A stretch of 64,000 nucleotides of DNA from Streptococcus cristatus AS 1.3089 (lineage in GTDB: Bacteria > Bacillota > Bacilli > Lactobacillales > Streptococcaceae): assembly GCF_000385925.1 (NCBI RefSeq), contig NC_021175.1, positions 503,501-567,500 of the forward strand. The letters are read 5' to 3'. Numbering within the stretch: the stretch's first letter is position 1; each line of letters starts with the position of its first letter. The notes under the pieces are model-generated. The model saw nothing but the letters and a program-made list of their open reading frames with translations, did no database searches and was not told the origin of the DNA. Below are positions 1 through 64,000 of the stretch, one piece after another. The translations under genes were made by a program, and so were the position numbers.

Positions 1-762
1 TAGCGTGGACATTTGGGTCTTGCTGTCAGAAAATAGCAGAGCAGAGAAGGATTTTTCGGTCAGGCTAGGCTGAGTTGGACTAGCAAAAAATGTACGGAAG
101 GTTTTGAGATTGTCAGCTGTCAGACGGTCACTGAGTTCGGTAGCTGTATCCCGACCCAAGCCCTGAAACATTTGCTGCAGGCGTTTGGGCTCTAAGTCCT
201 CTGTCTGTAGGATTTGGAAGAGCTTTTCATCACCCACAGTGAAAGGATTGAGACTGCCATTTTGAGGCGGTGCGACATAAGTTGAGCCCGGTAGGATAGT
301 TCGATAACTATTTTGAGAAAATCCGACGTGTTTAATAGCCTCAATAATCTTACTGCTAGCCTTGTCCAAGAGAATGATATTGCTGTGCTTGCCCATGATT
401 TCGATGACCAGAGTCACAGCCACGCTATCGCCGATTTCATTCTTATTGGAAACGCTGATTTCCAAAATCCGGTCATTGTCTACCTGCTGGATTGCTTCAA
501 TGACAGCTCCCTGTAAGTATTTGCGCATGACCATGATAAAGGTATTGGGAACAGCTGGGTTTTCAAAAGTAGTCTCAGTCAGTTGAACGCGCCCAAAGAC
601 TGAGTGGGCTGAAAGGAGCAATTTGTGGCTTTGGCGATTGCTGCGAATCTGTAAAACCAGCTCCTGTTCAAAAGGTTGATTAATCTTTTGGATGCGGCCG
701 CCCAGCAATTCGCGGCGGAGCTCCTCTGTCATGTGGTGTAAAAAAAATCCGTCGAAAGACAT
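1..762 (-). CDS. pavA: PavA/Rqc2-family (NFACT) protein, N-terminal part
   Basis: The reverse strand is open from the ATG at 762 to the window edge (254 codons), so the C-terminus is missing. The translation begins MSFDGFFLHHMTEELRREL and continues with GGRIQKINQP, the N-terminal NFACT-N signature of the PavA/FbpA/RqcH family. Family members bind peptidyl-tRNA on stalled 60S/50S subunits (RqcH) and in streptococci were described as fibronectin-binding adherence factors (PavA). A Shine-Dalgarno AAGGAG lies just upstream (about 771–776), and a TATAAT with a TG extension sits at 797–792. The assignment is firm; only the N-terminal domain can be inspected. Confidence 0.9.
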   Translation of the reverse strand, partial: MSFDGFFLHHMTEELRRELLGGRIQKINQPFEQELVLQIRSNRQSHKLLLSAHSVFGRVQLTETTFENPAVPNTFIMVMRKYLQGAVIEAIQQVDNDRILEISVSNKNEIGDSVAVTLVIEIMGKHSNIILLDKASSKIIEAIKHVGFSQNSYRTILPGSTYVAPPQNGSLNPFTVGDEKLFQILQTEDLEPKRLQQMFQGLGRDTATELSDRLTADNLKTFRTFFASPTQPSLTEKSFSALLFSDSKTQMSTL

Positions 763-791
763 GCTTTTCTCCTTGAAAGTTGCTACAGAAA

Positions 792-797
792 ATTATA
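792..797 (-). promoter_or_regulatory. Extended -10 box for pavA
   Basis: On the minus strand TATAAT is preceded by TGT, giving an extended -10 about 30 nt before the pavA start codon. No good -35 hexamer is seen. Confidence 0.5.
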
Positions 798-910
798 ACA
801 AAAAACCAAGCCAAAAGCTTCTAAAGTCTCACCAAAAAGAGATTTATTTTTTGTCAATAATTATCGATATAAACAAAAACCGAACATTTTATAAAAATTT
901 TCAAAAAGCC

Positions 911-939
911 TTGACATCCCTTAAGGAAAAATTTACAAT
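911..939 (+). promoter_or_regulatory. Promoter of the T-box leader and trpX
   Basis: TTGACA (911–916), a 17-bp spacer and TACAAT (934–939) form a near-consensus sigma-A promoter. Transcription would start near 946, just before the T-box leader. Confidence 0.75.
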
Positions 940-945
940 ATAGGA

Positions 946-1195
946 AATTAGAAAAGTAGTAGATGCATTTGTTTTTAGCGAGCTTGTGGTTGGTGGAAAT
1001 GAGCAGCAAATCTTTACGAAATTGGGCTAATTGATAAATATGAATTTGAAACAATAAGAATTCGGTGCGCACACCTTACAGTGCAACTTGTTTGATGACA
1101 AGATAGAGATATGGGGAATACTAGCTATTTTTCCATAATTGAGGTGGCACCGCGATTTACGCCCTCACACAGAATACCTGTGTGAGGTTTTTTGT
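946..1195 (+). promoter_or_regulatory. T-box riboswitch upstream of trpX
   Basis: The leader has a Stem I distal-loop sequence GGTTGGTGGAAAT (about 988–1000), the T-box antiterminator core GAGGTGGCACCGCG (1141–1154), and an intrinsic terminator with arms CCTCACAC (1163–1170) and GTGTGAGG (1180–1187) followed by six T. A TGG triplet at 1023–1025, after GAAAT and followed by G, sits where a specifier could lie and would suit tryptophan. The T-box class is clear; the specifier is inference. Uncharged tRNA would allow read-through into trpX. Confidence 0.85.
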
Positions 1196-1226
1196 TGCTT
1201 ATTATAAAAAATAAGGAGAATTGCCC

Positions 1227-1250
1227 ATGTTTAAACGATGGCGTCCCTAG
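1227..1250 (+). CDS. Possible 7-residue Trp-containing leader peptide
   Basis: A consensus Shine-Dalgarno (AAGGAG, about 1213–1218) precedes ATG TTT AAA CGA TGG CGT CCC TAG, encoding MFKRWRP. It lies between the T-box terminator and the trpX start. A very short frame with a good ribosome site and one Trp codon resembles an attenuation leader peptide, but its size makes chance possible. Confidence 0.3.
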   Translation: MFKRWRP

Positions 1251-1292
1251 GGATTGAATAGAAAAAATGAAATAAAGAAATGGAGAAAGAAC

Positions 1293-2300
1293 ATGAAAAA
1301 TAAACGTTTAATGACTATTTTGGGCCTCTTGGCTATTTTGGTAATTGGTGGGATGGCTTATTCCAGCTTGAGTGGAAAGAGCAACGGATCTAAGACTGGC
1401 GACGATAGTAAGACAGTCAAGGTTGGTGTCTTGCAGTATGTCAGCCACCCATCCCTTGATTTGATTTACAAGGGAATTCAAGATGGTCTAGCTGAGGAAG
1501 GCTACAAGGGTGACAAGATTAAGATTGACTTTATGAATGCCGAGGGAGATCAGAGCAAGGTTTCTACCATGAGTAAGCAGCTGGTGTCCAATGACAATGA
1601 TGTGCTGATTGGGATTGCTACTCCATCTGCGCAAGGACTAGCTGCGGCTACTAAGGACAAACCTATCGTCATGGGAGCTATCACAGATCCAGTCGGAGCA
1701 AACCTAGTGAAAAATCTGGAAAAGCCAGGTGGTAATATCACTGGTGTCTCTGACCACAATCCAGCCAAGCGACAGATAGAGCTGATTAAAAAATTGACAC
1801 CAAATGTAAAAACGATTGGTGCCCTCTATTCTAGCAGTGAAGACAACTCCAAAGCTCAGGTAGAAGAGTTCAAAAAATTGGCCGAAGAGGCAGGCTACAA
1901 AGTTGAGGAATATTCTGTTCCTTCAACCAATGAAATTGCTTCAACTATGAATGTCATGACTGGTAAGGTTGATGCTATCTGGACTCCAATTGACAATACT
2001 ATTGCGTCAGCTTTTGCGACAGTTGTGTCCAGCAATAAAGAAGCTAAGAAACCGATTTATCCAAGTGCGACAGCCATGGTTGAAGAAGGTGGTCTTGCCT
2101 CTGTCGTTGTAGACCAGTATGACCTCGGTGTTGCGACTGGTAAAATGGCAGCTAAAGTCCTTAAAGGTGCTAAACCTGCTGACACTGCAGTAGATATTTT
2201 TGATAAAGGTAAATCTGTTATCAATACTAAGAATGCCAAAGAACTCGGTATCACTATACCAGAAGATGCTCTCAAAGAAGCAGGTCAGGTTATTAAATAG
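1293..2300 (+). CDS. trpX: TrpX-type ABC transporter substrate-binding protein
   Basis: 335 residues of the ABC_sub_bind (DUF534) family, a two-lobed type 1 periplasmic-binding fold; the streptococcal members preceded by T-boxes are called TrpX and are predicted to bind tryptophan. Residues 1–25 form a hydrophobic signal/anchor (MTILGLLAILVIGG) with no lipobox Cys, unlike most Gram-positive binding proteins. The ATG at 1293 is preferred because GGAGAAAG precedes it; an in-frame TTG at 1254 lacks a ribosome site. No permease or ATPase follows: the next gene is pheS, after a terminator. Partners must be encoded elsewhere or be absent. The family is sure, the substrate is inferred. Confidence 0.85.
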   Translation: MKNKRLMTILGLLAILVIGGMAYSSLSGKSNGSKTGDDSKTVKVGVLQYVSHPSLDLIYKGIQDGLAEEGYKGDKIKIDFMNAEGDQSKVSTMSKQLVSNDNDVLIGIATPSAQGLAAATKDKPIVMGAITDPVGANLVKNLEKPGGNITGVSDHNPAKRQIELIKKLTPNVKTIGALYSSSEDNSKAQVEEFKKLAEEAGYKVEEYSVPSTNEIASTMNVMTGKVDAIWTPIDNTIASAFATVVSSNKEAKKPIYPSATAMVEEGGLASVVVDQYDLGVATGKMAAKVLKGAKPADTAVDIFDKGKSVINTKNAKELGITIPEDALKEAGQVIK

Positions 2301-2307
2301 AAAGAAG

Positions 2308-2336
2308 GAAGTCTGTTCTTTGACAGGCTTCTTTTT
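2308..2336 (+). terminator. Intrinsic terminator after trpX
   Basis: GAAGTCTGT and ACAGGCTTC arms (one mismatch, loop TCTTTG) followed by TTTTT, eight bases after the trpX stop codon. Confidence 0.75.
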
Positions 2337-2361
2337 CTGCTTGTAAAATCTGTAACTGAGC

Positions 2362-2390
2362 TTGCGAAATGTTTAGAAATTTGTTAGAAT
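2362..2390 (+). promoter_or_regulatory. pheS promoter
   Basis: TTGCGA (2362–2367), 17-bp spacer, TAGAAT (2385–2390) with a TG extension. Start of transcription is expected near 2397, at the head of the T-box leader. Confidence 0.65.
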
Positions 2391-2396
2391 GAATTA

Positions 2397-2603
2397 TAAT
2401 TGAATAGCAATCCGCAAGACCAGTAACCTAGGGGAAGTTTGACAGGGAGGGGAGCCAGCGACTGAGAGCTCTCTAGATGAAAGCTAGGCGAATTCACTTG
2501 CTTTAGGATTGGTAATTAAGGTCTGGCTTGCCAGATAAAAAACGGATGGTACCGCGTGTCAACGCTCCGCTTCGGTGTGGGTGAGACCGCGGTTTTTATT
2601 TTT
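2397..2603 (+). promoter_or_regulatory. Phe-specific T-box riboswitch upstream of pheS
   Basis: Stem I contains the AGGGAGGGGAG and CTGAGAG elements, and GAA-TTC-A at 2490–2496 presents TTC (2493–2495) as a phenylalanine specifier. The T-box core GGATGGTACCGCG is at 2544–2556. Its 3' half can pair with CCGCGG (2587–2592), which is followed by TTTTTATTTTT, forming the competing terminator. Uncharged tRNA-Phe should stabilise the antiterminator and raise pheS expression. Confidence 0.9.
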
Positions 2604-2612
2604 GGAGGAACT

Positions 2613-3659
2613 ATGTCAACAATTGAAGAACGATTGCAGAGTCTGCGTGAGGAAACTTTAGCCCAATTGCAGACCATTACTCTGGAAAATGCTAAGGATA
2701 TGCAGGAGCTGAAAGTATCTGTCCTAGGTAAAAAAGGGAGTCTTACTGAGATTCTTAAAGGGATGAAGGATGTTTCTGCTGAGATGCGCCCTATTATCGG
2801 GAAGCACGTCAATGAAGCGCGCGATGTGCTGAATGCAGCCTTTGAAGAAGCAGCTCAAATCTTGGAAGAACAGAAAGTAGCAGCCCAGCTGGCCAATGAC
2901 GCCTTGGATGTGACCCTACCAGGTCGTAAGATTCCAGCTGGAAATCGCCATATTTTGACCCAGACGAGTGAAGAAATCGAAGATATCTTTATCGGTATGG
3001 GCTATCAGGTCGTGGATGGTTTTGAAGTTGAGTCAGACTACTACAACTTTGAGCGCATGAACCTGCCTAAAGACCATCCTGCTCGAGATATGCAGGATAC
3101 CTTCTACATCACAGAAGAGATCCTCTTACGTACTCACACTTCTCCTGTTCAGGCTCGTGCCATGGATGCCCATGACTTTAGCCAAGGGCCGCTCAAGATG
3201 ATCTCTCCGGGACGTGTTTTCCGTCGTGATACAGACGATGCGACTCACTCTCACCAGTTTCACCAGATTGAAGGTCTGGTCGTAGGGGAAAATATCTCTA
3301 TGGCTGACTTGCAGGGAACTCTGCAGCTGATTGTGCAAAAAATGTTTGGTGCGGATCGTAAGATTCGTCTGCGTCCATCTTACTTCCCATTCACAGAGCC
3401 ATCTGTCGAAGTGGACGTATCTTGCTTTAAGTGTGGTGGTGCCGGCTGTAATGTCTGCAAGAAGACTGGCTGGATCGAAATCATGGGAGCTGGAATGGTG
3501 CACCCAAGTGTCTTGAAAATGAGTGGCATCGACTCAGAGAAATATTCTGGCTTTGCCTTTGGTCTTGGCCAAGAACGGGTTGCCATGCTTCGCTACGGTA
3601 TCAATGATATTCGTGGCTTCTACCAAGGCGATGTACGTTTTTCACAGCAGTTTAAGTAA
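2613..3659 (+). CDS. pheS: Phenylalanyl-tRNA synthetase alpha subunit
   Basis: 348 residues, the usual length for streptococcal PheS. It joins phenylalanine to tRNA-Phe as an alpha2-beta2 enzyme with PheT. The N-terminal coiled coil (residues 1–90) is followed by the class II catalytic core: motif 2 ([20 protein letters not shown]) around residue 200, [12 protein letters not shown] near 262 and motif 3 [13 protein letters not shown] near the C-terminus. ATG 2613 follows GGAGG (about 2604–2608); an upstream in-frame start at 2556 lies inside the T-box terminator and is rejected. The gene leads a pheS–acetyltransferase–pheT cluster under a Phe T-box. Confidence 0.97.
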
Positions 3660-3825
3660 GAAGCTTAGACTAAGACTCGATTTGAATAATCCCATCACGA
3701 CAAGCCTGATTAGCAATGTTTGCGGACTTGAAATGCGCGGCAAAGATGCTCATCAGTTTACTTGCCTATAAGACAATTTTAGCTGGGAATATCGCTCTCA
3801 GCCGCTTCTGAGAAAGGAGTGCCCT

Positions 3826-4338
3826 ATGTTAGTTAAAGTTCGGCCAGAGGATCTGGATATTTTGCGGGACTTGGAAGTGCAGACCTACCAAGAAACTTTT
3901 GGTCCTTTCATCAAGCAGGAAGACTTGGAGCATTATTTTGCCCATGAGCTGGCGCGTGAAAGGCTGGAGTTGGAGTTGGCAAATCCTGAGTCTGAGCATT
4001 ATTTTGTACTGGACAAGGAAGAAAAAATCGCTGGTTTTCTCAAGTGTAACTGGGGTCAGGCTCAGACAGAGCAGGAGTTGGAAGATTCCTTTGAAATTCA
4101 ACGGATTTATGTGCTTGCCTCCCATCAGGGCCTCGGCTTGGGCAAGGAAATGTTTGAATTTGCCCTAGAAGAAGCCCAAAAACGTGGTTTTAGCTGGGCT
4201 TGGCTGGGCGTTTGGGAAAGAAATTTCAAGGCGCAGAATTTTTACTTTAAATATGGCTTTGAAAGGTTTAGCCAGCATGAATATATCACTGGTGACACAG
4301 TCGATATTGACTGGCTTTTAAGGAAGAAATTAAGCTAA
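3826..4338 (+). CDS. GNAT-family N-acetyltransferase (PaiA-like)
   Basis: 170 residues with the GNAT fold. The acetyl-CoA pyrophosphate loop QGLGLGKEMF lies near residues 103–112, preceded by the beta4 strand FEIQRIYVLASH and followed by WAWLGVWERNFKAQNFYFKYGF, the typical motif B. Overall it resembles PaiA-type polyamine or small-amine acetyltransferases, but the substrate cannot be read from sequence. It sits between pheS and pheT, an arrangement seen in other streptococci, and may be co-transcribed with them. AGAAAGGAG precedes the ATG. Confidence 0.85.
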   Translation: MLVKVRPEDLDILRDLEVQTYQETFGPFIKQEDLEHYFAHELARERLELELANPESEHYFVLDKEEKIAGFLKCNWGQAQTEQELEDSFEIQRIYVLASHQGLGLGKEMFEFALEEAQKRGFSWAWLGVWERNFKAQNFYFKYGFERFSQHEYITGDTVDIDWLLRKKLS

Positions 4339-4404
4339 AAAGACGATAGTATCGCTGCTTATTGGGCTTTTAGTAAAAACAGAAATTTATAGAGAGGAAT
4401 CAAA

Positions 4405-4468
4405 TACGACCGAAGATAGAACGGGCTGGCTTTGTCTATGAAGTCAGAGTTAGGTCTGGTCGGTCGTA
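4405..4468 (+). promoter_or_regulatory. 9-bp inverted repeat before the pheT start
   Basis: TACGACCGA (4405–4413) is the perfect reverse complement of TCGGTCGTA (4460–4468), with 46 nt between. The right arm ends 11 nt before the pheT ATG, which has no visible Shine-Dalgarno. In mRNA the arms could pair and place a stem right before the start codon. Function is unknown. Confidence 0.4.
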
Positions 4469-4479
4469 AAATCATAAAT

Positions 4480-6885
4480 ATGTTAGTTAGTTATAAATGG
4501 TTAAAAGAACTGGTTGATTTGGATGTGACGAGCGCCGAGCTGGCGGAGAAAATGTCCACAACTGGTATTGAAGTAGAAGGAGTCAGCTCGCCAGCTGAAG
4601 GTCTTTCGAAAATTGTTGTCGGAGAAGTTCTGAGCTGCGAGGATGTACCTGAAACCCACTTGCACCTCTGTCAGGTCAATGTCGGTGAAGAGGAGCCTCG
4701 CCAGATTGTCTGTGGCGCACCGAATGTTCGTGCTGGAATCAAGGTTATGGTAGCTGTACCAGGCGCTCGCATTGCGGATAATTATAAGATTAAAAAAGGG
4801 AAAATCCGTGGGCTAGAGTCACTGGGCATGATTTGTTCCTTGGGCGAGCTGGGCATTTCGGATTCTGTCGTGCCAAAGGAATTTGCGGATGGCATCCAAA
4901 TTTTGCCAGAAGAAGCAGTGCCGGGTGAGGAAGTCTTCTCTTATCTAGACTTGGATGATGAGATTATCGAGCTTTCCATCACACCTAATCGGGCTGATGC
5001 TCTGTCTATGCGTGGGGTGGCGCACGAAGTAGCAGCTATCTACGATAAGCCTGTTCATTTTAAAGAATTTCCTTTGACTGAAGGGGATAAAGAGGCTGCG
5101 GCTAGCTTGTCTGTTGCTATTGAGAGCGAAAAAGCGCCGTTTTATGCAGCTCGCATTTTGGACAATGTGACCATTGCTCCGAGTCCTCAGTGGCTGCAAA
5201 ATCTCCTCATGAATGAAGGGATTCGTCCGATTAATAATGTAGTGGATGTAACCAACTATATCTTGCTCTACTTTGGTCAGCCAATGCATGCCTTTGATTT
5301 GGACACATTTGAGGGTGACCAGATTGTCGTGCGGGAAGCGCGTGCTGGTGAAAAACTGGTGACGCTGGACGGCGAAGAGCGTGAACTGGAAGTCGGTGAT
5401 TTGGTCATCACTGTGGCAGATAAGCCAGTGGCTTTGGCTGGTGTCATGGGTGGAGCAGCCACCGAAATCTCTGATAAGTCGACTCGTGTCGTTCTGGAAG
5501 CAGCTGTCTTTAATGGCAAGTCAATTCGTAAGACAAGCAGTCGTCTGGGCTTGCGTTCCGAGTCTTCTTCACGCTTTGAAAAAGGGATTAACCTTGCAAC
5601 AGTAACCGAGGCTCTCGATGCTGCTGCGAGCATGATTGCTGACTTGGCAGGTGCAACTGTTCATGCTGGTATTGTCCAAGCAGGACAGTTAGATACGACT
5701 GACAAGCAGGTTTCGACTAGCCTTTCTGATGTCAACCGAGTTTTGGGAACAGATTTGACTTATGCGGATATTGAAGATATTTTCCGTCGTCTAGGCTTTG
5801 GCCTCAGTGGATCTGCGGACTTGTTCACAGTCAGCGTGCCTGCTCGTCGTTGGGATATTAGTATTCCAGCAGATCTTTACGAGGAAATTGCTCGTATTTA
5901 TGGCTATGACCGTTTGCCGGTTTCCCTGCCTCAAGATGCTGGAACAGCTGGCGAATTGACGGCCACTCAGCAGCTACGTCGCAAGGTTCGGACGGTGGCT
6001 GAAGGAGCAGGTCTGACCGAGATTATTTCCTATGCCTTGACCACGCCAGAAAAAGCTGTCGAATTTACGCTTAATCCTACGAATCTGACTGAGCTTATGT
6101 GGCCTATGACAAGGGAGCGCAGTGTTCTTCGCCAAAATATGCTCTCAGGCATGCTGGATACTGTCAGCTACAATGTTGCTCGTAAAAATAAGGATTTAGC
6201 CCTTTATGAAATTGGGAAAATCTTTGAACAAACAGGCAATCCGAAGGAAGAATTGCCTAATGAAATCAATAGCTTTGCCTTTGCTTTAACTGGCTTGGTA
6301 AGTGAAAAGGATTTCCAAACGCCAGCGACTCCTGTGGACTTCTTCTACGCTAAGGGTGTGGTTGAAGCACTCTTTGACCGCTTGGGATTAGAAGCTGATT
6401 ATCAAGCAACTGACCAGCTCAAGAGTCTGCACCCAGGTCGGACAGCGCTGATTTCGATCAAAGGTCAGCCAGTGGGGTATATTGGGCAGGTTCATCCAGT
6501 GACGGCCAAGGCTTATGATATCCCAGAAACCTATGTGGCGGAGCTCAATCTGACGGCTATTGAGGCGAGTCTTGAGCCAGAACAGCCTTTTGTAGAAATC
6601 ACCAAATTCCCAGCTGTTACTCGCGATGTGGCACTCTTACTCAAAGCAGAAATCAGCCACAGACAGGTGGTGGAAGCGATTCAAGCTGCCGGAGTGAAAC
6701 GTTTGACGGATATCAAGCTCTTCGATATCTTCTCAGGTGAAAAGCTGGGTGTTGGCCTCAAGTCTATGGCTTACACACTGACCTTCCAAAATCCAGAAGA
6801 TAGCCTGACCGATGATGAAGTGGCTAAATACATGGAAAAAATCCAAAAATCCTTGGAAGAAAATGTCGGTGCAGAAGTACGCTAG
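4480..6885 (+). CDS. pheT: Phenylalanyl-tRNA synthetase beta subunit
   Basis: 801 residues, matching streptococcal PheT. Domains in order: N-terminal region [15 protein letters not shown], tRNA-binding/OB domain (about 40–150), B3/B4 editing domain with [17 protein letters not shown] near 175–195, B5 domain (about 405–480) and C-terminal ferredoxin-fold anticodon-binding domain (about 710–800). It completes the enzyme with PheS. The start is set by family alignment. In-frame upstream starts at 4438 (ATG) and 4432 (TTG) would add a non-conserved tail. None of the three has a good ribosome-binding site. Confidence 0.95.
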
Positions 6886-6898
6886 TATATACAAAGAG

Positions 6899-6921
6899 AA
6901 GCAGTCCTTTGGGCTGCTTTT
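6899..6921 (+). terminator. Terminator after pheT
   Basis: AAGCAGTCC and GGGCTGCTT arms around TTT, ending in a short T run, 14 nt after the pheT stop. Confidence 0.65.
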
Positions 6922-6998
6922 GGCTATAAAAGAGCTTTATAAAAGTCGTGATTTATGGTATTCTAGTCCCATAAAGATTTTACAGAAAGAATATTTTA

Positions 6999-7721
6999 AT
7001 GGAATATAAAAGAAGTTATGCAGCTGAAATTGTAGCTATTATTATTGTTATTATTGGAGCCTTCATATTCATTGGGGTAATGCAATCACCAAATAGTAGT
7101 GGTAGGAACCATAGTGATAGCTTGGAACAGCTAGAATCTGAACGAAAAGAAGCAAGGTTGAATGAAAGCCCAATGACTATCGGAAAGGCTAGGACGATGC
7201 TTGGATCGATTTATGCACCTGAGAATGAAACACCAGAAGAGGAAGAAAAAAGGCTACAAGCTTTTGTAGATCTCTACAATAAACAATTAGAGTCCGAACA
7301 AGCTTCTATCCGAAGAGAAAAGGAAGCTGAACAAGAAATTCTCAATCAAAATAATGAATATGTGGGTCCAATTCTAATTGTTGCAGGTATTATAGTTACT
7401 ATTTTAAGTATCTCGGCTTATAAGAAAGCTCATGAGCCCGCAGCTTTTGCTATTTCTGATGATAAGATCGATGTTAAACCCTCTGTTTTCCAAGATATAA
7501 ATCAAATTGATTTAACAAATATTAAGCAAATCGAGTATGAAATTAGAACTTCTTATTCTAAAAATTCGAAAAGGATTTATCGAATGCTTTATTTTAAAGG
7601 TGAAAAGGGAAAAAAACTTGGAGAGATTGATTTGGATGAGCTTGTTGATGCTGATTTCAATACTATTTATAAAGAAATCAGTAAGCGAGCTCCGCATATT
7701 GAATGGATCTTTCCAGAGTAA
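6999..7721 (+). CDS. Two-pass membrane protein of unknown function
   Basis: 240 residues. A transmembrane helix lies at about 10–28 (IVAIIIVIIGAFIFIGV), followed by a charged, Glu-rich coiled-coil-like stretch (about 40–120), a second helix at about 122–140 (VGPILIVAGIIVTILSIS) and a 100-residue soluble tail. This suggests a hairpin with the coiled-coil segment outside and both ends inside. Low GC and many Lys/Asn/Ile codons set it apart from pheT. I do not recognise the family. Confidence 0.6.
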   Translation: MEYKRSYAAEIVAIIIVIIGAFIFIGVMQSPNSSGRNHSDSLEQLESERKEARLNESPMTIGKARTMLGSIYAPENETPEEEEKRLQAFVDLYNKQLESEQASIRREKEAEQEILNQNNEYVGPILIVAGIIVTILSISAYKKAHEPAAFAISDDKIDVKPSVFQDINQIDLTNIKQIEYEIRTSYSKNSKRIYRMLYFKGEKGKKLGEIDLDELVDADFNTIYKEISKRAPHIEWIFPE

Positions 7722-7844
7722 GAGAAAGATTAATAGTCGATGAATCAACTCGCTTTTTGTCTCGCTAACTTTATTACTGGGAGCAAGCAATGTTGTAGAT
7801 GGTTCTGAAGAATTCGAAAGTGAAGATTAGAAGGAAAAGTAATT

Positions 7845-8237
7845 ATGGAAAATTTGAACCAAATCTCCCAATGTCAGACTCTTTGGGCTAAAAATAAATA
7901 TTTAGTGCTCAGTCATTCTAGTAAGATTTATCTGGAAATCCGCCAATCTCTAAAAAGTGACTCGGTGGAAGCGGTACATGTTCAAGACTTGATTGACCAG
8001 GCGGTGTCCCTGCCTGAAAATCGCGGTCAGGTCTGCAATGCCTTTCAGCATATTTGGGGCTATTTTAAGAAAAAAGCCAGCCCAGCTGAAAAAGAAAACT
8101 TTATACTGCTTTTAGAGCGATACCAAGCAGGTCAGGTGGAGCAGGAGGTTTTGGTAGAAGCTGTGAAAGCTTTGCTTCGAAAGTACCCCAATTCCTATCT
8201 GCAGCATTCGACATTGCTATTTGGTGATGAGGCGTGA
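7845..8237 (+). CDS. YbgA/DUF1722-family protein
   Basis: 130 residues. LWAKNKYLVLSHSSKIYLEI near the start and the later LLLERYQAGQVEQEVLVEAVKALLRKYPN match the DUF1722 (YbgA) pattern of an all-helical protein, found alone in streptococci or fused to DUF523 elsewhere. Its role is unknown, though linkage to photolyases or DNA repair has been noted in some bacteria. AAGGAAAAG precedes the ATG. Family assignment is from recalled motif similarity. Confidence 0.65.
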   Translation: MENLNQISQCQTLWAKNKYLVLSHSSKIYLEIRQSLKSDSVEAVHVQDLIDQAVSLPENRGQVCNAFQHIWGYFKKKASPAEKENFILLLERYQAGQVEQEVLVEAVKALLRKYPNSYLQHSTLLFGDEA

Positions 8238-8295
8238 GACTCGGCTATCGAAGATGACTAGCGTTAATTCTCTAGAAGAAGCAATAGATTCTACA

Positions 8296-8326
8296 TCTCC
8301 AGTCCAATAAGACTGGGGAATTTTTT
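8296..8326 (+). terminator. Terminator after the YbgA gene
   Basis: TCTCCAGTC and GACTGGGGA arms (loop CAATAA), followed by ATTTTTT. Confidence 0.75.
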
Positions 8327-8352
8327 ATTTTGAGATAAAACATGCTATATGA

Positions 8353-8404
8353 TGGACAAATAAAACAGATAAATGTAGAATATACATGTAAACTACAAAT
8401 GTAG
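8353..8404 (+). promoter_or_regulatory. Promoter with TACANNTGTA-type operator
   Basis: TGGACA (8353–8358), a 17-bp spacer and TAGAAT (8376–8381) with TG extension form a promoter. Just downstream, CTACAAATGTAG (8393–8404) has arms CTACA/TGTAG around AA, fitting the TACANNTGTA core bound by CopY/BlaI/MecI-family repressors, and a second TACATGTA lies at 8382–8389. Their position over the start of transcription suggests repression. The regulator is not in this window. Confidence 0.5.
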
Positions 8405-8421
8405 AAAAAGGAGGAGACGAT

Positions 8422-8851
8422 ATGACCATTTCAAAAAAGCCTTTACTGGAATATTATCATAACAGTCGCAGTTTTATTGACTGCTTGTTTAGGTAATGCT
8501 AATCAGGGAGGAAATATCAACTCATCACAAAATACCCAAAGCCAAACATCACAACCTGTGCAAGAACAGACTTCTTCCTCAAATGCAGGTCAGACCAGCA
8601 ATTTAGATGGACGCTACCAAGCAACCGACCATGATGGTGACCAGCATGTCCTAGAAATCAATGGAAATGCTGGAACCTGGACTGAGACTGAGGTCGACGG
8701 CAGTAAGGAAATCAAACAGGTACAAGTAGATGCAGCGAACCAAAGACTGATTGTCGGTGACGATGTCAAAAGTTATCGTCAAAATGGCAATCAGCTGATT
8801 GTGGATGAACTGGATGATGATCCAGATACTTTGACCTTTAGCAAGCAATAA
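8422..8851 (+). pseudogene. Small lipoprotein gene with a frameshift in its signal peptide
   Basis: A strong ribosome site (AAAGGAGGAG) precedes ATG at 8422, but that frame stops after 24 codons. The frame from 8477 encodes ITVAVLLTAC followed by a Ser/Gln/Asn-rich linker and a 70-residue beta-rich domain (DGRYQATDHDGDQHVLEING onward). Removing one A from the A6 run at 8433–8438 joins the two into MTISKSLYWNIIITVAVLLTAC, a normal lipoprotein signal with the lipobox LTAC. So the gene is intact except for +1 A: sequencing error, phase variation or a real knockout. Starting at the TTG at 8477 would leave no export signal. The mature domain is unrecognised. Confidence 0.65.
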
Positions 8852-8916
8852 GCCGATTTTCAATCTGCTCTGGATAAGAGAAGGAGCAGGTCAGATCGCG
8901 GTCTAAACCTAGAGAA

Positions 8917-8970
8917 AAGAAACAAGGCAAGCTTCGGTATACGAACTGAAGTCCGTGCTTGTTTCTTTTT
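8917..8970 (+). terminator. Terminator after the lipoprotein gene
   Basis: AAAAGAAACAAG (from 8917) pairs with CTTGTTTCTTTT (8958–8969), followed by T residues; the inner loop has some further pairing. Confidence 0.7.
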
Positions 8971-9079
8971 ATTTTACGATTTTCTTTCACGGAATGTTTC
9001 TGACTTAGTGAATAAGTGATTTTCGCCTGAATCTAGTCACTATTGGTCTCATATGTTTTTCTAGCTTGCTTCTTTATGA

Positions 9080-9085
9080 TATAAT
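9080..9085 (+). promoter_or_regulatory. Extended -10 box for the ABC exporter operon
   Basis: TATAAT with TGA directly before it, 29 nt upstream of the GTG start at 9115. No clear -35 box. Confidence 0.5.
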
Positions 9086-9114
9086 AGTCTTCAATATCTC
9101 AAAGGAGGATAGCC

Positions 9115-10176
9115 GTGTTTTTAGCATTTAAAGAGATTGTCTACAGTCGCGGACGCTATCGTTTAGTGGTTTCTGTAGTCTTTCTCATTACCTATATGGT
9201 TTTCTTTTTATCCAGTCTTTCTGTCGGCTTGGCTAGGCTCAATCGCTTGGCTCTGGACCAATGGCAGGCTGAATCAATCGTCTTGTCAGAGTATGCCAAT
9301 AAGAATCTAGTTGCTTCGACTCTCAAGGAAGAGGAATATAGTAGCCTGCTTAAAGGAGACTCAATTGCGGCTTTGGGACAAACGTCAGCAGTGGCCAATT
9401 ATGAAGATGGGACAGATAAACTCAATGCTCAGGTTTTTGGTCTCTCTTGGGATAGTTTTCTAGCGCCTGACATTATTGAGGGACGTCCTGCTGAGACTGC
9501 TTATGAAGTCATTGCGGATAAGCGCCTGCGTCAAAAAGGAGTGAAACTAGGCGACCAGCTTCAGCTCAATGGCAGTGAGCGCCTCTATCAGGTTGTTGGT
9601 TTTACAGAGGATAATAGCTTCTTTACGCAACCTGTAATTTTTATGGCTCTAGATGATTTCAGGGAATTAAAGTACGGCTCTAGTCAGGTTAAGAATATCA
9701 GCGCACTTGTAGTCAAAGATAGTCAAAAAATTGAAGAAACTGGGCTTAGTCAGCTCTCTATGAGTGATTTTATAGAAAATATCCCTGGCTATCAGCCTCA
9801 GGTTCTGACTTTTTCCTTTATGATTGGGTCCATGGTTCTGATTACCTTTTTAGTATTGGGGATTTTCATGTACATCATCACCATTCAGAAGACTCAACTT
9901 TACGGTATTATGCGTGCCCAAGGGATTGCCAGTGGGAAGATTATTGCTTCTATTTTCTGGCAGATTTTCATCCTGTCCACTCTGGGAATCAGCTTAGCTG
10001 TCATGGCTCTTTTGGGAACCCAGCTAGTCTTGCCGGCTTCCATGCCTTTTTACAGTGATTGGCGGGCTTATACTGGATTGATTGTTCTGATTGTTTTCAT
10101 GTCGCTGGCTGGCGGACTCTTGTCCATTCATCGGGTTCTAAAAATTGACCCTATCACAGCGATCGGAGGCGAGTAA
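9115..10176 (+). CDS. FtsX/MacB-type ABC transporter permease (HrtB-like)
   Basis: 353 residues. One transmembrane helix lies at about 17–40, a large extracellular domain at about 45–230, and three helices at about 235–345 (FMIGSMVLITFLVLGIFMYII, IFWQIFILSTLGISLAVMAL, YTGLIVLIVFMSLAGGLLS), ending PITAIGGE. This is the FtsX-like topology of mechanotransmitting exporters. Length and pairing with a 221-residue ATPase match the heme-efflux pair HrtB/HrtA, but peptide exporters have similar form, so the substrate is open. The GTG start follows AAAGGAGGA. The stop is directly joined to the ATPase start, so the genes are co-translated. Confidence 0.85.
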   Translation: MFLAFKEIVYSRGRYRLVVSVVFLITYMVFFLSSLSVGLARLNRLALDQWQAESIVLSEYANKNLVASTLKEEEYSSLLKGDSIAALGQTSAVANYEDGTDKLNAQVFGLSWDSFLAPDIIEGRPAETAYEVIADKRLRQKGVKLGDQLQLNGSERLYQVVGFTEDNSFFTQPVIFMALDDFRELKYGSSQVKNISALVVKDSQKIEETGLSQLSMSDFIENIPGYQPQVLTFSFMIGSMVLITFLVLGIFMYIITIQKTQLYGIMRAQGIASGKIIASIFWQIFILSTLGISLAVMALLGTQLVLPASMPFYSDWRAYTGLIVLIVFMSLAGGLLSIHRVLKIDPITAIGGE

Positions 10177-10842
10177 ATGGCAATTATAGAACTAAAAGGT
10201 GTTACAAAAGAATATGGTCAAGGGCATACGCTAGTCCAAGCCCTGAAGCCAACTGATTTCCAACTGGAAGCAGGGCAGTTTGTAGCTATTATTGGGCCGT
10301 CAGGATCAGGGAAAACAACCTTTCTGACCTTGCTGGGGCATTTGCAAACTCCCTCAAAAGGCCAGATTCTCCTGCATGGGAAAGATACCTCCCAGCTCAA
10401 GGAAAAGGAACGTGCTGCTCTGCGTTTCAATGATTTCGGCTTTATTTTGCAGGCTTCCAATCTCATTCCTTTTTTGAAAATCGAAGACCAGTTCCAGCTG
10501 ATTGACCGCTTATCTAAAAAGGAAAGAACAAATCTGGACAGTCTGATTGAACTGCTAGATCTAAAAGACACGCTTAAGCAGTATCCCAAAGAATTGTCCG
10601 GTGGGGAACGGCAGCGGGCTGCTATCGCCAGAGCGCTTTACAATAGCCCAGATATTATCTTGGCTGACGAGCCGACAGCTAGTCTGGATACGGAGCGGGC
10701 TAAGCGCGTGGTTCATCTGCTCAAAGAAGTGACCCAGAAATTCAACAAGAGCGTGGTCATGATTACCCATGATACCCGCCTGCTGGACGAGGTTGACAAG
10801 GTCTATGAAATGCAAGACGGAGTGCTGACTCAAGTCCGATGA
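10177..10842 (+). CDS. ABC transporter ATPase (HrtA-like)
   Basis: 221 residues with Walker A GPSGSGKTT (about 40–48), Q-loop GFILQASNLIPFLK, signature LSGGERQRAAIARAL, Walker B IILADEPTASLD and H-loop MITHD. The spacing and the DEPTASLD/MITHDTRLL wording match the MacB/LolD/HrtA class that pairs with FtsX-type permeases. It energises the permease encoded immediately upstream with no intergenic gap. Confidence 0.92.
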   Translation: MAIIELKGVTKEYGQGHTLVQALKPTDFQLEAGQFVAIIGPSGSGKTTFLTLLGHLQTPSKGQILLHGKDTSQLKEKERAALRFNDFGFILQASNLIPFLKIEDQFQLIDRLSKKERTNLDSLIELLDLKDTLKQYPKELSGGERQRAAIARALYNSPDIILADEPTASLDTERAKRVVHLLKEVTQKFNKSVVMITHDTRLLDEVDKVYEMQDGVLTQVR

Positions 10843-10932
10843 AGATGTAGCCAAACAAAAAAATAGTTTGGGACAAGGAGAGTGCCACGATTCATGATCA
10901 GGCAAATTCTCAGCTAGATTGAATAGAGAAAT

Positions 10933-10964
10933 AAACACGGTTCCATTTTTCAAGAACCGTGTTT
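10933..10964. terminator. Bidirectional terminator
   Basis: AAACACGGTTC (10933–10943) and GAACCGTGTTT (10954–10964) form an 11-bp stem around CATTTTTCAA. T-rich flanks on the + side and A-rich flanks on the other suit convergent termination between the exporter operon and the mnmE-side transcript. Confidence 0.8.
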
Positions 10965-11135
10965 CGTTTTCTTCATTTTTTGGTGATTTTCAGGATTTAT
11001 TTTGGTAGTGCGGGCTTTGTGGAAGAGAACCTCCAAACAGCTACGTTGTTGGATGCGTTCTCTGACCTGTCCGTGCTTTCGACTTTCTAGGTATTCGCCT
11101 AGATTTTTTGCTTTGAAAAACTCTGTGATTCCCAT
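10950..11135 (-). CDS. Small basic hypothetical protein downstream of mnmE
   Basis: 61 codons starting one base after the mnmE stop (TAA-T-ATG), with AGGAAAA inside the mnmE end as a possible ribosome site. The product (MGITEFFKAKNLGEYLESRK, then Arg/Lys-rich) is very basic. Its 3' end runs into the terminator stem. Tight coupling to mnmE supports translation, but no family is recognised. Confidence 0.4.
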   Translation of the reverse strand: MGITEFFKAKNLGEYLESRKHGQVRERIQQRSCLEVLFHKARTTKINPENHQKMKKTKHGS

Positions 11136-11136
11136 A

Positions 11137-12510
11137 TTATTTTCCTAGGCAGAATTGGCTGAAGAGTTGGGTGATAAGCTCGTCTGGTGCAGCGTCACCA
11201 GTGATTTCACCAAGGATTTCCCAAGTACGAGTCAGATCGACTTGGAGGAGATCTACCGGCATGCCCAGTTCCAATCCCTGATTGACGGCTTGCAGGCTTT
11301 CGACAGCCTTTTCGATGAGAGAGATGTGGCGGGCATTGGACAGATAGGTGGCGTCTTGTTCGACAATTCCAGCATTTTCAAAGAAGAGCTGATTGATGCG
11401 ATCCTCGATTTTATCAATATTTTGGTTGTAAAGGACGGAAATCTTGATAGCATCTGCTGGTAGCTGGTCTAGTTCAATCCTCTCTTCAAGGTCAGTCTTG
11501 TTAAGCAGGACGATGCGATTGCTGTCTTGGCTGATTTCTAGCAACTGGCGGTCTTGATCTGTCAGTTGCTTGCTGGCATTGAGAACCAAGAGAACCAAGT
11601 CAGCTTCCTGCAAGGCTTTTTTAGAACGCTCAACGCCAATCTGCTCCACAAGATCATCCGTTTCCCGAATGCCTGCAGTGTCAATGAGCTTGAGCGGTAC
11701 GCCGTTGATATTGACGTACTCCTCGATCACATCACGAGTTGTCCCCTCGATATCGGTCACAATGGCCTTGTCCTCACGCAGAAGATTGTTGAGGAGGCTG
11801 GATTTGCCAACATTAGGTCGACCGATGATAGCAGTAGAAATACCTTCGCGAAGAATCTTGCCTCGTCGCGCAGTTTTGAGAAGATGGGTAAGAAGTTGCT
11901 CAAATTCTAGCGTTTTTTCACGAATGATTTCCGTCGTTGCTTCCTCAACATCGTCGTACTCAGGATAGTCAATGTTGACCTCGACCTGAGCCAGTGTGTT
12001 GAGGATTTCCTGACGGGTGCTGTTGATAAGGTCGGAAAGAGAGCCATCCAACTGCTTGACAGCATTGTTCATTGCTTTATCGGTCTTGGCGCGGATGATG
12101 TCCATGACAGCCTCAGCCTGAGTCAAATCCACGCGCCCGTTGAGAAAGGCTCGCTTGGTAAATTCGCCAGGCTCGGCCATTCTAGCCCCCTCGCGGATAG
12201 CCAGCTGCAGGATTTCATTGGTCACCGCAATCCCACCGTGGGTATTGATCTCGATGATGTCCTCGCGCGTGAAGGTCTTGGGAGAACGCATAGCCCCGAC
12301 CATGACCTCATCCAGAATCTCCTGATTTTGAGGGTCGATGATATGACCGTAGTTGAGTGTGTGGCTGGCAACTTTGTCTAGGTCCTTGCCTTTAAAGATT
12401 TTTTGGGCAATAGCAAAGCTGTCAGTCCCGCTTAGTCTGACGATGCCGATGGCTCCTTCCCCAAGAGGGGTCGAAATCGCAGCGATGGTATCAAATTCTC
12501 GTGTTATCAT
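11137..12510 (-). CDS. mnmE: tRNA uridine-5-carboxymethylaminomethyl GTPase MnmE
   Basis: 457 residues. With MnmG, it modifies U34 of certain tRNAs. The N-terminal formyl-THF-binding domain begins [23 protein letters not shown] helical domain surrounds the G domain: GRPNVGKSS (G1, about 228), DIEGTTRD (G2), [10 protein letters not shown] (G3) and NKTDLE (G4). The C-terminal FCLGK carries the family Cys motif. ATG 12510 follows GAAAGGATAT; the longer frame to 12561 is not conserved. Confidence 0.96.
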
Positions 12511-12650
12511 GTATATCCTTTCTGAAAATCTATTTTGCAAGCCTTCGACGTAAGTCTCCACCCAAAATCATTCAAATGATGGCTAGAGTTTCTTCTTTGA
12601 TTTTACCAATATTCATAAAAGAAAAACAGCTGTCGGGTAGGGAATTTAGT

Positions 12651-13267
12651 TTATTCTAAACCTGTTCCTATCTTGCTAGTAAGTAGGAAAGAACCGTCTT
12701 CGTTTTTTGAAAAAGTTAGGATGACGGCTTGATATTTGCTTCCTTCTGGTAAGTAGGTGATGGTTTTTATTTCAGAGCCGCTGACAGTGGAAGTGGTTTC
12801 GTCAGTTGGTTTGCCGTGGTCGCGAATGACGTCGTCGTATTTTGTTCCGCCTGCACCTCTTTTCAAAATATCGCCCTCTTTGAGTGCATCAAATTCTGCT
12901 TTTGTCCATGTAAACTTCGTACTTTCTTCTTCTTTTTCTATTTTTCTTTCTGACGAATCAAAATAGGAACTATAAGAGTTTGTCAGAGTATCAAGTCCTT
13001 TTCCCACTTCATTAAACAACACATGGGAATAGAATGCTTGAGTAACAAGCGCGATGACTAAAGCGAAGAAGGAAATGATAGAACCAATAATAGCCAAAGT
13101 TTTCTGGCCTTTTGGGTTAATAACGAGACCGACAATACCAAGAACAAGAGCAATAGTACCGATAAAAAAGATAGATAATTGATGATTGGTATCCAGGAGC
13201 CAAGTAAAGCGATTGCTCCAAAGACAATGGCTAAAATACCTAGAACTTTATTTTCTTGTTGCATCAT
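12651..13267 (-). pseudogene. DUF3862-like membrane protein gene, frameshifted
   Basis: The N-terminal frame (start 13267, after GAGGAGG) gives MMQQENKVLGILAIVFGAIA and a second helix up to IINYLS. The downstream frame continues FFIGTIALVLGIVGLVINPKGQ, then a third helix and a C-terminal domain FTWTKAEFDALKEGD to the end. Adding one T to the T6 run (plus-strand A6 at 13164–13169) restores a 205-residue protein with a DUF4190-like membrane part and a DUF3862/BLIP-like domain. The same FxWT-type domain recurs in the three genes at 33804–36620. Either a sequencing slip or a real disruption. Confidence 0.65.
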
Positions 13268-13429
13268 AACAACCTCCTCAAATTTTCTATAACTTACTAC
13301 CTGAAATATGTATTTCTTTTAGTAATTTGCCTATCTTCATTGTAACGCAAAATAGAACTAGGAGCAAGATTTTAAGGAGATTTTCGTGAAATGGAGCACT
13401 GTTTAAACGCGAAGAACCGTTTAAAGAGC

Positions 13430-13467
13430 TGAAAACACTTTCAAATTTCAAAGAATTGTGATATACT
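13430..13467 (+). promoter_or_regulatory. rpiA promoter with cre-like site
   Basis: An extended -10 TATACT (13462–13467, TG at 13459–13460) lies 26 nt before rpiA. TGAAAACACTTTCA (13430–13443) overlaps the expected -35 region and is a near-match to the CcpA cre consensus, with the central CG replaced by CA. This suggests catabolite control of the nucleoside-salvage operon. Confidence 0.5.
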
Positions 13468-13493
13468 AAACATAGTTGATTTGAGGAGGTGCT

Positions 13494-14171
13494 ATGGAAA
13501 CTCTAAAGAAACTAGCAGGCATCAAGGCTGCTGAATTTGTCGAAGACGGGATGGTGGTCGGTCTGGGAACAGGTTCGACTGCTTACTATTTTGTCGAGGA
13601 AATTGGTCGACGTATCAAAGAGGAAGGCTTGCAGATTACTGCAGTCACCACCTCTAGCGTGACCAGTAAGCAAGCAGAAGGCTTGGGCATTCCGCTGAAA
13701 TCCATCGATGAAGTGGATCAGGTCGATGTGACCGTTGATGGAGCTGATGAAGTGGATCCTCAGTTCAACGGCATCAAAGGCGGAGGCGGAGCCCTGCTGA
13801 TGGAGAAGGTTGTTGCGACACCTACCAAGGACTACATCTGGGTGGTTGATGAAAGCAAATTGGTTCAAAAGCTAGGTGCTTTCAAGCTGCCAGTCGAAGT
13901 AGTGCAATATGGTGCAGAGCAAGTTTTCCATCGCTTTTCTGAGGCAGGCTACAAGCCAAGTTTCCGTGAAAAAAATGGCCAACGTTTTATCACGGATATG
14001 CAGAATTTCATTATTGATCTAGATTTAGGTGTAATCGAAAATCCAGTCGAATTTGGCCGAGAATTAGATCATATCGTAGGCGTTGTTGAGCACGGCCTTT
14101 TCACCCAAATGGTCAACAGGGTGATCGTCGCCGGTCAAGGTGGTGTAAACATTTTAGAAACAGATAACTAG
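13494..14171 (+). CDS. rpiA: Ribose-5-phosphate isomerase A
   Basis: 225 residues. It interconverts ribose-5-phosphate and ribulose-5-phosphate in the pentose phosphate pathway. Visible motifs: [11 protein letters not shown] (about 24), TSS loop [12 protein letters not shown], catalytic [11 protein letters not shown] (about 82) and [11 protein letters not shown] (about 95). Start follows GAGGAGGT. First gene of rpiA–deoB–punA, which converts ribose-1-phosphate from nucleosides into central metabolism. Confidence 0.96.
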
Positions 14172-14184
14172 AAAAGAGGGTTTC

Positions 14185-15396
14185 ATGTCAAAATTTAATC
14201 GTATTCACTTAGTCGTTATGGACTCAGTCGGCATTGGGGCAGCACCAGATGCTAACAATTTTGTTAATGCAGGGGTGCCAGATGGAGCTTCCGATACTCT
14301 GGGACATATTTCCAAAGCAGTCGGCCTAGATGTGCCAAATATGGCTAAGCTAGGCTTGGGCAATATCGAGCGTGAGCAAGCCTTGAAAACTGTCCCAGCT
14401 GAGGAAAATCCAAGTGGTTACTATACTAAATTAGAAGAAGTTTCTTTAGGTAAAGACACGATGACAGGCCACTGGGAAATCATGGGTCTGAACATTACCG
14501 AGCCTTTTGATACTTTCTGGAATGGCTTCCCAGAGGAAATCTTGACTAAAATTGAAGAATTTTCTGGCCGCAAAGTTATTCGTGAGGCTAACAAACCTTA
14601 TTCTGGCACGGCAGTTATTGACGACTTCGGGCCTCGTCAGATGGAAACTGGCGAATTGATTATCTATACTTCTGCAGATCCAGTGCTTCAAATCGCAGCT
14701 CATGAGGAGATTATTCCTTTAGATGAGCTCTATCGTATTTGCGAATACGCTCGCTCTATCACTTTGGATCGGCCAGCACTTCTAGGCCGTATCATCGCTC
14801 GCCCTTATGTAGGTGAGCCTGGTAACTTCACTCGTACAGCCAATCGCCATGACTATGCAGTCTCTCCATTTGAGCCAACTGTTTTGGACAAGCTCAATGA
14901 AGCCGGCATTGATACTTATTCTGTTGGTAAGATTAACGACATCTTCAATGGTGCAGGTATCAACCACGACATGGGCCACAACCAGTCCAATAATCATGGT
15001 GTAGACAATTTGGTTAAGGCTATCCAGTCTGAGGACTTCAAGTATGGCTTCTCATTTACCAACTTGGTAGACTTCGATGCTCTTTATGGTCACCGTCGCG
15101 ATCCGCATGGCTATCGTGACTGTCTGCAGGAGTTTGACGCTCGCTTGCCAGAAATCATTGAAAACATGCGTGAGGATGATTTGCTCATGATTACCGCTGA
15201 CCATGGAAATGATCCGACCTATGCCGGAACGGACCACACTCGTGAGTACATTCCGCTCTTGGTCTTTGGTAAATCCCTCAAGGGGAATGGTCACTTGCCT
15301 GTCGGACATTTTGCGGACATTTCAGCAACCGTTGCGGATAATTTCGGTGTCGACAAGGCTATGATTGGTGAAAGCTTCTTGGATAAATTGGTCTAA
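14185..15396 (+). CDS. deoB: Phosphopentomutase
   Basis: 403 residues of the alkaline-phosphatase superfamily. It interconverts (deoxy)ribose-1- and 5-phosphate. N-terminal metal site [27 protein letters not shown], and the C-terminal cluster [24 protein letters not shown] supply the metal ligands and the phosphorylated Thr region. Thirteen bases after rpiA with AAGAGGG as ribosome site; part of the same operon. Confidence 0.97.
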
Positions 15397-15421
15397 GCAT
15401 AAGAGAGTGAGGGAAATATTT

Positions 15422-16234
15422 ATGACAACATTATCTGAAAAAATCAAAGCAACAGCAGCCTTCTTGAAAGAAAAAGGGATGACAGAACCTGAATTTGGTC
15501 TGATCTTGGGATCTGGTTTGGGAGAGTTGGCTTCTGAAATTGAAAATGCCGTTAGTCTTGACTATGCGGACATTCCAAACTGGGGCCGCTCAACTGTTGT
15601 TGGCCACGCTGGTAAATTAGTCTATGGAGATTTGGCAGGGCGCAAAGTCTTGGCACTGCAAGGTCGTTTCCATTTCTACGAAGGAAATCCATTGGAAATC
15701 GTTACCTTCCCAGTTCGTGTGATGAAGGCTCTCGGTGCGACAGGTGTTATTGTTACCAATGCTGCTGGTGGTATCGGTTATGGCCCTGGTACTTTGATGG
15801 CTATCTCAGACCATATCAACTTTACGGGTCAAAATCCTTTGATTGGTGAAAACTTGGATGAATTTGGTCCACGTTTCCCAGATATGTCTAAATCTTACAC
15901 TCCAGAATATCGTGCAACTGCTCATCAAGTCGCTGATAAGCTTGGTATTAAACTGGATGATGGTGTCTATATCGGTGTTACCGGTCCAACTTACGAAACG
16001 CCAGCAGAAATCCGTGCTTATAAGACGCTTGGAGCAGATGCAGTTGGCATGTCTACTGTTCCCGAAGTGATCGTGGCTGCCCACTCAGGCTTGAAAGTCC
16101 TTGGAATTTCATGCATTACCAATCATGCTGCTGGGTTCCAAGAAGAACTCAACCATGAAGAAGTGGTTGAAGTAACAGAGCGTGTCAAAGGTGATTTCAA
16201 ACGACTGCTTAAAGCGATTCTTGCTGAATTGTAA
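15422..16234 (+). CDS. punA: Purine nucleoside phosphorylase (trimeric type)
   Basis: 270 residues. It phosphorolyses inosine/guanosine to base and ribose-1-phosphate, the DeoB substrate. Motifs: LILGSGLG (phosphate loop), GRFHFYEGN, TNAAGGI and GADAVGMSTVPEV with the purine-binding Glu/Asn region. ATG 15422 is chosen by family length; the open frame extends back into deoB. It overlaps in function with DeoD encoded downstream, which prefers adenosine. Confidence 0.95.
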   Translation: MTTLSEKIKATAAFLKEKGMTEPEFGLILGSGLGELASEIENAVSLDYADIPNWGRSTVVGHAGKLVYGDLAGRKVLALQGRFHFYEGNPLEIVTFPVRVMKALGATGVIVTNAAGGIGYGPGTLMAISDHINFTGQNPLIGENLDEFGPRFPDMSKSYTPEYRATAHQVADKLGIKLDDGVYIGVTGPTYETPAEIRAYKTLGADAVGMSTVPEVIVAAHSGLKVLGISCITNHAAGFQEELNHEEVVEVTERVKGDFKRLLKAILAEL

Positions 16235-16236
16235 TC

Positions 16237-17520
16237 ATGTTAATAGAATTGAGGAGAATTTTTCGAAAAATCCCTTATAATTTTAGATTATTCATAGCAG
16301 TAATTCTGCAAGGAATAGTTTCGGGTTTATCTGGTATATTTCTCCATTATCTTTTAGAGCTGGTTGAAGAGATTGCTTTCGGTCAGTCAGAGCATAATAC
16401 TGGATTCTTGACAGATGGGGTTGCCTCATCACGGATAGGCTTCAGTTTAATAATTGTGGGTATCAGTTCTGCCTTGGTCTGGTATTTCTTGCAAAGAAAA
16501 GCAAAGATTTTTTCCATCAAAGTGCAGATGAAGGATGAAACATCACAATACAAGCTTCATTTTTTAAAACAACTAGTTCATTCAATTTGGCAGATTATTG
16601 CGGTTGGAGGAGGGGCACCTATCGGTAAGTCAGCTGCGCCACGGGAGATTGGAGCTTTATTTGCAAGACCTATTGCCAACATTTTTTCTCTCTCCGTGAA
16701 GGACCAAGTTTTTCTCATTGCCTGTGGAGCTGGTGCGGGTTTAGCGGCTGTCTATCAGGTTCCGTTAACGAGTGTGTTTTTCGTTTTTGAAACCTTGGGG
16801 ATTGCTTTATCCCTCAAACGATTTTTCTTGGTCGGTTTGACTACCTACGTGTCTACCTATACAGCAGGCCTAGTTATTTCAGATCATGCTCTCTACCAGA
16901 TTCCATCCATCACATGGTCACTAAGGGAAATGTGGATTATCCCCTTATTACTTCTTTTTCTAACACCTTTGGCTTGGCTTTTTGGTTGCCTAAACAAAGA
17001 AGCATCTTCAAATAGAATAAAAGATAAACGGATACTCCTCACTCTTCCCTTAGCTTTTCTTTTCCTTGTTGGTCTGGTAAGTCATTTGCCACATCTACTT
17101 GGAAATGGGCGCATGATGGCTCAGGAAATTTTAAATGGTAGCAGTGGTGAGACAGTGCTTCTCATGTTTTTCCTAAAAGCAGTGGTCGTTCTTATTATCC
17201 TTTGGGCAGGGGCCTATGGTGGTACTCTTACGCCATCTTTTGCCTTGGGGATGGCTGGAGCTGCTCTCTTGGGCATGAATCTAGGTGATGGCAACCATCC
17301 ATCTATCTTACTTTTAGGTTCGGTTTGCTTTTTGTCTGTGACCTTGAGGGCTCCCCTGTCTGCAACCGGATTAGTAATAGGCTTTACTGGTCTGGGTTTA
17401 GATTCTCTTCCTTATCTATTAGTAACGGCTTTCTTAGCTCATGAATTTGCAAAAGCGTTAGACCGTTTTCCTTGGGCTAACCTATTACGGCGAAAGTTAA
17501 AGAATAGAGCAATAAGGTAG
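16237..17520 (+). CDS. ClC-family chloride channel/transporter with Ser at the gating position
   Basis: 427 residues with about ten hydrophobic helices. The signature region reads GGGAPIGKSAAPREIGAL (about 124–141) and GAGLAAVYQVPLTS follows, typical of the bacterial voltage-gated chloride channel family. As I recall the family, this loop reads G-K/R-E-x-A-P-R-E; here Ser132 (codon TCA 16630–16632) stands where the gating Glu usually is. Later GGTLTPSFALGMAGAALLG matches the second anion-coordinating segment. It begins two bases after the punA stop, so it is part of the nucleoside operon, though the metabolic link is unclear. Confidence 0.8.
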   Translation: MLIELRRIFRKIPYNFRLFIAVILQGIVSGLSGIFLHYLLELVEEIAFGQSEHNTGFLTDGVASSRIGFSLIIVGISSALVWYFLQRKAKIFSIKVQMKDETSQYKLHFLKQLVHSIWQIIAVGGGAPIGKSAAPREIGALFARPIANIFSLSVKDQVFLIACGAGAGLAAVYQVPLTSVFFVFETLGIALSLKRFFLVGLTTYVSTYTAGLVISDHALYQIPSITWSLREMWIIPLLLLFLTPLAWLFGCLNKEASSNRIKDKRILLTLPLAFLFLVGLVSHLPHLLGNGRMMAQEILNGSSGETVLLMFFLKAVVVLIILWAGAYGGTLTPSFALGMAGAALLGMNLGDGNHPSILLLGSVCFLSVTLRAPLSATGLVIGFTGLGLDSLPYLLVTAFLAHEFAKALDRFPWANLLRRKLKNRAIR

Positions 17521-17610
17521 GGAACGACAGTTTCTTCTGGTCAGGGCTTTAACTTAGAAGATAGAAAATACTATCAATTTATCAATAACTGTTTGAAACA
17601 AAGAAAAGAA

Positions 17611-17640
17611 GACTCATCGGGGTCTTGATTGAGTCTGATT
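17611..17640 (+). terminator. Possible terminator after the ClC gene
   Basis: GACTCA (17611–17616) and TGAGTC (17630–17635) arms followed by TGATTTTG. The stem is short and the T run weak. Confidence 0.35.
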
Positions 17641-17668
17641 TTGCCTAACATATAAAATTAAAAAAAGA

Positions 17669-18001
17669 AAAGTAGAGTGAGGTGTTCAGATGTGAACACG
17701 AGCGGGAAACTTTTCTAAAAACACAGAAAGGAAGGGCTTCTGAGTTTAAATTGAACTCGGGCTAGAGGCTTTGTAAAAAAGATAAATCCTCCTAGATGCC
17801 TTGCATCTTTGTCGGATTTCCTATTTTTGCTTGGTTCTCTATCGCTATCCTGAATCTTAAAAAAAAGAAAGGTAGAGCGTGTGTTCAAATTTGAACACGA
17901 GCGGAAAACTCGGAAAATAGATAATCTGACTGAGAAATCAGGATTTCTCGTCAGATTCCTAATTTTCAGTCGTTTTCTTGTCGCTCTTTGTATCATAAAT
18001 T
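17669..18001 (+). repeat. Two tandem copies of an intergenic hairpin repeat
   Basis: This 330-nt non-coding stretch holds two related units. Each has a GTGTTCA–TGAACAC palindrome followed by CGAGCGG (17681–17704; 17880–17904), then a block with AAA(A/T)A(G)ATAA, a hairpin and (A)TTTCCTA/TTCCTA ahead of TTTT (17770–17830; 17906–17970). An extra GAGTTTAAATTGAACTC palindrome lies at 17741–17757. The second unit ends CTCTTTGTATCATAAATT, running straight into the deoD ATG. A third related block is at 51788–51846 before parC. No coding potential seen. Confidence 0.65.
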
Positions 18002-18709
18002 ATGTCTATCCATATTGCTGCTAAACAAGGTGAGATTGCTGATAAAATTCTCTTGCCAGGCGATCCGCTTCGTGCCAAGTTTATTGCGGAGAATTTCCTA
18101 GAAGATGCCGTTTGCTTTAACGAAGTGCGGAACATGTTCGGCTACACTGGAACTTATAAAGGCCAGCGTGTTTCTGTTATGGGGACAGGGATGGGAATGC
18201 CCTCAATCTCTATCTATGCGCGTGAGCTGATTGTGGACTACGGTGTGAAAAAGCTGATCCGTGTCGGAACAGCGGGCTCACTGAATGCTGATGTTCACGT
18301 CCGTGAATTAGTACTGGCTCAGGCGGCTGCAACTAACTCCAACATTATTCGTAATGACTGGCCACAGTATGATTTTCCACAAATTGCCAGCTTTGATTTG
18401 CTGGACAAGGCTTATCATATTGCTAAAGACTTGGGCATGACAACCCATGTCGGAAATGTTTTGTCGTCAGATGTTTTCTATTCGAACTATTTTGAGAAAA
18501 ATATCGAGCTGGGCAAATGGGGTGTGAAAGCTGTTGAAATGGAAGCTGCAGCCCTTTACTATCTGGCTGCCCAGCACCAAGTAGATGCCCTAGCTATCAT
18601 GACCATTTCTGATAGCTTGGTCAATCCTGACGAGGATACGACAGCAGAGGAACGACAAAATACCTTCACCGATATGATGAAGGTTGGTCTGGAAACCTTG
18701 ATCGATTAA
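18002..18709 (+). CDS. deoD: Purine nucleoside phosphorylase, hexameric (DeoD)
   Basis: 235 residues. It phosphorolyses adenosine/inosine and deoxy forms. Motifs: [13 protein letters not shown] near residue 18, [26 protein letters not shown] and the catalytic SDSL ([10 protein letters not shown]). It has no visible Shine-Dalgarno: the repeat ending GTATCATAAATT abuts the ATG, and TATCAT five bases upstream could act as a -10 giving a leaderless message. It is followed after two bases by the HEPN-motif gene. Confidence 0.95.
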
Positions 18710-18711
18710 GC

Positions 18712-19488
18712 ATGAATCTAGATTTAAAAGAGGAAATTCTCTTTGCGATTTCCCGTTATGACTATGCTTATGCCTATAAACTGGCACAGAAGTTGATGGG
18801 AAGTTCCTCGATTGTAACCAGCCTATTGGCTATTCTGGCAGAGCGCAGAGAGCTCAATATTCTGCCAGCCATGGATGAAGAGTTGAAGACTGCCTTGCAG
18901 ACGCAAAGCGGTTTTCAGCTTTTTTGTCATACCGATTTGGCTGACGAGCAGCTGGCCAACTATCTCTACGATTTGGAAGCCAAGCTGCGCAATGAGCAGA
19001 TTATCGACTTTGTTCGAGCGGTCAGTCCAGCGATTTATCGGATTTTCATGCGCTTAATCAAGCTGGAAATTCCTGATATTGACCACTTTATCCATAATTC
19101 CCGTGAAGCCAGCTATGACCGTTGGAAGTTTGAGCGGATGCGGGAGTCAGACTATACTGTCTTGCAACTTTTTCATGCAGAAAGCACGGTCAATTCATCC
19201 AGTCTGACAGAGTTGATTCTGCATTTGGATTTGCCGGAGTCTGTTAAGGAAGAGGTCAGACAGCTGCGGGAGTTGGAGAAATCAGTCCGAAATCCGCTAG
19301 CACATCTGATTAAGCCCTTTGATGAGGCAGAATTATATCGGACAACGGGCTTTTCATCCCAGTATTTTATGGATATTTTGGTGGATTTGGCGCGCTTCAC
19401 AGGGATTGTCTACGATCGGGAACATTTTTATTTTGATGAGGCAAATCGCTTGGTTAGAGCTTTATTGACAGGAGAGGAAAATGGATAA
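18712..19488 (+). CDS. HEPN-motif protein (possible CARF-less Csm6 relative)
   Basis: 258 residues, mostly helical. The C-terminal part has EKSVRNPLAHLIKPF, with R193-N-P-L-A-H198 fitting the Rx4H HEPN ribonuclease motif, then TGFSSQYFMDILVDLARFTG. This resembles the C-terminal half of Csm6, whose copy at 31357 has RNKVAH. No Rossmann/CARF region is evident in the first 150 residues. It starts two bases after deoD and overlaps cobB by eight bases, and lies 0.8 kb before cas1. It could be a CRISPR ancillary RNase or an unrelated HEPN protein. The RNase role is inference. Confidence 0.6.
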   Translation: MNLDLKEEILFAISRYDYAYAYKLAQKLMGSSSIVTSLLAILAERRELNILPAMDEELKTALQTQSGFQLFCHTDLADEQLANYLYDLEAKLRNEQIIDFVRAVSPAIYRIFMRLIKLEIPDIDHFIHNSREASYDRWKFERMRESDYTVLQLFHAESTVNSSSLTELILHLDLPESVKEEVRQLRELEKSVRNPLAHLIKPFDEAELYRTTGFSSQYFMDILVDLARFTGIVYDREHFYFDEANRLVRALLTGEENG

Positions 19489-20218
19489 AATACAGCAGTT
19501 GCAAGACATGATTGACCAAAGTCAGCATATCGTTTTTTTCGGTGGGGCGGGTGTCTCGACCGAGTCTAATATCCCTGACTTTCGCAGTTCGGATGGGATT
19601 TACAGTGTCAAGCTGGGTCGGCATTTTACGGCAGAGCAGCTGGTTTCGCATACCATGTTTGAGCGCTATCCACAGGAGTTTTTCGACTTTTACAAGAAAT
19701 ACCTGCTTTATCCAGATGCCAAGCCCAATGCGGCTCACGCCTATCTGGCTCATCTGGAGAAGACCGGCAAGCTCAAGGCTGTAGTGACGCAAAATATTGA
19801 TAGCCTGCACGAAATAGCTGGTTCAAAAAATGTCCTCAAATTGCACGGTAGTGCGGATAGAAATTTCTGTCTAGATTGTCAGCGATTTTACGATTTGGAG
19901 GCATTTCTAGCTCTGCCTGGAACGGTGCCCTACTGCCCTGACTGCGGCGGCATGATCAAGCCTGATGTGACCCTCTATGAAGAGTCTTTGGATATGGAGA
20001 CTTTCCAGCAAGCTGCGCAGGCCATTCATCAAGCCGACCTGCTAATCATCGGGGGCACCTCCTTGGTGGTCTATCCCGCAGCCAGTCTCATCCAGTACTT
20101 TGCTGGCAAGCATCTGGTCGTCATCAACAAGACCAGCATTCCACAGGACAAACAAGCTGACCTCGTCATCGAAGGCAAGATCGGAGAAGTGTTTGCGCAG
20201 TTGAGGCAGAGTGAGTAA
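19481..20218 (+). CDS. cobB: NAD-dependent protein deacylase, SIR2 family
   Basis: 245 residues. Rossmann NAD site FFGGAGVSTESNIPDFRSSDG (about 19–39), QNIDSLHEIAG, catalytic His in LHGSADRNFC, Zn-binding pairs CLDCQ and CPDCGG, and GTSLVVYPAASL. All sirtuin catalytic residues are present, so it is likely an active protein deacylase rather than a defence-type SIR2 NADase fusion. Translationally coupled to the HEPN gene. Confidence 0.92.
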   Translation: MDKIQQLQDMIDQSQHIVFFGGAGVSTESNIPDFRSSDGIYSVKLGRHFTAEQLVSHTMFERYPQEFFDFYKKYLLYPDAKPNAAHAYLAHLEKTGKLKAVVTQNIDSLHEIAGSKNVLKLHGSADRNFCLDCQRFYDLEAFLALPGTVPYCPDCGGMIKPDVTLYEESLDMETFQQAAQAIHQADLLIIGGTSLVVYPAASLIQYFAGKHLVVINKTSIPQDKQADLVIEGKIGEVFAQLRQSE

Positions 20219-20267
20219 AAGAGTTTTTCAATGGGAAAGTTTATTTGTGAGAGATGGTTAAGATTTT

Positions 20268-21286
20268 ATGGCTGATTTATATATTCAACATTCGTCTTAT
20301 AGCTTGTCGGTGAGGGAGCAGCGTGTGCTTGTGCGAAATGAGGAGCACGTCTTGCTGAAAGAGATTTCCTTCAATCTGATTGACAATATCTTGGTCTTTG
20401 GCAATGCACAGCTGTCTACTCAGCTACAGAAAGCCTTGGCCACTAGAGCTATTTTGTGTTCTATTTCTCGAGCAAGGGCGAGTTTCTATTTTCCTTTGAT
20501 TCATTTAGGAAGGAAGATTTTGAAAAGCAGCGCAGTCAGGCTCGGGCTTCTTTTGATGCGGACTTTTGGTTGGGAATCGCTCGGAAAATCGCTGCCGCTA
20601 AGATAGGCAATCAGCTCAACCTGCTCCAGGCTTTTGACGAAAATGCTCTGCTGGATCAGGAGGATGTCAAACGCTTTAGAGATGGGCTGGTGCATATCGA
20701 GCAAGCTAGAAGCATTGCAGAGATTATGGGAATCGAAGGGCGACTGGCTAAATCATACTTTTATCTCTTGAACCTACTGGTCATTGATGGTTTTCATTTT
20801 TCTGGTCGGAGTCGTAGGCCAGCTCTGGACAAGTTTAATACCCTGCTAAACTTTGGTTACTCTATTCTTTATTCTTGCTTTATGGGCTTGATTCGCAAGA
20901 ATGGTCTGAGCTTGGGCTTTGGCGTGATGCATCAGCCACATGACCATCATGCTGTCTTGGCGAGTGATTTGATGGAGGAATGGCGGCCGGTGATTGTGGA
21001 TGATACGGTGCTGGGGCTGGTCAATCGTCAGGAAATTCTTGAAGAGCATTTCGTTGAGAAGGAAGATGGTATCTTTTTGACACCTGAAGGAATCGAGATC
21101 TTTTCTCGGGCTATGAGGGAGAGGATCTTGGAGATTCATCACTATGTCGAGCTGGACAAGAATCGCTACACTTTTCTATATGCGGCGGATCAGCAAATCA
21201 AATCCTTGATCCGAAGCTTTGAAGCCTTGGATCCAGCAGAGTATGTGTCTAGCTATACAGGAGGAGGGAAAGATGGTCTTCTTTAA
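20268..21286 (+). pseudogene. cas1: CRISPR integrase Cas1, frameshifted
   Basis: The frame from ATG 20268 encodes MADLYIQHSSYSLSVREQRV to ATRAIL and then diverges. The correct frame resumes at 20456 (VFYFSSKGEFLFSFDSF) and runs to 21286. One extra T in the T4 run at 20452–20455 would give RAIFVFYFSS and an intact protein of about 340 residues. Catalytic features are kept in the second part: Glu in GIEGRLAKSYF, His in MHQPHDHHAVLASDLMEEW and the following Asp/Glu. Cas1 with Cas2 inserts new spacers. If real, the break would stop acquisition; if a sequencing slip, the gene is complete. Overlaps cas2. Confidence 0.85.
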
Positions 21287-21599
21287 TCTTGATGATGATG
21301 AAAAAGAGTTTGCCAGAAAGAAAACAAAATTTTGTCTGGTTATTTACGATATCGTCAGCAATAAGCGGCGCTTGAAGCTGGCAAAGCTTTTGGAAGGCTA
21401 TGGCGTGAGGGTTCAGCGCTCCTGCTTTGAGCTGGCTCTTGAGAAGCTGGACTTTGACTGCCTGGTGAGAGAGCTGAGAACCTTTTATCAGGCAGAAGAA
21501 GGGGACAATATCATTATCTATCTGGGGCATAAGGAAGAGAGGATTGTTTTTAATCCTTATGCTAGCGCGGAGTTGCTAGAGGATATTTTGTTCTTTTAA
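21273..21599 (+). CDS. cas2: CRISPR-associated Cas2
   Basis: 108 residues. CLVIYDIVSNKRRLKLAKLL, then YGVRVQRSCFEL, is the Cas2 ferredoxin-fold signature with the conserved Asp at the end of strand 1. The ATG at 21273 follows GGAGGAGG and overlaps the cas1 end by 14 bases. A 12-residue acidic N-terminal extension (NLDDDEKEFARK) precedes the core. Cas2 bridges two Cas1 dimers during spacer integration. Confidence 0.92.
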   Translation: MVFFNLDDDEKEFARKKTKFCLVIYDIVSNKRRLKLAKLLEGYGVRVQRSCFELALEKLDFDCLVRELRTFYQAEEGDNIIIYLGHKEERIVFNPYASAELLEDILFF

Positions 21600-21624
21600 G
21601 CTGTTATTTCTGGGCTAGACATGG

Positions 21625-21706
21625 TATAATGGACTTAGGTTTTAGCTAGTTTCTAAGGGGTACAAGATGTGGTGGGGCTCTTTTGAGGCTTTATACAAGA
21701 TATGCC
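21625..21706 (+). promoter_or_regulatory. CRISPR leader with extended -10 promoter
   Basis: TATAAT (21625–21630) preceded by TGG lies 77 nt before the first repeat; no convincing -35. The leader between the cas2 stop and the array is about 107 nt. Transcription on the + strand fits the repeat polarity (handle at the 3' end) and the degenerate last repeat at the far end. Confidence 0.6.
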
Positions 21707-24700
21707 GTTAGACCCCCCCAATCCTCGCGAGGGGACGGAAACTTATTGTTTTTAATCTCATAAAAATCTAAATAAAGTTAGACCCCCCCAATCCTCGAGA
21801 GGGGACGGAAACGATTTTGAGTTTAGGAATGCGTATGCCCCATCGATTCGTTAGAACCCCCCAAATCCTCGAGAGGGGACGGAAACCTATTTGTGTCCTT
21901 ATCTGTAACCTTATTACGGTTCGTTAGAACCCCCCCAATCCTCGCGAGGGAACGGAAACTTATAATGCTTGTGGCTCTTAGGAAGGAACTTCCGTTAGAA
22001 CCCCCCTAATCCTCGAGAGGGTACGGAAACGATCCTATGTCAACTACATCAAAATAATATACGCGTTAGAACCCCCCTAATCCTCGCGAGGGAACGGAAA
22101 CTTGTTTTGCATTGGTGTGTGGAAATAAAGATCCATACGTTAGCCCCCAAAAAAATCCTTGAGAGGGAACGGAAACAAATCTTAAGTTTTTCAATTTACT
22201 TGAAATTCCCATTGGTTAGCCCCCCCTAATCCTCGAGAGGGGACGGAAACTTTCGCACGATGTCGCTTATGTGGTTGATGTGTTCGTTAGAGCTCCCCAA
22301 TCCTCGCGAGGGAACGGAAACTTGTTTTGCATTGGTGTGTGGAAATAAAGATCCATTCGTTAGATCCCCCAAAAATCCTCGCGAGGGGATGGAAACCTGC
22401 ATCTTCTTCTGTCCAGACCAGCTGGTATGTTAGCCCCCAAAGAATCCTCGCGAGGGGACGTAAACCTACCGTTCTGCGGCGCTATCCCAGTGAGGTACTG
22501 GTTAGAACCCTCCATATCCTCGAGAGGGGACGGAAACCCAACAGGGGCTTTACCTTGATTTGCTGGGTCTAATGTTAGCTCCCCCCAAAATCCTCGCGAG
22601 GGAACGGAAACTTGCGATTCCCATGTTTTAAAACAAACATTTTTTTAGTTAGAATCTCCCAAATCCTCGCGAGGGGACGGAAACTGTCATCATTTTATAA
22701 ATATAAGAGTCGCTCATTTCGTTAGAACCCCCATAATCCTCGCGAGGGGACGGAAACATAAGTTTATAGGTTATCATCGAATTAAAGAACTTGAGCTAGA
22801 CTCTTCCACATACCTCGCGAGGGTACGGAAACTCGTCGATACGACTCTGAATGTCCATATCAAGATTTTGTTAGACCCCCAAGAATCCTCGCGAGGGTAC
22901 GGAAACAAAAAATCCACTAGTGAAGCGATAGGAGTTTGGGATGAGTTAGACCCCCCCCCCTAATCCTCGAGAGGGGACGGAAACCCCAATTGGCTCTTTA
23001 GTTTCAATCTCAAGGATTGTGTTAGAACCCCCAAATCCTCGCGAGGGGACGGAAACTTAAAATACTCCTTCGTCCAGCTGTACACTGTATCAGTTAGACC
23101 CCCCCTAATCCTCGAGAGGGGACGGAAATGGTTCTAAAACCTCGCATTGAGCAATATCTTCTGTGTTAGATCTGCCCTAAATCTTGCGAGGGGACGGAAA
23201 CGAAGTAACGAAGCCTAATACATTATCAGGACCCTTTGTTAGACCCCCCCTAATCCTCGAGAGGGGACGGAAACGTTTCACCGCTTCTTCTTATCCGGTG
23301 TTTTAGTTAGAACCCTCCATATCCTCGAGAGGGTACGGAAACTTGACGATGACAGGGCGCTTTTGGACATCACGGTACGTTAGATCCCCCCTAAACCTCG
23401 AGAGGGGACGGAAACGCCATGCCAGCATCTTTAATAAAATCAATCATTGTTAGACCCCTCCATATCCTCGAGAGGGAACGGAAACATAAGTTTTATAGGT
23501 TATCATCGAATTAAAGAACTTGGTTAGACCCCCCACAATCCTCGCGAGGGTACGGAAACTCACGCTCCCAATCTAAAATCACGCGCATTTGTGTTAGAGC
23601 CCCCTAATCCTCGAGAGGGGACGGAAACAGAAGAGTGCCGGATTTACAGAAATGGTCGATAATGTTAGACCCCCCACAATCCTCGCGAGGGGACGGAAAC
23701 GAAATCAAGTGCACTCAAATCATCAGCTCCTTTAGTTAGAGCCCCCCATAATCCTCGCGAGGGGACGGAAACATACTTGAAGATTCAACAATAGCGAACC
23801 TACGGCCGTTAGAACCCTCCATATCCTCGAGAGGGGACGGAAACCTAGCAATTTCGATTGCCAGTTTTGATTGGATGTTTGTTAGATTCCCTCTAAACCT
23901 CGCGAGGGTACGGAAACGCAACATCCATGTCGTCAAAGTGCGATCGATAGCCAAGTTAGAGCCCCCCAAATCCTCGAGAGGGAACGGAAACATAGGGTCA
24001 AATGGTGCTACTAAGTGTTTACGTTTGGTTAGAACTCCCATAACCCTCGCGAGGGTACGGAAACGATTCACCCCACGAAATTTTGAAATAGATACCTGCT
24101 GTTAGAATCCCCTTAATCCTCGCGAGGGTACGGAAACAGCTCTGGATTTTCGTAGATGTTACCGATGATTTCGTTAGAACTCCCTAATCCTCGAGAGGGT
24201 ACGGAAACTTTTTCAAACTACTACTAGCGTTTGCTAGCTATCTAAGTTAGAACCCCCAAAATCCTCGAGAGGGAACGGAAACGATAAATGTACCAATCAG
24301 GTAGACCAAGAAAATATGTTAGATCCCCCCCAATCCTCGAGAGGGTACGGAAACAGAAAATCAGTTAAGGTTCGACTTTCGTATTTTGTTAGACCCCCCT
24401 AAACCTCGAGAGGGGACGGAAACTCTAAAATTTCAATATCATGTATCATAGTCTCACCTATATGTTAGACCCCCAAAAATCCTCGAGAGGGAACGGAAAC
24501 TGAATCCTCCTAAATAAAATTTTCAAGCAAAAGGTTAGAACCCTCCATATCCTCGCGAGGGTACGGAAACTACCATCGATCATCCCAAAATGATCCTTGT
24601 CAGCGTTAGATCCCACACAATCCTCGAGAGGGGACGGAAACTAAAATCTTTTTACCATATCGTTTAACAGCCTTTTGTTAGATCCCCCCTAATCCTCGCG

Positions 24701-24852
24701 AGGGGACGGAAACTCTTTTCAAACAGTTCTTCCCAAATTGTAGATTTGTTAGACCCCCCCTAATCCTCGAGAGGGGACGGAAACTTGTGATTCCCATGTT
24801 TTAAAACAAACATTTTTTTAGTTAGAATCCCCCAAATCCTCGAGAGGGTACA
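21707..24852 (+). CRISPR. Type III-A CRISPR array, 43 spacers, highly variable repeats
   Basis: By hand count there are 43 complete repeats of 36–40 nt plus a degenerate last one (24821–24852), separating 43 spacers of 31–40 nt. The frame is GTTAG, a variable C/A-rich stretch, then CCTC-GNGA-GGGN and ACGGAAAC. The last 20 nt match the S. thermophilus type III-A (CRISPR2) repeat end as I recall it. CCTC and GGGG pair around a GCGA (21 repeats) or GAGA (23) GNRA tetraloop. The base before the handle is G (23), T (12) or A (9). The handle deviates only in repeats 10 (ATGGAAAC), 11 (ACGTAAAC), 20 (ends AAAT) and the last. Three spacer pairs are near-duplicates. Confidence 0.98.
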
Positions 24853-24857
24853 GAGTG

Positions 24858-24885
24858 GCTGGGGGCTTTTTTACTTTCCCTCAGC
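24858..24885 (+). terminator. Hairpin just after the array
   Basis: GCTGGGGG (24858–24865) and CCCTCAGC (24878–24885) form an 8-bp stem around CTTTTTTACTTT. It directly follows the degenerate last repeat and may end pre-crRNA transcription, although no long T run follows. Confidence 0.4.
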
Positions 24886-24949
24886 TTCTTGCTTCGCCAA
24901 GAAAGAAGGATCTTGACTGCTTAAGCTTTTTTTAAACGCTTCAAAAACA

Positions 24950-24978
24950 TTGACAACGCTTTCAAAATTTTATATAAT
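24950..24978 (+). promoter_or_regulatory. cas6–csm operon promoter with exact cre match
   Basis: TTGACA (24950–24955), 17-bp spacer and TATAAT (24973–24978) form a consensus sigma-A promoter. TTGACAACGCTTTCA (24950–24964) fits the CcpA cre consensus WTGNNARCGNWWWCA at every position and covers the -35 box. CcpA bound here should block RNA polymerase, predicting repression of the interference genes when preferred sugars are abundant. Confidence 0.75.
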
Positions 24979-25008
24979 AAGCTGAGTAGATAATAATCGT
25001 TCTAAAGG

Positions 25009-25056
25009 GCGCCATGAAATCGGTGAAAGATTCTTTTGCCTTTTTCGGGCGCTTTT
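25009..25056 (+). promoter_or_regulatory. Possible attenuator hairpin in the cas6 leader
   Basis: GCGCC (25009–25013) can pair with GGCGC (25048–25052), directly followed by TTTT, in the 100-nt untranslated leader before cas6. AAAG and CTTT next to the arms can extend the stem with a GG bulge. An ATG at 25014 opens a 41-codon frame overlapping the cas6 start without a good ribosome site. Low certainty. Confidence 0.3.
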
Positions 25057-25077
25057 GCAGTATAGAGAGGAGACCGT

Positions 25078-25812
25078 GTGAAGAAAGTAGAGTTACATTT
25101 ATCAAAGACAAGACTAAAAGACGAAGAATTGGTCAGTAAGCTTCAGGGCTTTTTGATGGCGCAGATTTCGCCAGACTTTGCGACCTTTCTCCATGAGCAG
25201 GAGACCAATCCCTACTCGATGAATCTGAGTTCCACGCGCGATGAGTCGGTGTGGGTTGTCAATTTGCTTTCAGAAGAGGCGGAACGGCAAATGCTAGCTC
25301 CTTTATTAAACTTGGAAACCATCAAGCTAGATAGCTATGCTGAGGAAATCCTTGTCAAAAAGGTGGAAATCCACTCCTTGTCCCAGCAGACCTTGCTGGA
25401 TATTTACCAAGATGATGATGCTTCCCACCTGATACGGGTGCATTTTTATACGCCAACGACCTTTAAGCGACAGGGGCAGTTTGTGCTATTTCCAGACACG
25501 CGTCTGATCTTTCAAAGTTTGATGCAAAAATACAGTCGACTGGTGGAAGGAAGAGTGGAAATCGAAGAGGAGACCCTGCAGTTTTTAGCAGACCATAGCC
25601 AAATCACCAGCTATCATCTAAAAAGTCATTATTTTCCAATTCATGGACGAAAATACCCCGCCTTTGAAGGCAGGGTGACGATACAGGTAAAGGGAGCATC
25701 CACACTAAAAGCTTATGCCCAGATGCTCCTGAGATTCGGTGAATATGCCGGAGTCGGCACAAAGTGTAGCCTAGGAATGGGAGGAATGAGAATTGAAGAA
25801 AGAAAAGATTGA
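25078..25812 (+). CDS. cas6: CRISPR endoribonuclease Cas6
   Basis: 244 residues, typical for type III-A Cas6. It cuts pre-crRNA at the base of the repeat hairpin, leaving the 8-nt ACGGAAAC handle. Two RAMP ferredoxin folds are expected. FLHEQETNPYSMNLSS holds His39, a candidate catalytic base, and the C-terminal Gly-rich loop GEYAGVGTKCSLGMGGM is the RNA-binding G-loop. The GTG start follows GAGAGGAG. It overlaps cas10 by 20 bases. Because the array's hairpin base varies (G/A/T), this enzyme must tolerate an open closing pair. Confidence 0.95.
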   Translation: MKKVELHLSKTRLKDEELVSKLQGFLMAQISPDFATFLHEQETNPYSMNLSSTRDESVWVVNLLSEEAERQMLAPLLNLETIKLDSYAEEILVKKVEIHSLSQQTLLDIYQDDDASHLIRVHFYTPTTFKRQGQFVLFPDTRLIFQSLMQKYSRLVEGRVEIEEETLQFLADHSQITSYHLKSHYFPIHGRKYPAFEGRVTIQVKGASTLKAYAQMLLRFGEYAGVGTKCSLGMGGMRIEERKD

Positions 25813-28090
25813 TTTGATTTACTGTGCCTTGTTTCACAATCTTGGCCGTATTGTCAGTCGCTCACTTGGCCAGTCTGATGATATAGGCTTAGGAAAAGCA
25901 TGGTTAAAGAAACAACTTCCTCAGCTGAATTTGTATGAAGATAGCAGAGCAGGAAAGATCGTTAGCTTAGCAGATCGTATTGCAAGTGGTTTACCAGATG
26001 ATAGAAAGGTTATGTCAGATAAACTTTTCTACCCTCAAGCAGATATTTTTAATGCTTTCAAAGAGGACAAGGGTTCTCGTTATCAGAAATTTGAAGTTCT
26101 GACAGATGATAGTGAACTCAATATTGCCAGCCACGAAGCAGATGATATTAGTCAGGATTGCTATGAGGAACTGCTGAATATTTTGAAAGAAAAACTGCAA
26201 GAACTTCCCTTAAGGGAAGAAAGCTTGCCATCCTTTTTCAATCTTTGGCGGATTTTGTTTTCGAAAGTACCTCTACTTCCTGGCGACAAGGAGCTGGGAG
26301 ATCTCTCTCTGGCAGAGCATAGTAGATTAACAGTTGCTTTTGCTACTGCGATTTTTGATTATCTGAAAAGTCAAGACCAATATACTCTACTAGATGATGA
26401 ATCCAAATTTTATAGAGAATCAGCCTTCTTGCTAGCTAGTTTTGATTTGTCTGGCATTCAGGACTTTATCTACAATATCGCCAGCAAAGGGGCTGCTAAG
26501 CAACTCAAGGCTCGCAGTCTTTATCTGGAATTTATGAGTGAAAATATTGTGGATAGTCTCTTGGAGAAGTTGGCTCTATCACGCGCCAATGCCCTTTATG
26601 TCGGTGGTGGCCATGCCTATTTTGTTTTACCCAATACAGAAGCTACAGTGGCAGCTTTGGAGCAGTTTGAAATAGATTTTAACAGTTTCCTACTGAAGCA
26701 TTTTCAGACGGGTCTCTATGTTGCTTTTGGTTGGGCACCATTTGCCGCAGAACAGATTATGAAATACCGTTATGGCTCGGTTGCCAGCTATCTACAACAC
26801 TATCGCGAGATCTACCAAGAGACTAGCCGGATGATTTCTGAAAAGAAAATCTCTCGCTACGATGCAACTATCCTGCGAGAGCTCAATAAGGGTGGTAAAC
26901 AGTCTGAACGGGAGTGTGAAATTTGCCATGCAGTTGGGGAGATTGAGATGTTGCGGATAGGTAGTGAGGATGTACAAAATCTTTGTCCTATTTGTCGTGA
27001 GCTTAGAGGCTTTGCTGCTAAAATTCATACTTTTGACGATACTGAAAATCCTGAAAGGGAAGACTACTATTATTTCCAAATTGTAGAGGGAGAAGAAGGA
27101 CTGCCGATTGGCCCTGAAGCTGTATTGCTGGCTGTTGATGAAGATGATATTTCCACCTCTAGTCGTTTATATGTGAAAAATAAATTTTCTACGAATAATG
27201 CTGCTATTCATGTCTTTATAGGAGACCGTCAGGCAGCGAATATTGAAGACTATGCAGGTCTATCTCAAAAAGAAATCGAAGGAACTGAGGGAGTAGCTAA
27301 GGGAATTAAGCGGCTGGCCGTTTTGCGTTTGGATGTAGACAATCTAGGTGCAGCTTTTATGGCTGGATTTTCTAAGCAGGAAGGTGGAAGCTATAATACT
27401 CTTGCTCGCTCTGCTGTATTTTCTCAGCAGATGAGTCTTTTCTTTAAGTTTCACATTAACCAATTTGCAAAGGATAAGAATTTGACGATTATCTATGCAG
27501 GTGGTGATGATGTATTTGCGATTGGCAGCTGGCAGGATGTTATAGATTTTGCGGTGGATATTAGGCAGAAATTTATTGCTTTTACAAATGGGAAGCTGAC
27601 CTTATCTGCAGGTGTTGGGCTTTATCCAGACAAAACTCCGATTCATCTGATGGCTTTGGATGCTGGACAACTTGAAGAGGCCGCCAAGGAAAATGGTAAA
27701 GATAGTATTTCTCTTTTCAATGAACGGTACACTTTCAAGTTTGATGACTTTATTAATGAGATTTACAAAGGGAAATTGAAGGATATTCGGAAATATTTCT
27801 CTGGTCAGAAGGAGCGGGGTATCAATTTTCTCTATCGCTTGGTTGAACTTTTGCAACTTAATGACAAAGAAATGTATAAGTCACACGGATCTTCTGATGA
27901 TAGAAGGATGAATGTTGCCCGCTTAGCCTACCTACTGGCGCGAATGGAAGATGAAGCCAACAAAGAGGAGAAGGAACATTTCAGAGAATTCAAAAATGCT
28001 TTTTGGAATTGGTATAAGAGTAGCAGTAAAACACAGAGAGAAGCAGAGTTAGCTCTCATCTACTATCTATATGAGATTAGAAAGGTATAA
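25793..28090 (+). CDS. cas10: Cas10/Csm1, type III-A large subunit with altered HD motif
   Basis: 765 residues; TTG start after GGGAGG. The N-terminal HD nuclease region reads CALFHNLGRIV: H15 is kept but the partner Asp is N16 (AAT, 25838–25840). The RYH-type His seen in S. thermophilus Csm1 is also not apparent, while SLADRIASG remains. A zinc ribbon has CEICH and CPICR (about 380–405). The Palm domain has YAGGDD (G570-G571-D572-D573), so cyclic oligoadenylate synthesis should work. Family knowledge: HD cuts ssDNA, Palm makes cOA on target RNA binding. Prediction: DNase-dead, cyclase-active. Confidence 0.95.
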   Translation: MKKEKIDLIYCALFHNLGRIVSRSLGQSDDIGLGKAWLKKQLPQLNLYEDSRAGKIVSLADRIASGLPDDRKVMSDKLFYPQADIFNAFKEDKGSRYQKFEVLTDDSELNIASHEADDISQDCYEELLNILKEKLQELPLREESLPSFFNLWRILFSKVPLLPGDKELGDLSLAEHSRLTVAFATAIFDYLKSQDQYTLLDDESKFYRESAFLLASFDLSGIQDFIYNIASKGAAKQLKARSLYLEFMSENIVDSLLEKLALSRANALYVGGGHAYFVLPNTEATVAALEQFEIDFNSFLLKHFQTGLYVAFGWAPFAAEQIMKYRYGSVASYLQHYREIYQETSRMISEKKISRYDATILRELNKGGKQSERECEICHAVGEIEMLRIGSEDVQNLCPICRELRGFAAKIHTFDDTENPEREDYYYFQIVEGEEGLPIGPEAVLLAVDEDDISTSSRLYVKNKFSTNNAAIHVFIGDRQAANIEDYAGLSQKEIEGTEGVAKGIKRLAVLRLDVDNLGAAFMAGFSKQEGGSYNTLARSAVFSQQMSLFFKFHINQFAKDKNLTIIYAGGDDVFAIGSWQDVIDFAVDIRQKFIAFTNGKLTLSAGVGLYPDKTPIHLMALDAGQLEEAAKENGKDSISLFNERYTFKFDDFINEIYKGKLKDIRKYFSGQKERGINFLYRLVELLQLNDKEMYKSHGSSDDRRMNVARLAYLLARMEDEANKEEKEHFREFKNAFWNWYKSSSKTQREAELALIYYLYEIRKV

Positions 28091-28094
28091 AAAG

Positions 28095-28610
28095 ATGGCA
28101 CCGTACGAAAAAAATAAAAATAACCAAAATAACGGTGGAAAGAAATTTCCAAACAATCGTAATCAAGATAGATATGGTAATCAAAATAATGAACAAAAAT
28201 ATTTCAAGCTTGAGCCACCTATTTTGACGGATGATTATGTCGATAAGGCTGAGAAGGTTATTCGTAAGTTGGATAATTCAGGGAAATACGAAAAAGGACC
28301 AAGTAAGGGCAAGATGAAATTTAAATTAACCAGTACACAAATTCGTAATTTAGCAGCTTTGACCAGTAATCTTTTTGACGAAAGTAAATCCAAAAATGAT
28401 ATTGAAGAGTTAAGAGAAAAAATTTCCTATTTGAGGATTCAGTTTGTTTACCAATCTGGAAGAGAACCAGCTGTAGAAGATTTTGTTAAAAAAGCAGGTT
28501 TATTAGAAGCGTTGACAGAAATTCAAGATATACCGAGTTTGCAGCGCTTCTGTCGATATATGGAAGCTTTGATTGCATATTTTAAATTCAACGGAGGAAG
28601 AGATCAATGA
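28095..28610 (+). CDS. csm2: Csm2 small subunit with Asn-rich N-terminus
   Basis: 171 residues, about 50 more than S. thermophilus Csm2. Residues 1–40 are rich in Asn, Lys, Gln and Gly and look disordered. The helical Csm2 core begins around TDDYVDKAEKVIRKL and contains LTSTQIRNLAALTSNL and ISYLRIQFVYQSGREPAVEDFV. Csm2 lines the target RNA channel. ATG 28095 (after GAAAGG) is preferred to ATG 28071, which would overlap cas10 by 20 bases. Its stop overlaps the csm3 start. Confidence 0.9.
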   Translation: MAPYEKNKNNQNNGGKKFPNNRNQDRYGNQNNEQKYFKLEPPILTDDYVDKAEKVIRKLDNSGKYEKGPSKGKMKFKLTSTQIRNLAALTSNLFDESKSKNDIEELREKISYLRIQFVYQSGREPAVEDFVKKAGLLEALTEIQDIPSLQRFCRYMEALIAYFKFNGGRDQ

Positions 28611-29317
28611 CCTATTCAAAAGTAAAAATTTCAGGAATTATTGAGCTGAAAAGCGGACTTCATATTGGGACCAGTAATGCCTTTGCAGCTATTGGTGCTA
28701 CCAATAATCCCATTATCAAAGACCCCCTTACGAATCTTCCCTATATTCCTGGATCCACTTTAAAAGGAAAAATGCGCAGCTTACTTTATCGGACAGACTA
28801 TAATAACAATACAAGTGATAAGTTAAGTAAAGATAGTTTGGAAATTAGCCGTCTCTTCGGAAATTCAGAAACTTATAAAATTGGTCGCTTGGTTTTTCGA
28901 GATGCCTTTCTAAACAACAAAGAAGAGCTAGGTAAAAGAGTATCTACTTACACAGAAGTTAAGTTTGAAAATACTATCAATCGCATTACAGCTGAAGCAA
29001 CTCCACGACAAGTTGAGCGAGCTATTCGTGAAAGTCAATTTGCTTTTGAGATTATCTATTCTATCCAGGAGAAAGAACTCACTGAGGTAGAAAAGGACAT
29101 GGAAATTCTCAAAGCTGGTTTTGAATTGTTGGAATGGGATTACTTAGGCGGTTCTGGTAGTCGTGGCTATGGTAAAGTGTGTTTTAAAGACTTTGAGGTT
29201 AAGACTGTCTTTGGTGAATTTGATAAAGATAGGATTATAGAAGCTCTGAAGCCATATACTAAGGATGAGTCCGATGGTGGAGAAAGTGCAGAGAATCCAG
29301 ATTCGGATATTAAGTAA
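28607..29317 (+). CDS. csm3: Csm3 backbone subunit with Asn at the catalytic position
   Basis: 236 residues, RAMP fold. GLHIGTSNAFAAIGATNNPIIKDP aligns without gaps to S. thermophilus Csm3 (as recalled) GLHIGGSDAFAAIGAIDSPVIKDP, so the target-cleaving Asp33 is Asn33 here (codon AAT, 28703–28705). The other landmarks are intact: YIPGSTLKGKMRSLL, FENTINRITAEATPRQ and the G-loop LGGSGSRGYGK. Csm3 copies form the crRNA filament and cut target RNA every 6 nt in characterised complexes. Prediction: assembles and binds but does not slice. An acidic tail ends the protein. ATGA overlap with csm2. Confidence 0.95.
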   Translation: MTYSKVKISGIIELKSGLHIGTSNAFAAIGATNNPIIKDPLTNLPYIPGSTLKGKMRSLLYRTDYNNNTSDKLSKDSLEISRLFGNSETYKIGRLVFRDAFLNNKEELGKRVSTYTEVKFENTINRITAEATPRQVERAIRESQFAFEIIYSIQEKELTEVEKDMEILKAGFELLEWDYLGGSGSRGYGKVCFKDFEVKTVFGEFDKDRIIEALKPYTKDESDGGESAENPDSDIK

Positions 29318-29328
29318 GGAGGTCTGCT

Positions 29329-30237
29329 ATGGCCTATCAACTCTATAAATTAGATTTTAAGTCTGCGCATTTTGGCGAAGGTCATTTGGATGATTCGGTC
29401 ATGACTTTCACGGCAGCCCGTCTTTACTCCGCCTTAGTGCTTGAAGCTATTAAGATGGGGGTCTTAGATAAGTTTGAAGCTTTATCTCAACAGGAGGATT
29501 TTGTGCTGACTGATGCTTTCCCCTATAATGAAGTTCCCTATCTCCCCAAGCCTATCGGCTATCCATTATTAGATAAAGTCAACCGAAGTGAAGATATTAT
29601 CAAACAGCGGGAAGAAGCTAAAAAAGTAAAGAAGTTAGCTTTTATTAAGCTGGGGGATTTTGACTGCTTTCTATCTGGAAATAGTATCATCGGTGAATAT
29701 CTGGCTACAAAATCAGTTAACACAAAAAACCAGCCCTTCCAAGATGGAAATCTTTATCAAGTTGCTTCAGTTCACTTTGACAAAAGCAGTCTGTATTTCA
29801 TCGCCAATCAATCTGATTTGTTGGATCGTTTGTTGGAAAGTCTTCAGTTTAGTGGTATCGGAGGAAAGCGCAGCAGTGGTTACGGTAGTTTTACTCTGGA
29901 TAAAACAGTTCAACAACCGCTTGATTTTTTTAAAAGATTAACTGTTAAATATACAGGGAAAGTAATGACTTTGACAACTTCTTTGCCAGTGGATAGTGAT
30001 TTGGAAATAGCAATGAATGAGGGGCGTTACTTACTGAAAAAGGGAAGTGGCTTTGCATTTAGTGAGAAAATAGAGTCTAATTATCGTAAGCAGAATCTTT
30101 ACACTTTTAAGGCAGGTTCAACCTTTTCCAAAACGTATAATGGTCAAATCTGTGATGTCAGGCCAAGTAATGAGTTTCCTCATCCAGTCTGGCATTATGC
30201 TAAACCTTTATTTTATATATTGGAGGAATCCAAATGA
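29329..30237 (+). CDS. csm4: Csm4, crRNA 5'-handle cap subunit
   Basis: 302 residues, Cas5-like RAMP. Starts MAYQLYKLDFKSAHFGEG and has the G-rich loop FSGIGGKRSSGYGSF near 180–195. In type III-A complexes Csm4 holds the crRNA handle and contacts Cas10. AAGGAGG precedes the ATG, 11 bases after csm3; its end overlaps csm5 by four bases. Confidence 0.93.
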   Translation: MAYQLYKLDFKSAHFGEGHLDDSVMTFTAARLYSALVLEAIKMGVLDKFEALSQQEDFVLTDAFPYNEVPYLPKPIGYPLLDKVNRSEDIIKQREEAKKVKKLAFIKLGDFDCFLSGNSIIGEYLATKSVNTKNQPFQDGNLYQVASVHFDKSSLYFIANQSDLLDRLLESLQFSGIGGKRSSGYGSFTLDKTVQQPLDFFKRLTVKYTGKVMTLTTSLPVDSDLEIAMNEGRYLLKKGSGFAFSEKIESNYRKQNLYTFKAGSTFSKTYNGQICDVRPSNEFPHPVWHYAKPLFYILEESK

Positions 30238-31352
30238 AGACAGAATATAGGAAATTTAAGTTGACCCTGTGTACATTGGGACCAGTGCATATTGGGAGTG
30301 GTCAGCTTCGTACCGCTCGTGAGTATATCCTTGAAGGGGACGAATATTATTTTCCAGATATGACGCTGCTTTATGACGAACTTATCAAACAAGGAATTGA
30401 TGAAAAATTTGAAAAATTTTTAATTAACTCGGATAATAAAACCAATCGAATAAGTGATTTTCTAGCTGAGCATGGCATAACAAAACGTGATTTTGGGGGG
30501 TATAGACTTAAAGCAACAGGACTTGAAAAGCCTAAAGGAGACTATGCAACCCGAAATCAGGAAACGACAGATCCAGGAGAAATCAATGGTGTTCATCAAT
30601 TTATGAGAGATTGTTACGGTAACCCTTATATCCCGGGCAGCTCTCTTAAAGGTGCTATTCGCACTATTTTGATGAATACGCATTGGCACTCAACGAATTT
30701 TAAGCAGGAAAATAAAAAAGGCAAAATCGTTGAAAATAAGAAAGCGATTCCTTGGGGACCAACTCGACGGCAGAGACATAAAGAATTAGAACCTTTTGAT
30801 GATATTTTTAATGAGATTCGTGTCTCAGACAGTCAGACTCTGACAAATGATGATTTAATTCTTGTTCAAAAGTGGGATTTTACTCCAGATGATACAAAGC
30901 CGCATTCACTGAGTATATATCGTGAAGCTCTGAGACCTGGAACTAAGATGGAATTTGAAATCATTACTGCTTCAGGTTTTAAAGATGGAAGAGCCGGTGA
31001 GCTCGTTGCTTCTCTTGGAGAATATGCACAAAAATTTTACTTTGGAGTGACAGAAGATGAAGCCTATGAAGGCTACGAAGCTTTCTTTCTAAAGAAATTT
31101 CCTAATCATTTAATTCAGAACAATCTATCCTATCCCCTCTATCTAGGTGGTGGAAGTGGTGCTTGGACCAAAACAGTTTTTAGGCAGGCGGATGGCGAAG
31201 TTCAACAACGACATGAGAAAATGTCTGGACGAGGAGCTCTAAAATTGACAAAGGCGCCTTTTTTAACCGTTGATGGTGAAATAGAATTAATTAATAATGC
31301 AGAGAATTTCTATGAAATGGGCAAAACCTGTTTTACGATTATGGAGGAGTAA
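30234..31352 (+). CDS. csm5: Csm5, crRNA 3'-end cap subunit
   Basis: 372 residues, RAMP fold. LCTLGPVHIGSGQLRTAREYI at the start, PYIPGSSLKGAIRTILMNT near 130 and LGGGSGAWTKTVFRQ near 310 are the family landmarks. Csm5 caps the filament and recruits host nucleases that trim the crRNA 3' end. The start overlaps csm4 (ATGA), and csm6 begins five bases after its stop. Confidence 0.93.
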   Translation: MKTEYRKFKLTLCTLGPVHIGSGQLRTAREYILEGDEYYFPDMTLLYDELIKQGIDEKFEKFLINSDNKTNRISDFLAEHGITKRDFGGYRLKATGLEKPKGDYATRNQETTDPGEINGVHQFMRDCYGNPYIPGSSLKGAIRTILMNTHWHSTNFKQENKKGKIVENKKAIPWGPTRRQRHKELEPFDDIFNEIRVSDSQTLTNDDLILVQKWDFTPDDTKPHSLSIYREALRPGTKMEFEIITASGFKDGRAGELVASLGEYAQKFYFGVTEDEAYEGYEAFFLKKFPNHLIQNNLSYPLYLGGGSGAWTKTVFRQADGEVQQRHEKMSGRGALKLTKAPFLTVDGEIELINNAENFYEMGKTCFTIMEE

Positions 31353-31356
31353 CAAG

Positions 31357-32673
31357 ATGAAGACATTAATCACATTTATTAGTCAGTATGATCCGATTGG
31401 TGTTGAATTTGTGGATACAAAACAAGATAATGTAGATGGTCGTCAAAAAAGATTTAGACCTGAATTCGGACAGGAATTAACTTTAGATTCAGTTGAAAAC
31501 TATGAAAAAGATGGCTATGGATTAAAGATATCAGATGGTGCTGCTCTTTTTATTATAAAAAATGAATTACCTGACAAAATTATTGTGATATATAGTGATG
31601 AGATGAAGGTAAAGCAGAAAAACTTTGAAGCAGCTGTTCAAGCTGTTTACGATGGAAAAGAATCTCCAGTGATACAGAATGAGCATGTAAAAGAAGGGAT
31701 TCACAAATTTGATACAATGTATAAATTCGTGGAAGAAATTCTTAACAGAGAAGATATGTCACAAGGGGATTATATTTTAAATGTGACGAGTGGAACTCCC
31801 CAGTGTCAGGCTGCTATGTATGCTATCAATTTTGTCAAGGATTACCATACAAGGCTTGCTCGGGTGAATTCTCCAAGAAGTGAGAAGACAAATCAATCAA
31901 ACCAAGGAGCTCCCTGGTTTGAAACAGATACTTTTAAATATTTTTTGGAAAAACAAGCCTTAGATAGTAAAGACAATCGTCAGTTGGGGATTGAAAAAGG
32001 AGAGAAGTTCAAAAATAATTTACTACAGCGGACTTATAAAGATTTCATTTTGAAGTATGAATACAAAGCGGCGTTAGATATCTTAAAGGCAAATCGCGAT
32101 ATCATTTCCAACGAACAAGATTGGGAAGATTCAAAAAATATATTAGAAAACATGATTAGTGTTTTTCAAAAACAGAGAGTTCTTGAAGATCTTGCAGCTG
32201 ATGCTAATTTGCAATATGATGACACAGATGAGTTTCAAAAAGTGTTAAACTATTATCTGATGATTGATATTCTAAACCGTAAAGGTCAAGTGACTGATGT
32301 GCTAGTCAAGGCAAAATCCTTTGCGGAGTTTATCTTAAAATCTGTGATTGAAAGAAGACATCCAGATTTAGAAGTAATTAAAAAGAATAAGAGAATTAAT
32401 ATCTTTGATATGATTAAAATTCTCAACCATTATCATGAATATTCTGAATTTGAAACTTCAATTTCAAAAATTATAGCTGTAAATAATCAAAGGAATAAAG
32501 TTGCTCACGGACTGGCTGAGATTTCAGTGGAGCAAGAGGACTTGGACGAATTGGTGAAAAGTTTGAAGGAGCTCATCATTACTGCATATTCTGATATAAA
32601 TGCCTCTTTATATCAGAAATATTTTGATTATTATGATATAAAGAATCGAGAGTTAATCAGCTGTATTAAATAG
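31357..32673 (+). CDS. csm6: Csm6, cOA-activated HEPN ribonuclease
   Basis: 438 residues. The N-terminal CARF domain has a Rossmann-type start (MKTLITFISQYDPIG) and the ligand motif ILNVTSGTPQCQAAMYAINF (about 138–157). The C-terminal HEPN domain has R379-N-K-V-A-H384, an intact Rx4H active site. Cyclic oligoadenylate from Cas10 binds CARF and turns on non-specific RNA cleavage. ATG 31357 follows GGAGGAG; the open frame from 31297 lies inside csm5. With both other nucleases altered, this is the main predicted effector of the system. Confidence 0.95.
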   Translation: MKTLITFISQYDPIGVEFVDTKQDNVDGRQKRFRPEFGQELTLDSVENYEKDGYGLKISDGAALFIIKNELPDKIIVIYSDEMKVKQKNFEAAVQAVYDGKESPVIQNEHVKEGIHKFDTMYKFVEEILNREDMSQGDYILNVTSGTPQCQAAMYAINFVKDYHTRLARVNSPRSEKTNQSNQGAPWFETDTFKYFLEKQALDSKDNRQLGIEKGEKFKNNLLQRTYKDFILKYEYKAALDILKANRDIISNEQDWEDSKNILENMISVFQKQRVLEDLAADANLQYDDTDEFQKVLNYYLMIDILNRKGQVTDVLVKAKSFAEFILKSVIERRHPDLEVIKKNKRINIFDMIKILNHYHEYSEFETSISKIIAVNNQRNKVAHGLAEISVEQEDLDELVKSLKELIITAYSDINASLYQKYFDYYDIKNRELISCIK

Positions 32674-32741
32674 ACTCCCAACCTTCCCTAACGCTTTCCC
32701 CTATCTGATAGACCTGAAGGGAAACCAAGTCTGAAAAATAG

Positions 32742-32778
32742 AAAAAAACACCTGAAAAAGGTTTTTCGGGTGTTTTTT
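32742..32778. terminator. Bidirectional terminator closing the csm operon
   Basis: AAAAAACACCTGAAAAA pairs with the TTTTTCGGGTGTTTTTT arm (about 32742–32778). T runs on both strands serve the csm operon and the convergent lysR-type gene. Confidence 0.85.
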
Positions 32779-32783
32779 GCAGT

Positions 32784-33692
32784 TTATTTATCAAACTGTA
32801 CTTCTTCAATCAGGTACTCGATAAAGCGCTCGCCCATCTTGGACAGGCTGGCTTTTTCGTGCTGGATATAGACCAGCTCGATCGGGTCATCGATGTCCAG
32901 TGGGATGGAGACGATATTATCACCGTTGAGGTTGCTGTTGAGAATACCAGTCGCAATCGTGTAGCCATCCAGACCGATCAAAAGGTTAAAGAGGGTCGCA
33001 CGGTCGCTGACAACGATGGACTTTTTATGGTGCTCCTGTGAGAGAATTTCCTCAGAAAAGTAGAAGGAGTTGTGAGTACCTTGGTCATAGCTGAGATAAG
33101 GGAAATCTTCCAAGTCTGACAGTTGTACCAGCTTTTTCTTGGCTAACGGATTGGACTTGCTGACAAAGATATGGGGCTGAGCTGTGAAGAGGTGGGTCGC
33201 AATCAGATGGCTATCATCCAGCATTTTAGAGAGGACATCACGGTTATAGCTGTTGAGGAAGAGGACACCGATCTCGCTGCGGAAGTTTTTTACGTCGTCA
33301 ATGATTTCCCAAGTCCGAGTTTCCCGCAGAAAGAGTTCGTATTTCTCCATATCGCTTTTTTTAAGCAGGGAGACAAAGGCATTGACCACAAAGGCATAGT
33401 GCTGGGCAGAGACGCTGAAAAGCTCGCGGTGGGCGACAGGATTTTTGTATCGCTCCTCTAGAAGCTGAGTCTGCTCAACTACCTGACGAGCATAGGAAAG
33501 AAACTCCATGCCGTCTTTAGTCAAGGTAATTCCTTTGGGATTGCGAATGAAAATCTCGATGCCCATTTCATTTTCCAAATCTCGCACAGCGTTGGACAAG
33601 CTAGGCTGGGTGATAAAAAGTTGCTTGGCAGCCTCGTTCATGCTGCCTGTCTCGACGATTTTGATAATGTAGTGTAACTGTTGAATTCTCAT
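32784..33692 (-). CDS. cpsY: LysR-family regulator of CpsY/MtaR type
   Basis: 302 residues. N-terminal winged helix MRIQQLHYIIKIVETGSMNEAAKQLFITQPSLSN is followed by the substrate-binding effector domain (about 90–295). The wording of the N-terminus resembles streptococcal CpsY/MtaR, which control methionine uptake and cell-surface traits. The exact regulon cannot be read here. It diverges from the DUF3862 cluster across a 110-bp gap. Confidence 0.75.
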   Translation of the reverse strand: MRIQQLHYIIKIVETGSMNEAAKQLFITQPSLSNAVRDLENEMGIEIFIRNPKGITLTKDGMEFLSYARQVVEQTQLLEERYKNPVAHRELFSVSAQHYAFVVNAFVSLLKKSDMEKYELFLRETRTWEIIDDVKNFRSEIGVLFLNSYNRDVLSKMLDDSHLIATHLFTAQPHIFVSKSNPLAKKKLVQLSDLEDFPYLSYDQGTHNSFYFSEEILSQEHHKKSIVVSDRATLFNLLIGLDGYTIATGILNSNLNGDNIVSIPLDIDDPIELVYIQHEKASLSKMGERFIEYLIEEVQFDK

Positions 33693-33753
33693 AGGTCTAT
33701 TTTATCACAAATTGGGGATTTTTTCTTGACAAATCAGGAAGATTAGCAAATGT

Positions 33754-33782
33754 TTGCTTGCCAAACTTGCCTGTGCTAAAAT
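33754..33782 (+). promoter_or_regulatory. Promoter of the DUF3862 cluster
   Basis: TTGCTT (33754–33759), 17-bp spacer, TAAAAT (33777–33782) with TG extension; 21 bases before the first gene. A TTGACA at 33726 has no matching -10. Confidence 0.5.
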
Positions 33783-33803
33783 GAAAGAAATAAGGAGGGC
33801 GAT

Positions 33804-34619
33804 ATGGCCAAAGATGCTGACTATAAGAAGCGTTCAGTAGGACTACCCATTGCTATTTTTATAGTATTTTTGACAACTTGCTTAATGATTCCACTTGGGA
33901 AGGTGACGATCATGTGGGGGCTTAACTCTGCTTATGAGGAACTTGGGCGAAGCAGTGTGTCTTCATCTGTTCGTCAAAAATCACCAGAGGAGCTTGAGCT
34001 AGAGAAGAAAGTTGTTGATAGAGAAAACTCTCGTTTTAAATGGACAACTGATGACATCATCAATCTGCAAATTAAGGATACTGCAGCTGGTCAAAACGGA
34101 GCTTCTCTGGACCAAGTCCTTGAAAAGCATGGCAAGGCTTCAAGCTTTTTTTATACTGAGAGCAATGGGAATATTGAATTAAGCTATGTCAGTGAGGGTA
34201 TTCAAGGCCGTCATAGTAGTTTAAGATTGACATATGAAAAAGATGGAGCAGGCTATTATCTCATTGCTAAGAAAGCGAATATTCTTGATGAGGCTTATCC
34301 AAGTTTGCCACAGGAGCATAGTCCTCATCTTTGGACAAAGGACGAAGTAGCCAGTTTACAAGTCCGTGACGAGAGTACAGGTAATCTTGGTATGTCCTAT
34401 GAAGAAATCATTCAATTATTTGGTCTCCCTCGAGAATCAGAAGTGTTTATTTCGCGCTTGGATGCGGCAGATAGCCAGCATATTGGCTTGGAACTCAAAT
34501 ACTTAACATCAGATCAAGTCTATGATAATGAATGGGTTCATTTAATTTTACACCGTCAAGAAGATGGCGTCTTTCGGTTGACGACAGTTACTAGTCATAT
34601 CGATAGAACAGAAAGATAG
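33804..34619 (+). CDS. Membrane-anchored protein with two DUF3862/BLIP-like domains (copy A)
   Basis: 271 residues. A short cytoplasmic head (MAKDADYKKRS) and one transmembrane helix (about 13–36) lead to an extracytoplasmic part with two similar domains. Each opens F/LWT (FKWTTDDIINLQIKD; HLWTKDEVASLQVRD), has GxSL/YxE..xxxGxP in the middle and ends in a beta strand with LTYEKDGAGYYLIAK or LILHRQEDGVFRLTT. This is the SmpA/BLIP-type fold pattern of DUF3862. First of three tandem paralogs. Function unknown. Confidence 0.65.
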   Translation: MAKDADYKKRSVGLPIAIFIVFLTTCLMIPLGKVTIMWGLNSAYEELGRSSVSSSVRQKSPEELELEKKVVDRENSRFKWTTDDIINLQIKDTAAGQNGASLDQVLEKHGKASSFFYTESNGNIELSYVSEGIQGRHSSLRLTYEKDGAGYYLIAKKANILDEAYPSLPQEHSPHLWTKDEVASLQVRDESTGNLGMSYEEIIQLFGLPRESEVFISRLDAADSQHIGLELKYLTSDQVYDNEWVHLILHRQEDGVFRLTTVTSHIDRTER

Positions 34620-34781
34620 GGAGATTGATGCCCTCATTTGGTAGCCCAAGTAAGCCGACAGGATATTCTGAATGGTGGAGAGTCTGGCACTTTCTCAAAT
34701 ATATACAAACAGATTCAAGTCCATTTTGCAATTTCAATCTATTCGTGATATGATGATTTTTTAGACTGATAAGGAGTAGTT

Positions 34782-35627
34782 ATGAAGAGACAAGAAGATT
34801 CGTTTGAAGATCTTGCTTTCGAGTTAGAAAAGCAAACCTATAAGTCCAAGATTTTACCATTCATGCTAGTAGCTATTGTTGTATTTTCTATCATTGGAAC
34901 GGTTTTTTTGACGCTTTCTCTGTCAGAAAAAAGCAAAGCCAAGCAGACGCCAATTCTGTCTAGCCAGATTAGTTCATCATCAAATAGTTTGGAAGATGAG
35001 AAAGCTGAAGCAGAACAATTCGCTAAAAGTCTTATCGTCCCTCCAGAAAAAAGCGATCCCTTTCTTTGGACAGTTGAAAAGGCAGTCGCGCTTCCCATGA
35101 ATAAATACAAGGGCGGAGCCGTCTTGGAAGATGTTTTAAAAGAATTTGGGAAACCAGTTCAAGGTGGGGCCTGGATTGAATTTTTGCCGAATCACGAAGT
35201 TCAAAAGCGTATTCATCTTATCTGGGAATCGAACAATAGTAGTCTGGGCTATGTATCTTTAACCTTTGCTGAATTTGATGGTGTCTATAAGGTCATTTCA
35301 AAACACCATTTTAGCCTTCCAAGTGATAAAATTCAGGTGGATAACAATCCTAAAAGATCCTTTTTATGGACACAAGAATACGTAGATAGTCTTGTTATTG
35401 ATACTAAAGAAGGAACATACAAAGGTACACCATATGATGAGATTGTTTTAAAAGTTGGCTTACCACTATATCAGAAGATTACTGGAGACGACAATCAACT
35501 GAAGATGCAGGTTGATTATGTTAATCCACATTATTGGCAAAACCCAGAGCAATTGAAAAGAGTTAATTTAGAATTCTACAAGCAAGTAGATGGTAGATGG
35601 CGTTTGGTGTCTAAAGAAAGTAAGTAA
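34782..35627 (+). CDS. Membrane-anchored protein with two DUF3862/BLIP-like domains (copy B)
   Basis: 281 residues. Transmembrane helix at about 28–48 (MLVAIVVFSIIGTVFLTLSL), Ser-rich linker, then domain 1 (FLWTVEKAVALPMNKYKGGA) and domain 2 (FLWTQEYVDSLVIDTKEG). Same plan as its neighbours but with low identity, as expected for an old tandem family. AAGGAG precedes the ATG. No catalytic residues are evident. Confidence 0.6.
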   Translation: MKRQEDSFEDLAFELEKQTYKSKILPFMLVAIVVFSIIGTVFLTLSLSEKSKAKQTPILSSQISSSSNSLEDEKAEAEQFAKSLIVPPEKSDPFLWTVEKAVALPMNKYKGGAVLEDVLKEFGKPVQGGAWIEFLPNHEVQKRIHLIWESNNSSLGYVSLTFAEFDGVYKVISKHHFSLPSDKIQVDNNPKRSFLWTQEYVDSLVIDTKEGTYKGTPYDEIVLKVGLPLYQKITGDDNQLKMQVDYVNPHYWQNPEQLKRVNLEFYKQVDGRWRLVSKESK

Positions 35628-35654
35628 AATAAATCGATAAGAAAGAGGAGGAAA

Positions 35655-36620
35655 ATGAGGAGAAGTAGCAAGAAAAAACGTGATCTTCATTCGTTTAGAG
35701 AGATCAAAAGAGACCTTTATCGTCAACAAAAGCTAAAAAGGGAAGAGCTCAGCACAATGACGATGCAAGAGGAGAGAAAAAGGCTTGCCTTGGCCTATCT
35801 CCTTCTTTGTTTGGCGATCTCATTTGCTTTGTTCTTTGGCTTCTATTATTTATCGCAAAAGGTTCCTAACAAAGCTGAACTGAAGTACAAATATGACGAT
35901 AAATCCTCGTCAGTTAGTGGAGACAGCTCAGCTAGTCAGCAAGGTGATGACGAATCAAAATTGACCCAAGAACAAAAGGAGCTGAAAAAGAAAATTGTTG
36001 AGGAAGATGAAGAGAAGTTTGCTTTTAATTGGACATTAGATAATTTTGTAGAGCTCAAGGTGGAAAATGGGGGGACTAATAGCCCAACTTTAGAAGAAGT
36101 CATTGCGAAATATGGTAAGGGTTCAGCTGTGAGTTTTGGTACAAAAGGATTGACACTAACTTATAAGACAAGAATTATAGATGTTCCTAGATATGGCTCA
36201 TCGGGACATCCTCAGGAGATTCGTTTGAGCTTTTATGATCCTGATTCAAATGGAAAGACCTACTATTTGATAAATAAAAGTGCAGTATATTTAGATGACA
36301 GTAGATATCCTTCAGCGACGAAAGATGAATTTGTCTTTAAGTGGAAGCAAGAAGATATGGATACATTAAAAATAGGTGATAGCCAGCATGGCAAAGGCGG
36401 GATGACTTATCAAGAGGTTGTTGAGCGTTTTGGACTTCCTTCAGAACTTAATATTTATGGAAGTGGCATGAGCAATAGCCCCTTATCACTACAGGCCAAT
36501 TATAGAAACTTTCGAAATATAGAACGAAAATATGATTCAGTAACCTTGACTTTCAAGAGGCAGGAAGATGGCAGTTTTTATCTGGCAAATGCAAATAGTG
36601 AATTTGACAAGAGCTGGTAA
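35655..36620 (+). CDS. Membrane-anchored protein with two DUF3862/BLIP-like domains (copy C)
   Basis: 321 residues. A strongly basic cytoplasmic head (MRRSSKKKRDLHSFREIKRD, about 50 residues) precedes a helix (LAYLLLCLAISFALFFGFYYL), an acidic/Ser linker and two domains opening FNWTLDNFVELKVENGG and FKWKQEDMDTLKIGDSQHG. Follows copy B by 27 bases with GAGGAGG as ribosome site, so B and C are likely co-transcribed. Confidence 0.6.
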   Translation: MRRSSKKKRDLHSFREIKRDLYRQQKLKREELSTMTMQEERKRLALAYLLLCLAISFALFFGFYYLSQKVPNKAELKYKYDDKSSSVSGDSSASQQGDDESKLTQEQKELKKKIVEEDEEKFAFNWTLDNFVELKVENGGTNSPTLEEVIAKYGKGSAVSFGTKGLTLTYKTRIIDVPRYGSSGHPQEIRLSFYDPDSNGKTYYLINKSAVYLDDSRYPSATKDEFVFKWKQEDMDTLKIGDSQHGKGGMTYQEVVERFGLPSELNIYGSGMSNSPLSLQANYRNFRNIERKYDSVTLTFKRQEDGSFYLANANSEFDKSW

Positions 36621-36669
36621 GACTGTAATTCCTTGGAGAAAATTTGAAAGTTCTAATGTTTTTTCTATC

Positions 36670-36698
36670 TTGACAATCCTTATCGCTAACGATATAAT
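36670..36698 (+). promoter_or_regulatory. pyrK–pyrD promoter
   Basis: TTGACA (36670–36675), 17-bp spacer, TATAAT (36693–36698): a consensus sigma-A promoter upstream of the PyrR leader. Confidence 0.85.
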
Positions 36699-36709
36699 GT
36701 TTACAATTT

Positions 36710-36812
36710 AACCTTTAATCAAGCCCAGTGAGGCTGCAAGGTAGGAAAAACGGTATAAGAGGCAATTTGACTGCCTTGTTTTTTGCGAAACCTTGCCGTG
36801 GCGAGGTTTTTT
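36710..36812 (+). promoter_or_regulatory. PyrR-dependent attenuator, pyrKD
   Basis: The PyrR-binding hairpin reads AACCTTT…AGCCCAGTGAGGCT…AAGGT (36710–36742), with the CAGTGAGGCT loop typical of PyrR sites. The terminator AACCTTGCC-GTG-GCGAGGTT plus T run is at 36779–36812, and the AACCTT/AAGGTT arms allow the competing antiterminator. UMP-bound PyrR should favour termination. Confidence 0.88.
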
Positions 36813-36833
36813 CTTGTAGAAAGTGAGGTTGTC

Positions 36834-37640
36834 ATGGTTAGTGACAGTTGTAAAAAGAGATTTGGCAAGATTATGCTGGAGCAAATGGAGCTCTTGGAGC
36901 AGGTAGAAATTGCGCCTCAGATTTTTTCGATGCGGCTGAGAGGCCGGATGGTGAGCCAGATGCAGGTCGGGCAATTCCTGCATATCCGAGTACCAGATGA
37001 TAGCAAGCTGCTACGGCGTCCGATTTCCATATCGGAGATTGATCGGGAGAAAAATATCTGCCGGATTATCTATCGGGTCGAAGGTGGCGGGACGGCCATT
37101 TTCTCTCAGCTTCCTGTTGGTAGTTACCTCGATGTCATGGGGCCTCAAGGAAATGGCTTTGATTTGTCTCCAGTAGAAAAGGGCGACAAGGTCTTGATTA
37201 TTGGTGGTGGTATCGGTGTGCCTCCTCTCTTGCAAACGGCCAAAGAACTCCATGCTAAGGGTGCCCACGTTACAGCAGTATTAGGCTTTGCCAATCAATC
37301 TGCTGTTATTTTGGAAGAAGAATTTCGTGAGTGTAGTCAGCTGTTTATCACTACAGATGATGGCACTTATGGTCAAAAGGGCTATGTATCAACCATTGTC
37401 GACGAGTTGACAGAAGAGTTTGCTGCGGTTTATTCTTGTGGGGCGCCTGGTATGCTCCAATATGTGGATCGGAAATTTCACGATCATCCTCATGCCTATC
37501 TATCAATGGAGTCTCGCATGGCTTGTGGCATGGGCGCCTGCTATGCCTGCGTCGTTCATGTAGCAGGTCAGGATGAAGCTGTTAATAAGCGGGTCTGCGA
37601 AGACGGTCCAGTTTTTGAGACTGGGACTATCGTGCTTTAG
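36834..37640 (+). CDS. pyrK: Dihydroorotate dehydrogenase electron transfer subunit
   Basis: 268 residues. It passes electrons from PyrD to NAD+. FAD-binding barrel with LRRPISISEID, NAD domain with IGGGIGVPPLLQTAKEL, and the C-terminal [2Fe-2S] Cys cluster MACGMGACYACVVHV. ATG 36834 is chosen for its GTGAGG site; a TTG at 36783 lies in the attenuator stem. Pairs with pyrD 12 bases downstream. Confidence 0.93.
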   Translation: MVSDSCKKRFGKIMLEQMELLEQVEIAPQIFSMRLRGRMVSQMQVGQFLHIRVPDDSKLLRRPISISEIDREKNICRIIYRVEGGGTAIFSQLPVGSYLDVMGPQGNGFDLSPVEKGDKVLIIGGGIGVPPLLQTAKELHAKGAHVTAVLGFANQSAVILEEEFRECSQLFITTDDGTYGQKGYVSTIVDELTEEFAAVYSCGAPGMLQYVDRKFHDHPHAYLSMESRMACGMGACYACVVHVAGQDEAVNKRVCEDGPVFETGTIVL

Positions 37641-38591
<951 letters not shown>

Positions 38592-38604
38592 GCTCTATTT
38601 TCTC

Positions 38605-38743
38605 TTGACAAACTTCCCAGTAAATTATAGAATGTTTAAGATAAAACCTTTAAAGAAGTCCAGAGAGGCTCTAAGGCGTATACGTTTAAAATGGCAGATT
38701 CTGCCACATTTTCGTGTAACCTTGCTCTCGGGCAAGGTTTTTT
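38605..38743 (+). promoter_or_regulatory. Promoter and PyrR attenuator, pyrFE
   Basis: TTGACA (38605–38610), 17-bp spacer and TAGAAT (38628–38633). The leader contains the PyrR site AAACCTT…AGTCCAGAGAGGCT…AAGG (38643–38676) and the terminator AACCTTGC-TCTC-GGCAAGGTT plus six T (38718–38743). Second PyrR-type switch in 2 kb, so pyrKD and pyrFE are separately attenuated. Confidence 0.88.
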
Positions 38744-38795
38744 CTATGATTGTAATCATCTTTATAGTAAGTAACAAGCAAGGAGAACCTACCTC

Positions 38796-39488
38796 ATGCG
38801 TGAAGAACGTCCTATTATCGCCCTAGACTTTCCATCTTTTGATGATGTCAAGAACTTTCTGGAGCATTTCCCTGAAGATGAAAAACTGTATGTCAAAATC
38901 GGCATGGAATTCTTTTATGCCATCGGTCCAGAAATTGTGCATTATCTGAAAGGCTTGGGACATAGTATTTTCCTCGATTTGAAATTGCACGACATTCCTA
39001 ATACGGTGCGTTCAGCTATGTCTGTTTTGGGAACATTTGGGATTGATATGGTGACAGTTCATGCGGCTGGCGGCGTTGAGATGATGCGGGAAGCTAAAAA
39101 GGTTCTCGGTGACAATGCGAAGCTGGTAGCGGTAACCCAGTTGACTTCGACCAGTGAAGAAGACATGCGCGACTGCCAAAATATCCAAACAACCGTGCAA
39201 GAATCCGTTGTCAATTATGCCCGCAAGGCCAAGGAAGCTGGGCTGGATGGGGTTGTTTGCTCAGCCTTGGAAGTTGAGCTGATTAAGGAAGCTACGGCCG
39301 ACGATTTCCTTTGCGTGACGCCAGGTATCCGGCCAGCAGGTGCTGAAATCGGTGACCAAAAGCGGGTCATGACGCCGCAGGAAGCCCACCAGATTGGCAG
39401 TAATTATATTGTGGTTGGCCGTCCGATTATTCAAGCTGAAAATCCTTGGGATGCCTATCACGAGATTAAGAAACAGTGGAACAGCTAA
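38796..39488 (+). CDS. pyrF: Orotidine 5'-phosphate decarboxylase
   Basis: 230 residues. Decarboxylates OMP to UMP. Catalytic Lys/Asp set in [11 protein letters not shown] (about 60–70); phosphate-binding TPGIRPAG and VVGRPI near the C-terminus. AAGGAG precedes the ATG. Followed by pyrE. Confidence 0.96.
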
Positions 39489-39556
39489 GTAAGAATTTCA
39501 AATGAAACCGTCATAGGAAACGAATAGCTTAAAAACAGATGTATAAGGAGTAAAAA

Positions 39557-40186
39557 ATGACTTTAGCCAACGATATTGCACGCGACTTGTTGAAAATCAA
39601 AGCGGTTTACTTGAAACCAGAGGAGCCTTTTACTTGGGCTTCTGGGATTAAATCACCGATTTACACAGATAACCGAGTGACTCTGGCCTACCCAAAAACT
39701 CGGACTTTGATTGAAAATGGCTTTGTCGAAAAAATCCGTGCGGAATTTCCAGATGTGGAAGTGATTGCAGGTACGGCAACGGCGGGTATTCCTCACGGTG
39801 CTATCATTGCCGACAAGATGAATCTGCCTTTTGCTTATATCCGCAGCAAACCAAAGGATCACGGGGCGGGAAATCAGATTGAAGGTCGAGTGGCTCCTGG
39901 TCAAAAGATGGTTGTGATTGAAGATTTGATTTCCACTGGTGGCTCTGTCTTGGATGCTATTGCGGCAGCTAAGCGTGAAGGAGCAGATGTAATCGGTGCT
40001 GCAGCTATCTTCACCTACGAATTGCCAAAGGCGGATAAGAACTTTTCGGATGCAGGCGTGAAGTTGGTGACCTTGTCAAACTACACAGAGCTTATCCACT
40101 TGGCTGAGCAAGAAGGCTACATCAATGCAGAAGGATTGGCTTTGCTGAAGAAGTTCAAAGACGATCAAGAAAACTGGCAAAATTAA
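39557..40186 (+). CDS. pyrE: Orotate phosphoribosyltransferase
   Basis: 209 residues. Makes OMP from orotate and PRPP. N-terminal [16 protein letters not shown] binds orotate, and [16 protein letters not shown] is the PRPP loop. Supplies the substrate of PyrF from the same transcript. Confidence 0.96.
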
Positions 40187-40197
40187 GAAGGTACGAG

Positions 40198-40230
40198 GAG
40201 GCAGGACTAGCATGTTCCTGTCTCTTTTTT
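40198..40230 (+). terminator. Terminator after pyrE
   Basis: GAGGCAGGA (40198–40206) pairs with TTCCTGTCTC (40215–40224), followed by six T. Confidence 0.75.
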
Positions 40231-40286
40231 AGGATTTACTTGGCCTCTGCTCACTTTTTAAAATAGCAAAAAGTGCCTGATTTTGT

Positions 40287-40292
40287 TATAAT
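40287..40292 (+). promoter_or_regulatory. Extended -10 box six bases before an ATG
   Basis: TGT-TATAAT ends six bases before the ATG at 40299, so transcription should begin at or next to the start codon. No Shine-Dalgarno is present, pointing to a leaderless mRNA. Confidence 0.55.
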
Positions 40293-40298
40293 AAAGCC

Positions 40299-41825
40299 AT
40301 GTCTAAGATTTATCATATCACTTTTTTGATTCTACAAAAAATCATGCTGGTATTGAGTCTTCATTGGCTGTTTACAGCTATTTTTCATGTGTCGCAGTTA
40401 AGTAGCTTGGCTCTGATTTTGTTTGGAGTCTTGGCAATCCTAGCGAATCGCTATCGGTTTCAGCTTAAAAAGTCTTATCATTTTCTCATGAGGCACAAGC
40501 TTGCCATTGCTTTAGCAGCTCTCCTTTTTCAGCTCATCATGCTCCTATCGGCTGAGCTTTTGATTCGACGGGATGCGGCAGTGGTTTTCACAGGGGCTTT
40601 CAAGTACCTGAAGGAGTCCTCTATTTCCAGCTATCTAACGCGCAATCCTAATAATCTGCCCCTCTTTCTCTATGAGCGCTTTTTCTTTAATCTTTTTGGT
40701 GAAGCAGCTCTCTGGATTATGCAGGGGCTCAATCTTTTTTACGTCAATATTGCGTCTTGGATCCTCTACAAAGGCTGTCAGCGATACTTTTCGCAGGCTA
40801 CAGGAGATGCGATTTTTAGCCTTTATATGGCCTTGGTCGGATTTTCGCCTTACTACATCTCCATGTACACGGACATTCCCCCCTTGCCTTTGATTAGTCT
40901 ACAGATTTTTCTGGCTCTGAGTTTGTTGGAAAATAAGGGGAATAGTCGCCAAATCATTTCTAGAAGCCTTTTATTAGGAATTCTGACCAGTCTTGCCTTT
41001 TTGATTCGTCCGACAGTGATGATTCTGCTGATTGCTGTTTTTGGAGTTTTATTTTTGAGACAAAACTGGAAAAAGTTTTTCTTGACTGCTGCGTTCTTTG
41101 CTCTAAGCTTTTCGGCAGGCTACCTTCCACTTCATTATGGTCTGGCTCACCAGACAGAAGTGCCGATCATCCAAGGCCAAGGACTGGCCAAAGGGCCACT
41201 ACTTTTCATCAATCTGGGCCTAACCAATATCGGTCACGATCAGGAAGACATGAAGGAGGGGTTGTTGCAATATGTGGAACCCGACAAGCGGGCTGACTAC
41301 AATAATGGCATGTTTGCCAGGGAAAATGTCATCAAAGAAATCAAACGCCGCTTGAAAGAATACACTCCGCTGACCTTTCTACAACACCTGTATTATAAAC
41401 ACTCTTTGACAGTTGCTGAAGGAAACTTGGGTTGGCTCTATCGCAGTGTTGAAAATGAAAAAACACCTTATATTTCACCGCTTTATGAGTTCACAAAAGA
41501 CAATGCATTCGCCCAGTTTATCCGTGATTTCTTCCTCAATTCTGATAAGGATAGTTTTCGATTTTATTCGCTGATCAAGCAAGCGGTTTGGATTGTCATG
41601 GCTTTGGGGCTGGTCTTTGCCCTCTGGAAATACCGACCAAACGATTCCTTGAATTTCTTAAGCTTGGCAGTCTTTGGCGGCCTACTCTTTTTGCAAATTT
41701 TTGAGGGAGGCAAGACCCGTTATCTGATTCAGTTTTTGCCACAGATTTTGATTCTGTCAGCTGTGGGATTGACTCAATATCCGCTAGACTTGACTCGCAT
41801 GAAATTTTGGGAAAAGAAGGTCTAA
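40299..41825 (+). CDS. Polytopic membrane protein, GT39/PMT-like glycosyltransferase
   Basis: 508 residues with about twelve hydrophobic helices. An early extracytoplasmic loop holds RRDAAVVFTGAFKYL, where Arg-Asp could be the acidic pair site of lipid-phosphate-dependent (GT-C) glycosyltransferases. A soluble loop sits at about 300–390 and helices close the protein. It resembles the streptococcal integral membrane family known as TIGR03766. The acceptor is unknown; teichoic-acid or surface-glycan decoration is a guess. The start appears leaderless. Confidence 0.65.
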   Translation: MSKIYHITFLILQKIMLVLSLHWLFTAIFHVSQLSSLALILFGVLAILANRYRFQLKKSYHFLMRHKLAIALAALLFQLIMLLSAELLIRRDAAVVFTGAFKYLKESSISSYLTRNPNNLPLFLYERFFFNLFGEAALWIMQGLNLFYVNIASWILYKGCQRYFSQATGDAIFSLYMALVGFSPYYISMYTDIPPLPLISLQIFLALSLLENKGNSRQIISRSLLLGILTSLAFLIRPTVMILLIAVFGVLFLRQNWKKFFLTAAFFALSFSAGYLPLHYGLAHQTEVPIIQGQGLAKGPLLFINLGLTNIGHDQEDMKEGLLQYVEPDKRADYNNGMFARENVIKEIKRRLKEYTPLTFLQHLYYKHSLTVAEGNLGWLYRSVENEKTPYISPLYEFTKDNAFAQFIRDFFLNSDKDSFRFYSLIKQAVWIVMALGLVFALWKYRPNDSLNFLSLAVFGGLLFLQIFEGGKTRYLIQFLPQILILSAVGLTQYPLDLTRMKFWEKKV

Positions 41826-41884
41826 CTAGACTTGTCAGCTTAGTTGCCCGTAAGTATGGAATGTAAAATAAAAAGGAGACATAT

Positions 41885-42538
41885 ATGCAGCATTCAGCTT
41901 GGCACGCTTTGATTAAGGAGCAGCTGCCGGAAGGTTATTTTGCAAAAATCAATCATTTTTTAGACGAAGTGTATGCTTCTGGGACCATTTACCCACCTCG
42001 GGAAAAGGTGTTTAATGCCATTCAGACGACAGATTTAGCAGATGTTAAGGTGGTTATTTTGGGGCAGGATCCCTACCATGGGCCGAGACAGGCGCAGGGC
42101 TTGAGTTTTTCGGTTCCTGATGACATTCCAGCTCCGCCTTCTTTGCAGAATATTCTTAAAGAACTGGCAGACGATATCGGAGTGAAGGAGTCGCATGATT
42201 TGACTTCTTGGGCCCAGCAAGGAGTTCTCTTGCTCAATGCTGGTCTGACAGTGCCTGCTGGGCAGGCCAATGCGCATGCTGGCTTAATCTGGGAGCCCTT
42301 TACGGATGCTATTATCAAGGTCGTTAATGCAAAGTCAGATCCAGTTGTCTTTATCCTATGGGGGTCTTACGCTCGCAAGAAAAAAGCCTTGATTAGTAAT
42401 TCCCAACATTTGATTATCGAGTCAGCTCACCCAAGTCCGCTGTCTGCCTACCGTGGTTTCTTTGGCAGCAAACCTTTTTCACGTACCAATGATTTCTTAG
42501 TAGCTAAGGGCTTGGAGCCAATCGATTGGTTAGCTTAG
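41885..42538 (+). CDS. ung: Uracil-DNA glycosylase
   Basis: 217 residues, family 1 UDG. Water-activating motif [12 protein letters not shown] (about 57–67) and the minor-groove intercalation motif [20 protein letters not shown] near the C-terminus. It removes uracil from DNA. AAGGAG precedes the ATG. Adjacent to mutX, another mutation-avoidance gene. Confidence 0.97.
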
Positions 42539-42546
42539 GAGGTAGT

Positions 42547-43011
42547 ATGGTTCAGTTAGCAACAATTTGTTATATCGATAATGGGCGGGAATTTCTCATG
42601 CTGCACCGCAACAAAAAGCCCAATGATGTTCATGCTGGGAAATGGATTGGTGTCGGTGGCAAGCTGGAGCGGGGAGAAACCCCGCAGGAGTGTGCTGCAC
42701 GCGAAATTCTAGAGGAAACAGGTCTAAAGGCAAAGCCTGTCCTAAAAGGCGTTATCACTTTTCCTGAGTTTACTCCCGACTTGGACTGGTACACCTATGT
42801 TTTCAAGGTGACGGAGTTTGAAGGAGAGTTGATTGATTGCAATGAAGGGACGCTGGAATGGGTGCCTTACGATCAGGTGCTTTCAAAACCGACTTGGGAA
42901 GGAGATCATACCTTTGTTGAATGGCTGCTGGAGGATAAGCCCTTCTTTTCAGCCAAATTTGTTTATGATGGTGATAAACTGCTCGACACGCAGGTTGATT
43001 TTTACGAATAA
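42547..43011 (+). CDS. mutX: NUDIX hydrolase MutX (8-oxo-dGTPase type)
   Basis: 154 residues. The Nudix box GKLERGETPQECAAREILEETGL (about 38–60) fits GX5EX7REUXEEXGU. Length and position between ung and pyrC match pneumococcal MutX, which clears oxidised dGTP. ATG 42547 follows GGAGG; the frame back to 42526 overlaps ung and is rejected. Confidence 0.93.
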   Translation: MVQLATICYIDNGREFLMLHRNKKPNDVHAGKWIGVGGKLERGETPQECAAREILEETGLKAKPVLKGVITFPEFTPDLDWYTYVFKVTEFEGELIDCNEGTLEWVPYDQVLSKPTWEGDHTFVEWLLEDKPFFSAKFVYDGDKLLDTQVDFYE

Positions 43012-43023
43012 AGGAGATACAAA

Positions 43024-44292
43024 ATGCTACTAATCAAGAATGGCCGTGTTATGGATCCTAAGTCTGGTCTGGATCAAGTGTGTGATGTGCTGGTGGAGGG
43101 CAAGAAAATTGTCAAAATCGGTCAAAATCTGGAAGCGGCTGATGCCCAAGTCCTAGATGCTAGTGGTTTGGTCGTTGCCCCCGGTCTGGTTGACATTCAC
43201 GTTCACTTCCGAGAGCCGGGTCAGACCCATAAAGAAGACATTCATACAGGAGCTTTGGCAGCGGCAGCGGGCGGCTTCACAACGGTTGTTATGATGGCCA
43301 ATACCAATCCGACCATTTCTACAGTTGAAACCCTGCAGGAAGTGCTGGAGTCAGCCAGTCGTGAAAATATCCATATCAAGTCCGTCGCGACCATTACAGA
43401 GAATTTTGATGGTCAGCATCTGACAGATTTCCAAGGTCTTTTGGCTGCTGGTGCCGTTGGCTTCTCAGATGACGGAATTCCCCTGACCAACGCTGGGATT
43501 GTCCGCCAAGCCCTGATAGAAGCACGTAAAAACGATACTTTTATCAGCTTGCACGAGGAAGACCCAAATCTCAACGGTATCCTCGGCTTCAATGAACATA
43601 TCGCCAAAGAACATTTCAATTTCTGCGGGGCGACAGGTGTAGCAGAGTACAGCATGATTGCCCGCGATGTTATGATTGCTTATGATGCCAAGGCTCATGT
43701 GCATATCCAGCATTTGTCTAAGGCAGAAAGTGTCAAGGTTGTCGAGTTTGCCCAAAAACTAGGCGCTCAAGTCACTGCTGAAGCAGCACCTCAGCACTTC
43801 TCTAAGACAGAAGCTCTGCTATTGACCAAGGGTAGCAGTGCTAAGATGAATCCGCCTCTGCGCTTAGAATCGGATCGTCTGGCCGTTATCGAAGGGCTGA
43901 AGTCTGGCGTTATTTCTGTCATTGCGACGGACCACGCACCGCACCATGCCGACGAGAAAAATGTTGCGGATATTACCAAGGCGCCGTCTGGTATGACTGG
44001 TCTTGAGACCTCGCTTTCTCTAGGGCTGACCTATCTGGTGGAAGCAGGGCATCTTAGCCTCATGGAGCTCTTAGAGAAGATGACGGTCAATCCAGCTAGT
44101 CTCTACGATTTTAATGCTGGTTTTCTGGCTGAAGCAGGTCCGGCTGACATCACTATTTTTGATCCTAAAGCTGACCGTCTGGTTTCCGACCATTTTGCCT
44201 CCAAGGCAGCCAATTCACCTTTTGTTGGCGAAGAGCTCAAAGGCCAAGTCAAATATACCATCTGCGATGGAGAAATCGTCTTCCAAGCATAA
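43024..44292 (+). CDS. pyrC: Dihydroorotase
   Basis: 422 residues, amidohydrolase fold. The metal site [16 protein letters not shown] starts near residue 58; SLHEED, HIQHLS and ATDHAPHH supply the other ligands. It closes carbamoyl-aspartate to dihydroorotate. AAAGGAG precedes the ATG. Although a pyr gene, it shows no PyrR leader of its own here and may share the ung–mutX transcript. Confidence 0.96.
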
Positions 44293-44313
44293 GCAGACAT
44301 TCATATAAAATAT

Positions 44314-44493
44314 GAGAGTGGGACAGAAATCGGTAATTCGTTAGAATTCGATTTCGTCGTCCCACCTCCGCACAGTTGAGTAGGGCTGTAAAAGCTAATG
44401 AAATCAGCGTAGTATAGCCCACTCAACCACTGCGTCTTGCTCGACAAACCAAAGACAATTGAGAGGCTAGGACTTTTGTCCCAGCCTCTTTTT
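44314..44493 (-). repeat. ~175-bp dispersed intergenic repeat, copy 1
   Basis: Reverse-oriented copy. It begins GAGAGTGGGACAGAAATCG and ends GGACTTTTGTCCCAGCCTCT followed by a T run. Both ends are self-complementary hairpins, and the far end can act as a terminator for pyrC. The other copies are at 46840, 47787 and 58651. Confidence 0.9.
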
Positions 44494-44545
44494 TATCAGA
44501 AGAAAGATTAAGCTGAAATAGCATTCCCTTTTTACAGAAAAACAG

Positions 44546-44551
44546 TATAAT
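44546..44551 (+). promoter_or_regulatory. -10 box for nt5e
   Basis: TATAAT 32 bases before the nt5e ATG; no clear -35 at 16–18 bp. Confidence 0.45.
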
Positions 44552-44583
44552 AGTAGAAAAAACATAGACTGGAGCTTTTATTT

Positions 44584-46833
44584 ATGAAAAAGAAGCATCT
44601 TATTTTACCTGTTTTGTCTACGGTTCTGTTGGCACCTGCCTTTTTGGACCATCAAGTTGCTGCGGATGAGGTTCAGCCAGCAACTGCTGTAGCAAATGTG
44701 AGTGACTCAGCTCAAAAATCAACCGAAACAGATTTGGCGCAAGCAGGTGGAGTTTCTGCCGATGAAGCTAGCGTAAATGCGGCCATCGCAGCTAATGCTC
44801 AAGATGTATCAGGAGCGTCTGACGCAAGCTTGCCTGAAGCTACCATTCTTCATACAAACGATGTGCACGGTCGTATCGTCGAAGAAAAAGGTGTTATCGG
44901 AGATGCCAAACTTGCAACAGTTATCAAGGAAGAACGAGCTAAAAATCCTCAAACACTGGTTGTAGATGCAGGAGATGCTTTCCAAGGTCTGCCAATTTCT
45001 AACAGCTCCAAAGGGGAAGAACGCGCGAAGATTCTCAATGAAATCGGCTATGATGCCATGGCAGTTGGAAACCATGAATTTGACTTTGGTTTGGATGAAG
45101 CCAAAAAATATAAAGAAATCCTCAATTTCCCACTCCTCAGCGCTAATACTTATGCCAACAATGCTCGTGTCTTCCAAGCATCAACTATTGTTGACAAGGA
45201 TAAGAATGTAGAAGGTGATGAATTTGTCGTGATCGGGGTGACCACTCCTGAGACAGCTACAAAAACTCACCCTAAAAACATTCAAGGTGTGACTTTCGCG
45301 GATCCAATCACAGAGGTTAACCGAGTGATTGACGAAGTTGAAGCGCGTGCAGCAGCTGAAGGCAAGACTTACAAAAACTATGTGGTTCTGGCCCACTTGG
45401 GTGTGGATACGACGACACCAGTTGAATGGCGCGGTTCTACCTTGGCTGAAGCACTTTCTAAAAATGCCAAACTGAAGGGCAAGCGGGTTACAGTGATTGA
45501 CGGCCATTCTCACACAGTAGAGTCCACTACTTACGGTGAAAATGTGACCTACAACCAGACTGGTAGTTATTTGCACAATATCGGTAAAGTTACCTTTAAG
45601 GCCAACCAACTTCTGGGCAATCCTCAGCAAATCCCAGCTGAAACAGCTAAAAAAGCGACTCCAGACCCAGTTGTAGCAGAGATGGTCAAGAAGATCAAGG
45701 AAAAATACGATGCAGAAAATGCCAAGGTAATCGTAGCCAATAGCCCTGTTGAGCTTAACGGTGACCGTGAAAATGTCCGCGTTCGAGAAACTAATCTGGG
45801 AAATGTGGTAGCAGATGCCCTTTACAAATATGGACAAACAGGCTTTGCCAACAAAACAGACTTGGCTGTGACCAACGGTGGTGGCCTACGGGAAACCATT
45901 GCCAAGGACAAGCCAATCACTAAGGGAAATGTTATCGCCGTATTGCCATTTGGAAATACCATTTCTCAAATCAAGGTAACAGGTCAGAATATCGCAGATA
46001 TGTTCGCCAAATCCTTGGGCTCAATCCTGCAAGAAAAAGATGGAAAACCTGTCTTGGATGAGAATGGTCAACCATTGCTAGAGCCAAGTGGCGGTTTCTT
46101 GCAAGTTTCTGGTGCTAAAGTTTACTATGATACAACTCTGCCAGCAGAGAAACGGATTCTCCGCATTGAAATCAAAAACAAAGAAACAGGTGCTTATGAA
46201 GCCCTTGACTTGGCTAAGACCTATTACCTGACAACCAATGACTTCCTAGCAGCTGGTGGTGATGGTTATACCATGCTGGGTGGTGCGCGTGAGGAAGGGC
46301 CATCTATGGACGTGGCCTTTGCAGAATATCTGGAAAGTGCAGATTTGACAGCCTATGCAGCAATCAATCCAAATTCTCGCACGATTTCTATGTCTGCTAG
46401 CAAGGATACAGATGGAGATGGTTACACAGATATCGAGGAAATCCAGCAGGGCACTGATCCAAAAGATGCCACTTCTAAGCCTGGACAAAGCAATCCAGCA
46501 AACCCAATCAATCCGACTAACCCAGTAAATCCTACCAACCCAACTAATCCAACAACACCAAGCAATCCAGTAGTTCCTAGCCAACCTAATCATCCAGTTG
46601 TGCCTGAGACAAAACCACAAGAACAACCTTCTGTTGAGAAACCAAATACAGCTCAGCCAGCAGCAAATAAGGCAACTTATCAAGCTCCAGCACAGGTTCG
46701 TCCGACAGAAGTAGCAAGCAAACAAGGAACTCTTCCGAAAACAGGAAGCAAGAATCCTGTCCTTCTTTCTATGTTTGGCTTGGTATTCGGAATGCTGGGT
46801 GCAGCAGGTCTGAAAAAAACTCAAAAAGATTAA
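44584..46833 (+). CDS. nt5e: LPXTG-anchored ecto-5'-nucleotidase
   Basis: 749 residues. Signal peptide MKKKHLILPVLSTVLLAPAF, then an Ala-rich region. The metallophosphatase domain has ILHTNDVHGR (about 87–96), VVDAGDAFQG and VGNHEFDFG. A C-terminal 5'-nucleotidase domain (about 370–600) is followed by an Asp-rich Ca-binding DTDGDGYTDIEEIQQGTD, an Asn-Pro-Thr repeat linker (about 636–660) and the sortase signal LPKTG (717–721) with helix and KKTQKD tail. In S. sanguinis this surface enzyme converts extracellular adenine nucleotides to adenosine, which dampens host immunity. Flanked by dispersed repeats on both sides. Confidence 0.94.
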   Translation: MKKKHLILPVLSTVLLAPAFLDHQVAADEVQPATAVANVSDSAQKSTETDLAQAGGVSADEASVNAAIAANAQDVSGASDASLPEATILHTNDVHGRIVEEKGVIGDAKLATVIKEERAKNPQTLVVDAGDAFQGLPISNSSKGEERAKILNEIGYDAMAVGNHEFDFGLDEAKKYKEILNFPLLSANTYANNARVFQASTIVDKDKNVEGDEFVVIGVTTPETATKTHPKNIQGVTFADPITEVNRVIDEVEARAAAEGKTYKNYVVLAHLGVDTTTPVEWRGSTLAEALSKNAKLKGKRVTVIDGHSHTVESTTYGENVTYNQTGSYLHNIGKVTFKANQLLGNPQQIPAETAKKATPDPVVAEMVKKIKEKYDAENAKVIVANSPVELNGDRENVRVRETNLGNVVADALYKYGQTGFANKTDLAVTNGGGLRETIAKDKPITKGNVIAVLPFGNTISQIKVTGQNIADMFAKSLGSILQEKDGKPVLDENGQPLLEPSGGFLQVSGAKVYYDTTLPAEKRILRIEIKNKETGAYEALDLAKTYYLTTNDFLAAGGDGYTMLGGAREEGPSMDVAFAEYLESADLTAYAAINPNSRTISMSASKDTDGDGYTDIEEIQQGTDPKDATSKPGQSNPANPINPTNPVNPTNPTNPTTPSNPVVPSQPNHPVVPETKPQEQPSVEKPNTAQPAANKATYQAPAQVRPTEVASKQGTLPKTGSKNPVLLSMFGLVFGMLGAAGLKKTQKD

Positions 46834-46839
46834 AAAAAT

Positions 46840-47014
46840 GAGGCTGGGACAAAAGTCCTAGCCTCTCAATTGTCTTTGGATTGTCGAGCAAGACGCAGTG
46901 GTTGAGTGGACTCTACTACGCTGATTTCATCAGCATTTACAACCCTACTCAACTGTGCGGAGGTGGGACGACGAAATCGAATTCTAACGAATTATCGATT
47001 TCTGTCCCACTCTC
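46840..47014 (+). repeat. ~175-bp dispersed intergenic repeat, copy 2
   Basis: Forward copy from GAGGCTGGGACAAAAGTCC to CTGTCCCACTCTC, directly after nt5e. The first 27 bases form GAGGCTGGGAC…GTCCTAGCCTC, and T-rich flanks suggest terminator use for both nt5e and the convergent plsY, whose last codon overlaps its end. Confidence 0.9.
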
Positions 47015-47657
47015 ATTTTTTTGGATTTTGTTTGGTTAGGTTAATACCCCAAGGGATCAGGTTTTCGGTTTTATTTCGAATCCGCTGGATATTGTCTCGA
47101 TGACGAAGGATGATAATAGCTGCTAAGAGAATGATAATCAGGGTAAAAAGGAAATCATAGCTTGGTAAGAGAAAGCCTGAAGCAGGGAAAATTAGGGCGG
47201 ACAGGATGGCCACGATTGCTGAAACCACGCTGGCTAGAGAAATCATACTTCCCAGATAGAGAGTCGTCACAAAGACAACTATCAGGTAGACAAAGAAAGC
47301 GGGTGAGAAGGCTAGAACAGCTCCAGCACTGGTCGCAACGGCTTTGCCTCCCTTAAATCCTGCAAAGATTGGATAGGTATGACCAATCACAGCCAAGAGG
47401 CCAAAAATCAGTGGTGAAATCCCTTCAATATGCAGGAAAAGCGGTAGCAGGGTTGCCAGTGTCCCTTTGAAAAAGTCAATGACAAAAGTGGCGCTGCCGG
47501 CCGTCTTACCCAAGATCCGGAAAGTATTGGTCGTGCCAGTATTGCCACTGCCATATTCGCGGAGGTTCTTTTTAAAGAAAATCTGCCCAATCCACAGACC
47601 TGTCGGAATGGAGCCCAATAAATATGCTAGTAATAATCCAAGTATCGTGTTCATCAT
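47013..47657 (-). CDS. plsY: Acyl-phosphate glycerol-3-phosphate acyltransferase
   Basis: 214 residues, about five transmembrane helices. Family motifs: [31 protein letters not shown] (motif 1) and [21 protein letters not shown] (motif 2). It starts phospholipid synthesis by acylating glycerol-3-phosphate from acyl-phosphate. The ATG at 47657 (or the adjacent ATG at 47654) has no ribosome site and lies six bases from a -10 box. Divergent from parE. Confidence 0.95.
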
Positions 47658-47663
47658 GATTTT

Positions 47664-47669
47664 ATTATA
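47664..47669 (-). promoter_or_regulatory. Extended -10 box six bases before the plsY ATG
   Basis: On the minus strand TGG-TATAAT is followed by six bases and the ATG-ATG start. Initiation would fall on the start codon: a candidate leaderless message. Confidence 0.6.
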
Positions 47670-47786
47670 CCATGATTTGGAACTTGGACAAAGAACTATG
47701 ATAAGAATATTTTTAGAGAATTGTCTAGTCTGACGCTTGTGGCTAGCTTGCCTTTCTCCAAAATCATTTGAAATCCAGATTCTATC

Positions 47787-47961
47787 GAGGCTGGGACAAA
47801 AGTCCTAGCCTCTCAATTATCTTTGGATTGCCGAGCAAGACGCAGTTGTTGAGTGGGCTCTATTACGCTGATTTCATCAGCTTTTACAGTCCTACTCAAC
47901 TGTGCGGAGGTGGGACGACGAAATCGAATTCTAACGAATTACCGATTTCTGTCCCACTCTC
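47787..47961 (+). repeat. ~175-bp dispersed intergenic repeat, copy 3
   Basis: Forward copy between plsY and parE, differing from copy 2 at a few bases. It sits immediately upstream of the parE promoter region; the terminal CTCATTTTTT may end upstream transcription. Confidence 0.9.
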
Positions 47962-48039
47962 ATTTTTTAGAAAAAACTTTGCAAAATTTACCAAAAACCT
48001 GTAAGATAATAAGGATGACTATCATGCAGGAGGTTCCTT

Positions 48040-49983
48040 GTGGCAAAAAAGGAAATCAATATTAACAATTATAATGACGATGCCATTCAGGTATTAGAAG
48101 GGTTGGATGCGGTCCGCAAACGTCCAGGGATGTATATTGGATCGACCGACGGAGCGGGACTCCACCATCTGGTTTGGGAGATTGTGGACAATGCAGTCGA
48201 TGAAGCCCTGTCAGGCTTTGGTGACCGAATCGAGGTTACGATAAACAATGACGGCAGTCTAACCGTTGCTGACCACGGACGCGGGATGCCAGTCGGCATG
48301 CACGCTATGGGCATTCCCACGGTCGAGGTCATCTTCACAGTTCTCCACGCTGGCGGTAAGTTCGGCCAAGGGGGCTATAAGACTTCAGGCGGTCTCCACG
48401 GTGTGGGTTCCTCTGTTGTCAATGCCCTGTCTAGCTGGCTGGAAGTGGAAATCACGCGGGACGGGACTGTTTACAAGCAACGCTTTGAAAATGGCGGAAA
48501 ACCAGTCACCACGCTCAAGAAAATCGGAACGGCACCTAAGTCTAAGTCTGGAACCAAAGTGACCTTTATGCCGGACGATACAATTTTTTCAACGACAGAC
48601 TTCAAGTACAACACCATTGCGGAGCGGCTTAAGGAATCAGCCTTCCTGCTCAAGAATGTTCGCCTGTCGCTGACCGATGCACGGACTGGCGAAGAAGTAG
48701 AGTTCCACTATGAGAACGGGGTTGAAGACTTTGTCAGCTATCTCAATGAAGACAAGGAAACCCTGACTCCCGTCCTCTATTTCGAGGGCGAGGAGAGCGG
48801 CTTCCAAGTTCAGGTGGCCCTCCAGTACAACGACGGCTACTCGGACAATATCCTGTCCTTTGTCAATAATGTCCGCACCAAGGACGGCGGTACCCACGAG
48901 ACGGGGCTCAAGACCGCTATTACCAAGGCTATGAACGACTATGCCAGAAAGACAGGCCTGCTCAAGGAAAAGGACAAAAATCTGGAAGGTTCGGACTACC
49001 GCGAGGGTCTGGCTGCTGTCCTGTCTATCCTCGTTCCAGAAGAACACCTCCAGTTTGAAGGCCAGACCAAGGACAAGTTGGGCAGTCCTTTGGCTCGCCC
49101 TGCCGTGGACTCCATCGTCTCTGACAAGCTGACCTTCTTCCTCTTGGAAAATGGTGAGCTGGCTTCTAACCTCATCCGCAAGGCTATCAAGGCCAGAGAT
49201 GCCAGGGAAGCAGCCCGCAAGGCGCGTGACGAAAGCCGCAATGGCAAGAAAAATAAAAAAGACAAGGGCTTGCTCTCTGGTAAGCTGACTCCGGCCCAGT
49301 CCAAGAACCCAGCCAAGAACGAACTCTATCTGGTCGAGGGAGACTCTGCCGGTGGCTCTGCCAAGCAAGGCCGTGACCGTAAGTTCCAAGCCATCCTGCC
49401 CCTACGCGGTAAGGTCATCAACACCGCCAAGGCTAAGATGGCCGACATTCTCAAGAACGAGGAAATCAACACCATGATCTACACGATTGGAGCGGGTGTC
49501 GGGTCAGACTTTACCCTTGAGGATGCCAACTATGACAAGATCATCATCATGACCGATGCGGACACCGACGGTGCCCATATCCAGACCTTGCTGCTGACCT
49601 TTTTCTATCGCTATATGCGTCCGCTGGTCGAGGCTGGCCGCGTCTATATTGCCCTGCCGCCTCTCTACAAGATGTCCAAGGGCAAGGGTAAGAGCGAAGT
49701 TGTTGAGTATGCCTGGACCGATGGCGAGCTGGACGATCTGCGCCGTAAGTTTGGTAAGGGAGCCATGCTTCAGCGCTACAAGGGGCTTGGTGAAATGAAC
49801 GCCGACCAACTCTGGGAGACCACTATGAATCCTGAAACCCGCACCCTCATCCGTGTCACCATCGAAGACCTGGCCCGCGCTGAACGCCGTGTCAATGTCC
49901 TCATGGGCGACAAGGTCGAACCACGCCGCAAGTGGATCGAGGATAATGTCAAGTTTACGCTTGAGGAGAGTGGAGTGTTTTAA
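48040..49983 (+). CDS. parE: DNA topoisomerase IV subunit B
   Basis: 647 residues. GHKL ATPase motifs DNAVDEALSG, HGRGMPVG and TSGGLHGVGSSVVNAL; TOPRIM motifs EGDSAGGSAKQGRDR, PLRGKVIN and MTDADTDGAH. With ParC it decatenates daughter chromosomes. GTG start after CAGGAGG. The PLRGKV quinolone-region sequence looks wild type. parC lies 1.9 kb downstream, separated by a pseudogene, an aminoglycoside-transferase-like gene and a membrane gene. Confidence 0.97.
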   Translation: MAKKEININNYNDDAIQVLEGLDAVRKRPGMYIGSTDGAGLHHLVWEIVDNAVDEALSGFGDRIEVTINNDGSLTVADHGRGMPVGMHAMGIPTVEVIFTVLHAGGKFGQGGYKTSGGLHGVGSSVVNALSSWLEVEITRDGTVYKQRFENGGKPVTTLKKIGTAPKSKSGTKVTFMPDDTIFSTTDFKYNTIAERLKESAFLLKNVRLSLTDARTGEEVEFHYENGVEDFVSYLNEDKETLTPVLYFEGEESGFQVQVALQYNDGYSDNILSFVNNVRTKDGGTHETGLKTAITKAMNDYARKTGLLKEKDKNLEGSDYREGLAAVLSILVPEEHLQFEGQTKDKLGSPLARPAVDSIVSDKLTFFLLENGELASNLIRKAIKARDAREAARKARDESRNGKKNKKDKGLLSGKLTPAQSKNPAKNELYLVEGDSAGGSAKQGRDRKFQAILPLRGKVINTAKAKMADILKNEEINTMIYTIGAGVGSDFTLEDANYDKIIIMTDADTDGAHIQTLLLTFFYRYMRPLVEAGRVYIALPPLYKMSKGKGKSEVVEYAWTDGELDDLRRKFGKGAMLQRYKGLGEMNADQLWETTMNPETRTLIRVTIEDLARAERRVNVLMGDKVEPRRKWIEDNVKFTLEESGVF

Positions 49984-50041
49984 TACCTAGTTATTGAGAT
50001 TTGCTAGATTATAAGTTTATCAGACTTGGAAAGGGTAGAAA

Positions 50042-50261
50042 ATGATTATTAGACCTGCAAATATGAAAGATTGTCCAGTTATTTACGCCCTTTATCAAAG
50101 TGAAAAATTATTTTCTTTTACATCCTTACTCAATCTCCCTTCGCAAAAAAGTCATGCAGAAGCTAGGCATGGAATTTGTCAAAGAATTTGATAATGAAAA
50201 AGTTCTAGCTGACAGTCCCCTTTGTAGACATGTCCTCTACAGAATCAAGAGTTTCAACTAA
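50042..50261 (+). pseudogene. GNAT acetyltransferase remnant
   Basis: The ATG at 50042 opens with IIRPANMKDCPVIYALYQ, a GNAT N-terminus. After about 30 codons the similarity jumps, in another frame, to SLRKKVMQKLGMEFVKEFDN and HVLYRIKSFN, a typical GNAT C-terminus, ending at the TAA 50259–50261. The central acetyl-CoA domain (about 90 residues) is missing, so this is an internally deleted relic. Confidence 0.6.
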
Positions 50262-50276
50262 AAGGCAGGTATTCCC

Positions 50277-51089
50277 ATGAGAACTGAAACCGAAATGTTT
50301 GATGTGATTTTGCAAACCGCAAAAGTGCTACAGGTTGACGCTGTCGCTATGTCCGGTTCGCGGACAAATCCAAATGCTCCCAAGGACGAGTTCCAAGACT
50401 ATGATGTAGTCTACATTGTGGAGGATTTGGATGGCCTGTTGGCTGACCTTGCTTGGTTGGAAGAATTTGGCAAGCGCATCATCGAGCAGCATAATATACT
50501 TGACCATCGCCGCCTCTATCTCATGCTCTTTGAAGATGGCAATCGGATCGATTTGACCCTCTGCCCCAAGGAGCACATCAAAGAGTGGGTGGATAGCGAA
50601 GCGGATTTCACGGTGCTGGATGACCCGCAGGGGCTGTTTGCCCCTTATGCACCGACGACTAAGCGCTATTGGACGGCACCAGCCAGTGCGACTGACTTTG
50701 ACAAATCTTGCAATGAATTTTGGTGGGTGTCAGCTTATGTAGTCAAGGGCATTCATAGAAATCACCTGGTCTATGCGACGGATCATCTGTATGGTATCTG
50801 CCAGCAGGAATTGCTTAAGCTGTTAGCTTGGCAAGTAGCAGCAGATAAGGGGACGGTCGATGTTGGTAAGAACTACAAATACCTCTTTCAGTATTTTCCT
50901 TCTGAGAAAGAAAAGGAATTTACAGCCTTGCTTGACTTTTCTGACCAGAAAAAAATTACTAAGTCTCTCTTTGCTACCATGGACTTTTTCCACAAAGAAG
51001 CCCAAGCCTTCTCTCTCAAAACCGGCTTCCACTATGACAAAGAAACTGCAGAGAAGATGATGGAGTATGCTGAGGAGAGGTTGAAATAG
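50277..51089 (+). CDS. Aminoglycoside 6-adenylyltransferase family protein (ANT(6)/AadK-like)
   Basis: 270 residues. MRTETEMFDVILQTA starts the family, and MSGSRTNPN with DEFQDYDVVYIVED forms the nucleotidyltransferase G-S and D-x-D catalytic core (about 26–50). IDLTLCPKEH and the C-terminal helical domain with KNYKYLFQYF are also typical. Members adenylate streptomycin, but chromosomal streptococcal homologues are often not proven resistance genes. Real substrate unknown. Confidence 0.85.
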   Translation: MRTETEMFDVILQTAKVLQVDAVAMSGSRTNPNAPKDEFQDYDVVYIVEDLDGLLADLAWLEEFGKRIIEQHNILDHRRLYLMLFEDGNRIDLTLCPKEHIKEWVDSEADFTVLDDPQGLFAPYAPTTKRYWTAPASATDFDKSCNEFWWVSAYVVKGIHRNHLVYATDHLYGICQQELLKLLAWQVAADKGTVDVGKNYKYLFQYFPSEKEKEFTALLDFSDQKKITKSLFATMDFFHKEAQAFSLKTGFHYDKETAEKMMEYAEERLK

Positions 51090-51153
51090 TTTCAGATACA
51101 CTTACAAGATGAACAAATGCTTTAGTTTATAATAGCTATTGAGGTGAAATAGT

Positions 51154-51645
51154 ATGTTGGATTTTATGTTTGGAATATTTTCTATGTTATTCCCATTTCT
51201 TCAGATTGTGTCCATAATCTTATCAATATATATTGCCTTACAAAATAACAAACTTGGCAAAAGATTTTATGGTTTATTTTTTCCTGTAATTATCACTATA
51301 TGGAATATTTGGTTATTTTCCATAGATCGGACAGATATGTTTGATGATGCTTTAAGGTTTTATTTTTTTCTAATTGATTTTGGTTTACCTATGCTTATTT
51401 CTTCCACGCTTTATCACTCAATACGCATATATTATTTATACAAATCAATCAAGTGGCGAGTCTTCCCTATAAGTATCTGTTATTTATTCGGTTTAATTTT
51501 TCATTATCTTAATACAATGCATTGGGAGGAGCTATTTCGAGGGCAAAAGTTTGTATTTGATATCTTGCTGATATCGACTGCTATAATTTCTTATTTACCT
51601 TGTCTATATTTGTACATACTTCAAAGAAGAAAGAACAATCTATAG
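51154..51645 (+). CDS. Small multi-pass membrane protein
   Basis: 163 residues, about five hydrophobic segments (IFSMLFPFLQIVSIILSIYIAL; FFPVIITIWNIWLFS; FFLIDFGLPMLISSTLY; VFPISICYLFGLIFHYL; ILLISTAIISYLPCLYLYIL) and a basic tail. Low GC compared with parE/parC. GAGGTGAAAT before the ATG and a TATAAT at 51128–51133 support expression. Family not recognised. Confidence 0.55.
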   Translation: MLDFMFGIFSMLFPFLQIVSIILSIYIALQNNKLGKRFYGLFFPVIITIWNIWLFSIDRTDMFDDALRFYFFLIDFGLPMLISSTLYHSIRIYYLYKSIKWRVFPISICYLFGLIFHYLNTMHWEELFRGQKFVFDILLISTAIISYLPCLYLYILQRRKNNL

Positions 51646-51787
51646 GGAATAGTTGCTTTTGGATAATCTAAATAAGTGTTTGTGAATGATTTAAATAGTA
51701 TCTAAAAATATTTTTCTTAAGTACCAATATTAATGTAAAAATCTACTCTACATTCTTTGAAAGGAGTTGAACACGCCCTAAATACTG

Positions 51788-51846
51788 TGTGAAAAAGATA
51801 AATTCTCTTGTGAGCATCGCTCACTACAAGAATTTCCTATTTTCAC
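51788..51846 (+). repeat. Intergenic hairpin repeat before parC
   Basis: AAAAAGATAAATT, a hairpin TTGTGAGCATCGCTCACTACAA and AATTTCCTATTTT resemble the blocks at 17770 and 17906, with GAACACG upstream at 51769–51775. Only 28 bases separate it from the parC ATG. The rest of the 200-nt gap shows nothing recognisable. Confidence 0.6.
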
Positions 51847-51874
51847 TTTGTATTTTACGGGCTCTGTATCCTAT

Positions 51875-54325
51875 ATGAGTAATATTCAAAACATGTCCCT
51901 TGAGGACATCATGGGAGAGCGCTTTGGTCGCTACTCCAAATACATCATTCAGGAGCGGGCTCTGCCGGACATTCGCGATGGCTTGAAGCCCGTGCAGCGC
52001 CGTATTCTTTATTCCATGAATAAGGACGGCAACACCTTTGACAAGGGCTACCGCAAGTCTGCCAAGTCAGTCGGGAACATCATGGGGAATTTCCACCCTC
52101 ACGGTGACAGCTCCATCTACGATGCCATGGTCCGCATGTCTCAGGACTGGAAAAACCGTGAGATTCTCGTCGAGATGCATGGGAACAACGGCTCTATGGA
52201 TGGTGATCCACCAGCGGCTATGCGTTATACCGAGGCGCGGCTGTCTGAGATGGCTGGCTATCTTTTGCAGGATATTGAGAAAAATACCGTTCCTTTTGCT
52301 TGGAACTTCGACGATACCGAGAAGGAGCCGACTGTTCTGCCAGCTGCCTTTCCGAACCTCTTGGTTAATGGAGCAACTGGGATTTCCGCTGGTTATGCGA
52401 CTGATATTCCACCTCATAACCTAGCCGAAGTCATTGACGCGGTTATTTATATGATTGACCATCCGTCTGCCAAGGTGGACAAACTCATGGAGTTTCTGCC
52501 TGGTCCAGACTTCCCAACAGGAGCTATTGTCCAAGGCCGAGATGAGATCAAGAAAGCCTACGAGACTGGCAAAGGTCGCGTCGTGGTGCGCTCCAGAACT
52601 GAGATTGAAAAGCTGAAGGGCGGAAAAGAGCAAATCGTCATCACCGAGATTCCTTACGAGATTAATAAAGCGGTCTTGGTCAAGAAGATTGACGATGTAC
52701 GGGTCAATAACAAGGTGGCTGGCATTGCTGAAGTGCGGGACGAATCAGACCGGGACGGTCTTCGCATTGCCATCGAGCTCAAGAAAGACGCTAATACTGA
52801 GCTGATTCTCAACTATCTCTTTAAGTACACCGACTTACAAGTTAATTACAACTTCAACATGGTGGCGATTGACAATTTCACGCCGCGTTTGGTAGGGATT
52901 GTGCCAATCTTAACCAGCTACATTGCCCACCGCAAGGAGATCATTTTGGCTCGCAGCCGTTTTGACAAGGCTAAGGCTGAGAAACGGCTCCATATCGTGG
53001 AAGGATTAATTCGGGTGCTTTCCATCTTGGACGAGGTGATTGCCCTGATTCGTGCTTCAGAAAACAAAGCTGACGCCAAGGAAAATCTGAAAGTCAGCTA
53101 TGATTTCACCGAGGAGCAGGCTGAGGCGATCGTCACTCTCCAACTCTACCGTTTGACAAATACAGACGTAGTTGTGCTGGAAGAGGAAGAAGCAGAGCTA
53201 CGCGAGAAAATTGCCATGCTGGCAGCCATTATCGGTGATGAGCGAACTATGTATAATCTTATGAAGCGTGAGCTCCGCGATGTCAAGAAGAAGTTTGGCA
53301 ATCCGCGTCTCAGTGAGTTGCAGGATACGGCAAACGCCATTGAGATTGATACAGCTAGTCTGATTGTCGAGGAAGAGACCTATGTCAGCGTGACACGTTC
53401 TGGTTATATCAAGCGGACAAGTCCGCGTTCCTTCTCTGCTTCGACCTTAGAGGAGATGGGCAAGCGTGATGATGACCGCCTGATTTTCCTCAGTCCAGCT
53501 AAGACGACTCAGCATCTATTGATTTTCACCAGCCTAGGAAATGTCATTTACCGGCCTGTTCATGAGCTGTCAGACATCCGCTGGAAAGAAATTGGAGAAC
53601 ACCTCAGCCAGACCATCAGCAACTTTGATACCAAAGAAGAGGTTATCTATACAGAATTGCTGGACAACTTTGAGGAGGGCACTTACTTTGCAGCGACCAA
53701 GCTCGGTCAAATCAAGCGTGTAGAGCGCAAGGAATTCAGTCCTTGGCGGACCTATAAGTCCAAGTCACTTAAATTTGCCAAGCTGAAAAATGAAGACGAC
53801 CAGGTCATTGCTCTGGCGCCGATTAAGCTGGATGATGTTATGCTCGTGACTAAGAATGGCTATGCACTGCGCTTCAATATTGAGGAAGTACCAGTCATCG
53901 GAGCTAAGGCAGCTGGGGTTAAAGCTATCAACCTCAAGAAAGATGATGTCCTAGCGGCAGCCTTTATCGCCAATACAGACTCGCTTTACATCCTGACTCA
54001 GCGCGGTTCGCTCAAACGTATGGCAGTAGCAGATATTCCTGTTACCAGTCGGGCAAATCGCGGTCTTCAGGTTCTGAGAGAGCTTAAGACCAAGCCGCAT
54101 CGTGTCTTCGCAGCTGGTCCAGTTTATGGAGAAGCAGCAGACTTTGACCTCTTCACAACAGAAGCTGAAGTTAGCGAAAAGCAGATTTTGCAGGTGCTTT
54201 CTAATAAAGGAACGACCTATGAAATCAATCTAGCTGACCTCAGCCTGTCTGAGAGAACTAGCAATGGCAGCTTCATTTCTGATACCATTTCAGACGAAGA
54301 AGTCTTCTCGGCTTATATCAAGTAA
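51875..54325 (+). CDS. parC: DNA topoisomerase IV subunit A
   Basis: 816 residues. Winged-helix breakage domain with PVQRRILYSM, HPHGDSSIYDAM and the catalytic Tyr in AMRYTEARL (near 118); the C-terminal beta-pinwheel carries repeated GxVKR-like turns such as SGYIKRTSPRSF and RGSLKRMAVADI. Ser79 and Asp83 (pneumococcal numbering, which fits exactly) are present, so no classical quinolone-resistance change. ATG 51875 is set by homology; no Shine-Dalgarno is seen, and the upstream sequence is repeat-derived. An in-frame TTG at 51848 is rejected. Confidence 0.96.
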   Translation: MSNIQNMSLEDIMGERFGRYSKYIIQERALPDIRDGLKPVQRRILYSMNKDGNTFDKGYRKSAKSVGNIMGNFHPHGDSSIYDAMVRMSQDWKNREILVEMHGNNGSMDGDPPAAMRYTEARLSEMAGYLLQDIEKNTVPFAWNFDDTEKEPTVLPAAFPNLLVNGATGISAGYATDIPPHNLAEVIDAVIYMIDHPSAKVDKLMEFLPGPDFPTGAIVQGRDEIKKAYETGKGRVVVRSRTEIEKLKGGKEQIVITEIPYEINKAVLVKKIDDVRVNNKVAGIAEVRDESDRDGLRIAIELKKDANTELILNYLFKYTDLQVNYNFNMVAIDNFTPRLVGIVPILTSYIAHRKEIILARSRFDKAKAEKRLHIVEGLIRVLSILDEVIALIRASENKADAKENLKVSYDFTEEQAEAIVTLQLYRLTNTDVVVLEEEEAELREKIAMLAAIIGDERTMYNLMKRELRDVKKKFGNPRLSELQDTANAIEIDTASLIVEEETYVSVTRSGYIKRTSPRSFSASTLEEMGKRDDDRLIFLSPAKTTQHLLIFTSLGNVIYRPVHELSDIRWKEIGEHLSQTISNFDTKEEVIYTELLDNFEEGTYFAATKLGQIKRVERKEFSPWRTYKSKSLKFAKLKNEDDQVIALAPIKLDDVMLVTKNGYALRFNIEEVPVIGAKAAGVKAINLKKDDVLAAAFIANTDSLYILTQRGSLKRMAVADIPVTSRANRGLQVLRELKTKPHRVFAAGPVYGEAADFDLFTTEAEVSEKQILQVLSNKGTTYEINLADLSLSERTSNGSFISDTISDEEVFSAYIK

Positions 54326-54327
54326 TC

Positions 54328-54359
54328 AACAAGCCAGTTCACACGAACTGGTTTGTTTT
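54328..54359 (+). terminator. Terminator after parC
   Basis: AACAAGCCAGTTC and GAACTGGTTTGTT arms around ACAC, then T residues, two bases after the stop. Confidence 0.85.
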
Positions 54360-54366
54360 AAAAATA

Positions 54367-54420
54367 AATTTTCAGAAAATTGAAAATAATGATTGAATTT
54401 TTCAGAAAAAGGTGTACAAT
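54367..54420 (+). promoter_or_regulatory. ilvE promoter with two CodY boxes
   Basis: AATTTTCAGAAAATT (54367–54381) equals the CodY consensus AATTTTCWGAAAATT. A second, weaker site AATTTTTCAGAAAAA (54396–54410) lies in the spacer between TTGAAT (54393–54398) and TACAAT (54415–54420, 16-bp spacing). CodY with branched-chain amino acids should repress ilvE. Confidence 0.8.
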
Positions 54421-54465
54421 AGGGAGTATCTATAAATTGAAAGATAAGAAAAAGAGGAAAAGACT

Positions 54466-55491
54466 ATGACAGTAAATCTTGATTGGGAAAATCTTGGCTT
54501 TTCATATATGAAATTGCCCTATCGCTATATCGCTTATTATCGGAATGGTCAGTGGGAGGAAGGCAAGCTGACAGAAGATGCGACCCTGCATATTTCTGAG
54601 TCTTCACCAAGTCTTCACTATGGCCAGCAGGCTTTTGAGGGACTGAAGGCTTATCGGACTAAGGACGGCAGTGTCCAGCTTTTCCGTCCAGACGAAAATG
54701 CTAAGCGTCTGCAACGCACTTGCGATCGTCTCTTGATGCCACAAGTTTCAACTGAAATGTTTGTGGAAGCGTGTAAGGCTGTTGTCCGCGCCAATCAAGA
54801 ATATGTACCGCCATATGGAACAGGGGGAACTCTCTACCTTCGTCCCCTTTTGATTGGTATCGGAGATATCATCGGGGTAAAACCAGCAGAGGAGTACATT
54901 TTTACGATTTTTGCTATGCCAGTCGGAAACTACTTCAAGGGTGGTTTGGTTCCAACCAACTTTTTGATCCAAGACGAATATGACCGAGCAGCTCCCCACG
55001 GTACAGGTGCAGCTAAGGTGGGTGGTAACTATGCAGCTAGCCTTTTACCAGGTAAGATGGCGAAGTCTCGTAACTTTTCAGATGTGATCTACCTAGATCC
55101 GTCAACTCATACCAAGATTGAAGAAGTTGGATCAGCCAATTTCTTTGGAATCACCAAGGACAATGAATTTGTGACACCGCTGAGTCCATCTATTCTGCCA
55201 TCCATTACCAAATATTCTTTACTTTACTTGGCAGAGCACCGCTTGGGCTTGACGCCAATTGAAGGTGATGTTCCGATTGATAACTTAGATCGCTTTGTCG
55301 AAGCAGGAGCCTGTGGCACCGCGGCTGTTATCTCACCAATTGGAGGAATCCAGCATGGCGATGATTTCCATGTGTTCTATAGCGAGACAGAAGTCGGGCC
55401 AGTGACCCGCAAACTCTACGATGAGCTGACTGGTATCCAATTTGGTGATGTGGAAGCTCCAGAAGGTTGGATTGTAAAAGTAGACGAATAA
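54466..55491 (+). CDS. ilvE: Branched-chain amino acid aminotransferase
   Basis: 341 residues, fold-type IV PLP enzyme. Landmarks: YGQQAFEGLKAYRT, FRPDENAKRLQRTCDRL, YLRPLLIG, GGNYAASLLPG with the PLP Lys region, EEVGSANFFGI and GTAAVISPIGGI. Final step of Ile/Leu/Val synthesis and first step of their breakdown. Strong ribosome site AGAGGAAAAG. Regulated by CodY on sequence evidence. Confidence 0.96.
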   Translation: MTVNLDWENLGFSYMKLPYRYIAYYRNGQWEEGKLTEDATLHISESSPSLHYGQQAFEGLKAYRTKDGSVQLFRPDENAKRLQRTCDRLLMPQVSTEMFVEACKAVVRANQEYVPPYGTGGTLYLRPLLIGIGDIIGVKPAEEYIFTIFAMPVGNYFKGGLVPTNFLIQDEYDRAAPHGTGAAKVGGNYAASLLPGKMAKSRNFSDVIYLDPSTHTKIEEVGSANFFGITKDNEFVTPLSPSILPSITKYSLLYLAEHRLGLTPIEGDVPIDNLDRFVEAGACGTAAVISPIGGIQHGDDFHVFYSETEVGPVTRKLYDELTGIQFGDVEAPEGWIVKVDE

Positions 55492-55495
55492 CCCA

Positions 55496-55517
55496 AGAGC
55501 CCTTTGAGGCTCTTTTT
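55496..55517 (+). terminator. Terminator after ilvE
   Basis: AGAGCC-CTTTGA-GGCTCT followed by TTTTA. Confidence 0.8.
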
Positions 55518-55583
55518 ATTGAGGAAATCACTTGCCAGCTTAGCTATTTTTGTGTAAAATAGAAACTTGAAAGAGGTAGAAGA

Positions 55584-55814
55584 ATGAGTAAAAAAGATAA
55601 AAAAATTGAGATTCAGATTGCAGATAGTAAGGTGAAGCTTGGCGCTGATCAATTTGATGGCTACACCCTTTCTATAGGGAAAAAGGTCATTGGCGAGATT
55701 GCCGAATTTGACGGCCAATTTGCTATTGTCAAAAATGGCAATGTTGAAAGTTTATATAAAAAGCTTGAAAAAGCGGTGGAAACTTTGATTGAAACCTACA
55801 ATTTAGGAAAATAA
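55584..55814 (+). CDS. DUF2969-family small protein
   Basis: 76 residues. SKKDKKIEIQIADSKVKLG, a short beta-rich core with GKKVIGEIAEFDGQFAIVK, and a C-terminal helix match DUF2969, a lactic-acid-bacterial family without known function. Ribosome site GAAAGAGG. Stands between ilvE and the tRNA pair. Confidence 0.75.
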   Translation: MSKKDKKIEIQIADSKVKLGADQFDGYTLSIGKKVIGEIAEFDGQFAIVKNGNVESLYKKLEKAVETLIETYNLGK

Positions 55815-55818
55815 GGGC

Positions 55819-55847
55819 TTGCGCTTTTATTAGATTAATGATATAAT
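55819..55847 (+). promoter_or_regulatory. Promoter of the tRNA pair
   Basis: TTGCGC (55819–55824), 17-bp spacer, TATAAT (55842–55847) with TG extension, 17 bases before the tRNA-Tyr. Confidence 0.75.
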
Positions 55848-55864
55848 TGATATCGTTGATTGTC

Positions 55865-55945
55865 GGAGAGATAGCGAAGAGGCTAAACGCGGCGGACTGT
55901 AAATCCGCTCCTTCGGGTTCGGGGGTTCGAATCCCTCTCTCTCCA
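55865..55945 (+). tRNA. tRNA-Tyr (GTA)
   Basis: 81 nt. Acceptor GGAGAGA pairs with TCTCTCC, discriminator A; anticodon GTA at 55899–55901. The long variable arm (class II) and the GGTTCGAATCC T-arm fit bacterial tRNA-Tyr. CCA is not encoded. Confidence 0.97.
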
Positions 55946-55954
55946 TTTGATCAT

Positions 55955-56026
55955 TGGGGTATAGCCAAGCGGTAAGGCAAGGGACTTTGACTCCCTCATG
56001 CGTTGGTTCGAATCCAGCTACCCCAG
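55955..56026 (+). tRNA. tRNA-Gln (TTG)
   Basis: 72 nt. Acceptor TGGGGTA pairs with TACCCCA, discriminator G; the anticodon loop CTTTGAC gives TTG at 55987–55989. CCA is not encoded. Nine bases after tRNA-Tyr, so co-transcribed. Confidence 0.97.
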
Positions 56027-56052
56027 TTCTTAGGTAATATATCAGATAAAGG

Positions 56053-56076
56053 ATAAAATATCGTCGGATATTTTAT
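56053..56076 (+). terminator. Terminator after the tRNAs
   Basis: ATAAAATATC-GTCG-GATATTTTAT followed by TTCTTT: a 10-bp AT-rich stem. Confidence 0.65.
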
Positions 56077-56119
56077 TTCTTTATAGGGTGGAAAACGTTA
56101 AAGATACATCAAATGTCGT

Positions 56120-56148
56120 TTGCGGGTGCTTAGGAAAATAATTATAAG
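56120..56148 (+). promoter_or_regulatory. rpsA promoter
   Basis: TTGCGG (56120–56125), 17-bp spacer, TATAAG (56143–56148). The start is expected near 56155. Confidence 0.55.
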
Positions 56149-56152
56149 TATG

Positions 56153-56169
56153 TCAAGTAATATACTTGA
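56153..56169 (+). promoter_or_regulatory. Palindrome at the rpsA transcription start
   Basis: TCAAGTA-ATA-TACTTGA, perfect 7-bp arms. It would be the very 5' end of the rpsA mRNA, either as an operator or a 5'-terminal hairpin, 12 bases before GGAGGA. Confidence 0.5.
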
Positions 56170-56189
56170 TTGTTGGAGGATTTTTTTAG

Positions 56190-57392
56190 ATGAATGAATT
56201 TGAAGATTTGCTAAACAGTGTTAGCCAAGTCGAACCAGGTGATGTCGTTACTGCTGAAGTATTGACAGTGGATGCTAACCAAGCTAATGTTGCCATTGCT
56301 GGTACTGGTGTTGAAGGGGTTTTGACTCTGCGTGAGTTGACAAATGATCGTGATGCTGACATCAATGACTTTGTAAAACCAGGTGACACACTTGAATTGC
56401 TTGTTCTTCGTCAAGTAGTAGGTAAAGATACAGACACAGTTACTTACCTAGTATCTAAAAAACGTTTAGAAGCTCGCAAAGCATGGGACAAATTGGTTGG
56501 TCGTGAAGAAGAAGTCGTTACTGTTAAGGGCACTCGTGCTGTTAAAGGTGGACTTTCTGTTGAGTTTGAAGGACTTCGTGGATTTATTCCAGCTTCAATG
56601 CTCGATACTCGTTTCGTTCGCAACACTGAACGTTTTGTAGGTCAAGAATTTGACGCTAAGATTAAAGAAGTAGATCCAAAAGAAAACCGCTTCATCCTTT
56701 CACGTCGTGAAGTTGTAGAAGCAGAAGCTGCTGCAGCACGTGCAGAAGTATTTGGTAAATTGAATGTTGGTGATGTTGTAACTGGTAAAGTTGCTCGTAT
56801 CACAAGCTTCGGTGCTTTCATTGACCTTGGTGGTGTTGATGGTTTGGTTCACTTGACTGAACTTTCTCACGAACGTAACGTTTCACCAAAATCTGTTGTT
56901 TCAGTTGGTGACGAAATCGAAGTGAAAGTTCTTGATTTGAACGAAGAAGAAGGCCGCGTGTCTCTTTCACTTAAAGCTACAACCCCTGGACCATGGGATG
57001 GTGTTGAACAAAAACTTGCTGCTGGCGATGTAGTTGAAGGCACAGTAAAACGTTTGACTGACTTCGGTGCTTTCGTTGAAGTATTGCCAGGTATCGACGG
57101 GCTTGTTCACATCTCACAAATTTCACACAAACGTGTTGAAAATCCAAAAGATGCTCTTAAAGTTGGTCAAGAAGTAACTGTTAAAGTTCTTGAAGTGAAT
57201 GCTGCTGCTGAGCGTGTATCACTTTCTATCAAGGCTCTTGAAGAGCGTCCAGCCCAAGAAGAAGGCCAAAAAGAAGAAAAACGTCAATCTCGTCCACGTC
57301 GTCCACGTCGTCAAGAAAAACGTGACTTCGAGCTTCCAGAAACTCAAACTGGTTTCTCAATGGCTGATCTTTTCGGTGATATCGAATTGTAA
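56190..57392 (+). CDS. rpsA: 30S ribosomal protein S1
   Basis: 400 residues with four S1 (OB-fold) repeats at about 16–85, 105–170, 190–260 and 275–345, as is normal for Firmicutes (E. coli has six). Repeats 3 and 4 carry the [17 protein letters not shown] and [18 protein letters not shown] signatures. An Arg-rich tail [12 protein letters not shown] follows. It helps mRNA docking on the ribosome. The codon use is strongly biased, as expected for a highly expressed gene. GGAGGA precedes the ATG. Confidence 0.96.
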
Positions 57393-57400
57393 TTTACTTA

Positions 57401-57431
57401 AGAAGAGGCTGAGTTTCTCAGCTTCTTTTTT
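57401..57431 (+). terminator. Terminator after rpsA
   Basis: AGAAGAGGCTGAG-TTT-CTCAGCTTCTTTTTT. Confidence 0.85.
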
Positions 57432-57561
57432 CGTCTTTTCAAGTGGGAGTTTGCATTCGAGTCATTTATTGTGATACTTGCTCTTTATGCATATTCAGTT
57501 TTATTTAAGCGAAAGATGCTAGACTAAATCTCTCGTGCATTTTATGAGAAAGGAGCTTGCC

Positions 57562-58281
57562 GTGAAGTTTATTTTCAATTCTATTAGATTTATAGTTCGC
57601 TTGCTTTGGCGGCTCATCTGGGGGCTTATTTGGTCTGTGGCACTCAGTTTTCTTGTTCTTGTAGGTGTTTTTTATTTTACTACTTCGACAGAGACGGGGG
57701 CAGAGGGATTATCGCAGGCTCTTCGAACTACTGTTACTCAAGTGGATCAATTTTTAACGCATCAAGGACTTTCCACTGGTCTTCAGACTAGTGAGGGAAT
57801 TCAGCCCCATCAGCTGACAGATGAGCATAAAGGGACGGGAGCTCGCTGGGAGAAGGCTGGTGCTACGGTATATATCGATACCACGAATGCAACTTTACGT
57901 TCAGCCTATCAGGAGGCCATTAGTTCTTGGAACCAGACAGGAGCTTTCACCTTTCAAATCATCAATGACAAAGAAGAAGCGGATATCGTTGCGATGGAAA
58001 TGAATGATGGCAATGTCAGTGCAGCTGGCGAGGCAGAGTCCAAGAACAACCTGCTGACCAATCGTTTCACCCATGTGACTGTTCGCCTCAATAGTTACTA
58101 CTTGTTGGACAGACGCTATGGTTATTCTCATGAGCGGATTGTCAATACAGCAGCGCACGAATTGGGCCATGCTATCGGATTAGACCATAATGAGGAGGAA
58201 TCAGTGATGCAGTCGGCAGGCTCATTTTATAGTATTCAGCCAGCAGATATCCAGGCTGTAAAAGACTTGTATCAATCATAA
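57562..58281 (+). CDS. Membrane-anchored matrixin-like zinc metalloprotease
   Basis: 239 residues. One transmembrane helix (LIWGLIWSVALSFLVLVGVFYF, about 15–36), a linker, then a small M10-type catalytic domain with HELGHAIGLDH (HExxHxxGxxH) and the Met-turn residue in EESVMQSAG. Active site faces outside. GTG 57562 is chosen for the AAAGGAG at 57549–57555; ATGs at 57535 and 57544 lack one. Substrate unknown. Followed after four bases by a membrane protein that may be its partner. Confidence 0.8.
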   Translation: MKFIFNSIRFIVRLLWRLIWGLIWSVALSFLVLVGVFYFTTSTETGAEGLSQALRTTVTQVDQFLTHQGLSTGLQTSEGIQPHQLTDEHKGTGARWEKAGATVYIDTTNATLRSAYQEAISSWNQTGAFTFQIINDKEEADIVAMEMNDGNVSAAGEAESKNNLLTNRFTHVTVRLNSYYLLDRRYGYSHERIVNTAAHELGHAIGLDHNEEESVMQSAGSFYSIQPADIQAVKDLYQS

Positions 58282-58285
58282 AGGT

Positions 58286-58651
58286 ATGCTAAAAACGATT
58301 TTTAATTTTGTTAGACGCTTCCCAGAGCAAGTTTTCCTCTTTCTTTTTAACTCAGGAATTTTTGCTTGGCTGTGGAAAAGCGGCAGCGATATTGCTAACC
58401 AGCTAGGCGTGACAGCGGCTTGGGAAACTCATATTCCAGCGCCCATTCAGGCCTTCTTTGGAGAGAATGTTGAGACAGTTCAAGGATTTTTCCAACATTC
58501 AGCCATTATGTGGTTGATTGGTTCCATGATGATTCTATGGATCGTTCGTTTTGTTAAAGGGATGATAAAGCTAAGTCTTTTTGTTTTAATTATTTTGCTG
58601 GGCATCTATCTGATTTTGCAGAATCAATCTATTCTCAATAGTTTTATGTAG
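58286..58651 (+). CDS. Small membrane protein next to the metalloprotease
   Basis: 121 residues. Hydrophobic segments at about 14–30 (VFLFLFNSGIFAWLWKSG), 73–90 and 95–112 (LSLFVLIILLGIYLIL), with a loop between. Begins four bases after the protease stop and so is probably co-translated. Its last bases run into the dispersed repeat. Family not recognised. Confidence 0.6.
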   Translation: MLKTIFNFVRRFPEQVFLFLFNSGIFAWLWKSGSDIANQLGVTAAWETHIPAPIQAFFGENVETVQGFFQHSAIMWLIGSMMILWIVRFVKGMIKLSLFVLIILLGIYLILQNQSILNSFM

Positions 58652-58778
58652 AGAGGCTGGGACAAAAGTCCTAGCCTCTCAATTGTCTTTGGATTGTCGA
58701 GTAAGACGCAGTGGTTGAGTGGGCTCTACTAGGGTGATTTCATCAGCTTTTACAGCCCTACTCAACTGTCCCACTCTC
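58651..58778 (+). repeat. Dispersed intergenic repeat, copy 4 (internally deleted)
   Basis: Matches copies 2 and 3 from GAGGCTGGGAC to CCTACTCAACTGT, then jumps to CCCACTCTC. About 50 bases present in the other copies are missing. The junction falls between two CTGT motifs, suggesting deletion by short-repeat recombination. Confidence 0.85.
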
Positions 58779-58844
58779 TTTTTCTTTTGGGGAGCTGAGT
58801 TCGCTTTCTCTTGAATTCTGATAGCTGTACTTCTGGAAATCTGC

Positions 58845-58850
58845 TATAAT
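58845..58850 (+). promoter_or_regulatory. Extended -10 box six bases before the ABC-F ATG
   Basis: TGC-TATAAT ends six bases before the ATG at 58857, the same geometry as plsY and the 40299 gene. No Shine-Dalgarno; candidate leaderless message. Confidence 0.6.
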
Positions 58851-58856
58851 GGTCTT

Positions 58857-60752
58857 ATGATTATTTTACAAGCAAACAAGATTGAACGCTCTTTTGCAGG
58901 GGAGCTACTTTTTGATAATATCAACCTGCAGGTGGATGAGAGTGACCGGATTGCACTGGTCGGTAAAAATGGAGCTGGCAAGTCAACCTTGCTCAAGATT
59001 TTGGTGGGCGAGGAAGAGCCGACGTCTGGTCAAATCAATAAGAAACGATACCTGTCCCTGTCCTATCTGGCTCAGGACAGCCGCTTCGAATCGGAGAATA
59101 CTATCTACGACGAGATGCTGCTGGTCTTTGATAGCCTGCGCCAGCAAGAAAAACGCTTGCGGCAGATGGAGCTGCAAATGGGAGAATTGTCAGGGGAAGA
59201 CCTGACTGCTCTCATGACCCAGTATGACCAGCTGTCAGAGGATTTTCGCCAAAAGGGTGGTTTTACCTACGAGGCCGATATTCGAGCTATTTTGAATGGT
59301 TTCAAGTTTGACCAGTCCATGTGGCAGATGAAGATTTCTGAGCTTTCAGGTGGGCAGAATACCCGCCTAGCCCTGGCCAAGATGCTGTTGGAGAAGCCAG
59401 AGCTGCTGGTCTTGGATGAGCCAACTAACCACTTGGATATCGAGACCATTGCCTGGCTAGAGACTTACTTAGTCAACTACAGCGGTGCTCTGATTATCGT
59501 TAGCCATGACCGCTATTTCCTAGACAAGGTAGCAACCATCACGCTGGATTTGACCAAGCATTCCTTGGATCGCTATGTGGGCAATTACTCTAGCTTTGTG
59601 GTCCAAAAGGAGCAGAAGCTGGCCACTGAAGCCAAGAACTATGAAAAGCAGCAGAAGGAAATCGCTGCGCTGGAGGACTTTGTTAATCGCAATCTAGTTC
59701 GGGCTTCCACTACCAAGCGGGCTCAGTCTCGTCGTAAGCAGCTGGAAAAGATGGAGCGTTTGGAGAGGCCGGAGACCGGCAATCGCTCGGCCAATATGAC
59801 CTTCAAATCCGATAAGGTTTCGGGAAATGTTGTTCTGACCTTGGAAGATGCGGCTATTGGCTACGGAGAGGAAGTCCTGTCGGAGCCGATTAACCTTGAT
59901 ATTCGCAAGTTTAATGCGGTAGCTATTGTCGGGCCAAATGGGATTGGAAAGACGACCTTGATTAAGTCACTAATCGGTCAAGTGCCCTTTATTCGAGGCA
60001 AGGAGCAGCTGGGAGCTAATGTGGAAGTGGGTTACTATGACCAAACCCAGAGCAAACTGACTCCCAGCAATACAGTTCTTGATGAGCTATGGAATGACTT
60101 CAAGCTAACGCCAGAGGTCGACATTCGCAATCGCTTAGGCGCTTTCCTCTTCTCGGGGGACGATGTCAAGAAATCGGTCGGCATGTTATCAGGTGGAGAG
60201 CGGGCGCGTCTGCTTCTAGCCAAGCTGTCTATGGAAAACAACAACTTCCTCATCCTGGACGAGCCGACCAACCATCTGGACATTGACAGCAAGGAAGTAC
60301 TGGAAAATGCCCTGATTGACTTTGACGGCACCCTGCTCTTTGTCAGCCATGACCGTTACTTTATCAATCGCGTGGCTACTCAGATTATTGAGCTCTCTGA
60401 GACAGGCTCTACCCTTTATCTGGGTGATTATGACTACTATCTGGAGAAAAAGGCAGAGCAGGAAGCCATGCAGGAGGAGACAGAGCAGGCCAGTCCTGAC
60501 AAGCCAGCACCTGCCAATGACTATCAGCTTCAAAAGGAAAACCAGAAAGAACAGCGCCGGCTTGCCCGCCGCCTAGAACAACTGGAAGCGCAAATCGAGG
60601 ATTTGGACAGCCAGATCAGTCAGCTTCAGGAAGCCATGCAGGCCACTAATGACGCCGCCGAACTCATGGAGAGCCAGCAGCAAATCGAACAGCTGACCAC
60701 CGCCCAAGAAGAAGCCATGCTAGAATGGGAAGAACTAGCGGAGAAGGTGTAG
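58857..60752 (+). CDS. ABC-F family ribosome-associated ATPase (YdiF-like)
   Basis: 631 residues, two ABC domains and no membrane part. Walker A GKNGAGKST and GPNGIGKTT, signatures LSGGQNTRLALAK and LSGGERARLLLAK, and DEPTNHLDI in both halves. The interdomain linker (about 240–310) is charged and helical, and a C-terminal coiled coil (about 535–631) follows. ABC-F proteins bind the ribosomal E site and rescue or tune translation; some give antibiotic resistance, but this length and tail suit the housekeeping YdiF group. Confidence 0.88.
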   Translation: MIILQANKIERSFAGELLFDNINLQVDESDRIALVGKNGAGKSTLLKILVGEEEPTSGQINKKRYLSLSYLAQDSRFESENTIYDEMLLVFDSLRQQEKRLRQMELQMGELSGEDLTALMTQYDQLSEDFRQKGGFTYEADIRAILNGFKFDQSMWQMKISELSGGQNTRLALAKMLLEKPELLVLDEPTNHLDIETIAWLETYLVNYSGALIIVSHDRYFLDKVATITLDLTKHSLDRYVGNYSSFVVQKEQKLATEAKNYEKQQKEIAALEDFVNRNLVRASTTKRAQSRRKQLEKMERLERPETGNRSANMTFKSDKVSGNVVLTLEDAAIGYGEEVLSEPINLDIRKFNAVAIVGPNGIGKTTLIKSLIGQVPFIRGKEQLGANVEVGYYDQTQSKLTPSNTVLDELWNDFKLTPEVDIRNRLGAFLFSGDDVKKSVGMLSGGERARLLLAKLSMENNNFLILDEPTNHLDIDSKEVLENALIDFDGTLLFVSHDRYFINRVATQIIELSETGSTLYLGDYDYYLEKKAEQEAMQEETEQASPDKPAPANDYQLQKENQKEQRRLARRLEQLEAQIEDLDSQISQLQEAMQATNDAAELMESQQQIEQLTTAQEEAMLEWEELAEKV

Positions 60753-60783
60753 GAATAGAAAGGAATAGATACTATGTTTAAGA

Positions 60784-62457
60784 TTGCTTGGGATAATGCA
60801 TCATATTATAAAATTTATAAAAAGTGAGAAAGCTCCGAATACGTTTGTGTTCTACACAGAAGGATGGGATGATTATCGTTATAAAATAACTTATATAGTA
60901 TGTTTCTATAATCAAGATTTAGAGGAGACTCTTTTAGGATATTATAGAATTTACAATCCAGAGGTCGAGGAGAAGTCTGTACCAAAGCGGATTTCCATTC
61001 TGATAGACCAAGATTTAGATAATGACAGTTTTTATAGTTACGATAATGATTATAATATTGTAAGTATAAAAGATACATATTATTCATTGGCTTGGAGTAG
61101 TAATTTTTATCAAGAATTATATAAACTCGGAGCAGAATACTATGAAAAATTTTTGAAGATATTTCGAGATTTAACAGTTATAGACTTACCTGATGATATA
61201 AAAGAAAACGTGGGTGTAAAAAAAGCTCTGTTAAGAAATAATGACATAACAAATAGTGAAGAGATTATAGAGCTAAATCAACAACTTAAGAAGATTGATG
61301 AAAGATTAAATATTGGGAATTGGGTATCTGTTATTGTAGAAGAATTAAAAGATGATCAACTAGATGATGAGAAAATAGAATCTTTTTCTAAAATTATTGA
61401 AGTTTATGATTTTGATTATGATTTATATTTTGATTCATTGAGTGAGTTAGTTAGAGTTTGTATAGAAAAATATCATATGCCGAACTTTGATAAAATCTAC
61501 AAATTAATAAAGTTATTACTTGATAAGACTGATTTTGAACAATTAAAGTCAGAATTGGAAGTTAGTAAAAATGATGATTTAAGAAAAATAAAAACTAGTG
61601 TTATGAAAATTAAGGATACATTAAAATACCCTAAAACTTCAAACGATGACAGTTCTGTTCACTCTCCAAACGATGACAGTTCTGTTCACTCTCCAAACGA
61701 TGACAGTTTTGTTCACTATACTTCCCTAAAAACCTTAAAATTTTTACTTTATAAATCTGATGAGAATAAAAGCTATCCTAAATTACGGCTAAGCAATGCT
61801 AGACAGATGAATGATCCGAATGAAGGATACACATTGTTTAATCTCATAGGAATTGAAAAAAAGGATCTACCTATAACTGATTATGATAGCTCGCCGTTCT
61901 TCTTTGCTTCTATGACAAAAATTGGGAAAGATCAAAAGCTAGATGATAGTCTTCCAATGTGGAAACAATACGGTGATGATGCGAAGGGAATTAATTTAAC
62001 TTATCATTCAGATTATATAAAAAGTTTAATAGATGAGGGAATAGAAATTTATGAAGTTTGTTATAAAATTGAGGAAAATTCACTAGAAGAGGAAATCAAG
62101 ACAATAAAATCAGCATTAGACAACATTAGAACGTATGAGGACAGCGACAGAAAAAAATTCTTCTCTATGGCCTTGAAATTAATAGATGTCATTCGTTATT
62201 TATTTAAAGAGGCGGATTATAGCTATGAAAAAGAGTATAGGATTATTAAATCTTATGAAGGTAAGAATAAAGAAATTATTACTAGCGATAGTTCCAATAG
62301 TGTGATTCCTGGTCTATATGTCTATATTGATAAACAACTAAAATACTCCAAAATTAAACTAGGTCCTAAATGCGATGATATTGATTTTGTTGCTCCATAT
62401 ATCAAACACATTGATGGGGAAATTGAGGTAACTCGATCCGAGATTTCATATCGTTAA
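60784..62457 (+). CDS. AT-rich DUF2971-domain protein with internal tandem repeat
   Basis: The open frame (557 codons, TTG start) is much more AT-rich than its neighbours, suggesting recent transfer. The C-terminal half fits DUF2971: FVHYTSLKTLKFLLY, LRLSNARQMNDPNEG, SLPMWKQYGDDAKG and EYRIIKSYEG. Three copies of a 27-bp unit (61641–61717) encode NDDSSVHSP repeats before this domain. The real start may be ATG 60774 (after AAAGGA), whose 17-codon frame MFKIAWDNASYYKIYKK joins the main frame if one A of the run 60819–60823 is removed. Function unknown; an island defence gene is possible. Confidence 0.6.
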   Translation: MLGIMHHIIKFIKSEKAPNTFVFYTEGWDDYRYKITYIVCFYNQDLEETLLGYYRIYNPEVEEKSVPKRISILIDQDLDNDSFYSYDNDYNIVSIKDTYYSLAWSSNFYQELYKLGAEYYEKFLKIFRDLTVIDLPDDIKENVGVKKALLRNNDITNSEEIIELNQQLKKIDERLNIGNWVSVIVEELKDDQLDDEKIESFSKIIEVYDFDYDLYFDSLSELVRVCIEKYHMPNFDKIYKLIKLLLDKTDFEQLKSELEVSKNDDLRKIKTSVMKIKDTLKYPKTSNDDSSVHSPNDDSSVHSPNDDSFVHYTSLKTLKFLLYKSDENKSYPKLRLSNARQMNDPNEGYTLFNLIGIEKKDLPITDYDSSPFFFASMTKIGKDQKLDDSLPMWKQYGDDAKGINLTYHSDYIKSLIDEGIEIYEVCYKIEENSLEEEIKTIKSALDNIRTYEDSDRKKFFSMALKLIDVIRYLFKEADYSYEKEYRIIKSYEGKNKEIITSDSSNSVIPGLYVYIDKQLKYSKIKLGPKCDDIDFVAPYIKHIDGEIEVTRSEISYR

Positions 62458-62468
62458 TCATTTATTTC

Positions 62469-62540
62469 TATCAGGAAATTTCTCTGGACAGCATGCGCAA
62501 TGTCTATTTTTTCAAGGAAAAGAAAGCATTCTTCATGTAA
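62469..62540 (+). pseudogene. Possible 3' remnant of a displaced gene
   Basis: A frame just after the DUF2971 stop reads YQEISLDSMRNVYFFKEKKA and ends FFM-stop at 62538–62540. It has no start codon and a protein-like composition. It could be the tail of an older gene interrupted when the AT-rich gene arrived. Weak evidence. The rest of the gap to 62680 shows nothing recognisable. Confidence 0.25.
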
Positions 62541-62680
62541 TCTAAGTTCTTTTAGAGCAAAGTCAGCCCGTCAGATTTTCTGAAAAGCTATTTTGGAGCA
62601 AAATGGCTCTATCAGATTTTCGGCCGATAAAATTTTAACGAAATGAGGCTCTTCCGAAAGTAGAATCCGAACAAGGGGTG

Positions 62681-62746
62681 ATGAAGGTAATTTTGAAAGA
62701 GCTACTTAGGGAAGCGAAACAGCAATTAAAGAAATTAAAGTGGTAA
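62681..62746 (+). CDS. Possible 21-residue basic peptide before rgg
   Basis: ATG with AAGGGG just upstream encodes MKVILKELLREAKQQLKKLK plus Trp and ends four bases before the rgg start. It is amphipathic and basic, not hydrophobic like known SHP pheromones. It could be a leader peptide or chance. Confidence 0.25.
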   Translation: MKVILKELLREAKQQLKKLKW

Positions 62747-62750
62747 ACAA

Positions 62751-63614
62751 ATGGAAGATTTAGGCAAAGTTTTTCGCGATTTTCGTTTAAATGGACAGTA
62801 TTCTTTGAAGGAAGCGGCGGGTCAGGTTTGCTCGACCTCTCAGCTGTCTCGTTTTGAGCTGGGTGAGTCGGACATGACCCTCTCGAAATTTTTAGATCTT
62901 TTGGATAATATTCATGTGACTCTTGAAAATTTTATGGACAAGGCTCGGAATTTCCAGCAGCATGAGCACGTGGCCATGATGAGTCAGATTATCCCTCTTT
63001 ACTACTCAAATGACATCAAGGGATTTCAAGACTTGCAAGCGGAGCAGTTGGAAAAGGCCAAGGATAGCAACGCACCTCTTTACTATGAGCTGAATTGGAT
63101 TTTGATGCAGGGCTTGATTTGTCAGCGAGACAGTCAGTTTCGCATGAGGCAAGAGGATTTAGATAAGGTGGCCGATTATCTCTTTCAAGTGGAAGATTGG
63201 ACTATGTATGAGCTTATCCTCTTTGGAAATCTCTATAGTTTCTATGATGTGGACTACGTCTACCGTCTGGGCAAGGAAGTCATGGAGCGGGAGAGCTACT
63301 ATAAAGAGATCGGTCGCCATAAGAAATTAGTCTTGATTATAGCGCTCAATTGTTACCAGCATTGTTTGGAAAGTTGTTCTTTTGATAAGGCTAGTTATTT
63401 TGAGGCTTATGTAGAGAAAATCATTGGCAAGGGCATCAAACTCTATGAACGCAATGTGTTCCTCTATCTAAAAGGTTTTGCAGCTTATCAGAAGGGGCAG
63501 AAGAAGCAGGGAATCAAGCAAATGCAGGAAGCCATGCATATCTTTGAAGTGCTGAATTTACCAGAGCAAGTTGCCTATTATCAAGAGCATTTCGAGAAGT
63601 TTGTAAAAGTGTAA
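62751..63614 (+). CDS. Rgg-family transcriptional regulator
   Basis: 287 residues. N-terminal Xre-type HTH (LGKVFRDFRLNGQYSLKEAAG, then STSQLSRFELGESDMTLSKF) and a C-terminal repeat domain of TPR-like helices (about 65–285), the plan of Rgg/GadR/MutR proteins that sense short peptides. The neighbouring MFS gene, with an inverted repeat between, is a likely target. The cognate peptide is not evident. Confidence 0.85.
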   Translation: MEDLGKVFRDFRLNGQYSLKEAAGQVCSTSQLSRFELGESDMTLSKFLDLLDNIHVTLENFMDKARNFQQHEHVAMMSQIIPLYYSNDIKGFQDLQAEQLEKAKDSNAPLYYELNWILMQGLICQRDSQFRMRQEDLDKVADYLFQVEDWTMYELILFGNLYSFYDVDYVYRLGKEVMERESYYKEIGRHKKLVLIIALNCYQHCLESCSFDKASYFEAYVEKIIGKGIKLYERNVFLYLKGFAAYQKGQKKQGIKQMQEAMHIFEVLNLPEQVAYYQEHFEKFVKV

Positions 63615-63664
63615 TTTCCCAAATATGGGAAAAACAAAGAACCTCCCTCTATTTCTGATACAAT
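63615..63664 (+). promoter_or_regulatory. Inverted repeat and promoter before the MFS gene
   Basis: TTTCCCA-AATA-TGGGAAA (63615–63632) is a perfect 7-bp inverted repeat. A TG-extended TACAAT is at 63659–63664; the expected -35 lies just after the repeat, with no good hexamer. This layout suits an activator such as the Rgg protein encoded upstream. Inference only. Confidence 0.45.
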
Positions 63665-63692
63665 AGTTTCAGAAATGGAAGGAGGTGTTTTT

Positions 63693-64000
63693 ATGAATCG
63701 ACATGCTGCACAGCTGATTACACGGGCTGCTATTAATAAAATTGGAAATATGCTCTATGACTATGGAAACAGCATCTGGCTTGCTTCTTTGGGAGCTCTG
63801 GGACAAACGGTCTTGGGCATTTACCAGATATCGGAGCTAATTACTTCCATCTTATTCAATCCTTTTGGGGGAGCTATTACGGACCGCTTTTCCAGACGTA
63901 AGGTGCTGATGGTAACGGACTTGATTTGTGCTGGACTTTGTCTGCTGATTTCCTTTATCTCTAATGACCGACTCATGATTGGAGCACTAATTTTTGCCAA
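63693..64000 (+). CDS. MFS transporter, N-terminal part
   Basis: Open from ATG 63693 (after AAGGAGG) to the window end, 102 codons. MNRHAAQLITRAAINKIGN leads into helix 1, and GGAITDRFSRRKVLMVTDL is the MFS loop 2–3 motif (G-x-x-x-D-R-x-x-R-R). Probably an exporter of the DHA/macrolide-efflux type. The rest lies outside the window. Confidence 0.85.
   Translation, partial: MNRHAAQLITRAAINKIGNMLYDYGNSIWLASLGALGQTVLGIYQISELITSILFNPFGGAITDRFSRRKVLMVTDLICAGLCLLISFISNDRLMIGALIFA

What the first reader, a model, noticed from the sequence alone, without database searches (positions are those of the whole stretch)
25793..32673. A signalling-only type III-A system: both nucleases altered, cyclase and Csm6 intact
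In known type III-A systems, slicing of target RNA by Csm3 ends cOA synthesis. With D33N and the HD Asp lost while GGDD and the Csm6 Rx4H motif remain, the complex should sense RNA, make cOA and have no self-timer. This predicts strong, lasting Csm6 RNase action (dormancy or abortive infection) rather than DNA clearance. All subunits are otherwise full length, arguing for maintained function.
Basis: inference. Interest (0 to 1): 0.88.

Follow-up and report, generated by a model that had tools for sequence, protein, structure and literature searches.

The report
CRISPR alarm missing its off-switches
Some mouth streptococci carry an RNA-sensing CRISPR system whose DNA- and RNA-cutting sites have changed to forms expected to be inactive, while its alarm-signal enzyme and the alarm-driven RNA shredder are kept, which suggests a defence that only sounds an alarm.

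Summary
25078-32673 is a complete type III-A operon (cas6, csm1-csm6). Cas10/Csm1 has Asn16 and most of its HD site is gone; Csm3 has Asn at the slicing Asp33; GGDD and the Csm6 HEPN motif are intact. It is inherited: 6 of the 17 csm-bearing genomes (among 284 Streptococcus) share N16, N33 and GGDD, and N33 Csm3s form one clade (100/100). At 54 other Csm3 loci position 33 is D (52) or E (2). Csm genes are under purifying selection (dN/dS 0.09-0.46), and 8 of 8 distinct phage-matching spacers checked are antisense to an annotated phage gene. I add a third change: Csm6 has Q10-Y11 where solved cA6-Csm6s have the scissile-site N10/T11, in 121 of 121 sequences examined. So the DNase, the slicer and perhaps Csm6's ring-nuclease site are altered while alarm synthesis and response are kept. 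Against a strong reading: HD loss alone is common (15 of 17); an engineered HD-dead/slicer-dead staphylococcal double mutant left spacer enrichment unchanged; S. thermophilus Csm stays active long after slicing; 2 of 5 sister genomes carry a frameshift in one csm gene. New variant of a known kind; no activity shown.

The parts
20268..21286 (+). cas1, broken: two overlapping ORFs (20268-20606 and 20456-21286) in different frames, one-base frameshift
   Evidence: homologues in G198, G019, G190, G192 are single open frames, that in G023 is also interrupted
21273..21599 (+). cas2 (108 aa), intact ORF
   Evidence: identified by position and sequence, not scanned against a family library
21706..24857 (+). 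CRISPR array, about 45 repeats; repeat ends ACGGAAAC (tag); repeats very variable in their 5' half; last repeat degenerate at the cas6 side
25078..25812 (+). cas6 (crRNA-processing endoribonuclease)
   Evidence: TIGR01877, 78 bits, cut-off 58.65
25793..28090 (+). csm1/cas10: HD domain shortened, HN at 15-16; cyclase GGDD intact
   Evidence: TIGR02578, 576.4 bits; alignments
25838..25840 (+). codon 16 of csm1, Asn in place of the HD Asp
27500..27511 (+). csm1 codons 570-573, GGDD
28071..28610 (+). csm2
   Evidence: TIGR01870, 64.2 bits
28607..29317 (+). csm3, backbone subunit with N33 in place of the slicing Asp
   Evidence: TIGR02582, 212.6 bits
28703..28705 (+). codon 33 of csm3 (Asn)
29329..30237 (+). 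csm4
   Evidence: TIGR01903, 185.1 bits
30234..31352 (+). csm5
   Evidence: TIGR01899, 110.8 bits
31357..32673 (+). csm6, CARF-HEPN ribonuclease, 438 aa
31384..31389 (+). csm6 codons 10-11, Gln-Tyr at the position of the CARF scissile-site Asn10/Thr11
   Evidence: roles of N10/T11 from PMC7101355 and PMC10702470
32491..32508 (+). csm6 HEPN motif RNKVAH (R379-H384)

Best explanation
It is a type III-A CRISPR system of oral streptococci that has become signalling-only. Inferred mechanism: crRNAs from the array guide the Csm complex to complementary phage mRNA; binding switches on the Cas10 cyclase (GGDD); the cyclic oligoadenylate activates the HEPN ribonuclease of Csm6, which slows or stops the infected cell and protects the population. 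The complex itself should neither cut DNA (HD site dismantled) nor slice the bound RNA (Csm3 N33). Shown by sequence: the residues, their inheritance, purifying selection, spacer orientation. Inferred: loss of both activities, cyclase and Csm6 activity, and the outcome for the cell. The alarm may be harder to switch off than in relatives, because slicing and, possibly, cOA breakdown by the Csm6 CARF domain (T11 to Y11) are also affected; that last step is the least certain.
For: Residues. N33 in 6 of 17 Streptococcus csm loci, D in the other 11; GGDD in 17 of 17. N33 Csm3s are one clade, 100/100, 8 rows of 49. D in 52 and E in 2 of 54 other loci. dN/dS below 0.5 in every pair of every csm gene compared. 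HEPN R and H kept in 121 of 121 Csm6 (window plus the 120 listed of 203 found). 8 of 8 distinct phage-matching spacers antisense to an annotated gene. The module moves between species: cas6 dS 1.4-2.0 against csm3 dS 0.15-0.19 for the same genome pairs. RNase-dead Csm3 raised cOA-coupled sensitivity about 3-fold in T. thermophilus Csm (PMC8157118, passages).
Against: No activity was measured. In 2 of 5 sister genomes a csm gene carries a frameshift (csm4 in G192, csm5 in G019), and cas1 is interrupted in the window and in G023. RNase-dead Cmr4 caused dormancy or death by autoimmunity in Saccharolobus (PMC9368842, abstract), so a slicer-dead system needs tolerance that is not explained here. 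N33 was not shown to be inactive by any search; D33A and D34A are the mutants described as RNase-dead in what I read, D33N being known to me only from the PDB sequences and recall.
Confidence: 0.6

Rival explanations
1. A decaying system: nuclease sites were lost because the locus is no longer needed, and further breaks are accumulating.
For: Frameshifts in csm4 (G192), csm5 (G019) and cas1 (window), interrupted cas1 in G023; repeats of the array are very variable.
Against: dN/dS 0.09-0.46 across csm genes, with G192 csm4 and G019 csm5 left out of the count because they are frameshifted; HEPN motif kept in 121 of 121 Csm6; GGDD in 6 of 6; recent horizontal spread of the module; spacers matching present-day phages at up to 100%. 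One-base differences can also be sequencing errors.
Confidence: 0.2
2. N33 is only weakened, not dead: the complex still slices slowly and behaves as an ordinary HD-less type III-A system.
For: Nature allows E at this position in 2 of 54 loci, so the site tolerates some change; HD loss without N33 occurs in 9 of 17 Streptococcus loci.
Against: Asn cannot act as the acid that D/E can be; the 6ifk group of structures carries N33, recalled as a trap for uncut RNA.
Confidence: 0.12
3. The complex works by binding, not signalling: it silences phage or cellular mRNAs by holding them, and Csm6 is secondary or answers another signal.
For: An uncut target stays bound; the Csm6 CARF entrance is remodelled (Q10-Y11 and an insertion of 27-44 aa against 3 aa in other streptococcal Csm6), so its ligand may differ.
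Against: GGDD and HEPN residues are invariant in the clade, which binding alone would not require.
Confidence: 0.08

Closest known systems
S. thermophilus type III-A Csm (6nud, 6ifk and related entries)
   Same: Same subunits; Csm1 matched over 1-764 (736 bits) and Csm3 over 1-213 (264 bits)
   Different: Wild type has HD and D33, and two csm6 genes in the streptococcal relatives examined; here N16, N33 and one csm6 with Q10-Y11
Vibrio metoecus Cmr/NucC (type III-B)
   Same: No HD nuclease and very slow slicing, proposed to hold the cyclase on and push cells to dormancy or abortive infection (PMC8682760, passages)
   Different: Type III-B, prophage-borne, cA3 and a DNA nuclease effector; its Cmr4 still slices
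Engineered staphylococcal cas10-HD/dcsm3 double mutant
   Same: Man-made equivalent of the double loss; spacer enrichment pattern unchanged (PMC11708336, passages)
   Different: Laboratory construct with a canonical Csm6; here natural, inherited, and with a changed Csm6 CARF
Type VII CRISPR-Cas
   Same: Natural loss of the Cas7 slicing residues (PMC12669027, passages)
   Different: Type VII cuts RNA with Cas14 and has no Cas10 cyclase alarm; here GGDD and Csm6 are kept
StCsm6' and EiCsm6 (cA6-driven, self-limiting)
   Different: Both have the N10/T11 contacts at the scissile site (PMC10702470); here Q10-Y11 and an insertion

Membership tests
Type III-A CRISPR-Cas | cas10/csm1 with csm2, csm3, csm4, csm5 in one operon | tested here: met
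   All above NCBIfam cut-offs
Type III-A CRISPR-Cas | Cyclase motif GGDD in Cas10 | tested here: met
   Residues 570-573; 17 of 17 Streptococcus loci
Type III-A CRISPR-Cas | CRISPR array with ACGGAAAC tag and a Cas6 | tested here: met
Type III-A CRISPR-Cas | Csm3 slicing Asp (usual, not required by classification) | tested here: not met
   N33; D or E in 54 of 54 other loci read
Type III-A CRISPR-Cas | HD nuclease motif (present in 65% of III-A, PMC11229360; not required) | tested here: not met
   HN; HD kept in 2 of 17 Streptococcus loci
Csm6 (CARF-HEPN ribonuclease) | HEPN R-x4-H | tested here: met
   121 of 121
Csm6 (CARF-HEPN ribonuclease) | CARF and HEPN domains | tested here: met
   Pfam PF22208 and PF09659 above cut-off; fold match
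Self-limiting cA6 Csm6 | N10/T11 at the cA6 scissile site | tested here: not met
   Q10-Y11 in 121 of 121; T11 in 11 of 13 other streptococcal Csm6 aligned
Self-limiting cA6 Csm6 | cA6 degradation by the protein | not testable with these tools
   Needs biochemistry
Signalling-only / abortive type III defence | cOA made without DNase or slicing, with growth arrest | not testable with these tools
   Inferred from residues only

The most novel reading that the evidence does not exclude
One lineage of type III-A systems has given up all three known ways of ending the alarm: DNA clearance by the HD nuclease, slicing of the trigger RNA by Csm3, and breakdown of the messenger by the Csm6 CARF domain. 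It would then be an irreversible, population-level suicide or dormancy alarm, inherited as a unit, swapped between oral streptococci in place of the canonical csm1-csm6 module, and possibly using a messenger other than cA6.
Probability: 0.3. Interest if true: 0.8.

Novelty: new variant of a known kind. Interest (0 to 1): 0.6.

Why it matters
Whether slicing by Csm3 is needed to end cOA signalling is disputed between systems. Nature appears to have made the double knockout, and G194 shows that a canonical csm1-csm6 module can sit at a locus with the same kind of cas1, cas6 and array. Comparing the two modules would test directly what slicing, DNA clearance and self-limiting Csm6 contribute to survival and to abortive defence. 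A naturally slicer-dead complex could also serve RNA detection, where RNase-dead Csm is already preferred (PMC8157118).

Tried and rejected
Palm2 DVDN (others in Streptococcus have DVDD): considered as a sign of a damaged cyclase and rejected, because DVDN is the commonest form in the other loci read.

Ring nucleases elsewhere in the genome: Crn2 (PF08960) no match, control rang in B. subtilis; Csx3 (PF09620) and Crn1 (PF09651) no match, but nothing rang in the controls either, so these two say nothing. Csx15, Csx16 and Csx20 were not searched.

Spacer searches of G190's array gave no phage match. A Foldseek 'pdb' search was not run; the VIA second look was used. A Cas10 structure was not predicted, although an alignment was made. 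A first orientation of census loci was wrong and a script failed; only one search is used. The cas2 rows come from an out-of-frame query and are disregarded.

Rows left out: dN/dS left out G192 csm4 and G019 csm5 (frameshifted). Census left out the window itself, two Csm1 fragments below the cut-off (second matches of G583 and G459), and G515, for which no Csm3 was read; 3 of its 54 loci are Streptococcus genomes also in the set of 17. Csm3 homologue list: 114 of 120 listed proteins plus none other had D, 2 had N, 4 were fragments without the position (only the best 120 of 7804 are listed). Spacer orientation: one phage record was inspected per distinct spacer, and the hit lists were partly hidden (33, 36 and 35 records not listed), so further spacers may match. 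Literature: searches listed no paper that I recognised as describing a natural III-A lineage with the Csm3 Asp lost; the library holds only openly licensed papers, and PMC10123807 was not held.

Full report
What is there. The window lies in a 2.14-Mb Streptococcus genome of one contig. From 20268 it holds cas1 (frameshifted), cas2, a CRISPR array (21706-24857), cas6, csm1 to csm5 and csm6, all on the + strand. Cas6 and Csm1-Csm6 score above their NCBIfam cut-offs. The csm6 start is the ATG at 31357.

The active sites. Against S. thermophilus chains, Csm1 reads HN where 6nud has HD, and Csm3 reads N where 9no4 has D33; a set of PDB entries (6ifk and others) carries exactly N16 in Csm1 and N33 in Csm3. 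I recall these as nuclease-dead mutants used to trap the complex; no paper that I could open gave D33N (one search found none), but D33A is called RNase-dead for S. thermophilus (PMC11040160, passages) and a D-to-A mutant at this residue for T. thermophilus (PMC8157118, passages). The HD domain has lost more than one residue: relative to G063, which keeps HD, it is shorter and lacks other His positions. GGDD is kept.

How widespread. csm1 and csm3 are found in 17 of 284 Streptococcus genomes, one genome per species. Six form the group of the window: G000; G198 (contig length that of S. sinensis HKU4); G023 (S. cristatus BCC51); G019 (S. cristatus DD08); G192 (contig length that of an S. sanguinis genome) and G190. 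Names are inferred from equal contig lengths. All 6 have HN, N33 and GGDD; the other 11 have D33 and GGDD; HD is kept in 2 of 17 (G063, G106), so HD loss without N33 occurs in 9 of 17 and N33 never without HD loss. In a tree of 49 Csm3 rows the 8 with N33 are one side of a branch with support 100/100. Among 120 listed Csm3 homologues, 114 have D, 2 have N and 4 are fragments without the position. In 56 further csm1 loci from phylum and order searches, Csm3 was read in 54: D in 52, E in 2, N in none. Three of these are Streptococcus genomes already counted. The change is thus inherited and apparently of single origin.

Is it maintained? NG86 dN/dS between clade members: csm1 0.12-0.19, csm2 0.16-0.46, csm3 0.09-0.27, csm4 0.09-0.22, csm5 0.18-0.35, csm6 0.25-0.38, cas6 0.04-0.18 (frameshifted G192 csm4 and G019 csm5 left out). 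The csm module has moved: between the window group (G000, G023, G198) and G190/G192, csm3 dS is 0.15-0.19 and csm1 0.33-0.36, while cas6 dS is 1.4-2.0 and the first 110 codons of csm1 1.27-1.29 in the three pairs computed. The junction lies within csm1, near the HD region. G194 has cas1 and cas6 at the same identity to the window as G190 and G192 (about 70% and 80%) but a canonical D33 csm1-csm6 with two csm6 genes. Against maintenance: a one-base frameshift in csm4 of G192 and in csm5 of G019, 2 of 5 sister genomes; cas1 is frameshifted in the window and interrupted in G023.

What it looks at. Searching the arrays of the window, G023, G198, G192 and G190 against 50,697 phage records gave 8 distinct spacers with matches: 3 in the window, 2 more in G023 (one further is shared with the window), 2 in G198, 1 in G192, none in G190. 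For all 8, in the one record inspected, the annotated gene under the match runs opposite to the crRNA, so the crRNA would pair with the mRNA; two of these matches only overlap the start of the gene. One match is to a record labelled Campylobacter phage. No comparison array with D33 was searched.

How it most likely works. RNA-guided sensing, cOA synthesis, Csm6 RNA cleavage, arrest of the infected cell and protection of the population. In staphylococci Csm6 arrest protects at population level, and the HD DNase is needed for arrested cells to regrow (PMC11708336, passages); a system without HD would therefore be expected to recover poorly. Slicing ends cOA synthesis in S. solfataricus (PMC6053304, passages) and slicer-dead complexes signal more in T. 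thermophilus. But in S. thermophilus activation outlasts slicing by an hour or more, slow-slicing VmeCmr gained nothing from a slicer mutation (PMC8682760, passages), and the engineered HD/dcsm3 double mutant showed no change in spacer enrichment. So the size of the effect is open. RNase-dead Cmr4 caused autoimmune dormancy or death in Saccharolobus (PMC9368842, abstract); how these streptococci tolerate N33 is unexplained.

Known or new. HD-less, cyclase-active type III systems are ordinary: HD was recognised in 39% of 1113 loci and 65% of III-A (PMC11229360, passages). Loss of Cas7 slicing residues is reported for type VII (PMC12669027, passages). I found no report of a natural III-A lineage lacking both, in the searches listed under Tried and rejected, which cover open-licence papers only. 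I rate it a new variant of a known kind.

Noticed in passing
window 21706-24857; L039, L040, L041, L042, L045: Repeats are very variable (37 distinct of 39 read in the window), mainly in the 5' half and at two hairpin positions, while spacers shared between or within arrays are nearly identical: over 7 spacer pairs, 1 of 224 spacer sites differs against 43 of 252 repeat sites (fixed frame, so indels inflate the latter; 3 trailer pairs dropped). The G239 array is near uniform (4 distinct of 10). In G190 the first five repeats are identical and distal ones diverge.. Cause unknown.
   Followed up: partly
window 22104-22140 and 22323-22358; 22612-22648 and 24785-24821; 22758-22794 and 23486-23522: Three spacers occur twice in the array, identical or nearly so, flanked by different repeats.
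   Followed up: partly
window 20268-21286: cas1 is frameshifted in the window and interrupted in G023, open in G198, G019, G190 and G192.
   Followed up: partly
L045 (G194): cas1 and cas6 as in the S. sanguinis group but a canonical D33 csm1-csm6 module with two csm6 genes: a module swap.
   Followed up: partly
L074 and L083: Csm3 with Glu in place of the slicing Asp in two loci that keep HD and GGDD.
   Followed up: no
window 33804-34619, 34782-35627, 35655-36620, and 12651-13097 (-): A run of three similar predicted membrane-anchored proteins downstream of csm6, with a fourth similar ORF elsewhere; judged by eye from the translations.
   Followed up: no
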